NCBI GenBank assembly: GCA_030692565.1
Contig: JAUYAO010000059.1
Span: 62,001-126,000, forward strand
Source: Nitrospira sp.
GTDB taxonomy: Bacteria; Nitrospirota; Nitrospiria; Nitrospirales; Nitrospiraceae
Direction of reading: 5' to 3'
Length of the DNA stretch: 64,000 bases
This document shows, piece after piece, positions 1-64,000 of the stretch. The notes beneath the pieces were generated by a model, which did not search any database, was not told the origin of the DNA, and was given only the letters and a program-made list of their open reading frames with translations. Every line of letters begins with the position of its first letter. The first letter of the stretch is position 1. The translations under genes and the position numbers were made by a program.

Positions 1-40
1 TCCGCTTTTGTGCTCATGGCTCTCCCTCTGCCCCGATTTG

Positions 41-2287
41 TTAGTTCAGCGCGTTCAACGCCGAACCAGCCTTGAACCACGCAATCTGTTGCTCAGTAAT
101 GCTGTGGTTCGCCTGGATGGTGAGCGCCTTGCCATCCGTCTTGTGTATCGTCACCTGCACCGGCTTGCCGGGAGCCAAGCTGCTCAGCCCCGTCACACTG
201 ATACGGTCCTGCTGCTCGATCTTCTCGTAATCCTTCGGGTCAGAGAAGGTCAACGCCAAGATCCCCTGCTTTTTCAAATTCGTTTCATGGATGCGTGCGA
301 AACCTTTGACCAGCACGACTTTGACGTTCAAGAATCGCGGCGACATCGCCGCATGCTCACGGCTGCTGCCCTCGCCATAGTTCTCGTCACCTACCACGAT
401 TGAGCCGATTCCTTTCGCCTTGTAGGCCCGGGCAATCTGCGCGATGGTCAGGTTCGACTCGCCGGTGAGGACATTGGTCCCCTTGCCCGGCTCGGACGAA
501 AACGCGTTATTGGCGCCCAGGAACATATTGTCGCTGATCTTGTCCAAGTGGCCGCGGAACTTCAGCCAGGGACCGGCCGGCGAAATATGGTCGGTGGTCG
601 TCTTCCCCTTGGTCTTGATCAACAGCGGGAGCTTCTCGAAATCCTTCCCGTCCCAACGGGGGAAGGGCTGCAAGAGCTGCAAGCGCTCGCTGGTCGGCGG
701 AATATCGACGGTGAGTCCATCGCCATTCTCGGCCGGCGCAACGAAGCCTTCTTCGCCCTTCGCGAAGCCCTTTGCTGGGAGCTCTTCACCTTGCGGCGGC
801 TCCAGCTTGAATTCTTTCCCGTCCGCACCCTTGAGCGTGCCATTGACCGGATCGAAGCCCAAGTCACCGGAGAGCGCATAGGCCGTGACCACTTCGGGGC
901 TGGCAAGGAACGACAAGGTTTCGTTGATGCCGTCGTTGCGGCCGGGGAAATTGCGATTGAACGAACTGACAATCGAGTCCGCCTTGCCCTTTACACCATC
1001 AGCGCGCTTCCACTGACCGATGCAGGGACCGCAGGAATTCGACAGGACGGTGCCGCCCATCTTCTCGAAGGTCTCCAGGAACCCGTCGCGCTTCATCGTG
1101 CGATAGATCCGCTCGGAGCCCGGCGACACGAGGAACGAGGCCTTCGCCTTCAGACCGGCCTTCATGCCCTGCTTGGCAATGTGCGCCGACCGGCTGATGT
1201 CTTCATAGGAGGAATTCGTGCAGCTGCCGATGAGGGCGGCCTTTACCTCGATGGGGTAGCCCTTTTCCTTCGCTTCGGCAGCCATCTTGGAGATGGGCCG
1301 GGCAAGGTCAGGCGTATGAGGACCGACCACATGCGGCTCCAGTTTCGACAGGTCCACTTCGACGATCTGGTCGTAATACTTCTCCGGCGATTGCGAAACT
1401 TCAGGATCCGCGACGAGCAATTCTTTGTTCGCCATGGCGAGATTGGCAAGGTCTGCACGATCCGTGATGTTCAGATAGGCCACCATCTTCTGATCGAAGG
1501 GGAATACGGAGGTCGTCGCACCAAGTTCCGCGCCCATGTTGCAGATAGTGCCTTTGCCGGTCGCGCTGATGGTCTCGGCGCCGGGCCCGAAGTACTCGAC
1601 GATCTTGTTGGTTCCGCCCTTGACCGTCAGCAGGCCGCAGAGATAGAGGATCACGTCTTTGGGGGACGCCCAGCCGCTCAACTTGCCGGTCAGGCGAATA
1701 CCGATCAACTTCGGATGGAGCACTTCCCAGGGCAGCCCGGCCATGACTTCGCCGGCATCCGCGCCGCCGACTCCAATGGCCAATCCGCCCAATCCGCCGC
1801 CGTTCGGCGTGTGGGAGTCGGTCCCGATGATCAAGCTGCCAGGGAACGCGTAATTCTCCAGCACGACCTGGTGAATGATACCGGCGCCCGGCTTCCAGAA
1901 TCCGATGCCATATTTTTTCGCAGCGGACGCGAGGAAGTTATAGACCTCCTTGTTCTCGTCCATCGCGCGGAGCAGGTCCTTCTCGGAACCCATCTCGGCA
2001 CGGATCAAGTGATCGCAATGGATTGTGCTGGGCACAGCCGCCTGCTTCTTGTTCGCCTGCATGAACTGCAGGATAGCCATCTGCGCCGTCGCATCCTGCA
2101 TCGCCACGCGATCCGGGCGCAAGGCCAACATCGCCTTGCCGCGCTCCCAGGTCTGCGTGTCAAAGTTATCTGCGTGGGAGACCAAAATTTTGTCGGCCAG
2201 CGTCAGGCCGCGACCGAACTTCTTTCTGGCCTTGGCAAACACGTCCGGCATCTTGGCGTAGAGCTTCTTGGCTAGATCCATCGACAT
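41..2287 (-). CDS. acn: Aconitate hydratase, mitochondrial-type
   Basis: Aconitase interconverting citrate and isocitrate through cis-aconitate; in this context it would work in the reductive TCA cycle beside ATP-citrate lyase. The 748-residue protein matches the mitochondrial-type family in length and motifs: the DSHTPNGGGLGG segment near residue 157, and the three [4Fe-4S] ligands C356 (GSCTNSS), C419 and C422 (SNSCGPCIGQW). The C-terminal swivel domain carries GDENYGEGSSREHAA. The start is ATG with AAGGAG about nine bases upstream. It is the last gene of aclB-aclA-acn, 89 bases after aclA. Family assignment is secure; the cycle role is inferred from its neighbours. Confidence 0.96.
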   Translation of the reverse strand: MSMDLAKKLYAKMPDVFAKARKKFGRGLTLADKILVSHADNFDTQTWERGKAMLALRPDRVAMQDATAQMAILQFMQANKKQAAVPSTIHCDHLIRAEMGSEKDLLRAMDENKEVYNFLASAAKKYGIGFWKPGAGIIHQVVLENYAFPGSLIIGTDSHTPNGGGLGGLAIGVGGADAGEVMAGLPWEVLHPKLIGIRLTGKLSGWASPKDVILYLCGLLTVKGGTNKIVEYFGPGAETISATGKGTICNMGAELGATTSVFPFDQKMVAYLNITDRADLANLAMANKELLVADPEVSQSPEKYYDQIVEVDLSKLEPHVVGPHTPDLARPISKMAAEAKEKGYPIEVKAALIGSCTNSSYEDISRSAHIAKQGMKAGLKAKASFLVSPGSERIYRTMKRDGFLETFEKMGGTVLSNSCGPCIGQWKRADGVKGKADSIVSSFNRNFPGRNDGINETLSFLASPEVVTAYALSGDLGFDPVNGTLKGADGKEFKLEPPQGEELPAKGFAKGEEGFVAPAENGDGLTVDIPPTSERLQLLQPFPRWDGKDFEKLPLLIKTKGKTTTDHISPAGPWLKFRGHLDKISDNMFLGANNAFSSEPGKGTNVLTGESNLTIAQIARAYKAKGIGSIVVGDENYGEGSSREHAAMSPRFLNVKVVLVKGFARIHETNLKKQGILALTFSDPKDYEKIEQQDRISVTGLSSLAPGKPVQVTIHKTDGKALTIQANHSITEQQIAWFKAGSALNALN

Positions 2288-2376
2288 GGGAGTTCACTCC
2301 TTTATAGTTTTGAGTCCTGAGCGATGGGTCGGTAGCAGGAGCGACGACCCACGATACAGCACTCGCTGCTTCGCGA

Positions 2377-4197
2377 CTATTTCAGCGGCGGCACTTCACG
2401 TCGCTTCGGGGCTGCGTAGTTTACGAGATAGTCGAACAGCCGAATCAGGCGGCTGTCCTGACGCTTCTGATCCACCCAGTGGCCGATCAAGCCGATCGTC
2501 CGCGAGAGGATGAAGAATCCGTTCAAACTATCGACCGGGAATCCGATATCGACCAACACGGCCGCCATCGTTCCGTCCACGTTGAGGATCAAGTTATCCT
2601 TCTTCGCCGCCGTGACCTGCTCGACCTGCAACGCAAAGTCGAGGCACGGGGTCTTGATGGGCAGGCTCTTCACATACCCCACCAACTCCTTCACCCGCTT
2701 GTCCGGATTGCGGAGGCTCTTCACGCGATGGCCGATGCCGGGCACCGGGCCATGATTCTTCTTCATGTAGGTCAGGAATTCATCGACCGTCATCTTGTTA
2801 TCGGCGGCATGTTTGAAAAAGCGTCCGGCATCGGTGACGGCGCCGCCGAAGCGGGGGCCGATCATGATGAGCCCCGCGGCCACTGACTGGGACAGGCCGA
2901 TCCCGGCGCAGGCCGCGATGATCGTCCCCAACGCACCGCTCACGCAGGGGCCATGGTCGGCTGAGAGCATCATGATGCGCTTGATGATTTCGGCTTCCTG
3001 CTTGGAGATCAACCGCTTGTCCCACAAGAGTCCGACGACATGGGGAATTTCGTAGCCCTTGTTGATGAGCTCGGACGCGGGATATCCGTCGTAGCAGGGT
3101 TCGTCTCCGCGATCGTCGCTGATCGTGGTGCGAATCAACGGAGTGACCATGACTTCATCGGCCTTCATGGCCGCTTCAATACTCTTGGGCAACTTCGGCA
3201 GTGAGGCCGGCTCGACCGGTTCCTTTACCTGGCCGGACTTCAACATGTCCTGATAGACGTCCTTGATCGCCGGACCGAGCGCCCCGAAGGTCGCCGGCAC
3301 AATCGCACCGGACTTTTTGAGGGCATCGGACTTGGACCGGGCCGACCCTTCGCCCTTCAATCCCTCTTTCGCGCCCGCGTGACCGAACTTCATTCCCTTC
3401 GGCAAACTTTCCTGGCAGAAGCCGGAGACCACAGCCATCAACTTCACGCGCCGCTTCTTGGCGCCGTACCACTCAGCCGCGCGCTCTTCGAGATCGCCGC
3501 CCATTTCGCCGACAATGATGACCGCTTTCGTCTGCGGATCGTTCTCGAACATTTCGAGATAGCTCACATAGTCAGTTCCCGGATAGGCGTCGCCGCCGAT
3601 GCCGATGGCCGTCGTAATGCCGTCAGCAAACTGCGAACAGATCCAGATAATTTCGTTGGAGAGACCGCCAGACTTAGTGATGACGCCAAAAGAACCTTCG
3701 CGATAGAGCTTGGACAACACGAGATTATCGAACGCACCGCCGATGACACCGAGGCGGCAGGATCCGGCCGACACAATACCGATCGACGAGGGGCCGTTAA
3801 ACACCTTGCTGAGCTTTCTGGCATGGGCCCCGAGGATCTTGGCGTCCTTCTCTGGCACGCCTTCCGTGATCATCGACACCACCTTGATGTGCGTATCGTC
3901 GAGGGCTTCCATCCCACCCTTCATGGCACGATCGGCACCGATGTAGACGAGGCTGGTATTGATCTGAGGATGGTGCTTGGTGGCTTCGGCGACCGTTTTA
4001 TAGATGGGGACTGCAACCAGACCGCTTCCGTAGGGAATCTCGTGCGTCTTGCCGGCATCCGGCGGATAGACAAAGGCCAGGACGTTCAGCGAACGCTTGA
4101 TCAGATAGCAGAACTCGGCCATCCGGCGCGCGGCGTTGACGCCTGCCACGCCGCCCTGAATGACCACATAGGTATCTTTGTTTGCCAGGATACTCAT
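2377..4197 (-). CDS. aclA: ATP-citrate lyase alpha subunit
   Basis: Large subunit of ATP-citrate lyase, which cleaves citrate to acetyl-CoA and oxaloacetate at the expense of ATP and is the key step of the reductive TCA cycle. The N-terminal half is succinyl-CoA-synthetase-alpha-like with the phospho-histidine motif GHAGAKEG (H273). The C-terminal half is citrate-synthase-like, with HGPCVSGA, GPRFGGA and PGIGHRVKS. The length of 606 residues fits the two-subunit bacterial enzyme. It lies between aclB (87 bases upstream, a gap filled by heptamer repeats) and acn. The reading frame is intact. Confidence 0.96.
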   Translation of the reverse strand: MSILANKDTYVVIQGGVAGVNAARRMAEFCYLIKRSLNVLAFVYPPDAGKTHEIPYGSGLVAVPIYKTVAEATKHHPQINTSLVYIGADRAMKGGMEALDDTHIKVVSMITEGVPEKDAKILGAHARKLSKVFNGPSSIGIVSAGSCRLGVIGGAFDNLVLSKLYREGSFGVITKSGGLSNEIIWICSQFADGITTAIGIGGDAYPGTDYVSYLEMFENDPQTKAVIIVGEMGGDLEERAAEWYGAKKRRVKLMAVVSGFCQESLPKGMKFGHAGAKEGLKGEGSARSKSDALKKSGAIVPATFGALGPAIKDVYQDMLKSGQVKEPVEPASLPKLPKSIEAAMKADEVMVTPLIRTTISDDRGDEPCYDGYPASELINKGYEIPHVVGLLWDKRLISKQEAEIIKRIMMLSADHGPCVSGALGTIIAACAGIGLSQSVAAGLIMIGPRFGGAVTDAGRFFKHAADNKMTVDEFLTYMKKNHGPVPGIGHRVKSLRNPDKRVKELVGYVKSLPIKTPCLDFALQVEQVTAAKKDNLILNVDGTMAAVLVDIGFPVDSLNGFFILSRTIGLIGHWVDQKRQDSRLIRLFDYLVNYAAPKRREVPPLK

Positions 4198-4218
4198 CGG
4201 GATCTCCTCTTCAATACT

Positions 4219-4285
4219 GTGACGAGTGACTGGTGACGAGCGACGAGATCGTCCCTCTGGTCACTTGTCACGCGTGACGCGTCAC
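4219..4285. repeat. GTGANNN heptamer repeat with inverted arms, between aclB and aclA
   Basis: Four heptamers in a row (GTGACGA, GTGACTG, GTGACGA, GCGACGA; 4219-4246) are followed by an inverted arm made of TCAC heptamers. GTGACGAGTGAC at 4219-4230 pairs with GTCACTTGTCAC at 4260-4271 with one mismatch. A perfect palindrome, GTGACGCGTCAC, sits at 4274-4285 and its last base is the first base of the aclB stop codon. There is no T-run, so this is not an ordinary terminator. Similar arrays lie at 14235 and 30241. Confidence 0.7.
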
Positions 4286-5481
4286 TATTTCTGAAGCGCT
4301 TTATCGACAATGTCGGTGAGCGGCGTGTTGCGATCGAAGACACTGATGTCGAACCCTTCGTCCTTGAGCGCGCGCATCGCGTCGAGCCCTTCCTTCTCTC
4401 GCGGGCCTCCGCGACGCACCCAGATCTTCACGCCCTTGAGCTTCCCTTCCGCCTTGGCTTTGCGGAATCCGTTGATGATGCCGCCGAACGTCTTCACCAC
4501 GTCGGTGAAATTGGCAATCGCGCCGCCGACAATGATGTTCTTGATTCCAGGCAAGGAGCAGACTTTCTCCGTCAGCACTTCAACCGCCCAGTCGGGTGGA
4601 TCGCCGGAGTATTCGGCATAGTTCGCCAACTTACCGCCGCGGGCCACGACCGCATCGGAGTAGTACACGCTGGCACCGCCGCCGGCTGGCAGCATCGCCG
4701 TATCACCACCGGGAATTTCGATGAACTTGACCGAGCCCTTGATCTTGCTGTCGACCGCCATGACCTCCTCTTCCTGCTTGGAGTAGGCCCGGCCGAACTC
4801 GGCCGCAAACGCAAAATTCCAATCCGGATGGCGGAACTTGGCATCGCCGTCGAGCAAAGTCACCGCATCCAGCGCCACCAGTTCGCCATCGCCCGCGCGA
4901 GTCACGACGGGATTGACCTCCAGGTACTGCGCATCTTCACTATCGAAGCAGGCAAACATTTTCCCGGCAAACTCGGCCATTTTCTTGGTCAGCGGCCCGG
5001 TAAATCCCGCCTCTTTCGAAAGCTTTTCGAGTGCCTCGGCGGAAGGGGCCTGCCCGATCTCGAGGCAGAGCCGCTTAACCCGTTCCCAATTCGATTCGAC
5101 TTCAATGCCGCCGCAATTCGCGACGAGAATTTCACTGCCCTCGCGCGTGGATTTCACGGCGCAATAATATTCTTCCTTGTGGGCAATCATTTCTGACACG
5201 ATGACCTGCGTCACCGTGATGCTCCCGACTTGGCGGCCGATCATTTCCTTGGTCGCGGCTTCCGCTGCCTTGAAATCCAGATCGACTTTGACCAAACCAA
5301 GCTTAAACCGCGACCCAAGGGCCTCGTGGGCCTTGGCGACGAGCTTGGATTTCTTCAGCCATTCATTCGCTTGCCCCAGCTTCGTCAACTCATCGACAGA
5401 TGTGACGACGACGTAATTGGGGACGTTGATCCCCCACTTCTTCATCAGCCCCATTCCGGGACCTTCAAGCACCTTGGCCAT
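4285..5481 (-). CDS. aclB: ATP-citrate lyase beta subunit
   Basis: Small subunit of ATP-citrate lyase: an ATP-grasp domain in the N-terminal two thirds followed by a CoA-ligase-type domain, as in the beta subunit of succinyl-CoA synthetase. Visible features are the ATP-grasp stretch ending YLEVNPVVTRAGDGELVALDAV (two parts, around residues 195-215) and the GGAIANFTDVVKTFGG segment near residue 320. The length of 398 residues is normal for two-subunit enzymes. It is the first gene of aclB-aclA-acn, with GGAG eight bases before the ATG and a consensus-like promoter about 50 bases upstream. Confidence 0.95.
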   Translation of the reverse strand: MAKVLEGPGMGLMKKWGINVPNYVVVTSVDELTKLGQANEWLKKSKLVAKAHEALGSRFKLGLVKVDLDFKAAEAATKEMIGRQVGSITVTQVIVSEMIAHKEEYYCAVKSTREGSEILVANCGGIEVESNWERVKRLCLEIGQAPSAEALEKLSKEAGFTGPLTKKMAEFAGKMFACFDSEDAQYLEVNPVVTRAGDGELVALDAVTLLDGDAKFRHPDWNFAFAAEFGRAYSKQEEEVMAVDSKIKGSVKFIEIPGGDTAMLPAGGGASVYYSDAVVARGGKLANYAEYSGDPPDWAVEVLTEKVCSLPGIKNIIVGGAIANFTDVVKTFGGIINGFRKAKAEGKLKGVKIWVRRGGPREKEGLDAMRALKDEGFDISVFDRNTPLTDIVDKALQK

Positions 5482-5527
5482 GACGACACTCCTTCAGCGT
5501 AGTGGAAACCAGCGATAAGGGAGCCGG

Positions 5528-5556
5528 ATTGTAGCGAAATCGCAGGGATGACTCAA
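5528..5556 (-). promoter_or_regulatory. Sigma-70-type promoter of aclB-aclA-acn
   Basis: On the - strand, TTGAGT (5551-5556) and TACAAT (5528-5533) are separated by exactly 17 bases. The -10 box ends about 47 bases before the aclB start. This is the best promoter match in the 232-base gap between mutM and aclB. The gap also holds a small inverted repeat, CTTGCC/GGCAAG, at 5606-5624. Confidence 0.7.
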
Positions 5557-5713
5557 TACACCAGAGGTACTAACTTGGGGAAGCTCAAAAGGCCTAGTCC
5601 GTCAACTTGCCCATAATAGGCAAGCAGCACGTAACACATTGAATCATTAGGATATATACTCCAGATAGCACCGCCGCACTTCGTTCATTGCGTACATGAT
5701 CTCAGGGGCAATC

Positions 5714-6553
5714 TCAACGACGCGTCCGAATCTTCTGACAGGTGGTGCAAATAAATGAACTTCGCTCGCTTTGTATGCGCCGGATTAGGGCCCCACATTT
5801 CCCCGGACAAGGGAGCCCCTCCTTGCCATACACGAGGTGGCGTTGCTTATACGTCCCTTCGGAACCGTCCGGAGCAAAGAAATCCTTCACGCTGGACCCC
5901 CCGCACTCAATGGCCTGTATTAGAATCGATTGCATCTCATGGTGGAGACGGCTGGCGGCAGAAGGTGCAAGCTCACTCGCGATCACATTCGGATGCAAGC
6001 GCGCTCGAAACAGGGCCTCATTCGCATAAATGTTTCCGATACCCGCGATCGCTTGTTGATGCATCAACACCGCCTTCAAGCGACGTCGGGAGCGGCGGAG
6101 CAGCTGAGCAAACTCTTCGCCGGTGACATGAAGCGGGTCGCATCCAAACCGCCTGGCCAGATAGCGATCGAGCCCCGCGCGATCCAGCAAGGAAAGCCGT
6201 CCGAACCGGCGCGGGTTCCAATAGCGCAATGAACCGGTCGACGAGGAATCGAAATGCATCGTGTAGTGCACATGCTGGGGGAACTTGATCGACACGGCCG
6301 GGAATAGCAGCAGCCCGGTCATCCCGAGTTCTGCCACGAGATAGCGCCTGTCCCCCGCTTTCTCAAATTCAATCGCCACACTCTTGCCGTATCGATCGAC
6401 CGCCGTCACTACACTCCCGGGATACCACCAATCCGTATCGCCGCCCTCGCGAACGATATCGGACCTCCCGACGAGGACACCGGTAACCTGCGCTCCAATC
6501 AAGCGCGCACGAAGTTGACGAGCCGCGACCTCGGCTTCGGGAAGTTCAGGCAT
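5714..6553 (-). CDS. mutM: Formamidopyrimidine-DNA glycosylase
   Basis: Base-excision repair glycosylase/AP lyase removing 8-oxoguanine and formamidopyrimidines. The start is set at the ATG that gives MPELPEAE, because after Met removal the N-terminal Pro is the catalytic nucleophile; an upstream extension of 25 codons is open but would bury it. The 279-residue protein shows the H2TH region (IGNIYANEALF) and a C-terminal zinc finger. The finger reads CPGKC rather than the usual C-x2-C in its first half, with CTTC in the second half. It is probably a single gene or cotranscribed with the phosphatase upstream. Confidence 0.93.
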   Translation of the reverse strand: MPELPEAEVAARQLRARLIGAQVTGVLVGRSDIVREGGDTDWWYPGSVVTAVDRYGKSVAIEFEKAGDRRYLVAELGMTGLLLFPAVSIKFPQHVHYTMHFDSSSTGSLRYWNPRRFGRLSLLDRAGLDRYLARRFGCDPLHVTGEEFAQLLRRSRRRLKAVLMHQQAIAGIGNIYANEALFRARLHPNVIASELAPSAASRLHHEMQSILIQAIECGGSSVKDFFAPDGSEGTYKQRHLVYGKEGLPCPGKCGALIRRIQSERSSFICTTCQKIRTRR

Positions 6554-6654
6554 AGGGCCCTTTACGCGATGAAAAGAGATGGCGCATCGACACAAATCAT
6601 TACGCCATGCGAACGGAGGGAAACGCAATACTGGAACGACCTCACCTAGACGAG

Positions 6655-7107
6655 CTACACGGCACGCGGGGCAGACGTGGATCCTGATTTCTTGCCGGCT
6701 CGATTGGCACGCAGGTTGATTAAGTTCTCAATGGTCGTCTGCAACTGAGGAAGCGGCATCGCTCCAGGCCGACGGGCTTTGACAAACGCCACGGCCTCTT
6801 CATAGGACAGGCCTTGGTTACAGCAAAAATAGGCAATCAAGACGGACGCAGACCGCCCCATCCCCGCACGACAGCAGACCAGCGTTCTGGCTCCTGCGGC
6901 ACGCGCTTCGAGCCACGTCACCGCACGGTCGAGCCGAGCAGGGTCGACGGCTGAAAACTCTTTAAATGGAATATACTCGTAGTCCAACCAGGCAGGAGGC
7001 TCAACTTTAAACTCTTCTGCCACCAGCAACAGTCCGGTAACTCCCGGCATGGGGTTCCGAGCATCGTCGATATTGCCAAGTATCAAGGTTTCAGAAATCA
7101 CATGCAT
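6655..7107 (-). CDS. Dual-specificity-type protein phosphatase with a CC signature
   Basis: Small (150 residues) cysteine-phosphatase-fold protein. The P-loop is CRAGMGRS, with catalytic Cys C79 and Arg R85 in C-x5-R spacing, so phosphatase chemistry is plausible. The conserved His that precedes the catalytic Cys in this family (HCxxGxxR) is replaced by Cys C78. The N-terminal half looks like the usual small DSP beta-alpha core (ILGNIDDA, then a WLDY-IPFKEF segment). The substrate is unknown; such stand-alone enzymes act on phosphoproteins, phospholipids or RNA ends. It lies 101 bases upstream of mutM on the same strand. Confidence 0.75.
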   Translation of the reverse strand: MHVISETLILGNIDDARNPMPGVTGLLLVAEEFKVEPPAWLDYEYIPFKEFSAVDPARLDRAVTWLEARAAGARTLVCCRAGMGRSASVLIAYFCCNQGLSYEEAVAFVKARRPGAMPLPQLQTTIENLINLRANRAGKKSGSTSAPRAV

Positions 7108-7170
7108 AGCAATCTAAGTATAGGATTGCGTGGAACGGGTCAAGGAAATCACGGCTGATCGGCTTCGCCG

Positions 7171-7200
7171 TTGCAGTCTACTGAACCCCCTCGCTATACT
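7171..7200 (+). promoter_or_regulatory. Sigma-70-type promoter before the 7234 gene
   Basis: TTGCAG (7171-7176) and TATACT (7195-7200) are spaced by 18 bases. About 33 bases later comes the ATG at 7234, preceded by a ribosome binding site, AAGGGG. Confidence 0.55.
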
Positions 7201-7233
7201 CACCTATCCGTTCATAACGATAAGGGGAACTGA

Positions 7234-7593
7234 ATGCCTTCTCTCTCACCGGAAGAAGTTGAACAGAGACTGACTTCGGTCCACTGCGCCATTTGTAAGG
7301 ATGATCGGTTCGGGATCGACCGCCGTTTCATGCAGCCGGATGGCGAGTGGCGCGGCGTCTGCATAAAATGCCGCTACAGCTTTCCTGTCTATACTGACAT
7401 GGAGTTTTACCAGCGCACCCAGCCGGATATTCCCTATCGCCTCAAAGAAATCGCCTGCCGCACCTGTCAACACCGCGGAGTCTCATTGGATTTTCGTATT
7501 ACCATGTCGGTTCGTGAAGCGATCTACTTTGTGACCTGTCTCGGCTGCAAGGCCCAATTCCCCGAGCAATCGTCATTGGAAGCCTTCGAATAA
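7234..7593 (+). CDS. Small protein with four CxxC pairs (double zinc-ribbon-like)
   Basis: A 119-residue protein that I do not recognise. It has four Cys pairs at 18/21, 43/46, 75/78 and 102/105, in a repeated layout: two halves, each with two CxxC knuckles about 22-24 residues apart. This is what a pair of zinc ribbons looks like. No signal peptide or membrane segment is visible. It has a good promoter and ribosome binding site and is followed after 37 bases by a second small gene on the same strand. Function is unknown; nucleic-acid or protein binding is only a guess. Confidence 0.7.
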   Translation: MPSLSPEEVEQRLTSVHCAICKDDRFGIDRRFMQPDGEWRGVCIKCRYSFPVYTDMEFYQRTQPDIPYRLKEIACRTCQHRGVSLDFRITMSVREAIYFVTCLGCKAQFPEQSSLEAFE

Positions 7594-7630
7594 CTCCCCT
7601 TAAGTCAGCCTGCGGGTGTATACTGAAATT

Positions 7631-7804
7631 ATGGAAGATAAGAACAAACAGCAGGAACCAGCGGCGGCACCGAAGGTCCGCAAGGAAATCCCCCTTATTT
7701 CCGTGCCCAATGATCGCGATATGATCGCCGCCGAAATGGCAGAAATGTTCGACGAGGACCGCGTCAGCCACCAGCACGGCAGTTCAGAGCCGGAAGCGGA
7801 CTAA
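7631..7804 (+). CDS. Small acidic hypothetical protein
   Basis: A 57-residue protein if it starts at the ATG giving MEDKNKQQ; an upstream start at 7616 adds five residues. It is charged and low in hydrophobic residues, with a PKVRKEIPLI segment and a DRDMIAAEMAEMFDED acidic helix. I recognise no domain. It follows the CxxC protein in the same direction and ends nine bases before the converging Rsm22-like gene. Coding status is moderately likely because the frame fills the gap neatly. Confidence 0.5.
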   Translation: MEDKNKQQEPAAAPKVRKEIPLISVPNDRDMIAAEMAEMFDEDRVSHQHGSSEPEAD

Positions 7805-7813
7805 CGCGCTTCA

Positions 7814-9034
7814 TCAGATCGATCGAATTATCTGCACGGTCCCGTCGCGCTCGATTCGTCCCACCGCCGACACTTTCCCTTCCCGCTCTTTCCGCACGAC
7901 TCGCTCAATGCGCACGATCGCACCGCGATGCCAGTCATCCAGCGGCGCATTCGATTCAGATTGCAAGCGATCCTGACGTCCGATTTCCGACCGCCCCAAC
8001 TCGTTGCAGAGCCACGCCCGCTTCTCACCTTTCAACTCCCGCAACTCACTCACGACGCGATAGACATCCGGCCTACGCTCGACGATGGTTCGCCCGTCTT
8101 TTCGGAGCAGGAGATACGAAAACTTCAAGGCGTCTTTTACAAAACCCACCGCGTCGTCAATTTGTTGAATTCCTGGCGGGGTCTCCCAGACTCGCTCTTC
8201 ATGGCACCAATCGAACGGATTTACCAGTGCCGGACAACTGTTTTCGTGGAGACAGGGGCTATAGAGCGTACACAGCTGTTCCTGAATCAATCGATCCCGT
8301 AGCTGATGCAGCGCTCTCGAGGTATCCCGTAAAGCCGGCTCGACGATCATCAGCGTGCCGGTCGGAGCTAACCTTGCCAGAAGCTGCGTCACGAGTCCTA
8401 CTTTTGCCTGCACAGGATCGGCATTTCGGGAGTAGAGTTCGTTCAGGCAATTCGCCGCAATGATCAGATCATAGGGAGCGTGCTGTTCAACCTGACTGAG
8501 CCACCCCCCATTCGGCAATCGCTCAAGATTTCCCTCATGGGTAATCAGTCTTCCGTCAATAGCTCCAGATTCCCGGCCGTAGACCTCCCAGAGGCTCCTC
8601 GCCTGTTTCAGCGCTTCTGTTGAACCATCGACCGCGACAACGGTGAGGTCCTTGATTCGCTCCGACCAATGCTGATGGAACCAATCAAGGACGGCCAGCA
8701 CCCCTGCGCCCGGTCCCGACCCCACGTCAAGAATGCGGATCGAACGACCGGAGGCTTGCTCCGGCCAGGCCGGCGGCATTTCGTCGAGCAGAACCTGAAT
8801 CTTGGACAGGTTTACCGGCAGGAAGTATTTGAGATAGGCTGCGGCATGCCCCGGATGATCGAGATAGTCGGATCTCAGTGAGGCGCGATCTTTTGTAAAG
8901 AGTCTCGAGAGTTCGGCTACGGCTTCCGCAATGCGATCCATGCCGCTCCTGACAGAACTGGAGGCGACCTGCTCAATGGCGTTGAGGAGGATCGGTGAGA
9001 GACGGGCCACTGTCCGGCGTTGGTTGAAGGCCAT
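7814..9034 (-). CDS. Rsm22-like small-ribosomal-subunit methyltransferase family protein
   Basis: A 406-residue class I SAM-dependent methyltransferase-fold protein. The glycine-rich SAM loop ILDVGSGPGAG lies near residue 100, with the acidic end of strand 2 in VVAVDGS. The C-terminal part has the Cys/His/Trp-rich signature of the Rsm22 family: CLHENSCPAL followed by DWCHEERVW near residues 260-280. In mitochondria Rsm22-type proteins are needed for small-subunit assembly; in bacteria their target is not settled. It converges with the small gene ending at 7804 and is divergent from the gene at 9074, with overlapping start regions. Confidence 0.8.
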   Translation of the reverse strand: MAFNQRRTVARLSPILLNAIEQVASSSVRSGMDRIAEAVAELSRLFTKDRASLRSDYLDHPGHAAAYLKYFLPVNLSKIQVLLDEMPPAWPEQASGRSIRILDVGSGPGAGVLAVLDWFHQHWSERIKDLTVVAVDGSTEALKQARSLWEVYGRESGAIDGRLITHEGNLERLPNGGWLSQVEQHAPYDLIIAANCLNELYSRNADPVQAKVGLVTQLLARLAPTGTLMIVEPALRDTSRALHQLRDRLIQEQLCTLYSPCLHENSCPALVNPFDWCHEERVWETPPGIQQIDDAVGFVKDALKFSYLLLRKDGRTIVERRPDVYRVVSELRELKGEKRAWLCNELGRSEIGRQDRLQSESNAPLDDWHRGAIVRIERVVRKEREGKVSAVGRIERDGTVQIIRSI

Positions 9035-9073
9035 ACCGACCTAGTGTATGCTCACTTCCCGAGGAGAACAATC

Positions 9074-9322
9074 ATGAGTGAATCATTGCTGCAAGCCTAC
9101 AGGGAAGTCGAGATGGCCATGGAGCGCTTTACATTGGTGCTGCATGATCACGTCGACCACCTTCGCAATTCGGAGCCGCCGGGATCCGACAAACTGCATC
9201 GCATGAGCAACGGAACCAAAGCCATGCGCGACAGCGCGTCGATTTATTTATCCTATGCCAAATACGTCGCTCACGGGATGCCCGCCAGCGAGGAGCTGAT
9301 CGAGGACGATCTGCAGGGGTAA
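9074..9322 (+). CDS. Small hypothetical helical protein
   Basis: An 82-residue protein starting at the ATG preceded by GAGGAG (9061-9066). An earlier in-frame start at 9020 would overlap the divergent gene and lacks such a site. The sequence is helical and charged, with REVEMAMERF at the start and an LIEDDLQG tail. There is no recognised domain. It stands alone between a divergent methyltransferase gene and a terminator 49 bases downstream. Confidence 0.6.
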   Translation: MSESLLQAYREVEMAMERFTLVLHDHVDHLRNSEPPGSDKLHRMSNGTKAMRDSASIYLSYAKYVAHGMPASEELIEDDLQG

Positions 9323-9370
9323 CAGCCGGCGCGTCGATTGATCGAGCCCACTGCTTCCGAGAAAACGAAA

Positions 9371-9401
9371 GGCCCGCCGGGTGATCCCCGGCGGGCCTTT
9401 T
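9371..9401. terminator. Bidirectional intrinsic terminator
   Basis: GGCCCGCCGGG and CCCGGCGGGCC arms (9371-9397) form a strong GC hairpin. It is followed by TTTTC on the + strand and by TTTCGTTTTC on the - strand. It sits between the converging ends of the 9074 gene and porA and can serve both. Confidence 0.9.
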
Positions 9402-9421
9402 CATTGCGTGGGTAGCTTCGA

Positions 9422-10744
9422 TTAAATGCTGCGCATGAAATGGGACACGTCGTCTTGATTGACGGCCCCGCCCATAACAGAAGACATCGCAACGTTCGTG
9501 GATTTCTTACCGGTGAGTCCGGACTCCACTTCGTCCACAATCAATTCGACCGGCATGGACTGCCCACCATAGACCCGCGGCCCACCGATGATTTTGGCCT
9601 TGGAATAGCCATAAATCGCGGTCGCCACTTCCTTGGCCAGCCAACCGACATAATTGAACTCGGGCACCACAATCAGCTTGGCATTTTCGCAGAGCTCCCG
9701 CAGTTCCTGCGTCGGGAACGGCCGCAACGAACGTACCTTGATCAGGCCGATCTTAATGCCCTTTTCTGCGCAAATACGGACCGCTTCGCGGGACTGAGCG
9801 GCGGCGCTTCCTGACGCAATGATCACAGCCTCGGCACCGTCCACATTTTCGGCCGTGAGCAACCCGCCCATATACTGATTGATATACTTGCGGGACCGTT
9901 CAACCGCAGCCCACACTTCCTGCTGCCAGACCGCGTGAATGTTGTACGCCATGAAGTTCGACTTTTGAACCGGGGCGTCGCGCGAGAGACGCGCGGGAGG
10001 ATTCTCCGCATCAAGGACGGGCACCGCGCCGCGCCAGGCCTCACGCGGAGGCAGCTTCATGCTGCGATCCTGCATGCGCACATAGCCACGAGCATGCGTG
10101 ACAAAGAATCCATCGCAGCAGACACCGACCGGCAGGGTCACATCGTTCTTCTCGCTGATGACGAACCCGGCCATCGTGAAATCGAACATGTCCTGCTGAT
10201 TCTCAGCATGGAACACGATCATACCGCAATTGAGGAGATAGGAGACTTCAATATTATCCGGCTGAATCGCGAGCGGAGCATTGACCACGCGGCAGGTGAA
10301 CATCGCCACGGCCGGCAACCGATGGCCTGGCCACGAGGCAATGCCTTCGAGACCTCTCAAGGTCCCAGGTCCCGCAGTGGCGGTATAGCAGCGAACGCCT
10401 GCGCGGGATCCTCCGGCGATGGCGGCCATGACGCCGACTTCTTCCTCACCGCGATAGTACTCTTTTACATATCCTTCGCCGTAGAGCACACCCACGAGCT
10501 GCATGGTTTCGCTCTGAGGTGTAATCGGGTAGGCAATGGCGAGATCCACATTCGACCGGCGAATGGCTTCCTTCGCGGCTTCGCTGCCCGTAATAAATTC
10601 CTTCGTCCTCGGGGCTTCGTGAAACAAGTACTCAGGGCTGACGACCTTTTGCCGTTTGGCTTCGGCATGCGGATCTTTCTTAGCCGGCGCCACAGTGGCA
10701 GCAGGAGCACCCGGGGGATTCGTTTTGACTTCAGCTTCGCTCAT
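9422..10744 (-). CDS. porA: 2-oxoacid:ferredoxin oxidoreductase alpha subunit (pyruvate or 2-oxoglutarate type)
   Basis: Alpha subunit of a CoA-dependent 2-oxoacid:ferredoxin oxidoreductase, giving reductive carboxylation of acetyl-CoA or succinyl-CoA in the reductive TCA cycle. The 440 residues include the pyrimidine-binding-domain motif AYPITPQSE (near residue 71), the EEEVGVMAAIAGGSRAG stretch and a C-terminal transketolase-like segment. An Ala/Pro/Lys-rich extension of about 40 residues precedes the domain. It is the last of five genes and ends at a terminator. Pyruvate versus 2-oxoglutarate specificity cannot be read from the sequence by eye, so the por name is provisional. Confidence 0.88.
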   Translation of the reverse strand: MSEAEVKTNPPGAPAATVAPAKKDPHAEAKRQKVVSPEYLFHEAPRTKEFITGSEAAKEAIRRSNVDLAIAYPITPQSETMQLVGVLYGEGYVKEYYRGEEEVGVMAAIAGGSRAGVRCYTATAGPGTLRGLEGIASWPGHRLPAVAMFTCRVVNAPLAIQPDNIEVSYLLNCGMIVFHAENQQDMFDFTMAGFVISEKNDVTLPVGVCCDGFFVTHARGYVRMQDRSMKLPPREAWRGAVPVLDAENPPARLSRDAPVQKSNFMAYNIHAVWQQEVWAAVERSRKYINQYMGGLLTAENVDGAEAVIIASGSAAAQSREAVRICAEKGIKIGLIKVRSLRPFPTQELRELCENAKLIVVPEFNYVGWLAKEVATAIYGYSKAKIIGGPRVYGGQSMPVELIVDEVESGLTGKKSTNVAMSSVMGGAVNQDDVSHFMRSI

Positions 10745-10783
10745 CGTTGCACCTCTTGGCTATAGCGCCCGTGATCCCGATCC

Positions 10784-11548
10784 TTACCCTTCACGCTTCA
10801 TCTGTTCAGCCGAATGGCCAAACGTACCCGCGCTGCCGACTCCGGCAACCGTGGGCATAAAGGTCAACGGATTGGTGTGGGTCTTTCCACCGTGGACTTT
10901 GGACTGCGTTCCGGTAAACCGAACATTCTCGCCGTTTTCCGGCAACTTGATCTCCATTTCCTCACGAATCTTCTTGAAGATCTGCGCGGTCTTTTTCAGC
11001 TTGAGCACATCCGAATCACGGATCGTCAACATGGCATCTTCGTGGCCCTGCTCGGCGCAGATCGCCATCGTGCAGCAATTCGTTCCCGCACGGATCATCT
11101 TCAACGTCAGATTGGCATAATGGCAATGCACGCCGATGAAGATACAAGCCTCAATCTTATTTCCCCAAATCGTCAAATTCGGGTGATTGGGATTGATGAC
11201 CTCTTCCGGATCGATCTTGGGATATTTGGGCCGGTAGTCCGGCATCGGGATAATCATCACGTTCGGAATCTGGGCGGCAATTTCCAGCGTGGCCTTGGCC
11301 TTTTCAATGGCATGTTCATTCCAGGCCCACAACACCATCGGCCCTGGGAAGAGCGTGGCGTTGGGACTGGTCAACATCTTCCGGGCCATCTCTTCGATGA
11401 CCTTATCCTCATTGGGTTCCAGCAGTCCGTAAAACAAGCCTTCGCCTGGATCGGGCAGCGACACACCAAGCTGTGCAGCGGACGGAGGATGAAATCCAGC
11501 CGGTCCCGGAACAATGATTCTCTCTCTCTTATCTTGCGTTGTTGCCAC
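10784..11548 (-). CDS. Fifth (epsilon-like) subunit of the ferredoxin oxidoreductase operon
   Basis: A 254-residue protein encoded inside the oxidoreductase operon, between the ferredoxin-like subunit and alpha. It has no TPP or Fe-S motif. Recognisable conserved-looking parts are IFIGVHCHYANLTLKMIRAG and an ICAEQGHEDA segment, with scattered Cys and His that could bind metal. Five-subunit enzymes of this type in Aquificales and Nitrospira carry such an extra subunit, and similar proteins are sometimes named as CO-dehydrogenase-beta-like; I recall this association but cannot test it here. The operon position supports a structural or assembly role. Confidence 0.65.
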   Translation of the reverse strand: MATTQDKRERIIVPGPAGFHPPSAAQLGVSLPDPGEGLFYGLLEPNEDKVIEEMARKMLTSPNATLFPGPMVLWAWNEHAIEKAKATLEIAAQIPNVMIIPMPDYRPKYPKIDPEEVINPNHPNLTIWGNKIEACIFIGVHCHYANLTLKMIRAGTNCCTMAICAEQGHEDAMLTIRDSDVLKLKKTAQIFKKIREEMEIKLPENGENVRFTGTQSKVHGGKTHTNPLTFMPTVAGVGSAGTFGHSAEQMKREG

Positions 11549-11574
11549 GCCCGTTCCCCTTTCTTGCCGAATGA

Positions 11575-11895
11575 TCAGACGCTAGGGCTTACCAAAACCG
11601 CCGTTGTGCTCTTGTCGCCATAGGTAATATTGTCGGTGATGGCGGCCAACGGTAATTGATCGATCATGATCATCTTAATGGCGTTGTTCTTAGCCATGTT
11701 GTCGCAGACCCACACGCACTGCGCACAACCCTTACAACGATCCACCGCCACGTATGCAGAACCGTACTTGAAGCCCTTGTCCTTCCCCATCTCCTCGCTA
11801 TATTGGATGGTGTTGGCTTCCGGGCAATACTGCGTGCAGAGCTTGCAGCTCTTTGCGGCACAAATTTCAACGTTGATATCAGCTACGAGATACAT
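11575..11895 (-). CDS. porD: Ferredoxin-like (delta) subunit of the 2-oxoacid oxidoreductase
   Basis: A 106-residue electron-transfer subunit with two Fe-S cluster motifs. The first is C-x4-C-x2-C-x3-CP (CAAKSCKLCTQYCP) near residue 11 and the second is CKGCAQCVWVC near residue 56. The start is the ATG giving MYLVADIN; a longer reading of 28 more codons runs into the gamma gene and is Arg-rich and unlikely. It is placed between the gamma and epsilon-like genes. It would pass electrons from the TPP/Fe-S core to or from free ferredoxin. Confidence 0.82.
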   Translation of the reverse strand: MYLVADINVEICAAKSCKLCTQYCPEANTIQYSEEMGKDKGFKYGSAYVAVDRCKGCAQCVWVCDNMAKNNAIKMIMIDQLPLAAITDNITYGDKSTTAVLVSPSV

Positions 11896-11918
11896 GGGAA
11901 ACTCCTTCTGTATCGCTA

Positions 11919-12638
11919 TTACGCACTGGCAGCGGCGGCGACTGGCGTCTCGACACGTTTCACGTCGGGAGCCGCCCATCCGTGCTCAACGGCGTAGTTC
12001 CACCCGGCCCGCATCACGGCCACGTTCTTATCAATCAATTCCTGCTTCTTCTTGAACTTTCGTTCCACCACGCTATCCAACGCCGCCGTTCCGCCGGAAA
12101 CGACGAATCCTTTTCCGAGGAACCGGTCTTTCACGGCCTGCTCCAAGCCGGCCATGTTCGTCAACCCGGTGATCGCTCCGATGCAGCCCATCAAGGCCAT
12201 GTTCGTGGCAAGGTCCATCCCCGCCACTTCCAACGAAAGCTTCGTAGCCGGGAAGTAGTAGAGCTTCGCGCGGCGCTCTTTCAGCTCAGCCGCCTGGTCC
12301 TTGTGCAGGTTCATCGGACCATCGTTGTTGATCAGCGCGATCCCATCTTCCTTCAGACCGAAGTAGAAGGGCATCGTGTAGGACTTACCATGCGTAATAA
12401 CCTGCGGATGGAAAATGATGATGATGTGGGGAAACGTGATTTCGCCGATCTCGTAGATCGGTTCATCAGAGACCCGCACATAACTCTCGACCGGCGCCAT
12501 GCGCTTTTCCGATCCGTAGAACGGAACGATCGTGCTTTCCCCGCCGGCGTTGATGACCGCGGTGCTCAGGATGTGCGATCCTGTCACGACACCCTGTCCA
12601 CCGACGCCTGCCATCCGAATGTTGAAACGCTTTGCCAT
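11919..12638 (-). CDS. porG: 2-oxoacid:ferredoxin oxidoreductase gamma subunit
   Basis: Gamma subunit, 239 residues, with the family signature MAGVGGQGVVTGSHIL just after the start and the conserved KRMAPVESYVRVSD segment near residue 50. This domain helps bind CoA and connects the alpha and beta subunits. The ATG is chosen because GGAGG lies seven bases before it; a TTG two codons earlier is also open. It lies 25 bases after the beta gene and 23 bases before the ferredoxin-like gene, so cotranscription is expected. Confidence 0.88.
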   Translation of the reverse strand: MAKRFNIRMAGVGGQGVVTGSHILSTAVINAGGESTIVPFYGSEKRMAPVESYVRVSDEPIYEIGEITFPHIIIIFHPQVITHGKSYTMPFYFGLKEDGIALINNDGPMNLHKDQAAELKERRAKLYYFPATKLSLEVAGMDLATNMALMGCIGAITGLTNMAGLEQAVKDRFLGKGFVVSGGTAALDSVVERKFKKKQELIDKNVAVMRAGWNYAVEHGWAAPDVKRVETPVAAAASA

Positions 12639-12663
12639 GGGCAATCCTCCTTACCGGTCAGGC

Positions 12664-13566
12664 TTATGCTTTGTTGGGAATAGCGGCTGCGGGAGCGGCC
12701 GGCTTCGGAAGAAATTCCTTATAGCCATAACGCTCAGCCAAGTACTGCTTCGCTTCTTCGCTGACATACTCCGTGAACTGATACCGATCGTTTTCAACGG
12801 TCTTGGCGTCTTCCATGACCTTGTCGGTCGGAATCGCATACTCAATGTTGCAGGAGGTGTAGGCCTGAATGTAAGCAGAGCCCACTTCACGGGCGATCAG
12901 CACGGCTTTCTTGATGACGCTCTCGACACGGCGGGGATTGTTCGGGACGACGGTGGCGACATAGGCGCATCCGGCCACCCTCGCCATCTGCAGCATATCC
13001 ATCTTCTCGAACTTCTTGCCCAAGGGGGCCATCTTCAATACCGCGCCACGGCTCGTCATACCGCTTTCCTGACCGCCGGTATTTCCGTAGACTTCGTTAT
13101 CCAACATGATCGTGGTGAATCGTTCCTTGCGGAACCAGGAGTGCAACACTTGCTGGAATCCGATGTCGGCCGTGCCGCCGTCGCCGGCCATCACGACCAC
13201 ATCCTTCGGCTTATCGCCGAACCGGAGGCGGAGACCGCGAGACAACCCGCTGGCCACACCATTCTGGTCGCCGTAGTTGCCGTACACGAAAGGGATCGCG
13301 GCCTGCGAAATCGCCAAACGACCGCATCCGGCAGTACCCACCATGATCGTATCTTCAGGATTCGGCACGGCGATCATGGCCAGGCGGATGAACAAGGTCA
13401 TCGCACAGCCGGCGCACATCGGATGCTCTTCTAAAATTTCCTTGAAACTTCCCATCTGGGAGACGGAAACCTTCTTGCCGAACGGACCATGTTCGACCAT
13501 ATCCCGATATTCTTTCGGCATGAACTTCTCAAAGCCGTTTGTAAACTTCACATAATCGAGACTCAT
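12664..13566 (-). CDS. porB: 2-oxoacid:ferredoxin oxidoreductase beta subunit (TPP-binding)
   Basis: Beta subunit carrying thiamine diphosphate; 300 residues. Visible are the proximal-cluster Cys pair CAGCAMT near residue 52, VGTAGCGRL near residue 78, and the TPP motif GDGGTADIG with its closing Asn in DNEVYGNTGGQ. It is the first gene of the operon, behind a promoter about 130 bases upstream. The long leader (13567-13702) has no clear regulatory fold that I can see. Confidence 0.9.
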   Translation of the reverse strand: MSLDYVKFTNGFEKFMPKEYRDMVEHGPFGKKVSVSQMGSFKEILEEHPMCAGCAMTLFIRLAMIAVPNPEDTIMVGTAGCGRLAISQAAIPFVYGNYGDQNGVASGLSRGLRLRFGDKPKDVVVMAGDGGTADIGFQQVLHSWFRKERFTTIMLDNEVYGNTGGQESGMTSRGAVLKMAPLGKKFEKMDMLQMARVAGCAYVATVVPNNPRRVESVIKKAVLIAREVGSAYIQAYTSCNIEYAIPTDKVMEDAKTVENDRYQFTEYVSEEAKQYLAERYGYKEFLPKPAAPAAAIPNKA

Positions 13567-13702
13567 CAGGCACCTCCCTTATGTCACTGCAACGGCAACC
13601 GTTGCGTATGGTTCAACTCAATCGCGAGAGACGAATAAACCCTGTAGGACGATGAGGATGGACAACACACAACCGAGTCTGATCTATCAATTGCGCCACG
13701 GC

Positions 13703-13732
13703 ATCCTAGCAAAGCTGAAAAAAGACTGTCAA
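13703..13732 (-). promoter_or_regulatory. Sigma-70-type promoter of the oxidoreductase operon
   Basis: On the - strand, a perfect TTGACA (13727-13732) is followed after 18 bases by TAGGAT (13703-13708). An AT-rich stretch (ATATATAATT) lies just upstream and may act as an UP element. Transcription would start about 130 bases before the beta-subunit gene. Confidence 0.75.
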
Positions 13733-13943
13733 TTATATATTCCGATCAGCCCCTCAACTGCCAGCACTGTGAAAATACTATAACGGCCTGATATTCAACG
13801 CAACTTCTCAGAAGGCCCACGACATCCGAAAGAAGGCCTAGGCCCAGGCAGACCGGATAGGCCATTCGCCCCAACAAGAACCCCCAGGAGAACCCGTTTC
13901 TGGGATACAGTGGAAACTTCCCGGGGGAATTTTCTCCTGACGA

Positions 13944-13972
13944 TTGCCGATCACCGCCAATCCGGTTAGACT
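13944..13972 (+). promoter_or_regulatory. Possible promoter very close to the 13981 start
   Basis: TTGCCG and TAGACT are spaced by 17 bases. The -10 box ends only eight bases before the ATG at 13981, and no ribosome binding site precedes that ATG. If real, the mRNA would be nearly leaderless. Confidence 0.35.
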
Positions 13973-13980
13973 GACGGACT

Positions 13981-14229
13981 ATGCCAAATCGAGTTTTGAT
14001 TCCCGGCGAAGACGACGCGGGAGCCCATGTCGGCGGTGTGCACAAGCGCCCTCCCATCCCGGATCACACGCTCAAGGCCGAATGCCCGAAGTTCATGGCC
14101 CATGGCCCCTGCGGGGGCGTGCGCAAAGGCGGCCTCTGCGAAGTCTATCCGGAAATGAAATGCCCCTGGGTGTCGATGTTTATTGAACTCGAGAAAATCG
14201 GGCAGACCGATTGGATGAAACAACTCTAA
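13981..14229 (+). CDS. Free-standing MTHFR C-terminal-like (MetV-type) zinc-binding protein
   Basis: An 82-residue protein whose core matches the small Cys-rich domain found at the C terminus of some methylenetetrahydrofolate reductases and in MetV-like proteins: ECPKFMAHGPCGG, then GGLCEVYPEMKCPW. Four Cys (two pairs split by about ten residues) are suited to bind a metal. Here the domain is a separate gene, about 14 kb from metF (28216-29103), which lacks it. A partnership with MetF in a one-carbon reaction is an inference from the domain family. The next gene is queF, after a heptamer repeat. Confidence 0.7.
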   Translation: MPNRVLIPGEDDAGAHVGGVHKRPPIPDHTLKAECPKFMAHGPCGGVRKGGLCEVYPEMKCPWVSMFIELEKIGQTDWMKQL

Positions 14230-14234
14230 AAGAC

Positions 14235-14262
14235 GTGAGGCGTGACTCGTGAAACGTGAAGC
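14235..14262 (+). repeat. Four tandem GTGANNC heptamers before queF
   Basis: GTGAGGC, GTGACTC, GTGAAAC and GTGAAGC follow each other with an exact seven-base period. The third copy supplies the GTG at 14249 that is the most upstream possible start of queF. It is related to the arrays at 4219-4285 and 30241-30291. Confidence 0.65.
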
Positions 14263-14665
14263 GGCGCGAAGCAACTCGAAAACAACGAAGTTGGGGTACA
14301 ACGAACGGCATGCGAAAAGCGGCATTACCGCGGCGCTCCCCGACATTGAAACCTTCCCCAATCAGTATAAGGGCTACGAGATCACGATCGAGATCCCAGA
14401 ATACACCGCGATCTGCCCCAAGACCAACCTGCCCGATTTCGGCACCGTCACCATCCACTACATGCCCAACAAAGCCTGCCTCGAACTCAAGTCACTCAAG
14501 ATGTATATCCACGCCTACCGCAACCTCGGCATTTTCTACGAGAACGCCGTCAATCGGATTCTCCAAGATGTCGTGAAGTCCTGCCGACCCGTCTGGGCTA
14601 CAGTCACCGGCGGATTCACCGCGCGTGGGGGACTCTCAAGCAAGATCGAAGCGAAATACCCCTAG
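14249..14665 (+). CDS. queF: NADPH-dependent preQ0 reductase (7-cyano-7-deazaguanine reductase)
   Basis: Reduces preQ0 to preQ1 in queuosine biosynthesis; short unimodular (type I) QueF. Motifs: the catalytic Cys/Asp pair in AICPKTNLPDFGTV (C56 and D63), the ELKSLKMYIHAYRN substrate segment (E79) and the closing GGFTARGGLS. The start is uncertain: the GTG at 14249 lies inside a heptamer repeat, and a TTG at 14291 (LGYNERHAK) would give a more usual N terminus. No good ribosome binding site is seen for either. No other queuosine gene is in the window. Confidence 0.88.
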   Translation: MKREAARSNSKTTKLGYNERHAKSGITAALPDIETFPNQYKGYEITIEIPEYTAICPKTNLPDFGTVTIHYMPNKACLELKSLKMYIHAYRNLGIFYENAVNRILQDVVKSCRPVWATVTGGFTARGGLSSKIEAKYP

Positions 14666-14931
14666 CCGCAGCCCACTCTCACAAATAATCCTCCCTCCAC
14701 TTCCGTAGTTTCTACAGATTCACCCAAGTTCCGTTTCGTTTTCTTCATTTTCTAACTCAACCAGTCCTCAAGCGACTGTCACTACCCACCGATACACTGC
14801 TTGAAGGGATGCGTGTGCCCGACTGCCGGGTGCCGCCATTTATCTAGAACTCTGGCCGTTGCGCAACGAGCCCGGGAATTTTGAGACAGCATGGCTCAGC
14901 CAAAGAGATTGGGATTCTCACAGGAGGCAGC
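14666..14931. other. Intergenic region before the FIST gene
   Basis: These 266 bases are pyrimidine-rich in the first part (14680-14760) and carry no convincing promoter, hairpin or gene that I can see, apart from the AGGAGG that serves the ATG at 14932. Confidence 0.5.
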
Positions 14932-16074
14932 ATGAAACTCTCGACGTGTACGTATCCAGCATCTCATCACACTCCAATCGCGAGCCATCCTCTCAAGGAT
15001 CCTGCGCGGACACTCGTTATTCTCTTCGGCCCTTCGCACTTGATGGACGCTCCGGGCCCCATCCAAACAGTCCTGACCGCCTACGCCGGCGCCGCGGCCA
15101 TCGGCTGCTCCAGCTCAGGGGAAATTTTCGGCACGCAAGTTCAGGACGATACCCTGGTCGTCGGACTCGTAGAGTTCGACTCCACCACCGTCCGTACTGC
15201 GTCGGCTCAGGTTACCGATCCAGGCCATTCCTTCGAAGCGGCACAGGCGCTTGCACATCAATTGATGGATCCCGCGCTCCGCGGCGTCCTGGTGCTCTCC
15301 GACGGACTGGGCGTCAACGGCAGTGAACTGATCCGCGGACTGAACGCAGTACTCCCGGCACAGGTGGTGGTCTCGGGAGGCTTGGCGGGCGACGGCGACC
15401 GGTTTAAGCGGACCTGGGTCATTAAAGACGGACTTCCGGTCGCTGGTCATGTCACAGCAGTCGGGCTCTATGGCTCCGCGATCCGGCTCACCCACGGATC
15501 CAAAGGCGGATGGGATCTCTTCGGACCGGAACGGCTCATCACCCGTTCCAAAGGAAACGTGCTCTTTGAGTTGAACCAGAAGCCGGCGCTCCAACTCTAC
15601 AAAGACTACCTGGGTGAACTCGCGAATGGACTGCCGGGCACCGCGCTCCTTTTTCCCCTCGCGATCCGGCAGACGCAGCAAGACGCCAAACGGCTGGTCC
15701 GCACGATCCTCGCCGTCGACGAGGGCGCTCAATCCCTGACGTTTGCGGGCGATATGCCGGAGGGAGCCTACGCCCAGTTTATGCGCGCCAATTTCGACCG
15801 GTTGATTCAAGGCGCCTCCGACGCGGCCACTGCGGCGGCCGCCCCGAACACGGAGCCTTCGCCGATGCTGTCGATTGCCATCAGCTGCGTCGGACGGCGC
15901 CTCGTGCTGGGTGAACGGACCGAAGAAGAAGTCGAAGCAGCCTTCGATGTGTTGCCTAAAGGCGCGGCACAGATCGGATTCTATTCCTATGGCGAGATCT
16001 CGCCCTACAGCACGGGACAATGCGATCTCCACAATCAGACCATGACCCTGACCACGATTTCAGAGGCCGCCTGA
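14932..16074 (+). CDS. FIST-domain sensory protein
   Basis: A 380-residue protein with a FIST N domain followed by a FIST C domain, a sensory module thought to bind small ligands such as amino acids. Seen directly: the GCSSSGEIFG motif near residue 60, SGGLAGDGDRFKRTWV near residue 145, and the C-terminal GFYSYGEISP, which is the hallmark of FIST C. The start is the ATG with AGGAGG six bases upstream. The next gene, a giant hybrid histidine kinase, begins eight bases after its stop, which suggests that FIST feeds a signal into that kinase. Confidence 0.88.
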   Translation: MKLSTCTYPASHHTPIASHPLKDPARTLVILFGPSHLMDAPGPIQTVLTAYAGAAAIGCSSSGEIFGTQVQDDTLVVGLVEFDSTTVRTASAQVTDPGHSFEAAQALAHQLMDPALRGVLVLSDGLGVNGSELIRGLNAVLPAQVVVSGGLAGDGDRFKRTWVIKDGLPVAGHVTAVGLYGSAIRLTHGSKGGWDLFGPERLITRSKGNVLFELNQKPALQLYKDYLGELANGLPGTALLFPLAIRQTQQDAKRLVRTILAVDEGAQSLTFAGDMPEGAYAQFMRANFDRLIQGASDAATAAAAPNTEPSPMLSIAISCVGRRLVLGERTEEEVEAAFDVLPKGAAQIGFYSYGEISPYSTGQCDLHNQTMTLTTISEAA

Positions 16075-16082
16075 GGCTGACG

Positions 16083-19000
16083 ATGCATCCACTGCTGCAA
16101 CGACAACTGAAGCGACTGGGCCTCGACCCGGCAACTTGCCCGACGGACCCGGCAGGCTGGCAGGCTATGCTGGATCGCGTCAGTCAAAGCTATGTCGAAA
16201 ACGATCAAGGCAGAGCCCTGCTGGAACAATCCCTCGACGTCACCTCTCGGGAGATGCAGGGGTTGTACGAAGACCTCCGGCGGTCCGGAGAAACAGAGTT
16301 GGCAGAGGAGCGGAACAAACTCGAAGCCGTCCTCCACTCGCTCGGCGACGGGCTCTGCGTCGTCGATGTGCAGTGGAAGATCGTCCTCATGAATCCGCTG
16401 GCCGAAGAGTTGCTCGGCGAGCCTCTGGCGAATCTGGCAGGCCAGCCGGTGTACCACTTTCTCTCGCCGGGCCCCGAAGAGTTCAGCCACGAATGCCTCA
16501 TCACGGACACGTCGATTCCGCCGCTCGAACAAGGCATTCCCTTCCGCACCGATGATGGCATTCTCTTGCGGGGCGACGGCCAGATGATGCCGATCTCGCT
16601 CGTCGTCACGCCCATCTCAACCGACGGCGTCGTGAACGGTGCCGTGCTGGTGTTCCGGAATATCACCGCCCAGAAACAGGCGGAAGAACAACGGACAGAG
16701 AGCGCAGCGCTGCTCCGACGGGTGCAGGCCGGGCTGCTGGAACTAGCCACGAATAGCGACCTCTATCGCGGAGAACTCTCCGACGCCTTCCACGTCATTA
16801 CGCGGGTCGCCTCGCAGAGTCTGCGCGTGGCTCGCGCCAGCGTCTGGTTTTTCACCGACGCGCACTCAGCCATTCGCTGCGCCGACCTGTTCGAGCAGGC
16901 GACCGAGACCTATTCAAACGGAGCGGAACTGCCCGCCACCGGCTTCCCCCGATACTTTGCGGAGCTGGCAACGGAAGATGTCATTGTCGCCAACCAGGCC
17001 CAGACCGATCCCAAGACATCGGAATTCGCCGCCAGCTATCTCATTCCGCTCGGCATTACCTCTATGCTGGATGTCCCGATCCGGTCGGAAGGGAAGATGG
17101 TCGGCGTCATCTGCCACGAACATATCGGACCGGCCAGAGTCTGGACTGCGGAAGAACAACAGTTCGCCACCTCGGTCGCCAACACCGTCTCGCTCGTTTT
17201 GGAAGCCTCGGACCGCCGCAACGCGGAGCAGGCCCTCCGTGACAACGAAGAGAAATATCGCGGCCTGTTCGAATCATCGCAAGACGCGATCATGATCCTC
17301 TCCCCGCCGGACTGGAAATTCTCCGCCTGTAACCCGGCCACGGTCGCGCTGTTCGGAGCCCGGAGCATCGAACATTTCGCCACGCTCGGCCCCTGGGACG
17401 TCTCGCCCCCTGTCCAACCGGACAGCGAACCGTCCGGGAGCAAAGCTCCGAAGATGATCATGCAAGCCCTGCAGAAGGGTTCTCACTTCTTTGAATGGAC
17501 CCATAAGAAAATCGACGGGCCCGACTTCCCGGCGACCGTCTTACTCACACGCGTCACCTTGCACGGCCAGACCAGTCTGCAAGCCACCGTCCGCGATGTA
17601 ACCGTGCAGAAGCGTGCGGAAGAGGCCTTGCGAAAAAGCGAGGCCCGGACAAGGATGATCATCAACTCGGCCCTCGCTGCCGTCGTCACGATCAATGACC
17701 GCGGATCCATCGTGGAGTGGAATCCCCGAGCCGAGGCGATCTTTGGATGGTCTGCCGCTGAGGCCTGCGGGCGGAATTTGGCAGACACGATCATTCCACT
17801 CCGATTCCGCGCAGCTCATCACACAGGCATCGAGACTTTCCTTCGCACAGGCGCGGGGCCCATTCTCGACCAGCGCATTGAAGTCATGGCCCTTCGGCGG
17901 GATGGCGCGGAATTCCCTGCCGAATTGGCCGTGACCGCGCTCCGGATTGATGCAGGCTTCACGTTTACCGCGTTCATCGCCGATATCAGTGAGCGCAAGC
18001 GAGCAGAGGCGGCACTCCAAGAGCTATCCACCTTTCAAAAAGCCATGCTGGACAACGCCGGCCACGCCATCATTTCCACCACGCCCGATGGGATCATTCG
18101 CCTCTTCAATCCTGCGGCTGAATCGTTACTCGGCTATCGCACAGACGAACTCATCGGGAAACAGACACTCGCGGTCTTCCACGATCCGGAGGAGGTGTCG
18201 GCGCGCGCGCATCTCTTCTCGGCGGAACTCGGCGTCCCGATCGAACCGGGCTTCGATGTCTTCGTCGAAAAAAGCCGGCGAGGTCTGCCCAATGAGCATG
18301 AGTGGACCTACATCCGGAAAGACGGCACTCGCCTGACGGTCCTGCTGAACGTCACCGCTCTTCGAGATGCAGAAGGACACATCACCTCATTCTTAGGGAT
18401 CGCCTCAGACATTACCTCGCTCAAAATTGTCGAACGAGAGTTGATCACCGCCAAAGAAGCCGCGGAGGCCGCGAGCGTGGCCAAATCGCAATTCCTCGCG
18501 AACATGAGCCACGAGATCCGGACCCCCATGAACGGCGTCCTCGGACTGGCGGCGCTCTTGGGGCAAACCCCCTTGAGCCCCAAGCAACAGCGCCTGACGA
18601 ACACCATCATACGATCCGGCAACTCGCTCCTGGATATCATCAACGACATTCTCGACTTTTCGAAGATCGAAGCGGGGAAACTGGAATTGGAACACACCGA
18701 TTTCCACCTGCGCATCCTGGTCGACGACGTGCTCGAATTGTTTGCGGCCCCCGCGCATCAGAAGCATCTGGAACTCATTGCCGATGTGGCCGACAGCGTC
18801 CCCGCTTTTGTCAAAGGCGACCCGGCTCGACTCCGCCAGATCCTGATCAATCTGATCGGCAATGCCATTAAGTTCACCGCTCAAGGGGAAGTGGTCGTGA
18901 GTATCGTCAGTATTGCAGAGGGGGAAGACCAATCGGTCCTCTGCTTCTCGGTCAAAGACTCCGGGATCGGCATCACCCCCGACGCCTTGCGCAACATTTT

Positions 19001-20453
19001 CCAGCCGTTTTCACAAGCCGACGGATCCACGACGAGAAAATACGGCGGCACCGGACTCGGTCTCGCCATTGCCAAACAGCTCGTCGCGTTCATGGGAGGT
19101 GAAATCTGGGCCGAGAGTCAGATGGGATCGGGAGCCACCTTCTTATTTACCGTGCATCTCGCCCATTCTCACCTGGGCAGCACCGGTGCGCTGGATTCGA
19201 AACAGGCATTGCCGAACCAGCGCGTCCTGGTCGTAGACGACAGTCCGACGGCTCGCCTCACGCTGGACCGCCAGCTGCGCCGCTGGGGAATCACCTCCAC
19301 CGTCGCCGAATCAGGCACGGCGGCGGTGCAGCTCCTCGCCAATGCCTTGGAGGACGGTCTCCCCTACGACACGGTCGTGCTCGATCTCGATATGCCCGGC
19401 ATAAACGGACTCGACACCGTTCGCGCTCTCCGTGACACGCTCCGCCACCATCACCCCCGCGTGATCCTCATGACGCCGGTCGAACGTGTGGACGCGGCGG
19501 AAGACCACACCGGGCTGATCGCGGCCACCCTCACGAAGCCCGTGAGACCTTCCGACCTTTACCGGGCCCTCTCCGGACAGACCGTCCAGGTCTCCTCATT
19601 CAGTCACCATCCTGAGCAGGAAGAGCGGACCCCTGCCAAGCCTCAAGGCTCGATCCTCCTCGCGGAGGACAACGCCGTGAATCAAGAAGTGACCCTGGGC
19701 ATGCTGGAGGTGCTGGGATGTACCGCCACAGCCGTTGAAAACGGACGACAGGCCATCGAGTTGCTTGCGAGCCAGTCCTTCTCGGTGATCCTCATGGATT
19801 GCCAGATGCCGGAGATGGACGGATTTGCAGCGACCCGCGCGATCCGTCGACAGGAGCAGAATACCGGCACAAGAATTCCGATCGTGGCCCTTACGGCCCA
19901 TGCCCTGCAGGGGGATCGGGAACTCTGCCTGGCGGCTGGCATGGACGACTACCTCAGTAAACCCTTCACCATCGAACAGTTGCGGACCGTGATCCACCGG
20001 TGGCTGCCATCTCCGTCACAACCGACTCAGGTGGATGCCGCTCAGGCATCAGCCGCTCCGCCAGCGGCCCCGGCCCCTCAAACCAATGAATCTCCCGTAG
20101 ATCCAAAGAGTTGGGACAGCATCACCAGCCTCCAACGTCCCGGACCGCCTGACCTGCTGGCCAAAGTCATCGGCCTCTATCTCAAGGATTCGCAGGGATT
20201 GGTCGATAAGATACTAGCGGCAACGCAAGGAAAGAACTTCGCCTCCCTGCGGGACACCGCCCATAGTTTGAAATCGCGCAGTGCGACGCTCGGAGCCTGG
20301 CAGGTCGCGGACCTCTGTAAACAGTTGGAAACCGGCGCACGAGAGCAAACCTTAGCCTGGACCGAAGCCGAACGGCTGGGCAGACAGTTACAACAGACCT
20401 TTACCGCAACCTGCGACATCTTTGAAGGTGAACGACAGAGGAGAGCGGCGTAA
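16083..20453 (+). CDS. Hybrid sensor histidine kinase (PAS-GAF-PAS-PAS-PAS-HisKA-HATPase-REC-REC-Hpt)
   Basis: A 1456-residue multi-step phosphorelay kinase with no obvious membrane segment, hence probably cytoplasmic. Order by eye: PAS (about 75-185), GAF (225-385), three further PAS-like domains (395-790), HisKA with H810 in NMSHEIRTPMNG, HATPase (DSGIGI and GGTGLGLAI), REC1 (D1101 in VLDLDMPG), REC2 (D1239 in LMDCQMPEMDG) and Hpt (H1394 in TAHSLKSR). It follows the FIST gene by eight bases and its TAA is directly followed by the ATG of the REC-PAS gene. The relay His-Asp-His would end on that receiver (D55). Confidence 0.92.
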   Translation: MHPLLQRQLKRLGLDPATCPTDPAGWQAMLDRVSQSYVENDQGRALLEQSLDVTSREMQGLYEDLRRSGETELAEERNKLEAVLHSLGDGLCVVDVQWKIVLMNPLAEELLGEPLANLAGQPVYHFLSPGPEEFSHECLITDTSIPPLEQGIPFRTDDGILLRGDGQMMPISLVVTPISTDGVVNGAVLVFRNITAQKQAEEQRTESAALLRRVQAGLLELATNSDLYRGELSDAFHVITRVASQSLRVARASVWFFTDAHSAIRCADLFEQATETYSNGAELPATGFPRYFAELATEDVIVANQAQTDPKTSEFAASYLIPLGITSMLDVPIRSEGKMVGVICHEHIGPARVWTAEEQQFATSVANTVSLVLEASDRRNAEQALRDNEEKYRGLFESSQDAIMILSPPDWKFSACNPATVALFGARSIEHFATLGPWDVSPPVQPDSEPSGSKAPKMIMQALQKGSHFFEWTHKKIDGPDFPATVLLTRVTLHGQTSLQATVRDVTVQKRAEEALRKSEARTRMIINSALAAVVTINDRGSIVEWNPRAEAIFGWSAAEACGRNLADTIIPLRFRAAHHTGIETFLRTGAGPILDQRIEVMALRRDGAEFPAELAVTALRIDAGFTFTAFIADISERKRAEAALQELSTFQKAMLDNAGHAIISTTPDGIIRLFNPAAESLLGYRTDELIGKQTLAVFHDPEEVSARAHLFSAELGVPIEPGFDVFVEKSRRGLPNEHEWTYIRKDGTRLTVLLNVTALRDAEGHITSFLGIASDITSLKIVERELITAKEAAEAASVAKSQFLANMSHEIRTPMNGVLGLAALLGQTPLSPKQQRLTNTIIRSGNSLLDIINDILDFSKIEAGKLELEHTDFHLRILVDDVLELFAAPAHQKHLELIADVADSVPAFVKGDPARLRQILINLIGNAIKFTAQGEVVVSIVSIAEGEDQSVLCFSVKDSGIGITPDALRNIFQPFSQADGSTTRKYGGTGLGLAIAKQLVAFMGGEIWAESQMGSGATFLFTVHLAHSHLGSTGALDSKQALPNQRVLVVDDSPTARLTLDRQLRRWGITSTVAESGTAAVQLLANALEDGLPYDTVVLDLDMPGINGLDTVRALRDTLRHHHPRVILMTPVERVDAAEDHTGLIAATLTKPVRPSDLYRALSGQTVQVSSFSHHPEQEERTPAKPQGSILLAEDNAVNQEVTLGMLEVLGCTATAVENGRQAIELLASQSFSVILMDCQMPEMDGFAATRAIRRQEQNTGTRIPIVALTAHALQGDRELCLAAGMDDYLSKPFTIEQLRTVIHRWLPSPSQPTQVDAAQASAAPPAAPAPQTNESPVDPKSWDSITSLQRPGPPDLLAKVIGLYLKDSQGLVDKILAATQGKNFASLRDTAHSLKSRSATLGAWQVADLCKQLETGAREQTLAWTEAERLGRQLQQTFTATCDIFEGERQRRAA

Positions 20454-21233
20454 ATGAATTCCACCCCACTGGCCCTGATCGTTGACGATGACATCACATT
20501 GCGTGTGCTTGCGCGGGAAGCGCTGGAACAAGCCGGATGCCGGGTCGAGGATGCCGCGACAGGACAGGAAGCCCTCGAGGCCTTTCAGCGGGAAACACCC
20601 GACATCATCCTTTTGGACGTCGTCATGCCGGGGATGGATGGGTTCGCGACCTGCGCGGCACTCCGCAAGCTGCCCGGAGGGGCTTCTGTACCCATCCTCA
20701 TCATGACCGGCCTCGACGATGTGAAGTCCATCGCCACCGCCTACGACGCGGGCGCAACCGACTTTGTGACGAAGCCTTGGAACGCCCTCGTGCTCAGCCA
20801 TCGGGTCCGCTATATGCTGCGCGCCAGCCAGGCCGTGGAAGAGCTTCTGGAACGCGAGATGAGTCTGGCCGAAGCCCAACGGATCGCCCGCCTGGGCAAC
20901 TGGAAATGGAACTTGTCGACGAACCGGTTTATCGCCTCCACCCAAACGTTCCGCATTCTGGGCATCAACGCGGATCCCTATTCCACGGCGCTGTCGGTTG
21001 AGGAATTCCTCGGTCATATTTACGAAACTGATCGACCGGCGGTCGAGTCCGGCATCCGTCAAGCCATCGCCACCGGAGCCCCCTTCCGCCAGGATCATCG
21101 GGTCCACATGCCCACCGGAGACGTGCGCGTCGTCCATCACTATGCCGAAGTGGCCTTCGAACAAGGCGGCGCCGCGACCAGCATCGTCGGCACGATTCAG
21201 GATATTACCGAGCCTGTTGCACAAACCCCTTGA
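20454..21233 (+). pseudogene. REC-PAS 5' part of an IS-split REC-PAS-GGDEF-EAL gene
   Basis: A receiver domain (D55 in LLDVVMPGMDG, K in FVTKPW) and a PAS domain ending in the typical GTIQDIT linker. The last seven codons (EPVAQTP) and the stop come from an insertion sequence that begins at 21210. The genuine coding part is 20454-21209 and continues in frame at 22838 with DQKKAEAQI, where the GGDEF-EAL half starts. A truncated 259-residue REC-PAS protein could still be made and accept phosphate from the kinase upstream, but without its output domains. The start ATG abuts the kinase stop codon. Confidence 0.9.
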
Positions 21234-21257
21234 CACCTAGGTAATACTATGTATAGT
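21230..21257 (+). promoter_or_regulatory. Promoter inside the IS left end
   Basis: TTGACA (21230-21235) and TATAGT (21252-21257) with a 16-base spacer directly follow the left inverted repeat. They are well placed to drive the transposase and possibly the GGDEF-EAL remnant downstream. Confidence 0.65.
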
Positions 21258-21288
21258 AGGCGCCCAGGACCTCCTAGAGGGTGACACG

Positions 21289-22719
21289 ATGGGCCACCAC
21301 TTTTTGCCGGGTGAGCGCGACCAACTCTATCTGATGCCCCCTGCGTTGTAGGACTGGCTGCCGGAAGGCGATCTGGCGTGGTTCATCCTGGACGCGGTGG
21401 CCCAGATGAACTTGACGGCCATGACCCGGACCTATCGAGCAGATGGCTGGGGACCGGCGGCGTACGAGCCGGCCATGAGGGTGGCGCTGTTGCTCTATGC
21501 GTACTGCCTGGGGGAGCGGTCGAGTCGACGGATCGAGCGGCTGTGCCAGCGGGATGTGGCCTTTCGAGTGATCACGGCCAATCAGGTCCCCGATCACACG
21601 ACGATAGCCCGATTCCGGCAGACCCACGAGATCGAACTGGCTAAGCTGTTTACGCAGGTGCTCCGGCTCTGTGCGGAGGCGGGGCTGGTGCAGGTGGGGG
21701 TGGTGGCGTTGGACGGCACGAAGATCAAGGCCAACGCGGCGCTGGCGTCGAATCGGACGGTCGAGACGATCACCGCAGAGGTCTCCCGGATGCTGACCGA
21801 GGCCCAGGCCACGGATGCGGCTGAGGATCGGCCGTATGGCCCGGAGCGGTGCGGCGACGAACTGCCGGAGGACTTGCGGGATCGGAAGAGCCGGCTGGCT
21901 CGGTTGCACGCGTGCCAGGAGCGGTTGACGCAGGAGGCGGCCACGGCCACCGAGCAGCAGCAGGCCAAGATCGAGACGCGGCAGGCCGAAGAGGCCGCCA
22001 CTGGGCAGAAGAAGCGAGGCCGCAAACCGAAGGCGGCCGCGGCGGCCGCGGACCGCGACGCCAAGGCCAATGTGACAGATCCGGATAGCCGCATCATGAA
22101 GACGCAGGCCGGGTACGTCCAAGGCTACAACGCCCAAGCGGTGGTGACGGAGGACCAGATCATCGTGGCGGCCGAGGTGACGCAGGAGGAGAAGGACATC
22201 AAGCAATTGCACCCGATGCTGGAACGGGCGCAGGCGAATCTCACGGCCATCGCGTATCCGCAAGCGGTCGGGACGGCCCTGGCCGATGCGGGCTATTGCA
22301 GCGAGGCCCATCTGATGGAGGCAGATCCGAACGGGCCCGCCCTGTTGATTGCCACAAACAAGGACTGGAAACAGCGCAAGGCGCTGCGGGAGCAGCCGCC
22401 GCCACGCGGCCGCTATCCGAAGGGGCTGACGGCCCGCGACCGCATGGAGCGCACGTTGCTGACGAAGCACGGCCGCCGCCTCTACAAGAAGCGCGGCCAG
22501 ACCGTGGACCCAGTGTTCGGACAGATCAAGAGTGCCCGGGGCTGTGACGGATTTATGCGCCGCGGCACGGCCGCCTGTGCCAGCGAGTGGAAACTGCTCG
22601 GTGCCACGCATAATCTGCTGAAGCTCTGGCGAAACGGAAAGGCGGGCTGGATCAGTCGACGCACGGGCCGCGCCCCACAGCGGTGTGGCCGGGGAAGGGG
22701 AAAGAAGGCAGGGGGATGA
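21289..22719 (+). pseudogene. IS1182-family transposase with in-frame amber stop
   Basis: Reading from the ATG at 21289 gives a normal N terminus (FLPGERDQLYLMPPAL), then TAG at 21349-21351, then DWLPEGDLAWFILDAV and the rest of the transposase. A single C-to-T change from CAG would explain the stop. Downstream, a 440-codon reading can restart at GTG 21397. The catalytic region shows DGTKIKAN and DAGYCSEAHL, but the third acidic position reads TVDPVFGQ where this family normally has Glu (VEPVFG). This copy is therefore likely inactive or weak. A charged Ala/Lys-rich insertion lies near 22000-22070. Confidence 0.85.
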
Positions 22720-22813
22720 CCCTCTCGAAAGCTCCACTCCCTCACGGTCTCAGCAAGAAGAGACCCGGCTTGGCACACCAGGAAGCCCGTGCTGGGCACC
22801 AGACAGCTCGATC

Positions 22814-24220
22814 ATGGGTTTGAGCAACAGGCTCACCGATCAGAAAAAAGCCGAGGCCCAGATTCACTTCCTGTCGAACTACGACCGCCTCACCCAGTTG
22901 CCCAATCGCCAACTGTTCCAGGATCGCGTGACTCAGGCTCTGGCCACTCAGAAACGCCACGAGACACAAGGCGCCATTCTCCTCGTCAATCTTGACCGGT
23001 TTCAACGCATCAACGATACCCTCGGCCCGAAATGCGGAGATACGATTCTCCGCGAAGTGGCCGAACGGCTGCTCCATTGCGTGCGACAGTCCGACTCGGT
23101 GTCACGCCACGACGATCAGGAGCCCATCACACTCTCCCGACTGGGCGGGGACGAATTCACCGTGCTCCTGACCCATCTGGCTTCGGCACAGAGCGCCGCG
23201 AAAGTGACCCAGCGGATCCTGGAATCCCTCAATGCCCCTTACCAGATCGATGGCCGTCAGGTGGTGGTGACCGCCAGCATCGGGATTGCGCTGCTCGGAC
23301 AGGATGGTGAGGAAGTCGACACGCTGCTCCGCAACGCGGACGCGGCCGTCCATGCGGCGCAAGCGCAGGGACGGAACACCTATCAGTTCTATTCCCAGTC
23401 GATGAATGTGGCCTTGGCAGAACGGCTGAGTCTGGAATCGGATCTTCGCCAAGCTTTGGAGCGAAGCGAATTTGTGCTGCATTACCAGCCCCAGGTCGAC
23501 ATTCGCCGATGGGAGATCGTCGGCGTCGAAGCCCTCATCCGCTGGCAGCACCCGGAACGAGGCATGGTGTCTCCCATGACGTTTATTCCACTGGCCGAAG
23601 AGGTCGGGTTGATCGACCAAATCGGACAATGGGTGTTGCGCACCGCCTGCGCGCAGCAGGTCGCCTGGGGGGCCTACGGCCTCGGCGAAGTTTCCATCGC
23701 GGTCAACCTGTCGGGGGTCCAGTTTCAGCAAGCGAATCTCGTGGAGTCGATTCGCACGATTGTTCGTGAGACCGGGGCCAATCCCGCTCGTTTGGAACTG
23801 GAGCTGACGGAAAGCACCGCGATGCACGATGCAGAAAACGCGGTCGTGGTCTTTCAGCAACTCAAAACCATGGGATTCAGCCTGTCAATTGATGACTTCG
23901 GCACCGGCTATTCCTCGCTGGCCTATCTCAAGCGCTTCCCCATCGACACCATCAAGATCGACCGGGCCTTCGTCAAGGATCTCGCGTCAGAATCCGAACA
24001 GGCCGCGATCGCCATTGCCATCATCGCCATGGCCCATGGATTGAAGCTTCGCGTGCTGGCCGAAGGGGTCGAAACCCAGCCGCAGCTCGACATCCTGCGC
24101 GATCAGGGATGCGACGCCATTCAAGGCTACTTCTTCAGCCATCCCCTGCCGGCCGACCGTGTCGAGCAGCTGATCCGCGACCTCCGCGCGAAGAGCGACC
24201 ACGAGCGGCGCGCCGCGTAG
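22814..24220 (+). pseudogene. GGDEF-EAL 3' part of the IS-split c-di-GMP gene
   Basis: Original sequence resumes at 22838 (DQKKAEAQIHFL) and runs into a GGDEF domain with an intact RLGGDEF motif and an EAL domain with intact EALIRW and DDFGTGYSS motifs. Both active sites therefore look competent for making and breaking cyclic di-GMP. A start for the orphaned half is uncertain: ATG 22814 lies in the right inverted repeat, and a longer open frame begins at 22685 inside the IS; neither has a clear ribosome binding site. Joined to the 5' half it would be a protein of about 712 residues. It may persist as a constitutive, receiver-free enzyme. Confidence 0.88.
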
Positions 24221-24320
24221 AACCACGCCGCGCGTGACGTTCTCACGCCTGGCATAAGCCGGCTTGTATTTGAATGCGGCGCGCGATACCCTCGCACCAT
24301 CGTCTTTCCTTTTCTACACG

Positions 24321-25136
24321 ATGGCCACCTACGCAATCGGCGACATCCAAGGCTGCGCGCGCTCCCTGGAGCGCTTGCTCGAACTCATCCGGTTTGATCC
24401 TTCCGTAGACCGCCTCTGGTGCGTCGGCGATCTGGTCAATCGCGGCCCGGATTCTCTTCGCGTCCTGCGCTACCTCAAACAGCTCGGCCCCTCCGTCCAG
24501 GTCGTCCTCGGCAATCACGATTTGTTCTTGCTGGCCGTATCGGAAGGGATCGTCGCCTTGCGGCCGAAAGACACGATCCAAGACATCCTTGCCGCCGACG
24601 ATCGCACCGAGCTCATCGATTGGCTCAAGCGACAACCGTTGCACCATCACGAAGGCGCCTATGTCATGGTTCATGCCGGCCTCCTGCCGCAATGGTCGGT
24701 CGACGATGCCGGGAGCCTGGCCCGGGAAGTCGAACGCACCCTGGCCGGACCGGAATCGCGATCATTCCTTGAGGCTCTCTTTCACGGACCTACCCCACAG
24801 TGGAATGCGTCATTGACCGGCTATGAACGCTTGGCAGCCATCACACGGGCCCTCACCCGGCTGCGCACCTGCACCCCGGAAGGCGCCTTGTCCGGATTCT
24901 CCGGCCCTCCAAGCGACGCCCCTCACGGACACCTTCCCTGGTTCCGCATTCCGAACCGGCGGAGCAGCGATCACACCATTCTCTTCGGCCACTGGGCCGC
25001 GCTCGGCTTGCACATTGAGATAAATCTTTTGGGGTTGGACAGCGGCTGTGTGTGGGGCCGGCAATTGACGGCGATTCGACTGGAAGACCGGCAGGTGTTC
25101 CAGGTGGAGTATGCAGATGATCGCGGCCGGAGTTGA
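24321..25136 (+). CDS. apaH: Symmetrical bis(5'-nucleosyl)-tetraphosphatase
   Basis: Hydrolyses diadenosine tetraphosphate (Ap4A) to two ADP. The calcineurin-like metallophosphatase motifs are all at the N terminus: GDIQGC (residue 7), GDLVNRGPDSL (residue 35) and GNHDLF (residue 63), plus a later HAGLLPQW. The 271 residues match the family. The start is ATG 24321; 19 upstream codons are open but lack family similarity. The 3' end overlaps the DUF309 gene by 26 bases in another frame, suggesting coupling. Confidence 0.92.
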   Translation: MATYAIGDIQGCARSLERLLELIRFDPSVDRLWCVGDLVNRGPDSLRVLRYLKQLGPSVQVVLGNHDLFLLAVSEGIVALRPKDTIQDILAADDRTELIDWLKRQPLHHHEGAYVMVHAGLLPQWSVDDAGSLAREVERTLAGPESRSFLEALFHGPTPQWNASLTGYERLAAITRALTRLRTCTPEGALSGFSGPPSDAPHGHLPWFRIPNRRSSDHTILFGHWAALGLHIEINLLGLDSGCVWGRQLTAIRLEDRQVFQVEYADDRGRS

Positions 25137-25656
25137 GCCCTCCCCCGCCAACCCGGATTGGCCGCGCTACTCATCCAGCCCCTTCCCCGCCTATCGGTTC
25201 GTTCCAGGGACCAATCCTCATCCGCGACGGCACCCCCAGGGCCATTCGTTTGGATGTCCCGAGCCGAGGCCAACGCCCTGCCGACCAGACGACTGGTCCC
25301 AGTCCAAGGACTATCGCTTTGGAATCGATTTATACAATTTCGCGTACGGGTGGGAATGCCATGAGGTCTTTGAAGGGTTCTGGCATGCGGTGGGACGAAC
25401 GACCGAACAGGGACGGTTCTTCCAAGCGCTGATTCAACTGGCAGCGGCGAATCTGAAACATTTCACCAAGCATGAGGCTGCTGCGAGTAGCCTTCGGGAA
25501 AAGAGCCTTCGCCTCATTGCGGGTTTACCTGATCGCTATATGGGAATCGACCTCGCAGAACTGCGAACCAGACTTGAGGACGCAGGGGTTCCCGGTTCAT
25601 CTGATGCGTTGTTGGTAACGTTAGAATCCGTCCGCGATCGTCCGACCCGGGCGTAG
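25111..25656 (+). CDS. DUF309 domain protein
   Basis: 181 residues as written. The C-terminal two thirds is a DUF309 helical domain, recognised by YGWECHEVFEGFWHAVG followed by FFQALIQLAAANLK. Its molecular role is unknown. The N-terminal 65 residues are Pro-rich and poorly defined, so the true start could lie later than 25111; no clear ribosome binding site decides it. The gene overlaps the apaH end by 26 bases. Confidence 0.8.
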   Translation: MQMIAAGVEPSPANPDWPRYSSSPFPAYRFVPGTNPHPRRHPQGHSFGCPEPRPTPCRPDDWSQSKDYRFGIDLYNFAYGWECHEVFEGFWHAVGRTTEQGRFFQALIQLAAANLKHFTKHEAAASSLREKSLRLIAGLPDRYMGIDLAELRTRLEDAGVPGSSDALLVTLESVRDRPTRA

Positions 25657-25692
25657 CACACTCGTCATCTTGTGCGCGAACCAATACCCTTG

Positions 25693-26469
25693 TCACACAC
25701 CTGCCACAAGCCGGACGAGCGGGACCTCTTCCCCGATTCCAAACGAGACGGGCTTCTTGATCTCCTCCGGATTCACGTACGTACCGAACAATCGATCCCA
25801 CACTGAAAACGTCACGCCGAAATTGGCATGCTGGTGCGCCGGATCTTCGCTATGGTGTATGTGATGATAGCGGGGCGTGACGAAGATCCATTCCATCCAA
25901 TTCGATCGCCAGGACACATTCATATGCATCCAGTCGTTGAGCAACATGTGAGAGGAAAGCACGACCAGCCAGATCCACCAGGGCGCCAGTCCAAACACTG
26001 AATACGCAAAGATCCACGGGAGGTTGAACAAGATCTGCTGAGGAAATGACGCTCGATACCCCGCCAGCCAGTACATCGTGATCGGCGAATGGTGCCATTT
26101 ATGGATGCGCCAAACCGCCGTAAGATGCATGAACCGATGCATCCAATACGCGCCGAAGTCGCCGACAAGAAAGTAGAGGGAGAAGGTCGCTGCTATCGGT
26201 AACGCCATGATGGCTTCAGGAACATGCACTCGAAGCGCGGCCCGGGCACTGAGAAACTCGGCGGCGGGCACGAGGATGAAACCGACGAGCGTACAGCCGA
26301 TGAGGTCGTACGCCATCACTGAACGGTACGAAATCGTCCGGGCCGGCGCGATCAGTTCGATCGCCGTCACCCCGACAAGCCTCGCCAAGAAAAGGACGGG
26401 TACAAATAGTCCGTGGTCAAGAACGAATTGACGGAATTCCCAGCTGAGCAACCACTCGACCCATTCCAT
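25693..26469 (-). CDS. Fatty-acid-hydroxylase/sterol-desaturase superfamily membrane protein
   Basis: A 258-residue integral membrane diiron oxygenase. The three His boxes are present: HRFMH, HKWHH and HHIHH with a trailing HQHANFG. Several hydrophobic segments (around residues 25-45, 75-95 and 115-135) fit a membrane protein. Upstream in-frame codons reach 26691 but are Arg/Cys-rich; ATG 26469 with a G-rich stretch (GGAGGGG) upstream is preferred, and ATG 26493 is also possible. The lipid substrate cannot be deduced. It converges with DUF309 and no pathway neighbour is visible. Confidence 0.85.
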   Translation of the reverse strand: MEWVEWLLSWEFRQFVLDHGLFVPVLFLARLVGVTAIELIAPARTISYRSVMAYDLIGCTLVGFILVPAAEFLSARAALRVHVPEAIMALPIAATFSLYFLVGDFGAYWMHRFMHLTAVWRIHKWHHSPITMYWLAGYRASFPQQILFNLPWIFAYSVFGLAPWWIWLVVLSSHMLLNDWMHMNVSWRSNWMEWIFVTPRYHHIHHSEDPAHQHANFGVTFSVWDRLFGTYVNPEEIKKPVSFGIGEEVPLVRLVAGV

Positions 26470-26630
26470 CCGGACAGCCCCCCCTCCAGTCATAAGGGGC
26501 CACTGTATCAGACTTACTTCAGACCGTCCTCCCCCTCTTTCGAGAGAGCACCTCTTCCACCAAACGCCCTGGCCGCTCCACCGGCAGGCTCTCCGCTGTC
26601 GGATGTGTGAGGGGAAACGAGTAGACCGTC

Positions 26631-27275
26631 TTATTCCACGACGCGCTGGACCACACGGAGCTGCCCGCGATCGTGCCACAGCTCTATCCACGGCGGAGAG
26701 TTTTGCCAGGTCCAGAGGAGCAACTGGCGATCAGGGCGCTCTTCCCAGTCTCCGACTCGCCAGGGCATGGGCCAGCCGCCCAGGACCGCATCGATCGCGC
26801 GACCCTTTAAATCCAATTGCTCCTGATACGCCGAGGCGCACAACGCCGTGATCGGATGGTCTCTGAACTGCGGGCTATAGCCCCATTCCGGCAGCCATTG
26901 ATTCGCACGCAGCCAGGCTTGAACCGCTGCAGACCCATACCGAAAGATCGCGTCCAGCGGGGGGAAGCATGTGGCCGGTTGCGCATACAGCTTAATCCCG
27001 TCCGGGATCGGCGGGAGCGTGGCCTGCCGATTGACGAGGACCAGCCCTGTCGCCCGGTCTTCCTGATTGGTATAGACGCTGATACAGCCGGTCAATCCAT
27101 GCTCTCCGGGCACGGCCCGACAGGCTACCGAAAGCCAGTGGCGGAATCGTGCGTCCCGCAGGGGAACGACTCCCATCCCGCCCCAGACCCCGCAGTAATC
27201 GCTTCCGTGACGAGTCAGATGGACGCACGGCCTCGCGAGTGCGTGCCCTTCTTTCAGGAGTTCGTCAGGAGTCAT
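26631..27275 (-). CDS. Hypothetical protein, Trp-rich
   Basis: A 214-residue protein that I do not recognise. It is rich in Trp and Pro, especially toward the C terminus (GGWPMPWRVGDWEERP, then WTWQNSPPWIELWH). It has no signal peptide or membrane helix. The start ATG at 27275 opens MTPDELLKEGHALARPC. It is flanked by non-coding gaps of about 150 bases on both sides and stands alone. Coding seems likely because it spans most of its gap on the strand of both neighbours. Confidence 0.55.
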   Translation of the reverse strand: MTPDELLKEGHALARPCVHLTRHGSDYCGVWGGMGVVPLRDARFRHWLSVACRAVPGEHGLTGCISVYTNQEDRATGLVLVNRQATLPPIPDGIKLYAQPATCFPPLDAIFRYGSAAVQAWLRANQWLPEWGYSPQFRDHPITALCASAYQEQLDLKGRAIDAVLGGWPMPWRVGDWEERPDRQLLLWTWQNSPPWIELWHDRGQLRVVQRVVE

Positions 27276-27427
27276 GCCTCACTCCAATCGAATCGGTCAG
27301 CCGCCCTGCGCCCGCACGGGTCAGCAGAATCAGACGGCAACGATTCGGCCTCGCGTGGACTGATCGAAGACGACAGGACCTGGCCGGTAATCGGGAGAAC
27401 TGTATGACCACACTCCGAACAGAAGAC

Positions 27428-28216
27428 TCAGTGATAGGACTCGGCGTCGCTGGGGAACTTCCCGAGTTCGACTTCTTCCTTAAACCGCCGTAGTGCCTGC
27501 AGCGCATCGGTCTTCAGATGGGCATACGGCTTGACGAATTTAGGGACGAAATCATCGAAGAGACCAAGCAGATCGTAGAGCACCAGTACTTGCCCGTCAC
27601 AATGCGGACCGGCTCCGATCCCGATCGTGGGGATGGACAACTCCGCCGTGATGCTTTTCGCCAGCGGCGCCGGAATGGCTTCCAGGACAATCCCGAATGC
27701 GCCGGCCGCTTCCAACGCCTTCGCATCGGCCAACAACTCCTTCGCCCGATCCTTGGCCTTTCCCTGCACCTTATAGCCGCCGTATTGGTTCACCGACTGC
27801 GGGGTCATGCCGATATGCCCCATCACGGGAATGCCCACCGCGGTCATCGCCTCGACCCGGCCGGCCATCGCCTGCCCCCCTTCGAGCTTCACCGCATGCG
27901 CACCCGCCTGAATCAAACGTCCGGCATTCCGCAACGCATCTTCTTTACTCGTTTGATAGGACATGAAGGGCATGTCGCCGATCACCAGGGCCTGTTGCGC
28001 CGCGCGGGCCACCAGCTTGGTGTGGTACAGCATGTCCTCCATGGTGACGGACAGCGTATTGGCCTGCCCCTGTACGACCACGCCCAGCGAATCTCCGACT
28101 AGAATGGCACTGATGCCGGCCTGCTCCACAATACGGGTGAAGAGCGCATCGTACGCGGTCACGACGATGAGCTTCTTCTCCTGGCGCTTGTGTTGTTGAA
28201 ATTCGGGGATCGTCAT
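27428..28216 (-). CDS. panB: 3-methyl-2-oxobutanoate hydroxymethyltransferase
   Basis: First committed step of pantothenate synthesis: adds a hydroxymethyl group from 5,10-methylene-tetrahydrofolate to 2-oxoisovalerate. The 262-residue protein shows VVTAYDALFTRI, VGDSLGVVVQG, the active-site MGHIGMTPQS region and GIGAGPHCDGQVLV. The ATG at 28216 shares one base with the metF stop (TGATG), which fixes the start over a 26-codon Arg-rich upstream extension. It is the last gene of folD-metF-panB; the shared substrate, methylene-THF, makes the grouping sensible. Confidence 0.95.
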   Translation of the reverse strand: MTIPEFQQHKRQEKKLIVVTAYDALFTRIVEQAGISAILVGDSLGVVVQGQANTLSVTMEDMLYHTKLVARAAQQALVIGDMPFMSYQTSKEDALRNAGRLIQAGAHAVKLEGGQAMAGRVEAMTAVGIPVMGHIGMTPQSVNQYGGYKVQGKAKDRAKELLADAKALEAAGAFGIVLEAIPAPLAKSITAELSIPTIGIGAGPHCDGQVLVLYDLLGLFDDFVPKFVKPYAHLKTDALQALRRFKEEVELGKFPSDAESYH

Positions 28217-29103
28217 CAGCCGAGCTGGGCCTTGGTAATGATATCTGCGAGACGGTGCGTGCCCTTGATCGCCATAATGTGGACGCCGTCGCAATGTGCG
28301 CGCACCGCATTGATGGTGCGCACCGCGATCTCCACACCCACATCTTCCGCCTTGTCGCCGGCGGCCTTCAATTCATCGATCATCTCCTGCGGGACCGACA
28401 CACCGGGAATGTTGGCGTTCATGAATTCGGCCATCTTGTGGTTCCGCAACAGCAGAATGCCGGCCAGGACTTTCACCTTATAGGGCCGCACGGCTGTCAT
28501 GAAGCTCGCGAAAAGATCGGGGTTATAGATCGCCTGAGTTTGAAAGAACTGGGCTCCGGCTTTGACCTTCACTTCGAACTTCGCCAGCATCGGCCCGACC
28601 GGATCAGCCTCCGGCGTCACGGCTGCGCCGATGGTGAACGCCGTCGAGCCGTCTAACTTATTGCCGGCCATGTCGCGGCCGCCATTGAGGCCCTGCACCA
28701 GCTGCATGACCTGCACGGAATCGAGATCGTAGACCGGCTTGGCTTCTTTGTGGTCGCCGACGGTCGGATAGTCGCCGGTCAGACAAAGGATGTTGCGGAT
28801 GCCGAGCATATGGGCGCCCATGAGGTCGGACTGCATGGCAATCCGGTTCCGGTCGCGACAGGTCAGCTGCATCACCGGATCATGGCCCAATTCATAGAGC
28901 AACCGGCAGACCGGCAGCGACCCGGCGCGCACGACGGCCGCCGTATTGTCGGTCACATTGACGCCGTGCACACGCCCGACCAATCCTTTGGCACTCTCCA
29001 GCACCTTCGAGATGTTGGTGCCCTTCGGCGGGTTGTACTCGATCGTCACGGCAAACTGCCCGCTACTCAGGACCTCGCTCAACCGCCGCGGTTCTTTACT
29101 CAT
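28216..29103 (-). CDS. metF: Methylenetetrahydrofolate reductase-type protein
   Basis: A 295-residue TIM-barrel flavoprotein of the MTHFR family, expected to reduce 5,10-methylene-THF to 5-methyl-THF. Typical parts: the FAVTIEYNPPKG start, GVNVTDN, QLTCRDRNRIA and NILCLTGDYP. It lacks the Cys-rich C-terminal domain of some family members; a free-standing copy of that domain lies at 13981. It sits between folD and panB; the start ATG is 182 bases after the folD stop. Confidence 0.92.
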   Translation of the reverse strand: MSKEPRRLSEVLSSGQFAVTIEYNPPKGTNISKVLESAKGLVGRVHGVNVTDNTAAVVRAGSLPVCRLLYELGHDPVMQLTCRDRNRIAMQSDLMGAHMLGIRNILCLTGDYPTVGDHKEAKPVYDLDSVQVMQLVQGLNGGRDMAGNKLDGSTAFTIGAAVTPEADPVGPMLAKFEVKVKAGAQFFQTQAIYNPDLFASFMTAVRPYKVKVLAGILLLRNHKMAEFMNANIPGVSVPQEMIDELKAAGDKAEDVGVEIAVRTINAVRAHCDGVHIMAIKGTHRLADIITKAQLG

Positions 29104-29285
29104 GCATCTCCCTCACCCTTATCCACACCCCTACTTCATCCCTTACCTTGTTGTAGGAGGACGGGAGGCTCTTCACTGCGCGCATTGACCGAGCACAGCC
29201 AATTCCACCCGCCCATCCCCGCGTCGCCAAGTCTCCGCTTCACCCGAGTCGTGCACGGGCAGCGAGCAAGAGAGCCTCCGGGCTC

Positions 29286-30149
29286 CTACAACATCCCCGC
29301 CATCCGCTTCGCTGACTCCACCGTGTTCGCAAGCAACATGGCGATCGTCATGGGACCGACGCCACCGGGCACGGGACTGATCCAGCCCGCCTTTTGGCTC
29401 ACCGGTTCGAAATCGACATCGCCGCAGAGCTTTCCGTCCGTCCACCGATTGGTCCCGACGTCGATCACGACCGCGCCTTCTTTCACCATGTCGGCCGTGA
29501 CAAATTTGGCTTTCCCGATCGCGACCAGCAAGAGGTCCGCCTCACGGCAGACTGCGGGCAAATCCTTGGTCTTGGAATGGCAAATCGTCACGGTCGCGTT
29601 GCGCTGCAACAGCATGAGCGCCAACGGCTTTCCCACGATGTTACTGCGACCCAATACCACCGCGCGCTTGCCTTCAATGCCGACACCGGTAGACTCGATC
29701 ATCTTGATCACGCCTTTGGGAGTGCAGGCTTCAAAGACCGGATTCCCTTCAACCAACCGACCGAAGTTATACGGGTGGAATCCATCGGCATCCTTGTCCG
29801 GCGAGACCGCTTCCAGCACGACCCGGCTGTCGATGTGCTTGGGAAGCGGGAGCTGCACTAAGATTCCGTGAATCCTGGAATCTGCGTTCATCTTCTCAAT
29901 CAAAGACAACAACTCTGCTTGCGTCGTGCTGGCCGGTAACTTGTGGTCGTCGATATAGATGCCTGCCGCATCGCAGGCTTTCTGCTTGCTCTTCACATAC
30001 TGATGCGACGCGGGGTCATCACCGACCAAAATGGTAGCGAGACCCGGCTTGGTCCCGGTCTTTGCCAGGACTGCCGCGGATTCAATTGTTAGCTGGTCGC
30101 GAACTTGCTGCGCCAGTGCCTTCCCGTCAATGAGTCGTGCTCCCACCAT
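29286..30149 (-). CDS. folD: Methylene-THF dehydrogenase / methenyl-THF cyclohydrolase
   Basis: Bifunctional FolD interconverting 10-formyl-, 5,10-methenyl- and 5,10-methylene-THF, with NAD(P). Motifs: VGDDPASHQYVKSKQKAC (catalytic Lys near residue 57), the VQLPLPKHID stretch near residue 98, GRSNIVGKPLA for the nucleotide loop, and the closing PGGVGPMTIAMLLANT. 287 residues is normal. It is the first gene of folD-metF-panB. The start ATG has no strong ribosome binding site that I can see. Confidence 0.95.
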   Translation of the reverse strand: MVGARLIDGKALAQQVRDQLTIESAAVLAKTGTKPGLATILVGDDPASHQYVKSKQKACDAAGIYIDDHKLPASTTQAELLSLIEKMNADSRIHGILVQLPLPKHIDSRVVLEAVSPDKDADGFHPYNFGRLVEGNPVFEACTPKGVIKMIESTGVGIEGKRAVVLGRSNIVGKPLALMLLQRNATVTICHSKTKDLPAVCREADLLLVAIGKAKFVTADMVKEGAVVIDVGTNRWTDGKLCGDVDFEPVSQKAGWISPVPGGVGPMTIAMLLANTVESAKRMAGML

Positions 30150-30240
30150 TCCCTCCCTGAATTCAAGCGGTTGGCCTTCAAAACCGTAGGCACCTTAGCA
30201 GGGCATTTTTATCCAAGTCAACGCTCCAAACCGGTCAGGG

Positions 30241-30291
30241 GTGAGGAGTGAGGGGGCCGGCGAGACTCCGATGCCCCCTGACTCGTGACCC
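30241..30291. repeat. GTGANNN heptamers forming a hairpin upstream of folD
   Basis: GTGAGGA (30241) and GTGAGGG (30248) form the left side, and CTGACTC (30278) and GTGACCC (30285) the right side. GAGTGAGGGGGC at 30246-30257 pairs with GCCCCCTGACTC at 30273-30284 with one mismatch around a 15-base loop. There is no T-run. Same family as the arrays at 4219 and 14235. Confidence 0.6.
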
Positions 30292-30305
30292 TTCACTGAC
30301 ATTCC

Positions 30306-30335
30306 TTGACAGTCTCTTCGCCCGTTCGCTACGAT
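30306..30335 (+). promoter_or_regulatory. Sigma-70-type promoter of the propeller gene
   Basis: A perfect TTGACA (30306-30311) and TACGAT (30330-30335) are spaced by 18 bases, about 30 bases before the start at 30367. This is a strong match. Confidence 0.7.
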
Positions 30336-30366
30336 GCACCTCGGTCTTCACACTGATTAATCAAGC

Positions 30367-31383
30367 TTGAACATCCGATCATCCACCGACAATTTTCGCG
30401 GCCCCCTCTTGAGGGCGACACTGGCATCGTGTGTCCTCCTAGGATCGTCGAATCTCCTCTACGCGGCCCAGATTACCGGATTGGAAGGGCCGAATAGCTT
30501 CGTCGGCGACCAACAGGGCAAAGAATTCTTCATCTCCAATGTGCATGGGGAGCCGGACGCGCGGGATAATAACGGCTTCATCACGAAGGTGGACGCTGAG
30601 GGGAAAGTCCTCAACCTCAAGTTCATCCAAGGCGGCATCGTCGATGTCATGCTGCATGCCCCCAAAGGCCTGGCCATCGTCGATCAGACTCTGTACGTGG
30701 CCGATCTCGATCAGTTGAAGGGATTCGACAAGTCGACTGGCAAGTCCCTCGTCGTCGTCAGCTTTCCCCCGCTGCCCGCAAAGGGCCTCGTCTCCTTGAC
30801 CGATGTGACGGCCGGCCCCAACGGCATGCTCTACGTATCCGACCAATCCAACAACACGATCTACCGGATCGAGCAAGCGGCCGGTCATCGTGTGAGTCTG
30901 CTCCTTCACGACGAGCGCCTCGCGGGTCCATCCGGGATTGCCATCCATCCGCGAACCGGCCATCTCATCGCCGTGAGTTGGGAGAAAGGCAAGATTTTCG
31001 ACATTACGCCGGACGGCCAGCTCTCCGAACTGGAGTCGAATGGATTTTTCACCGGCCGCTTTCAAAATTTGAGCGGGGTCGATTTCGACCGGTGGGGCAA
31101 TATGTACGTCTCGGATTTTTCCAGGGGAAAGATTTGGCGCATGACCCGGGACCAACGCTTCCAGGTGATTGCCGAGTATCTCCTCTCCCCGGCCGATATC
31201 AGCATCGACCGGGCCAATAATTTGATTCTGGTCCCCTATCACTATGCCCACGCGGCGGAGATCAACGGGCTGGAGGCTCCCTCGGACGGCAAGAGCCGTG
31301 ACAACCGTCGTACCCTCGCTGACTATGGGTTTGGCGCAGCAGGGCCCCCGCAGCCCTCCAAGGAAGGAGCCGCAACTAAATGA
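30367..31383 (+). CDS. Secreted SMP-30/NHL-type beta-propeller protein
   Basis: A 338-residue protein with a signal-peptide-like N terminus (LLRATLASCVLLGSSNLLYAA, cleavage near residue 34) followed by repeated propeller blades: PKGLAIVDQTLYVAD, DVTAGPNGMLYVSDQ, PSGIAIHPRTGHLIAVS, GVDFDRWGNMYVSDF. Such proteins bind ligands or act as lactonases; no catalytic set is evident. The start is TTG at 30367, since the frame is closed just upstream; no Shine-Dalgarno is obvious. Its TGA overlaps the next ATG by four bases, so the two genes are coupled. Confidence 0.78.
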   Translation: MNIRSSTDNFRGPLLRATLASCVLLGSSNLLYAAQITGLEGPNSFVGDQQGKEFFISNVHGEPDARDNNGFITKVDAEGKVLNLKFIQGGIVDVMLHAPKGLAIVDQTLYVADLDQLKGFDKSTGKSLVVVSFPPLPAKGLVSLTDVTAGPNGMLYVSDQSNNTIYRIEQAAGHRVSLLLHDERLAGPSGIAIHPRTGHLIAVSWEKGKIFDITPDGQLSELESNGFFTGRFQNLSGVDFDRWGNMYVSDFSRGKIWRMTRDQRFQVIAEYLLSPADISIDRANNLILVPYHYAHAAEINGLEAPSDGKSRDNRRTLADYGFGAAGPPQPSKEGAATK

Positions 31384-32084
31384 GCCAATGCGCCTACTGC
31401 AAGCAACGCAAGGGCAAACGCGTCTGCCCGGGCCTCAGCGGACTCATCTGCAGCCAGTGTTGCGGGGAGCATCGCCTGGTCCGTGTGACCTGTCCCTCCG
31501 ACTGCGCCTATCTCGATACCGGCAGCGACTACCAGCAAAAGCGGCTCGGCGAGCAATTCATGCCGGTGCGACGGGAATTCTATCGGGAGCTCGGTGAATT
31601 CGGCGGGCAACAGGCCATCTCGCTCTTCAATCTCATTGAAGTCATTACGGTGAGTTTCTTCCAGGGACGGCGTGATGGACAGGATGCGGAAGTCGTCGCC
31701 GCGATTCAAGGACTGCGCCGGACGCTTAGCCCCCTGCACGTACCGGCGGCCCCCATGCCCGTCTTTGCCGAACATCTGATTAAAGAATATGACGCGTTTA
31801 AGAAGCAAAACCCCAAGCAGATTGCCGACTCATCCAACGCGCCGGAAATCCTCGATCGAGCCATCAAGTTCGTATCGGAATTTTCCGGGAAAGATTTTCA
31901 ATCACGCCGCTTTCTCGGAGGCCTGATCGGGTATGTCACGGCCTATCATCCCGAGATTGCCTCGAACTTACAAAAGAAACACGAGCCGGGCCACATCGTG
32001 CTGCCAGGCCAATCGTTCATGCCTCCGCCGACCGCGGCTGAGTCTCATACCCACGGCCCGGATTGCCAGCATCACCAGCACTAA
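31380..32084 (+). CDS. Cys- and His-rich putative metal-binding protein
   Basis: A 234-residue cytoplasmic-looking protein. The N terminus packs nine Cys into about 45 residues (CAYCKQRKGKRVCPG, ICSQCCGEHR, CPSDCAYL), like a zinc finger. The C terminus ends in HTHGPDCQHHQH, a likely metal-binding tail. The middle is helical with no recognised domain. It overlaps the propeller gene by ATGA and converges with the PilZ gene, with 68 bases of overlap between the two 3' ends. Function is unknown. Confidence 0.7.
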   Translation: MSQCAYCKQRKGKRVCPGLSGLICSQCCGEHRLVRVTCPSDCAYLDTGSDYQQKRLGEQFMPVRREFYRELGEFGGQQAISLFNLIEVITVSFFQGRRDGQDAEVVAAIQGLRRTLSPLHVPAAPMPVFAEHLIKEYDAFKKQNPKQIADSSNAPEILDRAIKFVSEFSGKDFQSRRFLGGLIGYVTAYHPEIASNLQKKHEPGHIVLPGQSFMPPPTAAESHTHGPDCQHHQH

Positions 32085-32505
32085 GCCGTGACCCTGCCGC
32101 TTGACTGGAGGCCGCATCGCAGCCGATTGACGATTGCAATGCGCGCGCAATAAATCCTGCAAGCTGGAAGTCCGATCCGTTTGAAATGGACTGGATCTCC
32201 ACACCGAACTCATTCCCCCGATCCCACCGCACCATCGCTTGATCGATATCGATCGGTTCCGAGAGGCCTGGCAGCCACACGCGAAGCATGACGGCCATGT
32301 GCTGAGACAGCGGCGCCTCGCCTTCCCGTTTGACTCGAAACCCGCTCAACGAAAGGTCACGCACCGTGCAGCGATGGATGGCGCTGGACGTCAGAATACA
32401 GGCATGGCACTCGCGCTCGACTCGCCGGTACATGCGACGTGTTGATGGGTTTTTCACGGAATGCCTCCTCGGTAGCCCCCTTCTCGGTTTCGATAGGGTG
32501 AGCAT
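32017..32505 (-). CDS. PilZ-domain protein
   Basis: A 162-residue protein with the cyclic-di-GMP-binding signature of PilZ domains: RMYRRVERE supplying Arg residues and DLSLSGFRV as the D-x-S-x-x-G motif about 30 residues on. An EFGVEIQSI strand lies near residue 108. The N-terminal 25 residues are basic, so a later start (MYRRVERE) is possible. The tail after residue 130 lies in the overlap with the converging gene and may be poorly conserved. A c-di-GMP effector here fits the GGDEF-EAL remnant at 22.8-24.2 kb only loosely. Confidence 0.75.
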   Translation of the reverse strand: MLTLSKPRRGLPRRHSVKNPSTRRMYRRVERECHACILTSSAIHRCTVRDLSLSGFRVKREGEAPLSQHMAVMLRVWLPGLSEPIDIDQAMVRWDRGNEFGVEIQSISNGSDFQLAGFIARALQSSIGCDAASSQAAGSRLSAGDAGNPGRGYETQPRSAEA

Positions 32506-32666
32506 ACCTTGGACTCACTCTCGGGGAAATCCCACAAAAGGCCCCCACCAAAGGTAGGGGATTAGGCCACATCAACGGCCTTTCTCATATTTTTAAGGTG
32601 TCGGGAGTCCATAAAGTGAGGCCTGGTCAGGACGAGGCCTCAGCCTCAGGCCAAGCGGAAAAGAAC

Positions 32667-32697
32667 GGGCCCTTCTCGCCTGAAACGGGAAGGGCCC
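32667..32697 (-). terminator. Intrinsic terminator after the cyclophilin gene
   Basis: Nine-base arms, GGGCCCTTC and GAAGGGCCC, with a 13-base loop. On the - strand they are followed by GTTCTTTTCC. It lies 37 bases beyond the cyclophilin stop and ends the long - strand run. Confidence 0.8.
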
Positions 32698-32733
32698 TCT
32701 CGATTCATCCGATGATATGGGACGAGGCTCTCT

Positions 32734-33342
32734 CTACTCGACGATCGTGACGGTCATTTCAATCCGGTCGTTCGGCAAGTCGCGATCGTTTCTCGGCAAG
32801 CTCACAATCTTATCGGCTACGCCAATTCCTTTGGTGACTTCACCGAAGACCGTGTACTTGCGATCGAGAAACCGGGAATCCTCGACTACGATGAAGAACT
32901 GTGACCCCGCCGTATCAGGGTCGTTCGCCCGCGCCATCGAAACAATGCCCCGCTTGTGGGGGGTATCGCTGAATTCCTGTTTGACGGTATACCCGGGACC
33001 GCCCTGCCCATATGAATCCTTCTTGAGCGAGTCCTTGGTATTGGGATCGCCGCCTTGGATCATGAACCCCGGTATGACCCGATGAAAAATTGTGCCGTTA
33101 TAGAACCCTTCTTTGGCCAGCTTGATAAAATTCTCGACGTGCTTGGGGGCCAGTTCGGGAAATAGTTTCAGCTCAATCTCACCAAATTTCGTTTTGATGA
33201 TCGCCCGTGGCCCCTTGGGCGCTTCAACTTTTGGAGCCGGCGCTTTATCCACGGCATCACTGACGCCCGCCCCGAATAAGAAGGGAATACACACCGCCAA
33301 CACGGCACATCCCATCACCCAGCTCAATCTTCTCTGCATCAT
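32734..33342 (-). CDS. Secreted cyclophilin-type peptidyl-prolyl isomerase
   Basis: Catalyses cis-trans isomerisation of proline peptide bonds. A signal peptide (LSWVMGCAVLAVCIPFLFGAG) indicates export, after a start at tandem ATGs (33342 or 33339) behind GGGAGG. The cyclophilin core shows TIFHRVIPGFMIQGGDP, MARANDPDTAGSQFFI and FLDRKYTVFGEV, with catalytic Arg in FHR present. It lies 58 bases after rnc on the same strand and just before a terminator. Confidence 0.93.
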   Translation of the reverse strand: MMQRRLSWVMGCAVLAVCIPFLFGAGVSDAVDKAPAPKVEAPKGPRAIIKTKFGEIELKLFPELAPKHVENFIKLAKEGFYNGTIFHRVIPGFMIQGGDPNTKDSLKKDSYGQGGPGYTVKQEFSDTPHKRGIVSMARANDPDTAGSQFFIVVEDSRFLDRKYTVFGEVTKGIGVADKIVSLPRNDRDLPNDRIEMTVTIVE

Positions 33343-33400
33343 CGTCCTCCCTTGACCGTAGGGCCCGCTGCGCTGACTATAACGACCATCGCGTCCGGCT

Positions 33401-34108
33401 TCAAGACTCGATCTGATCAAGCGCACAACGGGCAGCCATCTGTTCCGCTTCTTTCTTGCTCAGACCCCGTCCGGTACCCGCCACCAGCTCGTTGACCCGC
33501 ACTTCAACCTCGAAGTGTTTTAAATGATCCGGCCCGGACTCCCGAACAGTCACGTAGTGCGGCAACTGATCGAATTGTTTCTGGCACCATTCCTGGAGTC
33601 GCGTTTTGTAATCTTCCTCCCCCGGCGTCGTTTGATGGGCTTCGGCCTGACGCAGCTCGTCTCCCAGCACTCCCAAGGTAAAGACTCGGCTCGCCTCCAA
33701 CCCCCCGTCAAGGTAGACCGCCGCAATCACGGCCTCCAAGGCATCCGCCAACAGGGACGGCTTTTCTCGTCCCTTCGAAAGTTCTTCTCCTCGCCCCAGC
33801 CGCAATATGGCACCGAGATTCATTCGGCGGGCCGCCTGGGCCAGCGATGATTCGCTCACCAAATTCGCCTTCAGTTTAGAGAGCGCGCCTTCGCTCAGCT
33901 GCGGATAGAGCTGCGCCAGGTGGTCGCTGATGATCAGCGAGAGCACAGCATCGCCGAGAAACTCCAGGCGCTCGTTATGGGTTCGCGTCGCTCCCTTCCG
34001 CTCATTGACATGAGACTTGTGCGTCAACGCTTCCGCGAGCACACCGGGATTCTTGAACCGATAGTGGGGGATAGATGGAACTGGATCGGCTGGAGAAGCC
34101 GGTGTCAT
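33401..34108 (-). CDS. rnc: Ribonuclease III
   Basis: Double-strand-specific endoribonuclease for rRNA and mRNA processing. It has the catalytic signature NERLEFLGDAVLSL near residue 43, the second acidic cluster ADALEAVIAAVYLDGG near residue 115, and a C-terminal dsRNA-binding domain (DYKTRLQEW through KKEAEQMAARCAL). The 235 residues are typical. It lies 13 bases after fabF. The fab-acp-rnc order is a common bacterial arrangement. Confidence 0.95.
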   Translation of the reverse strand: MTPASPADPVPSIPHYRFKNPGVLAEALTHKSHVNERKGATRTHNERLEFLGDAVLSLIISDHLAQLYPQLSEGALSKLKANLVSESSLAQAARRMNLGAILRLGRGEELSKGREKPSLLADALEAVIAAVYLDGGLEASRVFTLGVLGDELRQAEAHQTTPGEEDYKTRLQEWCQKQFDQLPHYVTVRESGPDHLKHFEVEVRVNELVAGTGRGLSKKEAEQMAARCALDQIES

Positions 34109-34121
34109 AGGCGCAACTGCG

Positions 34122-35372
34122 CTAGGCCTCTAGGCGCCTGAAAATCAGACAGGCATTCACACCGCCGAACCCGAACGAGTTCGAGAGCGCCGCCTTGATC
34201 GGTACGGCCCTGGCTGTATTGGGCACATAATCGAGATCGCATGCGGGATCGGGGTTTTCCAGATTGATCGTGGGGGGCAACAGGCCGTGATGGAGCGCCA
34301 GAATACTGAAGACGGCTTCAATGCCTCCGGCGGCGCCGAGCAAATGTCCCGTCATCGACTTCGTCGAACTGACAGGGATCTTGTAGGCCTGCTGGCCGAA
34401 GACCTGCTTGATGGCGCGTGTCTCAATAGCATCGGCCATCGTGGAGGTCCCGTGCGCATTGATATAGCCGATCTGGTCTTTGGCGATTCCGGCATCCTTC
34501 AACGCCAGTTCCATGCAGCGCACCGCGCCTTCGCCTTCTTCGGGCGGCGCGGTAATGTGGTAGGCATCGCTGTTCATGCCATACCCGATCACCTCCGCGT
34601 AAATCCGGACGCCCCGGCGACGCGCGTGCTCGAGTTCTTCCAGAACGACGACCCCGGCGCCCTCACCCAGCACGAACCCATCGCGGTCTTTGTCGAACGG
34701 CCGGCTGGCCCTGGTCGGTTCATCGTTGCGAAACGAGAGCGCCTTCGCTGCGGCAAACCCTGCCACACCCAGCGGCGTGATCGCCGCCTCCGCGCCACCG
34801 GCAACCATGACATCGGCATCCCCATGCTGAATCAGGCGGAACGCATCGCCGATGCAATGGTTGCCGGTCGCACAAGCCGTCACCGCGCAGGAATTCGGTC
34901 CCTTGGCGCCGATGCGAATCGCCACCTGGCCCGAGGCCAGATTGATAATGGTCATGGGAATGAAGAACGGCGACACCCGACCGGGACCCTTTTCTTTGAG
35001 CACATCGTGGTAGTGTTCGATCGCACCCAGACCGCCGATACCGGACCCGATATAGACGCCGACTTTCGTGGCTTCTTCCGGAGCCACTTTCAATCCTGCG
35101 TCATCCACGGCCAATTGGGCGGCGCCCACGGCATAGTGGATGAACGTATCCATCTTCTTGATTTCTTTTTTTTCGATGAATTGAGCCGGATCGAAATCGC
35201 GCACTTCACCGGCGATCTGGGCGTCATAGGCAGCCGGATCGAATTTGGTGATTCGCCCGATGCCGGACTGCCCGGCACAGAGCGCGGCCCAGGTCTTGTC
35301 CACCCCGGTCCCAAGAGGTGTGACCAGGCCCAATCCTGTCACGACGATGCGCCGGGTCGATCGCTCAGCCAT
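34122..35372 (-). CDS. fabF: 3-oxoacyl-ACP synthase II
   Basis: Elongating condensing enzyme of type II fatty-acid synthesis. Active-site Cys-His-His set: TACATGNHC (Cys near residue 170), [10 protein letters not shown] (His) and [16 protein letters not shown] (His with its Lys). The C terminus has [15 protein letters not shown]. 416 residues is the usual size. It follows acpP by nine bases. Confidence 0.96.
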
Positions 35373-35381
35373 ACGTCCTGC

Positions 35382-35615
35382 TTATGACTTTTCCTTGATG
35401 TAGTCCAACGCTTTCCCGACCGTGAGGATCTTCTCGGCATCCTCGTCGGGAATTTCGATTTCGAATTCCTCTTCGAGCGCCATCACCAACTCGACGGTGT
35501 CGAGCGAGTCGGCGCCTAAGTCTTCGACGAAGGAGGCTTCGGGAACCACTTCATCTTCCTCAACGCCGAGCTGCTCGGCAATAATCTTTTTTACGCGCTC
35601 ATCAACAGTTGCCAT
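35382..35615 (-). CDS. acpP: Acyl carrier protein
   Basis: A 77-residue acidic carrier protein. The phosphopantetheine attachment Ser is in [16 protein letters not shown]. The start ATG gives [11 protein letters not shown] and is preceded by AGGAGG; an upstream GTG or ATG in frame adds eight residues and is less likely. It lies between fabG and fabF as in many bacteria. Confidence 0.97.
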
Positions 35616-35707
35616 CGATCTGCCTACCTCCTTCCCCAACGTGACTGACCCTCTGCGGCAACATGGGGATATGCTGCCGCTGGTTATTCCCAGACCTTGG
35701 GGACCAT

Positions 35708-36451
35708 CTATACCATTAACATACCGCCATTCACATGCAAAACATGACCGGTAATATACGCCGCTTCATCGGACACAAGAAAGCGGACCGCCGCCGCGAT
35801 GTCGGCCGGCGTCCCCAGTCGTCCCAACGGAATTTGTTTCTGCAATGTTTCCTTCACGTCGTCCGACAACCCATGTGTCATCGCCGTATCGATGAACCCC
35901 GGCGCCACCGCGTTGACGGTGACATTGCGCGTGGCATATTCCCGCCCGACCGTCTTGGTGAAGCCGATCACGGCCGCTTTCGACGCGGCGTAATTTGCCT
36001 GACCGGCGTTCCCCATCACACCCACGATCGAGGCAATATTCACGATGCGACCATACCGCTGCTTGGTCATCGGCTGCAAGACCGCCTTGGTACAATTAAA
36101 CGTGCCGTTCAAATTGACTTGGAGGACCAGGTTCCAATCTTCTTCTTTCATTCGAAGCAACAGCCCGTCGCGCGTGATCCCGGCATTGTTGACCAGGATG
36201 TCGATCTTGCCCCACGCCTTCATGACCTGCTCGGCCATGGCCTTGGTATCATTCGCATCGGCCACGTTCACTTTGACGTTGAGCACTTTCCGGCCCAACG
36301 CCTCGATCGCCTTGACGGTCTCTTGCGACCGGCTGGGGTCCAGATCCGCGACGACGATATCCGCCCCCGCGTGCGCCAGCGTTTCCGCAATCGCCCGACC
36401 GATGCCCTGTGCCGCCCCGGTTACTATCGCCACTCGTCCTTGCAATGACAT
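35708..36451 (-). CDS. fabG: 3-oxoacyl-ACP reductase
   Basis: NADPH-dependent reductase of fatty-acid elongation, of the short-chain dehydrogenase family. It has the cofactor loop [13 protein letters not shown] near residue 13, [11 protein letters not shown], and the catalytic Ser and Tyr-x3-Lys in [21 protein letters not shown]. The start ATG (MSLQGRV) has AAAGGAA upstream. 247 residues. It lies between fabD (77 bases upstream) and acpP. The fabD-fabG gap has nested inverted repeats (CTGACA/TGTCAG and ACAGGAG/CTCCTGT, 36461-36534). Confidence 0.96.
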
Positions 36452-36528
36452 CGAATTCCTTTCAGCTGACAAGTACGCACCCTGACAGGAGGCACAAACC
36501 CCGTGTCAGCGTGGCTCCTGTAAACCTG

Positions 36529-37470
36529 TCAGCTTCCTTTCAAGCTTTGCAGTGTCGCATCCAACGATTTCGGATCATGGACGTTCAATAATTTCGCATC
36601 CGGAAGAATACGTTTGATCAGGCCCGTCAACACCGTCCCGGGCCCCACTTCAATAAATGTCGTCACACCCATCTTCGCCATCGCCTGCACCGAGTCTTCC
36701 CACAATACCGACGACGGCAGTTGGCGAACGAGCGACGGCTGAATCTCAGCGGCCCGGCTGATGGGTTTGGCTTCGGCATTATTAATGAGCGGAGTGGCCA
36801 AGTCAGTCCATTGCACGACCGCCAGATCTTTCGACAACCGGTCAGCCGCCACCTGCATCAACGGCGTATGGACCGGGACGCTCACCGGCAATGGGATCGC
36901 CTTTTTGCAACCTTTGGCTTTGGCCAGTTCAATCGCTCGTTCAACGGCGGCTTTTTCTCCGGCAATGACCACCTGCCATGGCGAATTGAAGTTGGCCGCT
37001 GCGACTACGCCGACCGAGGAGGCTTCACGGCAAACCTCACGAACCACATCCGGTGTCAATCCGAGTAGCGCGGCCACCTGGCCGGTGCCCGGTGGTACCG
37101 CTTCAGACATATAACGCCCGCGTTTCTGCACGAGCCCGACGGCATCGCGAAAGGACACACCGCCCGCAGCCACCAACGCCGAATATTCACCAAGACTGTG
37201 CCCAGCCACCGCCACCGGCTTCAGACCCACCGAGTCCAATGTCTTGAGGGCCGCGATGCTGCTCACCAGCAAGGCCGGTTGCGTATGCTCCGTAAGATTC
37301 AATCGTTCAGCCGGCCCTTCGAAGCAGAGCGCCGCACTGTCATAGCCGAGGACGGACGACGCCTCGTCATAGACCTGCTTCAGTCTAGGATGGGCTTCAC
37401 AAAGCGCTTTGCCCATGCCGACCGACTGCGACCCTTGTCCTGGGAACACCAATCCGATGCCTGAATTCAT
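36529..37470 (-). CDS. fabD: Malonyl-CoA:ACP transacylase
   Basis: Loads malonyl groups on ACP. It has the N-terminal FPGQGSQSVGMG, the active-site Ser in AGHSLGEYSALVAAG (near residue 92) and the partner His in VSVPVHTPLMQ (near residue 202). 313 residues. It is part of plsX-fabH-fabD-fabG-acpP-fabF, with an 80-base gap after fabH. Confidence 0.96.
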   Translation of the reverse strand: MNSGIGLVFPGQGSQSVGMGKALCEAHPRLKQVYDEASSVLGYDSAALCFEGPAERLNLTEHTQPALLVSSIAALKTLDSVGLKPVAVAGHSLGEYSALVAAGGVSFRDAVGLVQKRGRYMSEAVPPGTGQVAALLGLTPDVVREVCREASSVGVVAAANFNSPWQVVIAGEKAAVERAIELAKAKGCKKAIPLPVSVPVHTPLMQVAADRLSKDLAVVQWTDLATPLINNAEAKPISRAAEIQPSLVRQLPSSVLWEDSVQAMAKMGVTTFIEVGPGTVLTGLIKRILPDAKLLNVHDPKSLDATLQSLKGS

Positions 37471-37550
37471 GGGGGGTAGATATCTTAGAAATGACGTGGA
37501 ATGTCAACGGGAAAAGTTGTGCGGGACGGCTGCGTGTCGACTCACAGCCA

Positions 37551-38525
37551 TTACCATCGGATCAACGCCGAGGCCCAGGTCAACCCGGCTCCAAATGCGC
37601 CTAACATAACGAGCGACCCTTCCTGGACCCGCCCTGCTCGAACCGCCTCGTCCAGGGCGATTGGAATCGAGGCCGCCGACGTATTCCCATAGCGTTCAAG
37701 ATTCACCATCACCTTCTCAAGAGGAAGACCGAGCCGTTCCATCACGGCCTTGAGAATCCGCATATTGGCTTGATGCGGCACATAGAGATCCAGATCTTCG
37801 ACCTGAAGCTGGTTTGCGGCCAGCGTCTCCCGGGCGATTTCCTCCAGCGTCCGCACGGCGACTTTGAAGGTCTCATTCCCCTTCATCTTGATGAAGTGGG
37901 CCCGCTCGGCTATTACCTGCTCGGAGAGTGGCGTACGCGACCCGCCGGCCGGCACGGTGATCAACTCACAGAGGCTCCCGTCTGACCGCAAATGTGTCGA
38001 GAGTATCCCCCGTTCATCGTCGCTCGCGCTGACCACCGCGGCGCCCGCCCCATCACCAAACAGGATGCAGGTATTCCGGTCACTCCAATCGGTAATCGCC
38101 GACATCACCTCGGAACCGATCACCAAGACATGCCGCATTCCGGTTCGTACATACGCATCCGCCACCGACAAGGCGTAGACAAATCCGCAGCAGGCCGCCG
38201 ACAGGTCGCAGGCCGCCGCCTTCGTCGCACCCAGTTGATGCTGCACCAGACACGCAGTCGCCGGCAACGGGTAGTCGCCGGTACAGGTGGCAACCAGAAT
38301 CAAATCGAGATCGGATGCCGCGAGACCAGCTGCATCCAGCGCACGCCGCCCGGCCTGAACCGCGAGGTCCGAGCAGGCTTCCCCGGATGCCGCAATATGG
38401 CGTTCGCGAATTCCCGTTCGTTCGCGAATCCAGTCATCGGACGTCGCCACCATACGTTCGAGCTCCGTATTGGTCATGACTCGAGACGGGGCATACGACC
38501 CGGTTCCCGTGATACGGGATTTCAT
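37551..38525 (-). CDS. fabH: 3-oxoacyl-ACP synthase III
   Basis: Initiating condensing enzyme joining acetyl-CoA and malonyl-ACP. It has the active-site Cys in DLSAACCGFVYAL (near residue 112), His in YVPHQANMRILK and Asn in RYGNTSAASIP. 324 residues. The ATG overlaps the plsX stop by four bases. Confidence 0.96.
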   Translation of the reverse strand: MKSRITGTGSYAPSRVMTNTELERMVATSDDWIRERTGIRERHIAASGEACSDLAVQAGRRALDAAGLAASDLDLILVATCTGDYPLPATACLVQHQLGATKAAACDLSAACCGFVYALSVADAYVRTGMRHVLVIGSEVMSAITDWSDRNTCILFGDGAGAAVVSASDDERGILSTHLRSDGSLCELITVPAGGSRTPLSEQVIAERAHFIKMKGNETFKVAVRTLEEIARETLAANQLQVEDLDLYVPHQANMRILKAVMERLGLPLEKVMVNLERYGNTSAASIPIALDEAVRAGRVQEGSLVMLGAFGAGLTWASALIRW

Positions 38526-39544
38526 GCAGAGGGCTCCGCAGGCGATGGACTGGCAATACTCTCTTCGATATCCCGTTGAATCAGTTCGTGCACACGCCCT
38601 TCAGCCATCCCTTTGCCCCGACGGATGGCATTCTTAATGGCTTTCGCCGAGGAGCGGCCGTGGCAAATGATGGTGATCCCGTTGACTCCGAGCAACGGCG
38701 CGCCGCCGAACTCCGCATAGTCGATCTTGCGTTTCAGATTGAGGAGCGGCCCCGCGATCAGCGGATAGGCCAGCCGGCCCAGCCACGAACCGGAAATTTC
38801 TTTGATCAGGAGCTTCTTGATGGTTTCAGCCACGCCCTCGGAAATTTTCAGCGCGACATTCCCGATAAACCCGTCGCAGACAACGACGTCAGCCGTTCCG
38901 CTATAGACCTCACGCCCCTCGACGTTGCCGATGAAGTTCAACGAGCTGGCCTTCAATAGCTTGAAGGCTTCTTTGGTGACTTCATTGCCCTTGCTGTCTT
39001 CCTCACCGATACTCAGGAGGCCGACGCGTGGATTGGGCTTGCGAAACAGATGCTTTCCGTATTCGTTCCCCATCAGGGCAAATTGTTCGAGATGTTTCGC
39101 CGAGCAGTCGACGTTGGCGCCGACGTCCAGCATGATGGCCTCGCCCGTCAACGTCGGCAAGCTGGTCGCAATGGCCGGGCGCTCGACACCTTTGGTCAAA
39201 CCCAACACGAAGAATGACGACACCATGCTCGCACCGGTGTTGCCCGGACTGACCACGGCACTGGCCTCTCCGTGCTTGACCAACTCTGTGGCGATCCAGA
39301 TCGACGAATCCCGCTTTTTGCGCGCCACGGTCGCCGGCGATTCATGCATTTCGACGACCTGAGGGGCATGCCGAATGGAGAGGCGAGGGTCGGTGGCACC
39401 AAGGCGCGCGCATTCGCGCTTCAAGACCGCCTCGTCGCCGACGAGAATGACCTCGACGTCGAGTTCTTTGGCGGCCTGCATGGCGCCCTCGATACAGGGT
39501 GCGGGACCATGGTCCCCCCCCATCGCATCAAGCGCAATCTTCAT
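38522..39544 (-). CDS. plsX: Phosphate acyltransferase
   Basis: Makes acyl-phosphate from acyl-ACP for phospholipid synthesis. The N-terminal MKIALDAMGGDHGPAP is the family signature, with SPGNTGASMVS near residue 100 and the VCDGFIGNVALK segment. 340 residues. No Shine-Dalgarno precedes the ATG. Instead a 45-codon ORF made from a degenerate copy of this same start region ends across it as ATGA. The ATG of fabH overlaps the plsX stop. Confidence 0.95.
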   Translation of the reverse strand: MKIALDAMGGDHGPAPCIEGAMQAAKELDVEVILVGDEAVLKRECARLGATDPRLSIRHAPQVVEMHESPATVARKKRDSSIWIATELVKHGEASAVVSPGNTGASMVSSFFVLGLTKGVERPAIATSLPTLTGEAIMLDVGANVDCSAKHLEQFALMGNEYGKHLFRKPNPRVGLLSIGEEDSKGNEVTKEAFKLLKASSLNFIGNVEGREVYSGTADVVVCDGFIGNVALKISEGVAETIKKLLIKEISGSWLGRLAYPLIAGPLLNLKRKIDYAEFGGAPLLGVNGITIICHGRSSAKAIKNAIRRGKGMAEGRVHELIQRDIEESIASPSPAEPSA

Positions 39545-39715
39545 AGGGAGTCACGTACTCGAAAATGGGTGAACGGACGACGCCAGCTGAGCACTCGCAC
39601 TGGGCCCTGTTGTGCGATGGGCAGCACCAGAGGCGCGGGGCCATGGTCTCGCACGATCACAGCACGTGCGATCTTCATGCGGAATCATGTGCTCGAGATT
39701 GGAATAGGTGACTGA
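39501..39715. repeat. Degenerate direct duplication of the plsX start region
   Basis: The segment around 39501-39583 (start of plsX and its upstream bases) reappears in diverged form at about 39635-39715, 134 bases apart. Shared landmarks on the + strand are GCGGGACCATGGTC/GCGGGGCCATGGTC, ATCTTCAT followed by GGGAGTCACGTACTCGA or CGGAATCATGTGCTCGA, and a trailing ATGGGTGA/ATAGGTGA. The duplicated start codon is at 39676-39678. Confidence 0.65.
39541..39678 (-). CDS. Possible 45-codon upstream ORF coupled to plsX
   Basis: It reads ATG at 39678 and runs 45 codons to a TGA that overlaps the plsX ATG by four bases (ATGA). Its first 16 residues, MKIARAVIVRDHGPAP, echo the PlsX start MKIALDAMGGDHGPAP. 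The rest is unrelated, because the duplicated copy is out of frame with plsX. No ribosome binding site is clear. It may be a relic or a translational-coupling leader; its product is probably not functional by itself. Confidence 0.3.
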   Translation of the reverse strand: MKIARAVIVRDHGPAPLVLPIAQQGPVRVLSWRRPFTHFRVRDSL

Positions 39716-39796
39716 ACACGCGTGGCACCCGTGATTGCCCCCGATGAGCCGAGAGCTTAGCGCAGACGCACGAAATGCACAACCGGAACGAAAAGA

Positions 39797-39818
39797 GCCG
39801 AGGCCAAGAGGCCTCGGC
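39797..39818 (-). terminator. Intrinsic terminator between rpmF and plsX
   Basis: On the - strand the arms GCCGAGGCC and GGCCTCGGC flank a short loop and are followed by TCTTTTCG, 20 bases past the rpmF stop. This separates the ribosomal genes upstream from plsX-fab, so plsX should have its own promoter in 39545-39796, which I could not identify. Confidence 0.8.
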
Positions 39819-39837
39819 GCAGCTGTTCTCGATCCTG

Positions 39838-40023
39838 CTAGGACTCTTCGACCTGAATAACTGCCTTCCCCTTGTATGTCCCACAGTTCAAACAAGTGTA
39901 ATGCGGCAGCTTCAGCTCGTGACACTGCGGACATACGGACATCCCCGGAGGGGTCATCCGCAGCTTTTGTGTGCGTCGCTTGTCGCGGCGTGCGCGAGAA
40001 TGTTTATGTTTCGGATTAGGCAT
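39838..40023 (-). CDS. rpmF: 50S ribosomal protein L32
   Basis: A 61-residue ribosomal protein with the basic MPNPKHKHSRARRDKRR start and two Cys pairs (CPQC and CLNC), the zinc-binding form of L32. It follows the DUF177 gene by 49 bases, the usual DUF177-rpmF-plsX order, but here a terminator separates it from plsX. Confidence 0.96.
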   Translation of the reverse strand: MPNPKHKHSRARRDKRRTQKLRMTPPGMSVCPQCHELKLPHYTCLNCGTYKGKAVIQVEES

Positions 40024-40072
40024 GGCAACTCCTTCCCACGTTCAAGACCGCCGAGAGATCGGGCCCCCGACG

Positions 40073-40705
40073 TCACTTCTGTTCAGTCTTCAAGCTCTTC
40101 AATACTTGAAACGGATTGGTCGGCGCCTCATCCGGGCAGGCACACCGCCCCTCGTTCAAATTCTTTCCACAATGCTGGCACAACCCGGCACAATCTACTT
40201 TGCACAACGGATGCATCGGGTTCGACAAAATCACTTGCTCTCGCAGCATCGGCGCGAGCTCCAAGTGATCTCCCGCGTAATGATAAATCTCGTCATCCGT
40301 CTCGTCCGGCTCGACGTCTACCGGCTCGACCGCCTTCTTGCGGTGATCGACCCGCTTGGCCGCCGGCGACACCGCCTTCGGTTCCGGTTCGTACACCACG
40401 CGGAGCGCAAACGCCAACGGCTCAGAAAAATGAGCCGAGCACCGCACACATTCCCGGATGGCCGTCCCTTCCACCACTCCGGTCACACAAATCGTGCGCT
40501 CCACCTGAGTCAAATCCAATCCGACAGCCAGCGCGCCTTCGAGCTGCGTGTCTGCTTCGGTCAGTCCCAGCTCCTCGGCGGTCACGTCACCCGTCAGCGA
40601 CAACCCGTCGGCGGTGATATCTGCAAGATGCGGAGTGAGCAGATCCATCATGATCTCCGGCGACACGCCGGCTCCCCACGCCTGTATCGCGTCACGCTGA
40701 CTCAC
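40073..40705 (-). CDS. DUF177 (YceD-like) protein
   Basis: A 210-residue member of the DUF177 family found next to rpmF in most bacteria, with links to 23S rRNA and large-subunit biogenesis. Signatures: an ECVRCSAHFSEPLA segment in the middle (Cys pair) and the C-terminal DCAGLCQHCGKNLNEGRCAC with four more Cys. A Lys/Glu-rich stretch around residues 110-140 separates the halves. It follows rpsR by five bases. Confidence 0.9.
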   Translation of the reverse strand: MSQRDAIQAWGAGVSPEIMMDLLTPHLADITADGLSLTGDVTAEELGLTEADTQLEGALAVGLDLTQVERTICVTGVVEGTAIRECVRCSAHFSEPLAFALRVVYEPEPKAVSPAAKRVDHRKKAVEPVDVEPDETDDEIYHYAGDHLELAPMLREQVILSNPMHPLCKVDCAGLCQHCGKNLNEGRCACPDEAPTNPFQVLKSLKTEQK

Positions 40706-40710
40706 GCGCG

Positions 40711-40989
40711 CTATCGCTCCTCGGCAAAGCTGATGATCGCGATATGCCGGGCGCGCTTGATCGAAATCGTCAATTCACGCTGATGCCGCATGCAGTTCCC
40801 GGAGATCCGGCGCGGAACGATTCGTCCACGCTCGGTGAGAAAATTCCTAAGCAACCCGGCATCCTTAAAATCAATCGGGGCCTTTTCCAGGCAAAACCGG
40901 CACGGCCGACGCCGTTGAAACAACCGCCCGCCGCCCCCGTTACCGTCACGGCGATCACCACCGCCTGCACCGCCACCCGTTCGTTCCAT
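40711..40989 (-). CDS. rpsR: 30S ribosomal protein S18
   Basis: A 92-residue protein. The S18 core includes [14 protein letters not shown] and [27 protein letters not shown] (in two parts), with a CxxC pair as in zinc-binding S18 forms. The N terminus is unusually Gly-rich (about 20 residues of [17 protein letters not shown] character). The start is fixed by GGAGG before ATG 40989. It belongs to the rpsF-ssb-rpsR operon. Confidence 0.95.
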
Positions 40990-41012
40990 CACTGCCTCCT
41001 CGTTCGTCCTAA

Positions 41013-41426
41013 TCAATGCTGTTCGTCAAACTCATAGCTGGGTTCGTCATGAATCGGCGGCTCACCGCCCGGTCCGCCGCTCGTCCCGCCGCCATCCTGG
41101 CGCTTCGGCATGAAGGTCACGCTCTGGGCCACGACCTCGTGCTTGCTGCGCTTCTGCCCGTCTTCCGTTTCCCAGCGGCGTTGCTGGAGCCGCCCTTCAA
41201 TGATCGCCCCGTTGCCCTTGCTCAAATACTGTCCGCAATGTTCCGCCTGCTTGCCGAACACCACGATGTCTACAAAACAGACTTCCTCTTTCAGCTCTTC
41301 ACCCTGCTTGAACCGTCGGCTCACCGCCAGTCCGAAGCTCGCGACCGGAGTCCCGCTCGGCGTATACCGGAGCTCGGGATTCCGCGTGAGATTGCCCATG
41401 AGGATGACTTTATTAAATCCGGCCAC
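41013..41426 (-). CDS. ssb: Single-stranded DNA-binding protein
   Basis: A 137-residue SSB with one OB fold: [21 protein letters not shown] at the start (in two parts), [21 protein letters not shown] in the middle. The Gly-rich tail ends in [11 protein letters not shown], not the usual acidic peptide that closes in a Phe for partner proteins. It overlaps the rpsF end by 14 bases and is followed by rpsR, the standard order. Confidence 0.94.
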
Positions 41427-41760
41427 CGTCGGTCTCCTGCGCTGAGGCCTCCAACGGACGCGGCGGAACTAATTCTTTTTCAAGATGGACGGTCAAGAAC
41501 TTGAGGATGTTGTCTTCCAAACGGTAGGCCCGCTCGAGCTCGCCGACCGTCGTGTTGGGGGCGCGAAAGTAGAAATAGGCATAGGTGCCTTTCCGCTCAT
41601 GCCGCACTTCGTAGGCAAGCTTCTTCTTGCCCCAATTCTCGGCCTTGATGAATTGCGCGCCGGTCTTATCGGCCACGGCTTTCATCTTATCGATGAGGGT
41701 ATTGGTCTCCTCGTCGGAGACGGACGGACGAATAATGAACAGAGACTCGTACAGCTCCAT
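41413..41760 (-). CDS. rpsF: 30S ribosomal protein S6
   Basis: A 115-residue S6: MELYESLFIIRPSVSDEE at the start, KAENWGKKKLAYEVR, and YAYFYFRAP near residue 65. The start ATG (41760) has AGGA about seven bases upstream; a longer upstream frame of 46 codons lacks S6 similarity. First of rpsF-ssb-rpsR. The gap before it (41761-41932) has no feature I can support. Confidence 0.95.
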   Translation of the reverse strand: MELYESLFIIRPSVSDEETNTLIDKMKAVADKTGAQFIKAENWGKKKLAYEVRHERKGTYAYFYFRAPNTTVGELERAYRLEDNILKFLTVHLEKELVPPRPLEASAQETDGGRI

Positions 41761-41932
41761 GCAGCAATCCTCCTGGACAAAGGCCCCGGATCCGGTCCGG
41801 AGCGAGGTGTAGGTGCCTCTATATGAGGCGTAAAGAACGGTGGACGGTATCACAGCGGCAAAGAGGCTGTCAATTGAATGAGTGATGCTCAGGATCACTC
41901 CGATTGCGCCATAGCACAGAGATTACGACCGC

Positions 41933-42517
41933 CTAGTCTCGTCGATCAAACCAATAGATCAGCTCGATGAGATGGAGATCGACCCCGCGGCTGTCTTGCC
42001 CATAGAGCGTAGCATCCGAATAATGCTGAAAGTGATAGCCGATTCCGAGCGGTCCAGCCACGCGGCTGGTTATGCCGAACGTCCAGATGAATTGACCGGC
42101 TCCGCCGAAATTCTGCCGGCCGAATTTATAATCGCTGAGCAGGGCCCCTCCCCCTCCGACGTCGATCGCTATCAGTCCATCCTTGCGCCCCAAGACAATA
42201 TCAAGCGGCACGATTGTCATGATCCCATTAGTTTCGTTGGCCCCGCGTAGCATGCCGATCGATGCAAGCATCCTCGTGCCGAGTATCCAGCCTCCGCCAA
42301 GCTCCTTCTCCCAAGGAAGTCGAACTGTCGCCGCAAGGTCTGCCTGCTGGAAATCACTCTGTCGCTCTCGCCCAAGCGGGGAGCCGCCGCTGAACCCGCC
42401 CCTGAGTCGGATCGACTCGAAGGCAAAATCTCCGGCTTGAGCCGGCCCGGCAATTCCAACCTGAACAAATATCAGCCCCATCAGCACCAGGACGGTCACG
42501 CACATACATCTACGCAT
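41933..42517 (-). CDS. PagL-like outer-membrane acyloxyacyl hydrolase family protein
   Basis: A 194-residue protein with a signal peptide (CVTVLVLMGLIFVQVGIA, cleavage near AQA) and beta-strand-rich sequence ending in an aromatic-tipped strand, as in outer-membrane barrels. The GIGYHFQHYSDATLYGQ segment matches the H-x-S motif of PagL, which removes 3-O-acyl chains from lipid A. The acidic partner that usually follows about 14 residues after the His is not a Glu here; Asp residues are close by. It lies between pth and rpsF, an odd place for an envelope gene. Confidence 0.72.
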   Translation of the reverse strand: MRRCMCVTVLVLMGLIFVQVGIAGPAQAGDFAFESIRLRGGFSGGSPLGRERQSDFQQADLAATVRLPWEKELGGGWILGTRMLASIGMLRGANETNGIMTIVPLDIVLGRKDGLIAIDVGGGGALLSDYKFGRQNFGGAGQFIWTFGITSRVAGPLGIGYHFQHYSDATLYGQDSRGVDLHLIELIYWFDRRD

Positions 42518-42599
42518 GGAAGAACCCCACATCCATCATGCTGGCTTACTGCTCGAGCACTACTACCTCGTCATGAAGCTCATATCCGCCCGATGCAGT

Positions 42600-43190
42600 C
42601 TATGCCCCTTCTTCGCTTTGCGGCGCCTTCTCACGAATATTGAATTGATTCATGGCCGTGGAAAGACCTCGGTGGATCAGGCACTCCATTGCGTCAACGG
42701 CTCGTTCTAGGCATGGCGTAAAAACCGCCGCCTCCTCCTGCGTCACCGGCTGAAGAACATAGTCCGCGGCATCCATGCCAGGAGCGGGCCGACCGATTCC
42801 GATTTTGACCCGGATAAACTGGGGAGTCCCAAGCGCCTCGATCACCGATTTAATCCCGTTATGCCCACCGGCCCCGCCGCCTTGCTTGATGCGCAGTCGA
42901 CCGGGCTCTAAATCGAGATCATCGTGAATGAGGATCAAGTTGTCCGGCTTGATCTTGAACTCGCGCAGCAAACCTTTGAGGGGAGGCCCCGTGAGATTCA
43001 TCCAGTCCAACAAGCCGGCGAGTTCGATGAACTCCGACCCAAGCCGACCGGATCCTCGTTGAGCAGTACCGCGGGAGGCGAGACGGATAGACCATCGAGC
43101 AGCCGCCCGCTCGATGGCCCACATACCGACGTTGTGACGGGTCCGGGCGTAGGCTTTGCCTGGGTTGCCCAGTCCGACGAGGAGATGCAC
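42600..43190 (-). CDS. pth: Peptidyl-tRNA hydrolase
   Basis: Releases tRNA from peptidyl-tRNA dropped off ribosomes. It has VGLGNPGKAYARTRHNVGMW at the N terminus with the catalytic His in RHNVG, the LIHDDLDLEPG motif near residue 92 and GGGAGGHNGIKSV. 196 residues. It begins two bases after the rplY stop, the common rplY-pth pair. Confidence 0.96.
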   Translation of the reverse strand: MHLLVGLGNPGKAYARTRHNVGMWAIERAAARWSIRLASRGTAQRGSGRLGSEFIELAGLLDWMNLTGPPLKGLLREFKIKPDNLILIHDDLDLEPGRLRIKQGGGAGGHNGIKSVIEALGTPQFIRVKIGIGRPAPGMDAADYVLQPVTQEEAAVFTPCLERAVDAMECLIHRGLSTAMNQFNIREKAPQSEEGA

Positions 43191-43192
43191 CG

Positions 43193-43966
43193 CTACTTCT
43201 TCTTTTCAGGTTCCTTCTTTTCAGCTTTCGGAGCATCCTTACCGGCGGCTTTCTTGTCGCCACCTTTGGCATCTCCGGCTGCGGCCGCGCCCGCCTTCGC
43301 AGGCTCTCCGCCTTCGCCTGCTTCCTTGCCCTTCGCCACAACTTCCGGCTCGGACGCCGCTGCGCCTGCGCCACCAGTCAGCAGTGCTTCCAGCTTGGCA
43401 TCGGAGATCGGCGCCGCGACACTTACAATCATCAGATCTTCGTCGTCGAGGAATCGGATACCCTCGCGCCGCGCCACATCCTTCAGGTGAATGCCTTGGC
43501 TGATTCCGAGTGAAGACGCATCCACGTCGATCTGGTCCGGCAGCACCGCCGGCAAACATTCGATATGGAGTTCACGGGCATTATTATGCAACACGCCGCC
43601 TTCTTTTACGCCGACAGGAATGCCGCCGGTGACGTGCACCGGCACTTTCACGCGAATCGGCTTGTCCATGGAGATTTCAAACAAATCGGCATGCAACACA
43701 CTGCCGGTAATGGGATCCACCTGATAATCACGCAACAATGCCGTGCGACTCGCCTTAGTCTTGGCGCCGTCTACGGTCAATGACACGAGCACCGTGCTGC
43801 CGGCTTGCGCCTTGAGAATCTTCACCAGTTCATCGGGGTTGACCGTGAGAAGCACACATTCTCCCTGCCCATAGAGCACCGCGGGGATCTTGCCGCTCCG
43901 TCGTAGCTGGCGCGCGATACCCTTCCCCGATTGCTCCCGTACGGTCACTGCTAAATCAAATTTCAT
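43193..43966 (-). CDS. rplY: 50S ribosomal protein L25/general stress protein Ctc
   Basis: Binds 5S rRNA. A 257-residue long form: the L25 domain (GIARQLRRSGKIPAVLYGQG near the start) and the TL5-type beta domain (up to about residue 185), then an Ala/Lys/Glu/Gly-rich tail of about 70 residues. The long low-complexity tail is common in this family and probably disordered. It lies between prs and pth. Confidence 0.95.
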   Translation of the reverse strand: MKFDLAVTVREQSGKGIARQLRRSGKIPAVLYGQGECVLLTVNPDELVKILKAQAGSTVLVSLTVDGAKTKASRTALLRDYQVDPITGSVLHADLFEISMDKPIRVKVPVHVTGGIPVGVKEGGVLHNNARELHIECLPAVLPDQIDVDASSLGISQGIHLKDVARREGIRFLDDEDLMIVSVAAPISDAKLEALLTGGAGAAASEPEVVAKGKEAGEGGEPAKAGAAAAGDAKGGDKKAAGKDAPKAEKKEPEKKK

Positions 43967-44016
43967 GATGCTCCTCCGTCTCTCCTACGTCGATCTGGTC
44001 CCCGCGATTCAAGGAC

Positions 44017-44961
44017 TCAGGCAAATAATGAGCTGACTGATTCGTCTTCGTGAATACGCCGAATGGCCTCGCCCAATAACGGCGCGACCGAAAGTTGATG
44101 CAACTTGGGACAAGCTTGCTCTTTCCCGCGCAAGGGAATGGTATTGGTCACTACCACCTGCGACAGACAGGACTTCGTGATCCGCTCCAACGCCGGCCCT
44201 GACAAGACCGCGTGCGTACAGGCGGCCCACACTTCCCGCGCCCCTTTGTCGGCGCACGCCTGGGCGCCCTGTACAATGGTTCCGGCCGTGTCGATCATAT
44301 CGTCCAGGAGCATCACGCTCTTTCCCTGCACATCGCCGATGATATTCATGATCTGCGCTTGATTCGGGCCTTCACGGCGTTTATCGATAATGGCGAGATT
44401 GGCCTGCAGCCGCTTGGCAAAAGCCCGCGCACGCTCGACCCCGCCGGCGTCCGGCGACACCACAACTAAGTCATTGATCTTCTTCTTGGTGATGTAATCC
44501 AAGAGCACCGGCAATGCATACAAGTGATCGACCGGCACGTTGAAAAACCCCTGAATCTGCCCCGCATGGAGGTCCATCGTCAAGACACGATCGGCACCCG
44601 CGGTACTGATCAAATCGGCCACCAGCTTCGCCGAAATCGGCACGCGCGGTTGATCCTTCCGATCCTGCCGCCCATAACCAAAGTAGGGAATAACCGCTGT
44701 GATCCGGTTCGCCGACGAACGTTTCAGCGCGTCGATGATGATCAACAGCTCCAGAAGTGAATCGTTCACAGGCTGACAAGTCGACTGCACGACAAAGATG
44801 TCAGCGCCGCGCACATTTTCATCGACTTTGACCCGGATCTCGCCGTCACTAAAGGAAGAGACGGTGGCCGCCCCGAGCTTTTGCCCGAGGTAGGTGCAAA
44901 TCTCATGGGCAAGCGCAGGATTAGCGTTCCCAGAGAATATTTTCAGTTCTCTGTTCATCAC
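44017..44961 (-). CDS. prs: Ribose-phosphate pyrophosphokinase
   Basis: Makes PRPP from ribose 5-phosphate and ATP for nucleotide, His and Trp synthesis. It has [21 protein letters not shown] near residue 94 (in two parts), [19 protein letters not shown] and the PRPP loop [13 protein letters not shown]. 314 residues. It follows ispE after 207 bases. The gap is AT-rich near 44985-45020 and then has a small hairpin of GCAGAG/CTCTGC type around 45050, with no tRNA gene visible. Confidence 0.96.
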
Positions 44962-45168
44962 CGACTTCTCAAACGATCCAATCTCTTACTATTAAGTAAC
45001 TGAATTCTTGAAAATTCTTGGGTGAATTGACTTACCGGCGGACGTCGGCAGAGTGCAGAGGCTCTGCTACCTTGCTCACGGCTCGCTGCGGAAGAAGCCA
45101 ACCAAGTGGCGGACTGTATCGGAAAGGCCTCGGATTTGTCAACCGATTGCCGGCAAATCGGAAGGCGC

Positions 45169-46092
45169 TCACTCGACTCGCAGTTTTCCAGAACTGGTCT
45201 GCGCCACAAATGTCTTCAATTCCCGCCGCCCGTGAAAGTACGCAGCCGCCCGGCGAGCGCCGGCCTCGTCCTGGAATATCCCGAACACCGTCGCACCGCT
45301 GCCGGACAACAAGGCCAGCTGAGCGCCCCGGCTCAACAAGTCCCGCTTGATCTGATGAAGAACAGGATGCGTCGCGAACACCGGGCCTTCGAAATCGTTT
45401 GAAGCCAGGCTGATCACATCCTCCCATGCAGTCCGGCTCTGTGACGCAAGCTGGGTGCATCGATCGGAAAGCGGGGCCACCCCTTGCCGCGTTGCAGACA
45501 GTTGCTGATAGGCCCATTTCGTTTCCACGGGGAAGCCGGGATTTACGAGCACGGCCCAACGGGCATCGGCCAGGTGAATCGCCCTGACCTGCTCGCCTCG
45601 ACCAACAACGACTGCAGTCGGCGCATGAAAGAAGAACGGGACATCGCTTCCAAGCTCTTGACCGATTTCCGCCATCCGGGCTGCTGACCAGCCGACGTTC
45701 AGAAGTCGATCGATTCCAAGAATGGTTGCCGCCGCATCGCTGCTCCCGCCACCAAGGCCAGCGCCCATTGGAATGCGCTTTGCCATCTGGATGTCGAGAC
45801 CGATCTTTCGCTGCAATTGCACGAGCACCGCTGCCGCGGCACGATAGACAAGGTTGGTCTGATCGACGCTAAGCGAATGACTGTCGCACTCTAACCGAAT
45901 CTCCGTGTGCTGCGGAGCCAGGCGAATGGTGACGACGTCTTCAAGTCCAACCGTCTGCATGAGGCTCCACACATTGTGAAACCCGTCCGGACGGCGATCG
46001 AGCACCCGCAGGATCAGATTAACCTTGGCTGGAGCGAATACGGTAACGGCGGATCGAGGGGGATTGGGCGAATCTTCGTGCGGTCTAGTCAC
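45169..46092 (-). CDS. ispE: 4-diphosphocytidyl-2-C-methyl-D-erythritol kinase
   Basis: GHMP kinase of the MEP isoprenoid pathway. It has FAPAKVNLILRVLDRRPDG near the start, the ATP-binding glycine loop PMGAGLGGGSSDAAATI near residue 98, and LLSGSGATVFGIF at the end. 307 residues. It follows pilR, with the two ends overlapping by eight bases on the same strand (45169-46092 against 46085-47470), so read-through from the pil genes is likely. Confidence 0.94.
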   Translation of the reverse strand: MTRPHEDSPNPPRSAVTVFAPAKVNLILRVLDRRPDGFHNVWSLMQTVGLEDVVTIRLAPQHTEIRLECDSHSLSVDQTNLVYRAAAAVLVQLQRKIGLDIQMAKRIPMGAGLGGGSSDAAATILGIDRLLNVGWSAARMAEIGQELGSDVPFFFHAPTAVVVGRGEQVRAIHLADARWAVLVNPGFPVETKWAYQQLSATRQGVAPLSDRCTQLASQSRTAWEDVISLASNDFEGPVFATHPVLHQIKRDLLSRGAQLALLSGSGATVFGIFQDEAGARRAAAYFHGRRELKTFVAQTSSGKLRVE

Positions 46093-47470
46093 GGCCTCCC
46101 TTTATAGCATACTTCTCGAGCCGGTAGCGGAATGATCGGGTGTTGAGCCGGAGCAATCTGGCCGCTTTCTTTTTCACCCACTGGGTCCGCTCCAACGCCT
46201 TCAGCAGGAGGTCCTTCTCAAGGCCATTGATCATTCCCTCAAGGTCTAACCCATCTTCCGGCAGTTCGGTCGGGACCCCGCCCTGTTGTTGGGGCGATAC
46301 TGTCCGGTGAAGCCATCCACGCATGTCAGCGTCCGTCACTGGGCCCCCGGTTGAGAATGCGACCACTCGCTCAATCAAGTTTTCCAGCTCTCGCACATTG
46401 CCACGCCACTCATGCCCTAACAGTACTTGCATTGCCTCAGGGCTGATCGTCGGCATCGGTTTCCCGCTTTCCTTGGAAAACCGCGTGAGAAAATGCGTGA
46501 CGAGCAGCGGAATATCACCGGAACGCAGTCGAAGCGGTGGGAGACGGATCGGAATGACATCCAAACGGTAGTACAGATCTTCACGGAAGGAGCCATCCGC
46601 CACGGCCTTCTCAAGATCTTTATTCGTCGCAGCCACGATGCGCACATCGACCTTAATATCCTGCGTCCCGCCGACTCGACGAAATTCGCGTTCCTGAATC
46701 ACCCGCAATAACTTCACCTGGATCGTCGGCGTCGTGTCCCCGATCTCATCCAAGAAAATCGTGCCTCCGTTCGCGACTTCGAACAGCCCGGCTTTGTTGG
46801 AAATGGCACCCGTGAACGAGCCCTTCATATGCCCGAATAACTCGCTCTCCAAGAGCGTTTCGGGCACCGCACTGCAATTCACGGCCACAAACGGCAAGGG
46901 GCTCCGCGCACTATTGTAGTGGATCGCCCGAGCGACGAGTTCTTTGCCGGTCCCGCTCTCTCCGCAAATCAACACATTGCTCTTTGAGTCGGCGACTTTC
47001 TTCACCACATCGAACACCTTCTGCATCGCCTCACTCTGTCCCACCAACTGGGCAAAGGACGACTGACTCGCCATCTCGCGCTTCAACAAGATGTTCTCTG
47101 TCGTCAACCGCCGTTTCTCGAGTGCATTCCGGATGATCAATTGCACTTCATCAACCTGGAACGGCTTCGTAAGATAGTCGTACGCGCCCTGCTTCATCGC
47201 CTCAACGGCCGAGTCCGCCGTGGCAAAGGCCGTAATGATCAGGACCACAGTTTCTGGCGAGGCGGACTTGACGGCCCGGAGCACTTCCATTCCATCCACT
47301 TTGGGCATCCGCAGGTCGGTAATCACGAGATCGAAAATTTCTTTCTGCAACTGTTCAATCGCCTCTTCACCATCCGACACCGCCGTGACGGCATACCCCG
47401 CCCGCTTGAGCATGATGCTCAACACTTCCCGCAAACTCTGCTCATCGTCAACGACTAAGATCTTTTCCAT
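46085..47470 (-). CDS. pilR: Sigma-54-dependent response regulator, PilR type
   Basis: A 461-residue NtrC-family activator: receiver (D52 in LVITDLRMP), AAA+ domain with Walker A GESGTGKE, the sigma-54-contact loop GSFTGA (Ser in place of the usual Ala of GAFTGA), Walker B GGTIFLDEIGD, and a C-terminal Fis-type helix-turn-helix. It overlaps the sensor kinase gene by 16 bases. Assignment to PilR rather than another NtrC member rests on the PilS-like kinase and pilC beside it. No -24/-12 promoter was found in the window. Confidence 0.87.
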   Translation of the reverse strand: MEKILVVDDEQSLREVLSIMLKRAGYAVTAVSDGEEAIEQLQKEIFDLVITDLRMPKVDGMEVLRAVKSASPETVVLIITAFATADSAVEAMKQGAYDYLTKPFQVDEVQLIIRNALEKRRLTTENILLKREMASQSSFAQLVGQSEAMQKVFDVVKKVADSKSNVLICGESGTGKELVARAIHYNSARSPLPFVAVNCSAVPETLLESELFGHMKGSFTGAISNKAGLFEVANGGTIFLDEIGDTTPTIQVKLLRVIQEREFRRVGGTQDIKVDVRIVAATNKDLEKAVADGSFREDLYYRLDVIPIRLPPLRLRSGDIPLLVTHFLTRFSKESGKPMPTISPEAMQVLLGHEWRGNVRELENLIERVVAFSTGGPVTDADMRGWLHRTVSPQQQGGVPTELPEDGLDLEGMINGLEKDLLLKALERTQWVKKKAARLLRLNTRSFRYRLEKYAIKGGRD

Positions 47471-49146
47471 GGCTCCCTACCTTCATGCCAGAGCCTCACG
47501 CCGACATCGGCCGAGCGGGGCAAGCACACCACAAATCGAGACCCCTCATGCTCTTTGCTCTCAACTTTGATCCACCCCCCATGCAAATCGACAATCCGAT
47601 GAACCGCCGCAAGACCCAATCCTGACCCCTGTTTTTTGGTCGTAAAGAACGGAAGAAAGATGTTGTCGAGATTCTTCTTCGAGATCCCTTCGCCGGTATC
47701 TTGGAAAGAAATCTCGATGACCTCTCCTTTACGCCCGCCAACATCGATGGCTCTGCAGCTGGTCGCGATCGTCAATTGTCCGCCCTTCGGCATGGCATCA
47801 AACGCATTCGTGGCAAGATTCCAGAACACCTGCTTCAACTGATCCTGATCCACCTGCCCGGCCAACGCCTCACGAGACGGCTTGGCTTCAATCCGAATAT
47901 TCGCTCTCGTCCGAGCTTCATGTTGTACCAGATCAAGGGTCTCGGCAAGGAGTTTGTTCAAATCATGCTCGGCCAGATTCAAAGCCGGAGGCCGTGCATA
48001 CTGGAGAAACTCCGTGATGATTGTATCGAGTCGCGTCGCCTCCCGAATCGCGATGTCCATCAGCCGCTGGCTCGTCTCATCCGCATGAAGATCCTTCCGC
48101 AACATTTGCATCGCCCCAGCCAACGCGCCGAGCGGGTTGCGGATCTCGTGGGCCATCCCGGCCGACATTTCGCCCAGACTGGCAAGCCAATCTTTCCGGC
48201 GCATTTCCTCTTCAAGATCCCGAATCTGCGTCAAGTCTTTGAAGACGCCGACCATCCCTGTCGTCTTTCCACGTTCCTGGAGTGGCGACAGCGTCATCCC
48301 CAGCATTAAGCGACTCCCGTCCGCGCGCGTACACTCCACTTCGAACCGCATATGTGCAGCCCCTTCGTCCGGCACATCCAGAGATCGATCCGGATGCCAG
48401 TTAAACACGTCTCGCCAGGGGCGCCCTTGAACTTGCGCGAGATTATGTCCGGTGGCTTCCTGTGCGGCAGGGTTAAAGGAGGTGATTCGCCCCTCCTCAT
48501 CAGCAGTAAATACGCCGCTACTGATGCTGTGAATGATGTTTTCATGAAAAGCCTGAAGACGGCTGAGTCCCTGCTCTTTTTCCTTGAGCGAATGATCCGC
48601 ACGTTGAAGCTGTTCTGTCAGAAGGCCACTCAAGAAGCCCACCACCAAGAACGCCAGACTGTGAACCCCAAACGTCTGAAGCGTTTCCGGCGCACTCAGA
48701 CGTGTCCTGGGCAACCAACCCCAGGCTTCAGTGAGCCCATATAATTGAAGATTAGTCAGGAGGCCGAAGAGGATGACGCACAGGCTGGCGGTCAGGAGGC
48801 CGACCTTCCGGCGAGGCACCAGGCTCGCCAACGTAACCGAGATCACATACAGCACCAAAAACGGGCTCTCGATCCCGCCGGTTCTTGCGATCAAGACTGT
48901 TTCGAGTAGGAAGTCGATGCCGATCTGCACCCAGGCTAGTTGGACCAACCCCTCAGTGGTGGTCACAAAACGAAGAGCGAGGGCATACCCAATGGTGATC
49001 GCGTAGGTGAACACGATCAGGCTATAGAACGTCTCGACCTGTTCCCCTCTCGTGACTTGGAACGTGAGAGAAAGCCCGAGCAGGAGAGTCACAACGAGGA
49101 CTCTCAGGCCGATTAGCCATTGGATTCTTGCTTTGATTTCGGCCAC
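47455..49146 (-). CDS. pilS: Membrane sensor histidine kinase, PilS type
   Basis: A 563-residue kinase with about six membrane helices in the first 180 residues, a PAS domain (about 195-310), HisKA with MAHEIRNPLGALAGAM, and HATPase with DTGEGISKKNL and KKQGSGLGLA. The membrane layout and partner pilR resemble PilS, which senses pilin levels in the inner membrane. The pilC gene ends 191 bases upstream, with a 12-bp perfect inverted repeat in between. Confidence 0.87.
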   Translation of the reverse strand: MAEIKARIQWLIGLRVLVVTLLLGLSLTFQVTRGEQVETFYSLIVFTYAITIGYALALRFVTTTEGLVQLAWVQIGIDFLLETVLIARTGGIESPFLVLYVISVTLASLVPRRKVGLLTASLCVILFGLLTNLQLYGLTEAWGWLPRTRLSAPETLQTFGVHSLAFLVVGFLSGLLTEQLQRADHSLKEKEQGLSRLQAFHENIIHSISSGVFTADEEGRITSFNPAAQEATGHNLAQVQGRPWRDVFNWHPDRSLDVPDEGAAHMRFEVECTRADGSRLMLGMTLSPLQERGKTTGMVGVFKDLTQIRDLEEEMRRKDWLASLGEMSAGMAHEIRNPLGALAGAMQMLRKDLHADETSQRLMDIAIREATRLDTIITEFLQYARPPALNLAEHDLNKLLAETLDLVQHEARTRANIRIEAKPSREALAGQVDQDQLKQVFWNLATNAFDAMPKGGQLTIATSCRAIDVGGRKGEVIEISFQDTGEGISKKNLDNIFLPFFTTKKQGSGLGLAAVHRIVDLHGGWIKVESKEHEGSRFVVCLPRSADVGVRLWHEGREPWKRS

Positions 49147-49266
49147 AGAGACTCCGGAACCTAGGAGAGAAAACCGCTCAGAGAAGCCTTAAGAAAGGGG
49201 ATGGGAAACCGTTCCGCATGGAATTCAGCACTGACGAAAAACCGGTATGCCAACATGGTCAGATCG

Positions 49267-49299
49267 GCAGACGTCGGCACGCTATTCGCCGACGTCTGC
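49267..49299. repeat. Perfect 12-bp inverted repeat between pilC and pilS
   Basis: GCAGACGTCGGC at 49267-49278 and GCCGACGTCTGC at 49288-49299, with a nine-base loop. There is no T-run on either strand. It could be an RNA hairpin in the pilC-pilS mRNA or a protein-binding site. Confidence 0.6.
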
Positions 49300-49337
49300 T
49301 GAATCACCTAGGTCACACGGTCCGTTCGAAAGCACCT

Positions 49338-50552
49338 TTACCCAATCGCCGACGCCATCGTGAAGATCGGCAGGTACATCGCGATGACGATGAAGCCGAC
49401 CGTGACGCCGAGAAACACCATCATCATCGGCTCGAGTAACGCCGTCAGATTCGTCACCGCCGCATCGACTTCGTCCTCATAAAAATCGGCGATTTTCCCG
49501 AGCATATTGTCGAGCGCACCGGTGGATTCGCCGACGGCAATCATGTGGGTCACCATCTTGGGAAACGCCTCGCTCTTGGCCAGCGGCTCAGAAATCGTCT
49601 TCCCTCCGCTGATGCTGACGCGTGCATCCATCAGCACGTTTTCGATGACTTTATTCCCGGCCGTCTTGGCACAAATCGACAAGGCCTCTAGCAGGGGTAC
49701 TCCGCTCGTAATCAGCGTGCCCAGTGTCCGCGTAAACTTGGCAACCGACGCCTTTCGAATCAAGTCGCCGAACACCGGCAACCTCAGAACAATCTTATCG
49801 ACCATTAACCTGCCCTGAGGAGTCGCGTAGTACTTCTTGAACGCGATCACGCCGCCGACGATCGCACCAAGAATAATGTACCAATTCCCTTGCGCAAAGT
49901 TACTCATGTCGATGACGAGCTGAGTAGGCCCTGGCAAGGCCATCTTCCCGCCAGACATTTCCTTGAACATCTTTTCAAAGACGGGAATGACCCAGATCAT
50001 CAATACCGTGATGACAATCGCAGCAATACCGCAAATAGCTGCCGGATAGACCATGGCGCTCTTAATCTGGGATTTCAGCTTCATCGCCTTTTCGATGTGC
50101 TTGGAGAGACGCGCGAGAATGGTATCCAGCAATCCACCGACTTCACCGGCGTTCACCATGTTGCAGTAGAGATCGTCGAAGATTTTCGGATGCCGACGCA
50201 ACGCATCGGAAAAGGTCGAGCCGCCTTCAACTGACCCCTTGATTTCACCAACGGCTTTTCGAAGCGCCGCATTTTCCGACTGTGTCGAGAGGATCTCCAA
50301 GCATTGGATCAAGGGCAGACCCGCGTTGATCATCGTTCCAAACTGCCGGGTGAAAACGACGAGATCCTTTTCCGTCATTCCGTTGCCGAAGCTCAGCTTG
50401 AACCCTTCTTTCGACCCCTTCTCCTCAAGGCTGGTCACCACCACGCTTTGCTTCCGGAGCTGGTCGACAGCCTCATCGCGGCTCTTGGCCACAAGCTCGC
50501 CCTTCTTGACCGCACCAGACTTGCTTCGTCCAACGTATGCAAACGTAGCCAT
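49338..50552 (-). CDS. pilC: Type IV pilus inner-membrane platform protein
   Basis: A 404-residue GspF/PilC-family protein that anchors the pilus motor in the inner membrane. It has the start ATFAYVGRSKSGAVKKGEL, two copies of the T2SF domain (about 70-195 and 270-395) with RRHPKIFDDLYCNMVNAGE (in the first) and KSEAFPKMVTHMIAVGE (in the second), and three hydrophobic segments. The start ATG (50552) is preferred over an upstream extension. The motor ATPases and pilin genes are not in the window. Confidence 0.92.
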   Translation of the reverse strand: MATFAYVGRSKSGAVKKGELVAKSRDEAVDQLRKQSVVVTSLEEKGSKEGFKLSFGNGMTEKDLVVFTRQFGTMINAGLPLIQCLEILSTQSENAALRKAVGEIKGSVEGGSTFSDALRRHPKIFDDLYCNMVNAGEVGGLLDTILARLSKHIEKAMKLKSQIKSAMVYPAAICGIAAIVITVLMIWVIPVFEKMFKEMSGGKMALPGPTQLVIDMSNFAQGNWYIILGAIVGGVIAFKKYYATPQGRLMVDKIVLRLPVFGDLIRKASVAKFTRTLGTLITSGVPLLEALSICAKTAGNKVIENVLMDARVSISGGKTISEPLAKSEAFPKMVTHMIAVGESTGALDNMLGKIADFYEDEVDAAVTNLTALLEPMMMVFLGVTVGFIVIAMYLPIFTMASAIG

Positions 50553-50709
50553 AGGCGTGTAATCCTGTTGTGGCTCCCTGAGCCGGTTAGGGAACAAACG
50601 TGTATCTACGTGGTGAGTCTACTGGGGGGGCAAAAACCTGTCAAAACAAATGCATTATCTATGCGGCCTGAGAGCGATGGGAGCGAGTTGGATGGCCCTC
50701 ATCAGTGCG

Positions 50710-51252
50710 TCAGCCGACAGAACCGTTCAAGTGGGTTCGTCGATACCCTCGATACAAGTAGTGCAGCCCGGAGCCTAAGGTAAACGCCACCATGACCAGT
50801 AATAACGGGAACAACGCACCGATCTTCATTCCCCGCCAGATCATGGCAATCACCAGCACGACATAGGTCAGCTGGCACAAGGTCGTACCTTTGCCCAAGA
50901 TCGTCGGCGTGATGTCGATGGCAATATTCGTCACATGGGCGACGACTGTCCCCAACATCAAGATGAGATCCCTGCTCACCACCAGGATCACAACCCATGA
51001 TGGCACGAGGTGCAGGATGGAGAGCGTGAGAAAGGCCGACGTAAGCAGGAGCTTGTCAGCTAATGGATCGAGAATTTCCCCCAACTTGGTCTGCTGATTG
51101 GTCAAGCGCGCGACCAGTCCATCCAATGCGTCGGTGAGACCGGCGCAGAGTAAGGCCGCCAGCGCATACCCATACTGCCGATAGGTCATGAACCCCACGA
51201 ACACGGGGATCAGGAGGATCCGCAAGATCGTCAGACTATTAGGTATGTTCAT
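50710..51252 (-). CDS. pgsA: CDP-diacylglycerol-glycerol-3-phosphate 3-phosphatidyltransferase
   Basis: Makes phosphatidylglycerol-phosphate. It has the CDP-alcohol phosphotransferase motif, seen as DALDGLVAR then GEILDPLADK, and several membrane helices. 180 residues. The start ATG gives MNIPNSLTILRILLIP, the usual N terminus; upstream in-frame codons are unlike the family. The promoter lies about 40 bases upstream. Confidence 0.93.
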   Translation of the reverse strand: MNIPNSLTILRILLIPVFVGFMTYRQYGYALAALLCAGLTDALDGLVARLTNQQTKLGEILDPLADKLLLTSAFLTLSILHLVPSWVVILVVSRDLILMLGTVVAHVTNIAIDITPTILGKGTTLCQLTYVVLVIAMIWRGMKIGALFPLLLVMVAFTLGSGLHYLYRGYRRTHLNGSVG

Positions 51253-51293
51253 GCGGCCGCGCAGAACCTCCGTCTGATGGACTACCGGTCGCC

Positions 51294-51323
51294 ATCTTAG
51301 TGAGGGGATTTTGGGGTTGTCAA
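51294..51323 (-). promoter_or_regulatory. Sigma-70-type promoter of pgsA
   Basis: On the - strand TTGACA (51318-51323) and TAAGAT (51294-51299) are spaced by 18 bases. Divergent from, and nearly touching, the + strand promoter at 51329. Confidence 0.65.
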
Positions 51324-51328
51324 CGCGG

Positions 51329-51357
51329 TTGCAGTGGCGCAGCCAGCCGCCTATAAT
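51329..51357 (+). promoter_or_regulatory. Sigma-70-type promoter of the 51398 gene
   Basis: TTGCAG (51329-51334) and a perfect TATAAT (51352-51357) with a 17-base spacer, 40 bases before the ATG at 51398. Confidence 0.7.
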
Positions 51358-51397
51358 CTGCCCTCGCTGTCTCAATACGGAATCTGTGGAGGAATTG

Positions 51398-51715
51398 ATG
51401 AGCGCGTTGCCCTTGATGATGAAGAAAGAAGGACTGGTTGAGAAACATCAGCTGGAAGGCGTGGATCCAAGCGATCGCTATTTTAGTCGCGCCCTTCTGG
51501 TGAGTCGAACCGGCGCCGGGTATTCAGGGAAAATCATGTACGAAGCCCTCATCGTCCAAGGCGGGTCACACTCAACGATCGGAGTCGCCGTGCGCGAGGT
51601 GGTTGAGAAGCTTCAGGGAATGGGGTTTGTACGCTTGCGCACGAGAGCCAACTTCAGAGGCACCCGCTACCTTGCTGAAAAAGAAACGTGGATCGACTAT
51701 CCCGACCCCGCCTAA
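51398..51715 (+). CDS. Small conserved-looking protein of unknown function
   Basis: A 105-residue protein with a strong promoter and ribosome binding site (GGAGG before the ATG), so expression is likely. The sequence is mixed alpha/beta with ALIVQGGSHSTIGVAVREVVEKLQGMGFVRLRTR (two parts) and a charged end. I do not recognise the family; it lacks signal peptide, Cys or membrane segments. It overlaps the converging hydrolase gene by four bases. Confidence 0.65.
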   Translation: MSALPLMMKKEGLVEKHQLEGVDPSDRYFSRALLVSRTGAGYSGKIMYEALIVQGGSHSTIGVAVREVVEKLQGMGFVRLRTRANFRGTRYLAEKETWIDYPDPA

Positions 51716-52866
51716 TCACACCCTATATATTCCCGATAGACCAGCTCGTGGATCAGCGGTCGAAACGCTTTAATCCGCTCATTCTTCCTGGTCGGGTGCA
51801 CCCGATTGGACAACAAGACGATCTCCAGCTCATGACGCGGATCAATCCACACCGACGTCCCCGTATATCCTAAGTGGCCAAAAGAAACCTCGGATAGAAG
51901 TCTCCCCGCCGACGACGGAAACGACGGAGTATCCCACCCCAACGCCCAGCTCGTCCCGGGCACGGCCGTCTGTCGACCGGTAAACTCTTTGACAAGCAGC
52001 GCATCAAGAACGGACGACCGTCGATGATAGGCCTGCAGCCAGGCCCCTGCCACGGCCAACACCGCCGCTGCCGTTCCGAAGAGACCCGCATGCCCGGCAA
52101 CACCGCCAAGAGACGCCGCATTTTCATCGTGAACTTCGCCGCATAATAGTCGCCCCCTCCAGACATCGTGTTCAGTGGGCGCAACCTCACCCCCACGTCG
52201 ACGGGCGCATTGAAGAAAGTCATCTGCCCATTCCGCCGGCACAAATCCCATCTGCGATGTTTCTGCCAGAGAAGCGATCCGGTCACGAAAGAATTCCTGG
52301 GGCGGAGCGCCGCTGCACCGCTCCACGACCATTCCCAGAAGCATAAATCCCAGATCACTGTAGAGGCTTCGCGCCCCTCGCTGATAGATCAGGGCTTCGT
52401 CCCGGATCAGCTTCATGAGCCCGAGACGCGAGCGACCGCGCCGTTCTTCTGTCGCGGGGATGGAGGCCGTCGGACTCAGTCGCTCATAATACCCTCGCCA
52501 ACCAGGAAGCCCCGAACTATGCGTCAACAGATGCCAGAGCGACGCCGTGCCGATTGGACTGCCAGCCAGCTCCGGGAGTATCGATTCAACCCGATCATGC
52601 AGCTCACATCGTCCGGCTTGGATGAGCATCACCAAACCCGTTACCGTAGACAACGGCTTCGTGAGCGAGGCCAGATCATAGACCGTCGCCGGCTGAACGG
52701 CTCGAGCGGCGTCAAGAGTCGACACGAGCCCAGCGGTAAACATATCGGCCTGGCCGCCGCCATAGCGCACAGCCAGCACGGCCCCGGGAAACACTCCGTC
52801 CGTGACGGCCTGCTCAAGTGCCGCCTGAATGAGAGGAACATTCGGCATGGTGGGCGATTGACTCAC
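51712..52866 (-). CDS. Class C beta-lactamase-fold serine hydrolase
   Basis: A 384-residue protein of the AmpC/DD-peptidase superfamily. It has the Ser-x-x-Lys motif in LASLTKPLS (near residue 66), a Tyr motif as YSDLGF (Asp in the usual Asn place) and the third motif as HLGYTGTS. There is no clear signal peptide; the start may be the later ATG at 52848. These enzymes include esterases, peptidases and cell-wall hydrolases, so the substrate is open. It lies 94 bases beyond divIVA on the same strand. Confidence 0.8.
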   Translation of the reverse strand: MSQSPTMPNVPLIQAALEQAVTDGVFPGAVLAVRYGGGQADMFTAGLVSTLDAARAVQPATVYDLASLTKPLSTVTGLVMLIQAGRCELHDRVESILPELAGSPIGTASLWHLLTHSSGLPGWRGYYERLSPTASIPATEERRGRSRLGLMKLIRDEALIYQRGARSLYSDLGFMLLGMVVERCSGAPPQEFFRDRIASLAETSQMGFVPAEWADDFLQCARRRGGEVAPTEHDVWRGRLLCGEVHDENAASLGGVAGHAGLFGTAAAVLAVAGAWLQAYHRRSSVLDALLVKEFTGRQTAVPGTSWALGWDTPSFPSSAGRLLSEVSFGHLGYTGTSVWIDPRHELEIVLLSNRVHPTRKNERIKAFRPLIHELVYREYIGCD

Positions 52867-52960
52867 GAAGATGATGAACCCGCGGTGATTACGGCATCAC
52901 CGTACCTGACCAGGCGACCGGAAGCAGAAACGAGTCAACGCCACCACGCAGCCGAAGAGA

Positions 52961-53476
52961 TCAGGAACGAGTCGGACTTGACTCCCCTTCCATCTTCTCT
53001 TCAGGAACGACACCACTATCCTGATAGGCCTCGGCCGACTCGACATCCAACATGCGCTCAAACGTATGGAGTGTGGCCCGCATCCGCTCGACCATAAGCA
53101 GCCGCTGTTTCTGCAATTGGGACAGATCCCGTTGCGTCTCGCCCAGCTCCACCCGCGCCTGACGAATGACTTCGCCGGCCTTCAGCTCCGCTTCCTTGAC
53201 GATCAACTCCGCATCGCGGTTGGCGCTGCGCTTGACGTCATCGGCCAGCGATTGCGCCGCCACAAGGGTGTTCGACAGTGTCGTCTCGGTTCGTTTCAAT
53301 TCGGACACTTGCTGTTCCGTCATGGCCAACCGCTCCCGCAGTATCGCATTGTCGCGATTCAACGATTCCACGGTTTGGGCCAGCTCCTCGAGAAACCGGT
53401 TGACCTCCTCACGATCATAGCCACGGAGCTTCGTACGGAACACCATCTGTTGAATGTCGAGTGGTGTGATCTTCAT
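52961..53476 (-). CDS. divIVA: DivIVA-domain coiled-coil protein
   Basis: A 171-residue protein with the N-terminal DivIVA signature (MKITPLDIQQMVFRTKLRGY, then REEVNRFLEELA), followed by a long coiled coil to about residue 145 and an acidic tail. In Gram-positives DivIVA marks curved membrane at poles and septa; its role in this type of bacterium is less clear. It is placed at the end of the division cluster after yggT, as in many genomes. Confidence 0.9.
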   Translation of the reverse strand: MKITPLDIQQMVFRTKLRGYDREEVNRFLEELAQTVESLNRDNAILRERLAMTEQQVSELKRTETTLSNTLVAAQSLADDVKRSANRDAELIVKEAELKAGEVIRQARVELGETQRDLSQLQKQRLLMVERMRATLHTFERMLDVESAEAYQDSGVVPEEKMEGESSPTRS

Positions 53477-53496
53477 AAATGCCCCCGTTCGTTGAG

Positions 53497-53793
53497 TCAG
53501 TTCATCCGCAACGCCAGATCTTTTAATGACTGCACCACAGCGAACTGCAGAAACGTCAAAATCAGAATGGCGATAATTGGCGAGAGGTCAATGCCCATGC
53601 GCCATCCCATCCAGCGGCGAATGGGCGCGAGCACCGGTTCAGTTGCACGATCAAGAAATTGGACAATCGGATTCCACGGATCGGGGTTGACCCAGGAGAT
53701 CAAGGCCCGAGCGATGATGATCCACATATACAGCCACAGCACATAATCCAGCACCGTGGCGGTCCCCAACAGCACATTCCGAAACACAAACAT
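53497..53793 (-). CDS. YggT-family membrane protein
   Basis: A 98-residue protein with two hydrophobic segments (residues 10-30 and 70-92) separated by a WVNPDPWNPIVQFL amphipathic stretch, the YggT layout. Its start shares one base with the proC stop (TGATG). The family is found next to yggS, proC and divIVA; the molecular role is unclear. Confidence 0.88.
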   Translation of the reverse strand: MFVFRNVLLGTATVLDYVLWLYMWIIIARALISWVNPDPWNPIVQFLDRATEPVLAPIRRWMGWRMGIDLSPIIAILILTFLQFAVVQSLKDLALRMN

Positions 53794-54611
53794 CAGCGTC
53801 CGAGCTCCTGAGATCGTTTCGTCGCCGCCTCGATGGCATCGATAAGCGTCGCGCGCATCCCGCCGACTTCCAGACGATGCAGACCGGCAATCGTCGTTCC
53901 GCCCGGAGACGCCACCTTGTCCTTGAGTCGAGCGGGATGCTCCCCGGTCTCAATCACCATCTTTGCCGCACCTAGAACGGTTTGCGCAGCCAGCATCTCC
54001 GCCGTCGCACGGGGCAATCCCATCTTCACGCCCCCATCCGCCATCGCTTCGATGGCCAGAAAGACGTAGGCCGGGCCGCTGCCGCTGAGTCCCGTGACTG
54101 CATCCATCAACCGCTCTTCAACCGTCACAACTTTCCCGACCGATTCAAATATTGCGCGCGCCGTTCCGGCGTCCGATTCAGAGACGCCAGGTCCGAGGGC
54201 CAGAGCCGTCATCCCTTCCTGCACCATGGCAGGAGTGTTCGGCATGGCTCGCACCACTCTGGTTCCTGTCCCGCCGGCTTTCGTGATCGCCTGGATCGGA
54301 ATCCCGGCGGCCACTGAGATCGTGAGCGCCCGCTTCACCTCCTCGGCAATGTCGCTCATGACCCCGTCGAGAATCTGCGGCTTGACGGCCAGCACAATAA
54401 TTCCCGCCCAGGCCGCCGCCTCACGATTCGAACGACCCACACGAACACCATGCAGGCGCTTCAGCGTATCACAGCGCTCCGCGACAGGATCGGTGGCCCA
54501 GATCTGATCCGGCTCGCAGCAATGGGTCGCGACGAGCCCGGCAATCAGCGCTTCGGCCATCTGGCCGCCGCCGATAAAGGCAATCTTTTCATGAATGCGC
54601 GTCTTAGACAT
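53793..54611 (-). CDS. proC: Pyrroline-5-carboxylate reductase
   Basis: Last step of proline synthesis. It has the Rossmann start IAFIGGGQMAEALIAGL, RAMPNTPAMVQEGMTAL near residue 120, and the C-terminal dimer region SPGGTTIAGLHRLE. 272 residues from ATG 54611, which overlaps the yggS end by eight bases. Confidence 0.95.
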   Translation of the reverse strand: MSKTRIHEKIAFIGGGQMAEALIAGLVATHCCEPDQIWATDPVAERCDTLKRLHGVRVGRSNREAAAWAGIIVLAVKPQILDGVMSDIAEEVKRALTISVAAGIPIQAITKAGGTGTRVVRAMPNTPAMVQEGMTALALGPGVSESDAGTARAIFESVGKVVTVEERLMDAVTGLSGSGPAYVFLAIEAMADGGVKMGLPRATAEMLAAQTVLGAAKMVIETGEHPARLKDKVASPGGTTIAGLHRLEVGGMRATLIDAIEAATKRSQELGR

Positions 54612-55314
54612 GGCGCGCTCCAAAAATCGCCGTGCCTACGCGCACCATCGTCGCACCCTCTTCGATAGCGATCTCAAAGTCATGCGACATGCCCATGGAA
54701 AAATCCTGCATCGTCATAGACGAAATATTCTTTGCGGCGATGCGCGCCCCGAGCTCGCGAAGATCTCGAAAATAGGGCCGCGCCGCTTCCGGCTGTTCCG
54801 TCGGAGGCGGTATCGTCATCAGCCCTTGAATCCCGAGATGCGGCAAGTCGCCGAGAAGACTCAAGTCCTGCATCAGCACCGGCGGCAAAAAGCCGGCCTT
54901 GCTCGCTTCGCCGGCTATGTTCACTTCCAAAAGCACCGCCTGCTTCACGCCGGCGGCGCCGGCTCGCCGGTTGATCTCTTGGGCCAATTCCACGGAATCG
55001 ACCGAATGAATCAGCTCAAAGATGCCGATCGCGTCGCGCACCTTCCGCCGCTGCAACTGGCCGATAAAATGCCAGCAGGGTGACAGGTCCCGGAGGAGCG
55101 CAACCTTTGCAAGCGCCTCCTGCATCCGATTCTCCCCCAAGAGGGTGAGCCCGGCACCAAGTCCCTCTCTGATCCGCTCCGCCGGAACCGTCTTGGTCGC
55201 CGCCACCAGCCGGACGGTGTCCGGTGATCTGCCAGCCCGTTCCGCAGCGCTCCGTATACGGTCCAGAATCTGCTGCACGCGTCGGGCAAGGGAATCATCG
55301 GCAACCCGCTCCAT
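54604..55314 (-). CDS. yggS: YggS-family PLP homeostasis protein
   Basis: A 236-residue PLP-binding single-domain protein. The Lys that holds PLP is in LVAATKTVP (near residue 42), then GENRMQEA, HFIGQLQRRKV (His-Phe-Ile-Gly), GLMTIPP and the phosphate loop SMGMSHDFEIAIEEG. It has no known catalytic reaction and helps control PLP levels. It lies upstream of proC, the conserved pair. Confidence 0.93.
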   Translation of the reverse strand: MERVADDSLARRVQQILDRIRSAAERAGRSPDTVRLVAATKTVPAERIREGLGAGLTLLGENRMQEALAKVALLRDLSPCWHFIGQLQRRKVRDAIGIFELIHSVDSVELAQEINRRAGAAGVKQAVLLEVNIAGEASKAGFLPPVLMQDLSLLGDLPHLGIQGLMTIPPPTEQPEAARPYFRDLRELGARIAAKNISSMTMQDFSMGMSHDFEIAIEEGATMVRVGTAIFGARHV

Positions 55315-55417
55315 ACATTGCTACGCCGGCAAAAGTCCTGGACTCGAAAAATCGATGCTGCTTCCGACATTCTAACGGAAGCGCTCGGGAATTGGCAGGG
55401 GTTCTCGCACGCACCTC

Positions 55418-56152
55418 TTACTGCGTGGCCGACAAGCCAATCGCGCTCACCATGGTCCCGATTACCTTGCCTTCGCGACGGTACGAGAAAAAGAGATCTT
55501 CATGACAAATCGTACACACGTTCACGCTCGTGACCTGTCCGCCGCCAATCCCGCAATCCTGCACTTGCCGCCTGATCAACGCCTTTAAGTCGAGGCGCGC
55601 TTTGCCCTCGCGATGATCACGCAAAACCGTTTCCCACCAAACAAATCGCTCCCGAACCTCGTTCAGCACCGGTTCGTCCACCTCATAGCAGCAGACACCG
55701 GCAGAGGGGCCGATACTGACATGCAGCTGGCCGAGCTCTGCCCCGAATCGCGTCTGCATAAGCATCAGGGTCTTGGGCACAATCCCCGCGACGGCCCCGC
55801 GCCATCCGGCATGGATCGCGGCCACCACCCGCCGACGCGCATCGTGCACCAGCACGGGGACGCAGTCAGCGGTGCGCACCGCCACCATCGTCCCGGGCTG
55901 ATCCGTCACCAGGGCATCCCACCCGCCGTCAAACCGGTCGGCATCGGTCAACGGCCGATCGACGACGAGCGCGTCCGTCCCATGCACCTGCTTCACCGAC
56001 AAAATCCAAGGCGCCGGAACACCGGGCGCACGTATCGGGGCACCGGTCCCCAAACGCAGATTTTCGGCATGCGCCCTTGTGCCAAAGAAGTGCCGGACAC
56101 CGCTTCTCGCAGAAGCAAATGCCGGCACCGTAATCACCGATGCTCGTCCCAT
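55418..56152 (-). CDS. pgeF: Laccase-domain purine-nucleoside/peptidoglycan-editing family protein (YfiH)
   Basis: A 244-residue multicopper-oxidase-fold-like protein of the YfiH family. It has VRTADCVPVLVHD (Cys) and AAIHAGWRGAVAGI (His), the metal-site residues, and CTICHEDLFFSYRREG at the end. Family members act on purine nucleosides and some affect muropeptide editing. The ATG at 56152, with GAGGGG nine bases before it, is preferred; the frame is open further into ftsZ. It follows ftsZ directly. Confidence 0.88.
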   Translation of the reverse strand: MGRASVITVPAFASARSGVRHFFGTRAHAENLRLGTGAPIRAPGVPAPWILSVKQVHGTDALVVDRPLTDADRFDGGWDALVTDQPGTMVAVRTADCVPVLVHDARRRVVAAIHAGWRGAVAGIVPKTLMLMQTRFGAELGQLHVSIGPSAGVCCYEVDEPVLNEVRERFVWWETVLRDHREGKARLDLKALIRRQVQDCGIGGGQVTSVNVCTICHEDLFFSYRREGKVIGTMVSAIGLSATQ

Positions 56153-56190
56153 GCGTCTCATCCCCTCGCGGCCGAGAGCGACTCTCGTAC

Positions 56191-57393
56191 TTAGTTCACC
56201 TGCTTCCGGAGAAACGTGGGGACATCCCATTCATCTTCCGCCACCAACGCCCGATCGATGGCCTCACGGGCATCGTTCCGTTGGCGAAGGAAGGTAGGGC
56301 GATCCAGATCTTTCATCGGCCGTTCGGTCATCCCCATTGCGGCGCTCACGCCCACACCGGCCAAGACCGGCTGCACCGGCTTCGCGGCACGGGCCGACGT
56401 CTGCTCGACGCTCGCCGTCATCGAGGCCATCTCCTCTTCACATTCAAAGCCCGTAGCGATCACCGTCACCACCAGATCATCGCCCATGTCGGGATTGATC
56501 ACTTGGCCGACAATGATATTGGCATCTGAATCGGCCGTTTGCTGAATGATGGAAGCCGCCTCTTCAATTTCATGCAGCGTCATATTCGGACCACCCGTGA
56601 TGTTCAGGAGGACGCCACGCGCCCCCTGCACACTGCCTTCTTCGAGCAGCGGGCTGCAGATCGCCCGTTGCGCGGCTTCGATCGCGCGATTGGTTCCCCG
56701 CGCGATCCCCATGCCCATGACGGCGCGGCCCGTATGCGACATGATCGTTCGCACATCGGCAAAGTCGACGTTCACGTGACCGGTGGTCGTGATCACATCG
56801 GCGATGCCTTGAATCGCCTGGCGCAACACATCGTCGGCGACTTTGAAGGCTTCGAGCAAAGGCGTCGACTTGTCGACAATCCCCAGCAGGCGCTGATTCG
56901 GAATCACGAGGAGCGTGTCCACATGGCGGCGAAGATCCCGAATACCTTCTTCCGCATGTTTGTGGCGACGCTGTCCTTCATATTGAAAGGGCTTGGTCAC
57001 CACGCCCACGGTGAGAATGCCTTGCTCCCGTGCAATGCTGGCCACGATTGGGGCCGCGCCGGTGCCGGTCCCGCCGCCCATCCCAGCGGTAACAAACACC
57101 ATATCTGCACCTTCGAGACATTCCCGGATATGATCTTTGCTCTCGAGTGCCGCATCCTTGCCGATTTCCGGGCGGGCACCGGCCCCGAGCCCGCGAGTCC
57201 GTTCAGGACCCAATTGAATCTTGTACGGTGCCAGCGACCGGTCGAGCGCTTGCAGATCGGTATTCGCGGCGATGAAATCGACCCGGGCGAGCCCCGACCC
57301 GATCATCGTATTCACCGCGTTGCAACCAGCCCCGCCGACTCCGACGACCTTGATCCTGACCGGTAACAGTGCATCTTCCTGAAATGAGAACAT
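56191..57393 (-). CDS. ftsZ: Cell division protein FtsZ
   Basis: Tubulin-like GTPase forming the division ring. It has [15 protein letters not shown] near residue 16, the tubulin signature GGGTGTG at 106-112, and [11 protein letters not shown] for the T7 loop. 400 residues. The C-terminal peptide that binds FtsA and other partners is [10 protein letters not shown] (389-398), and a similar copy, DRPTFLRQ, lies at 364-371. It follows ftsA by 53 bases. Confidence 0.97.
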
Positions 57394-57446
57394 TGCGGCA
57401 CCTCCTCACCTGTGATCGCCGAGCGGCACCATGCCGCGCGCGAAAG

Positions 57447-58688
57447 TTAGAACACCTCCAACACCCGTTTCGTCCATCCAAACATCTTCGCCCAGGGTCC
57501 TCCGTTCCGGAGCCCCGCCGTCTCCAATTCATCCGCGTGCTTTCTCGCATGCAACAAGAGTCCGACGCCGGTCGCATGACCGGGGTTGCTCACAATGTCT
57601 CTGAGTCCACCGACGCCCGACGGCGTCCCACGACGCGCCGGTAAATTCAACACCTTTTCCGCCGCATCCGGCATCCCTTCGAGCAACGATGTGCCGCCGG
57701 TCAAAACGACCCCGGCACCCAGGATGCCTTCGTAGCCGGCCCGTGCGATCTCGCGCCGAACCAGCTCGAACATTTCTTCCACGCGCGGTTCGAGTATCTC
57801 GGCAATATCCCGACGGGAGAAGGTCCGGGCCGGACGATCGCCTACCGACGGCACTTCGACCGTCTCGTGCCCAGTCACCAGGTCCGTCCGGGCAATGCCA
57901 TACTGCATCTTGATTTTCTCGGCCTCGGTTTGAGACGTCAGCAGGCCGATCGCCAGATCCTTCGTCAAATTCTGTCCGCCGATCGGGAGCACCGCCGAAT
58001 GCCGGATACTGCCGTCGAGGAAAATGGCCAGATCGGTGGTCCCGCCACCGAGATCCACCATGGCCACACCCAGATCGCGCTCTTCCTGACTCAATACCGC
58101 TTCGCTGGAAGCCAACGGCTGCAGAATGATGTCCACCACATCAAGCCCGGCGCGATTGACACTCTTGATGATGTTTTGCGCGGAGGTCACCGCACCGGTA
58201 ATCACGTGCACATTGACCTCGAGCCGGTTTCCGGAGAGCCCGAGCGGCTCGCGGACGCCTTCCTGTCCGTCGACCATGTACTCGCGCGGCAAGACATGCA
58301 GAATGCGCCGTTCGTGCGGAATCACCGCCAACGTCCGGGCGCTTTCGATCGCTCGATGAATATCCTCACGCGTCACTTCGGCCTTCTTCAGCGCCACGAC
58401 GCCTTTGCAGTTCTCCGCCGAGATATGGCTGCCGGCGATGCCGGTGTAGACCGAGTTGATCTGGACCGCCGCCATGAGTTCGGCTTCTTCGACCGCCTTC
58501 TTGATCGACTCCACCGTACTCTCGATATCGACCACCACCCCTTTGCGTAACCCGCGGGAGGGACTGGCCCCGACACCGATGATGTTCAACATTCCGCCAT
58601 CCGTAATCTCCGCGACGATCGCGCAGATCTTGGTGGTTCCGATATCCAAGCCGACAAGGATTTGATCTCGTTTTGGCACCGCGATCAC
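57447..58688 (-). CDS. ftsA: Cell division protein FtsA
   Basis: Actin-like membrane tether for FtsZ. It has ILVGLDIGTTKICAIV at the start, the phosphate-2 region VDLGGGTTDLAIF near residue 207, GAGVVLTGG and an amphipathic C-terminal helix (KMFGWTKRVLEV). 413 residues. It starts with GTG overlapping the ftsQ stop by four bases. Confidence 0.96.
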   Translation of the reverse strand: MIAVPKRDQILVGLDIGTTKICAIVAEITDGGMLNIIGVGASPSRGLRKGVVVDIESTVESIKKAVEEAELMAAVQINSVYTGIAGSHISAENCKGVVALKKAEVTREDIHRAIESARTLAVIPHERRILHVLPREYMVDGQEGVREPLGLSGNRLEVNVHVITGAVTSAQNIIKSVNRAGLDVVDIILQPLASSEAVLSQEERDLGVAMVDLGGGTTDLAIFLDGSIRHSAVLPIGGQNLTKDLAIGLLTSQTEAEKIKMQYGIARTDLVTGHETVEVPSVGDRPARTFSRRDIAEILEPRVEEMFELVRREIARAGYEGILGAGVVLTGGTSLLEGMPDAAEKVLNLPARRGTPSGVGGLRDIVSNPGHATGVGLLLHARKHADELETAGLRNGGPWAKMFGWTKRVLEVF

Positions 58689-59560
58689 CCCCTCTCTCGC
58701 ACAATCACACGATTCTCGTATCGTAGATCGATTTCATTCCCGCCCCGCCCGTGGCCGTCAAACATCACTGTCTTCAGCGAAGGCTTGATCCGTTGAAATC
58801 GCTCCCATTGATCGCTCACCGCCTCGTCACCGAATTGAAATTGGACCCCCCGAACGGAGGCCACCAGGTTGGCAGGATTCGCTGCGTTCACCTGCAAACG
58901 CCCGTCGATACTCTGTCCGACCAATCTGGCCAGTTCGACTCCGGACTTCACCGCGTGGCGCACATCCGCATCGCCGCGCAACAGTTCCCGTGAATCCAGA
59001 CCTGTCACCATCGGAAACATCGCGTTGTCGTCCTGTCCCAATCGCGCCAACACATGCCCATCTTCGTCGCTCAAGAAATTCTCTGAACCGGCGTGCACGA
59101 TGGCCGCCGGTTTGCGCTCCACCACAGAAATGCGCAGTTCGTGAAATGGCACCCGGGTCACCACCGCTTCCTTCACCCATGGATGAGACTCCACCCGCTC
59201 CTTCATGGCCGTCGTCACGATGTGGTGGAGCGGGGTTCCGGGCTTGAGCGCCAACCGATCCACCAACTCCTGCTTCCCGATCTGATGCACTCCTTCAACG
59301 GTGACCGCCTTGATTTCCAGAAGGCGCTGAAGCACCGGGCCGGAGCGCTGGACCCCGACGACCAATCCCCACCCCGCAAGAACCACTCCGATACCGATCG
59401 CGCTCCATCGAATGAGCTGCCGGCCTTTCGCCGCCACCTGCGCGCGCCGCGCCACGCGATCTTTGGCCTCCACCTGGCTCGAACGAGTGCCTTTCCACTG
59501 ATTCAGCCGCGGTCCGGCCTGACGTTGCGCGGCGCGTCGAGCGATCGTCCAACGCTTCAT
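58685..59560 (-). CDS. ftsQ: Cell division protein FtsQ
   Basis: A 291-residue bitopic protein: a basic N-terminal cytoplasmic region of about 50 residues, one membrane helix (near residues 51-70), then a POTRA domain (IKAVTVEGVHQIGKQELVDR, two parts) and the FtsQ beta domain. It bridges the division ring and the septal wall machinery. Its ATG overlaps the ddl stop by four bases. Confidence 0.93.
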   Translation of the reverse strand: MKRWTIARRAAQRQAGPRLNQWKGTRSSQVEAKDRVARRAQVAAKGRQLIRWSAIGIGVVLAGWGLVVGVQRSGPVLQRLLEIKAVTVEGVHQIGKQELVDRLALKPGTPLHHIVTTAMKERVESHPWVKEAVVTRVPFHELRISVVERKPAAIVHAGSENFLSDEDGHVLARLGQDDNAMFPMVTGLDSRELLRGDADVRHAVKSGVELARLVGQSIDGRLQVNAANPANLVASVRGVQFQFGDEAVSDQWERFQRIKPSLKTVMFDGHGRGGNEIDLRYENRVIVRERG

Positions 59561-60549
59561 GCTGACAATCCTTTTTCGGCGCGCGCCATTCGGTCGGCCC
59601 GGTCCAACGCCGATTGCAATATGCGTTCGACCAAACTGTCGTAATCGATGCCGGCTTGGCCCGCCGCCATCGGCAACAGGCTGGTCTCCGTCATGCCCGG
59701 CACCGTGTTGATCTCCAACATGTAGGGCTTCCCGCGAGGGGTGATTCTAAAATCCACTCGGGCCGCCCCTTCGCAACCCAACGCCTCGTATGTTCGCCGC
59801 GCCAACTCAGTAATCTGCTTGGTGATCTTCGCGGGAAGGGGAGCGGGGCAGAGGTATTGCGTCTTACCCTTTTGATACTTCGCTGAAAAATCGTAGAACC
59901 CTTCGGGCGCCACAATTTCCACCACCGGCAGGACCGTCAGCACACCGGACGCCCCGCCCAAGATCGAGACCGTCGTTTCATGTCCAGGAATGTAGGCCTC
60001 GACCATCGCATCCGGATCGTAGCGATGGGCCAGGGCGAGCGCCTCTTTCCACTGCGCGGGCTTCCGGACAATCGACACGCCGATCGTGGATCCCTGCGAG
60101 GCCGGCTTCACCACCACCGGCAATTTCAGCTTTGTCGCCTTCAGCACCATGGCCAGCGACGGCTGTTCACCGCGCCGTATCTGCGTCCCGGCCGGAACCG
60201 GCACTTTTGCCGACACCGCCAGCGTTTTCGTGGCGACTTTGTGCATACCCATCGCGCTCGCCTGCACGCCGGACCCCGTGTAGGGAATTCCGAGCGTCTC
60301 TAGAAATCCCTGGATCGTTCCATCCTCGCCGCCCGGGCCATGCAGAGACAGGAACGCCAGCTCGATCTTGTTCTCCGTCACATCACGAAACAGATTCGGG
60401 CCCACATCAATCGCAATGGCGTGATAGCCCCGGCGGAGAAGCGACTGGTGAACCGCCTGCCCGGTACGCAGCGAGACTTCTCGCTCGGACGATTGTCCGC
60501 CCATCAAGACTCCGATCCGCTTATCTGTCAGCACACGTCGGTCTGCCAT
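59557..60549 (-). CDS. ddl: D-alanine-D-alanine ligase
   Basis: ATP-grasp ligase making the D-Ala-D-Ala dipeptide for wall precursors. It has GVLMGGQSSEREVSLRTG near the start, LHGPGGEDGTIQGFLE, VVKPASQGSTIGV, and EINTVPGMTETSLLP. About 330 residues. ATG 60549 has AGGAG four bases upstream; the adjacent GTG 60552 is the alternative. It lies between murB and ftsQ. Confidence 0.95.
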   Translation of the reverse strand: MADRRVLTDKRIGVLMGGQSSEREVSLRTGQAVHQSLLRRGYHAIAIDVGPNLFRDVTENKIELAFLSLHGPGGEDGTIQGFLETLGIPYTGSGVQASAMGMHKVATKTLAVSAKVPVPAGTQIRRGEQPSLAMVLKATKLKLPVVVKPASQGSTIGVSIVRKPAQWKEALALAHRYDPDAMVEAYIPGHETTVSILGGASGVLTVLPVVEIVAPEGFYDFSAKYQKGKTQYLCPAPLPAKITKQITELARRTYEALGCEGAARVDFRITPRGKPYMLEINTVPGMTETSLLPMAAGQAGIDYDSLVERILQSALDRADRMARAEKGLSA

Positions 60550-60561
60550 CACGCTCCTGTC

Positions 60562-61506
60562 CTAGGCCTGTCCCACGACCTTGAGTTCCAACTCCAACTT
60601 CACCCCGGTCCTCCGCGCCACCGCCGCTCGGACTTTCCGGATCAGCGTCAGTACATCCTTGGCGCTGGCCTGCCCCTGATTCACGATGAAGTTCGCATGC
60701 TTTTCCGATACCTGCGCATCGCCGACCTGGGCGCCTTTGAGCCCGGCCAAGTCGATAACCCGCCCGGCCGAGTCCTTGGGAGGATTCTTGAACACACAGC
60801 CGGCACTCGGCAGCGCCAGCGGCTGCGTATCGCGCCGATAGTGCAGATAGTCTTTCACGACCTTTTCGACTTCCGCCCGTACACCCGCCTTCAACTGCAC
60901 CCACACGCCCACGACAATGCCGACCGGCAACGCGGCCCGGCGATAGGCAAAGGGAATCTCCGACGCCGGGATATCGATAACCTCGCCCTTGCGATTCACG
61001 AGCCGTACGGCCTTGACCGAGTCTTTCATTTCGCCCAACCTGGTTCCGGCATTCATGACGACACACCCGGCCACCGTGCCGGGGATACCGGCGGCCCATT
61101 CCAGCCCCGCCAGCGAATGCCGGATGGCGTACCCGATCAGCGTCGGCATCCCCACGCCTCCTTCGGCATACAGGACCGCTCCCGCTTCTTCTCTAATCGT
61201 TCGGAGCTTGCCGAGATGAACGACCACGCCTCTGATCCCCTTGTCTCGAATGAGAAGATTCGTCCCGCCCACTACAAACAACGGAAGCTTCTGCGCCTTG
61301 GTTTGACGGACCAGACGGGCCACATCATCGACATCAACCGGTTCGACCAGGACATCAGCCGGCCCCCCGATACGGAACGACGTGTAGTCCTTGAGCGGGG
61401 CATTGAACGACACCGCCCCCCGAATACCCTCGACCGCGGCTTCCAATCGACGCTGACTGCTTGTCCGACGACCGGTCTGTGCATCTGTCCGTCCTTGCCG
61501 AGCCAT
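60562..61506 (-). CDS. murB: UDP-N-acetylenolpyruvoylglucosamine reductase
   Basis: FAD-dependent reductase making UDP-MurNAc. It has the FAD-binding DYTSFRIGGPADVLVEP near residue 41 and VVGGTNLLIRDKG, then GIPGTVAGCVVMNAG (active-site region), YRRAALPVG and SAGCVFKNPP (catalytic Ser). 314 residues, with a basic N-terminal extension of about 25 residues. It begins three bases after murC. Confidence 0.94.
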   Translation of the reverse strand: MARQGRTDAQTGRRTSSQRRLEAAVEGIRGAVSFNAPLKDYTSFRIGGPADVLVEPVDVDDVARLVRQTKAQKLPLFVVGGTNLLIRDKGIRGVVVHLGKLRTIREEAGAVLYAEGGVGMPTLIGYAIRHSLAGLEWAAGIPGTVAGCVVMNAGTRLGEMKDSVKAVRLVNRKGEVIDIPASEIPFAYRRAALPVGIVVGVWVQLKAGVRAEVEKVVKDYLHYRRDTQPLALPSAGCVFKNPPKDSAGRVIDLAGLKGAQVGDAQVSEKHANFIVNQGQASAKDVLTLIRKVRAAVARRTGVKLELELKVVGQA

Positions 61507-61509
61507 GGC

Positions 61510-62898
61510 CTACGTATTGGGAGCCAATCGTGCGAGCAATCCCGTCCCGGCTTTCCAGATATCACCGGCACCTAACGTCACGACCAGATCGCCCGGCTGC
61601 AAATGCGGCAGCACCTGATCGGGCAACGTTTCCTTCTTCTCGACGAAGGTGACGCCCTGGTGGCCGGCGGCCTTGATGCTGTCAGCCAGCGCGGCGCCCG
61701 ACACACCCGGAATCGGCGCTTCCCCAGCCGCATAGATGTCCGTCATGAACAGCAAATCGGCTTGATCGAAGGCATGCGTGAACTCCGTGATCAGATCGCG
61801 CGTCCGGCTGTACCGGTGGGGTTGGAACAGCACCACCAGCCGCCGATCCCATCCCTGTTTCGCCGCTGCCAGTGTAGCCTTGACCTCGGTGGGATGGTGA
61901 CCATAGTCGTCCACCACCATGATGCCGTTGGCTTCTCCACGCAGATGAAACCGCCGCTCCACGCCGGTAAACGCCGCCAGCCCCTTGCGGATCAAGTCGA
62001 CCGGCACCTCCAGCTCGATCCCGATCGCAATCGCCACCAGCGCGTTGGAGACGTTATGCATGCCGGGGACGGCCAGCCGGAAAGGCCCAAGGTTTTTCCC
62101 GCGGAAATGCGCACGAAACTCGGCGCCCCATTGCTTCAGCACGATATCCGTCGCCTTGAAATCCGGCACCACCCCGGGACGTTCTTGTAGTCCATAGGTG
62201 TGATAGCGCTTCACAATGCGGGGAAAGAGCGCGTGCAGCCGCTCATCGTCGGAGCACAGCACCGCCAATCCATAGAAGGGAATCTTGTTAATGAACTCCA
62301 GAAAGCTGTCGTAAATCTTTTCCATCGACCCGTAGTGATCGAGGTGCTCGCGATCCAGATTGGTCACCGCCACGATCGTCGGGGACAATCGAAGAAACGA
62401 ACCGTCGCTCTCATCGGCTTCCGCCACCAGCAACTCGCCGCGACCGAGCCGCGCGTGGCTGCCGAGGGCATTCACCTTGCCGCCGATCACCATCGTCGGA
62501 TCCAATCCGCCGGACGCCAGCACATTCGCGACCATCGATGTCGTCGTCGTCTTGCCATGCGCCCCGGCAATCGCGACACCGAATTTCAACCGCATCAGCT
62601 CGGCCAGCATTTCAGCCCGTGGAATCACCGGCACTTGTTTGGCCTTGGCCGCCAGCACTTCCGGATTGGTCGCCGCCACAGCGGAGGAAATCACCACCAC
62701 CTGCGCCTCTCCGATATTGGCTTCGTGATGGCCGATCGCGATCTTGCCTCCGAGTTCCTCCAGGCGCCTGGTGGTTTCCGAGGCTTGCAGATCGGAGCCG
62801 CTGACTTTGTATCCCATCGTCAGCAAGACCTCTGCGATCCCGCTCATCCCTGACCCGCCGATTCCCACTAGATGAATATGCTGTGTTTTTCGAAACAT
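61510..62898 (-). CDS. murC: UDP-N-acetylmuramate-L-alanine ligase
   Basis: Mur ligase adding L-Ala to UDP-MurNAc. It has HIHLVGIGGSGMSGIAEVLL at the start, the ATP loop GAHGKTTTTSMVA near residue 113, and DDYGHHPTEVKATL near residue 335. 462 residues from the ATG at 62898 (MFRKTQHIH); upstream codons in frame are not family-like. It lies between murG and murB. Confidence 0.96.
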   Translation of the reverse strand: MFRKTQHIHLVGIGGSGMSGIAEVLLTMGYKVSGSDLQASETTRRLEELGGKIAIGHHEANIGEAQVVVISSAVAATNPEVLAAKAKQVPVIPRAEMLAELMRLKFGVAIAGAHGKTTTTSMVANVLASGGLDPTMVIGGKVNALGSHARLGRGELLVAEADESDGSFLRLSPTIVAVTNLDREHLDHYGSMEKIYDSFLEFINKIPFYGLAVLCSDDERLHALFPRIVKRYHTYGLQERPGVVPDFKATDIVLKQWGAEFRAHFRGKNLGPFRLAVPGMHNVSNALVAIAIGIELEVPVDLIRKGLAAFTGVERRFHLRGEANGIMVVDDYGHHPTEVKATLAAAKQGWDRRLVVLFQPHRYSRTRDLITEFTHAFDQADLLFMTDIYAAGEAPIPGVSGAALADSIKAAGHQGVTFVEKKETLPDQVLPHLQPGDLVVTLGAGDIWKAGTGLLARLAPNT

Positions 62899-62965
62899 GG
62901 CCGTTCGCCTCAATCCTGGTGATCCTGTTGATGATCGCTGCGCCTGCTCTCGCGTCGCTGCCGCA

Positions 62966-64000
62966 TTAGACTCCCGTCGCTCCAACAGTCCGGTGGACGT
63001 CATGATTCACCCCCATGAGCGCATAGCATTCGTGGACGATCCTCTCGGCCGCATCGATTCGACTCATAGCCCGACTCTTCGCCTGCATCGTGCGTAGGCG
63101 ATCCGGTTGCTGCAGCAGCCCGGCGATGGAACCGGCCAACTGCGCCCCCGTCAACTCCGGCTGCGGCAGCACCATCGCGCCCCCCGCCGCCTCCATCGCC
63201 CGCGCATTCTTCATCTGGTGATCGTAAATGGCCGTCGGCAGCGGGATCAGAATCGCCGGCTTCCCGCAGGCCGTCACCTCTGCAATCGTCATGGCCCCGG
63301 CACGCGCCACCACCAGATCCGCCGCGCGCAACACGGTCGGCATGTCATAGAGAAACGGGACGACCTCGGCCTCAACGCCTGCCTGCCGGTAGGCCTCAAC
63401 AACCCTCGCATGGTCAGCCTCTCCGGTCTGGTGCGTGATGGAGAGCCGCGGAAGCGTCTGCGCCAATGTCGCCAGCCCATCGATGACTGCGCTGTTGATC
63501 GCCTTCGCCCCCTGACTGCCGCCAAAAATCAACAGCCGCTGCCGGCCTGCTGTGACCGAAGTGGATGTCGTAATCGCATCCAGAAATGATTGCCGAATCG
63601 GTGAACCGAACACGCGAACTTTGTCTTTCGCAAATTTCTCGGCAGCGGATTCAAACCCCAAGAACACACGCTGGGCACAAGGGCCGACCGCAATATTGGC
63701 CATGCCCGGATAGGCATTCGGCTCCAGAATGACCCGGGCAACCCGCTTCAACGCCGCCGCCACTAACATCGTCGGGCTGGTGTAGCCGCCCACGCCGATG
63801 ACGAGATCCGCCCGGTACCGGGTAATCAGCCGCATCGACTGCCAGAGTCCGATCGGCACGGACAGCAATCCCCGCAAGGCTTCTCCCAATCCTTTTCCCA
63901 TCACCGGCTTCGCCGTAATGAGTTCGAGTGGAAGCCCTTCATGCGCCAACACTTTGGTTTCAATCCCTTTCGCCGTGCCGACAAAGATGATCGTGGTCGA
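62966..64000 (-). CDS. murG: Peptidoglycan glycosyltransferase MurG (5' end beyond the window)
   Basis: Transfers GlcNAc to lipid I to make lipid II. The frame stays open to base 64000, so the N-terminal GGTGGH part is missing. Visible are FVGTAKGIETKV at the edge, IGVGGYTSPTMLVAAALK, IFGGSQGAKAIN (donor domain start), VVARAGAMTIAEV and the AILIPLPTAIYDHQMKNAR region that binds UDP-GlcNAc. A short gap of 67 bases separates it from murC. Confidence 0.93.
   Translation of the reverse strand, partial: STTIIFVGTAKGIETKVLAHEGLPLELITAKPVMGKGLGEALRGLLSVPIGLWQSMRLITRYRADLVIGVGGYTSPTMLVAAALKRVARVILEPNAYPGMANIAVGPCAQRVFLGFESAAEKFAKDKVRVFGSPIRQSFLDAITTSTSVTAGRQRLLIFGGSQGAKAINSAVIDGLATLAQTLPRLSITHQTGEADHARVVEAYRQAGVEAEVVPFLYDMPTVLRAADLVVARAGAMTIAEVTACGKPAILIPLPTAIYDHQMKNARAMEAAGGAMVLPQPELTGAQLAGSIAGLLQQPDRLRTMQAKSRAMSRIDAAERIVHECYALMGVNHDVHRTVGATGV

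Follow-up and report, generated by a model that had tools for sequence, protein, structure and literature searches.

The window, a 64,000-nucleotide stretch of a Nitrospira sp. contig (G000:C59:62001-126000), belongs to a 4.17-Mb draft assembly of 60 contigs with 2.14% estimated contamination. Within it lies an operon for a FIST-domain protein, a hybrid histidine kinase and a response regulator with a c-di-GMP output domain, and the last of these genes is interrupted by an insertion sequence. The features of the locus are:

14881..16074 (+): FIST-domain protein (FIST and FIST_C), upstream in the operon, the likely sensor; Pfam FIST 4.7e-45, FIST_C 1.1e-35
16020..20453 (+): hybrid histidine kinase (PAS/GAF, HisKA, HATPase, two REC, Hpt; Pfam); adjoins the response regulator in G030, G025, G022, G026 and G033
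20454..21233 (+): 5ʹ half of the split gene, REC (D55) and PAS; 252 native residues, a 7-residue element-encoded tail (EPVAQTP) and a stop
21207..21209 (no strand): left copy of the target-site duplication, ACC (ACCG counting the next G); from the junction against orthologues
21210..22834 (+): IS1182-family insertion sequence, 1625 bp, single copy in the assembly; from inverted repeats, own-genome search and relatives L052-L054
21210..21228 (+): left terminal inverted repeat; repeat search
21230..21257 (+): σ70-like promoter TTGACA-16-TATAGT, reading into the element; 11/12, a consensus match only
21289..22719 (+): transposase gene, interrupted in frame by TAG at codon 21 (21349-21351); open remainder from GTG 21397, 440 aa
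22814..22816 (+): ATG bordering the right repeat and sharing the frame of GGDEF-EAL (MGLSNRL-TDQKK); a hairpin of ordinary stability is predicted to pair it
22816..22834 (-): right terminal inverted repeat; repeat search
22835..24220 (+): 3ʹ half of the split gene, from the right ACC copy: GGDEF (degenerate, NLDRFQ replacing DLDRFK) and EAL (catalytic residues intact); Pfam and alignments

The first frame of the split gene opens at 20454, is native through the ACC codon at 21207-21209 and continues through the element-encoded tail to its end at 21233 (259 aa). Native sequence resumes at the second ACC (22835-22837) with DQKKAEAQI, and the GGDEF-EAL part runs to 24220. By Pfam, the first half carries REC (1.5e-28) and PAS_3, and the second carries GGDEF and EAL. 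The PAS domain is complete; therefore, the cut falls in the linker between PAS and GGDEF. The response-regulator residues are all present (DDD 11-13, D55, T85 and K107), in agreement with a preliminary description of this DNA that had called the phospho-acceptor D55 intact. Joined with a single ACC, the flanks encode a REC-PAS-GGDEF-EAL protein of 712 residues without a stop. The two parts had also been described as sharing a reading phase. This holds for the empty site but not for the DNA as it stands: a net gain of 1628 bp (3n+2) places the halves in different phases, which agree again only once the insert is taken out. Since the first base of the element is G, either ACC or ACCG may be taken as the duplication.

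The order of FIST protein, kinase and regulator is kept in G030, G025, G022 and G026, and the kinase and regulator are also paired in G033. The same set of functions occurs in NosP/NosK/NosR operons, which combine a FIST sensor and a histidine kinase with a c-di-GMP response regulator (PMC12570481). In contrast to those systems, the FIST protein here scores far below the cut-off of the NosP model (54.5 bits against 450), and the kinase, a large hybrid, has PAS/GAF domains of its own. With a weak NosP match and a place beside a c-di-GMP regulator, the FIST protein is a candidate sensor of NO or another small molecule. In the PAS region of the kinase (17051-17800), DNA identity with G030 falls to as low as 55%, against 94–99% around it, and the same stretch is not alignable with G026 or G025. 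This pattern suggests a swapped sensor segment.

An IS1182-family element with a nonsense codon

The terminal inverted repeats of the element are 19 nt long and match at 18 of 19 bp (95% complementary). The repeat core, scanned over the window, has two sites only, both of them the ends of the element. The left end is common to L052, L053 and L054, and the right end to L053. The closest relative, L052, lies on a Nitrospira lenta MAG contig and is 90% identical. Searches of the assembly and 58 relatives for further copies gave weak, partial matches only. The inverted repeats, the duplication and the uninterrupted orthologues described below bear out the earlier view that an insertion sequence had entered a c-di-GMP gene.

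The element shares with the IS1182 family a transposase with DUF772 and DDE domains (Pfam), terminal inverted repeats and a length of ~1.6 kb, and differs in the nonsense codon of its own transposase. Against the NCBIfam IS1182 model (cut-off 270), the full-length transposase of L052 scores 301.5 bits. The open remainder in the window scores 252.3 bits, with the match starting at model position 33, and it falls below the cut-off because the TAG removes the start. Since the codon aligned with the TAG is CAG in L052, L053 and L054, the three closest relatives, and the frame is otherwise intact (dN/dS 0.18 against L052), the nonsense change is taken to have arisen recently, and only in this copy or the one from which it directly came. 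The element is probably stranded, because its transposase carries the TAG and the genome has no other copy. A transposase restarted downstream of the TAG at GTG 21397 could keep some activity, since the DUF772 and DDE parts lie after the TAG. On the minus strand, a 487-aa frame (21274-22737) was rejected as a gene and taken to be a shadow of the transposase gene.

The element copy at L053 is flanked by TTAT/TTAT. By comparison of the flanks, the target duplication is 3–5 bp, depending on where the end of the element is drawn. Our literature search on IS1182 target duplications returned IS1272-type cases only; unlike IS1272, this insertion shows an ordinary duplication of 3–4 bp and no replaced palindrome (PMC5678879).

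Uninterrupted orthologues and the age of the insertion

A search of 59 genomes with the REC-PAS half found orthologues in G030 (97% identity), G026, G033, G025 and G022; further ones are those of G077, G065, G095, G094 and G060. All ten, from other genomes in the genus, are uninterrupted across the site. The sister gene in G030 has 97–98% amino-acid identity to the two flanks, and the flank alignments overlap by exactly the three ACC bases. At L005, the left flank aligns up to 2256 and the right flank from 2254, so that the two share 3 bp, exactly ACC. The same overlap is found at L006, L007, L008 and L009, giving five orthologues with the exact junction in all. Complete open frames are 712 aa long in G025, G022, G077, G065 and G095, and 710 aa long in G094; together with the joined frame, they support the ancestor of ~712 residues proposed in the preliminary description. 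Shorter frames in G030, G026 and G033 terminate at contig ends, away from the insertion site. The split gene is single-copy in its own assembly.

Two of the orthologues are unequally distant from the window copy in their two halves: REC-PAS and GGDEF-EAL give 92.9% and 97.4% for L139 (G065), and 93.7% and 85.2% for L140 (G095). The inequality suggests recombination inside the orthologous gene among relatives. In the G060 orthologue (L137, G060:C1, ~3207-3270), the frame changes right after GGDEF, leaving frames of 360 and 358 aa; either a separate disruption or an error in sequencing could account for this.

On the branch of the window copy, N:S is 5:11 for REC-PAS and 2:14 for GGDEF-EAL, with no difference from the G030 branch, and pairwise dN/dS is ~0.04–0.15 in both halves. 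As a sign of decay, we looked for relaxed selection on this branch and saw it in neither half; the changes are few, and mild relaxation or very recent decay is compatible with them. The event appears young because neither half shows relaxed selection. Among the sampled genomes, which are of other species, the data place the insertion after the split from G030, so recently, or with relaxation so slight, that no trace is left. The sister genomes without the element and the selection pattern of both halves thus agree with the earlier description of a recent event.

Ancestral activity

The best solved-structure matches over the GGDEF and EAL domains are the Pseudomonas GGDEF-EAL proteins MorA (PDB 4rnh, 1.6e-129) and MucR (PDB 5m3c, 3.6e-118). 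In alignment with these proteins and the orthologues, the EAL catalytic and metal residues (E, N, E, DD, K and E) are retained. MorA and MucR keep DLDRFK in the GGDEF domain, whereas the window copy and every orthologue covering the motif have NLDRFQ. Hence, the metal-binding Asp (PleD D327 position) is Asn in this gene and in every orthologue that covers the position. Several more distant homologues in the genus retain DLDRFK. In PleD, D327 and E370 coordinate metals, and D327 is reported to be essential (PMC7288161; PMC12943098). The GGDEF signature itself is present in the window copy (SRLGGDEF) and altered in some orthologues, to RGDEF in G022 and G077 and to GRDEF in G026. Both catalytic motifs had previously been described as intact; this stands for the EAL set but not for the GGDEF, which is without the metal-binding Asp in every orthologue.

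Because the EAL residues are intact and the GGDEF is without the metal-binding Asp, the ancestor was most likely a c-di-GMP phosphodiesterase with the GGDEF as a regulatory domain. In Caulobacter CC3396, a degenerate GGDEF binds GTP and activates the EAL (PMC7288161). The present family resembles phosphodiesterases of this type in having a GGDEF without a catalytic metal ligand beside an intact EAL. It differs in having REC-PAS in front and in the place of the change, which is chiefly the first Asp of DxD and not in every case the GGDEF signature. By analogy with CC3396, the GGDEF of the ancestral protein perhaps bound GTP.

Fate of the two halves

A single IS1182-family insertion entered the PAS-GGDEF linker after the split from G030, the nearest sampled relative, duplicating ACC(G) and leaving two domain-intact halves in different phases. 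The GGDEF was without a catalytic metal ligand already in the ancestor. We propose that the ancestral protein was a phosphorylation-controlled c-di-GMP phosphodiesterase with a regulatory GGDEF, and that the present allele has lost its regulated function. The REC-PAS stub would still be able to take phosphate from the kinase, without an output, and any GGDEF-EAL product would arise from a weak start at ATG 22814 in the right end of the element, on read-through RNA, and would be beyond the reach of the receiver. With its transposase broken, the element would be unlikely to move again by itself. We estimate a probability of roughly 0.88 for this reading, in which the insertion split a REC-PAS-GGDEF-EAL gene of a conserved operon, the ancestor was a phosphodiesterase and regulated function has now been lost. 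Its weakest step is the last: from the sequence features below, loss of regulated output is favoured over an active unregulated enzyme.

Could the two halves persist as separate proteins? A promoter and an ATG supplied by the element would then give a constitutive GGDEF-EAL phosphodiesterase, and REC-PAS would act as a phosphate sink or regulator. The promoter-like site at the left end of the element is strong, no terminator-like site was found on the + strand inside the element, and ATG 22814 is in frame. However, no good ribosome-binding site was seen before this ATG, which is predicted to be base-paired, albeit in a fold not better than shuffles. Moreover, the early TAG would leave the transposase message mostly untranslated from its own start, which should lower translation-protected read-through and would favour a Rho-dependent stop before the EAL. 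Both halves have complete domains and low N:S on their own branch, but low N:S is also expected if the event is simply young. We therefore regard two working proteins as unlikely. A stronger version, in which a signal-gated phosphodiesterase, the only EAL enzyme of the genome, has become an element-driven constitutive enzyme with a free REC-PAS phosphate sink, and in which this rewiring has been kept and is not a simple loss, is more doubtful still.

Two further features of the right end were considered. We do not claim an attenuator there, since the predicted fold is no more stable than shuffles. Starts and stops also overlap: the transposase stop overlaps ATG 22716, and a short frame ends at 22821-22823, past ATG 22814. 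Translational coupling to the EAL half through this chain was rejected, as the overlap is probably due to chance; ATG 22716 is absent in L052 (GGATAA).

An assembly artefact or contaminating sequence, with the element absent from the site in the living strain, might be suspected in a draft genome of 60 contigs with 2.14% estimated contamination, and relatives of the element are located in other genomes. This is very improbable, however, given that the element is single-copy and lies inside a 163.8-kb contig, and that a target-site duplication with matching inverted repeats is the signature of true transposition. An ancestral split, with the element arriving between two natural genes, has a negligible chance of being correct: each half does consist of complete domains, and GGDEF-EAL proteins commonly occur on their own, but ten orthologues, including the sister gene at 97–98%, are continuous over the junction, which refutes this explanation for the sampled genus. 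The preliminary description had proposed looking for relatives with separate halves and no element. This comparison was run in part, no such arrangement was found in any relative examined, and the claim of a gene split by the element stands.

The EAL domain of the split gene is the only one found in the 4.17-Mb assembly; across the genus, 48 of the 79 genomes searched have an EAL match, mostly one or two each. Loss of the protein would remove EAL-type hydrolysis, not HD-GYP-type hydrolysis. The disruption of a signalling gene by an insertion sequence is an ordinary, familiar event, and this case stands out slightly in that no second EAL protein was found, the empty site is documented to the base and the element is probably stranded. 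In one species of the genus, the sole EAL protein found has been knocked out or uncoupled naturally and in a well-documented way, and the uninterrupted orthologues in close relatives serve as ready controls. The case also draws attention to a clade of regulators with the order REC-PAS-GGDEF-EAL that have lost a GGDEF catalytic ligand and are encoded beside a FIST sensor and a hybrid kinase. Such a clade would lend itself to work on how c-di-GMP is broken down under signal control in bacteria that are uncultured or hard to culture.

The assembly also has 10 HD_5 (HD-GYP) matches, and its c-di-GMP receptors are many for so few GGDEF and EAL enzymes: 42 PilZ matches versus 7 GGDEF and 1 EAL.
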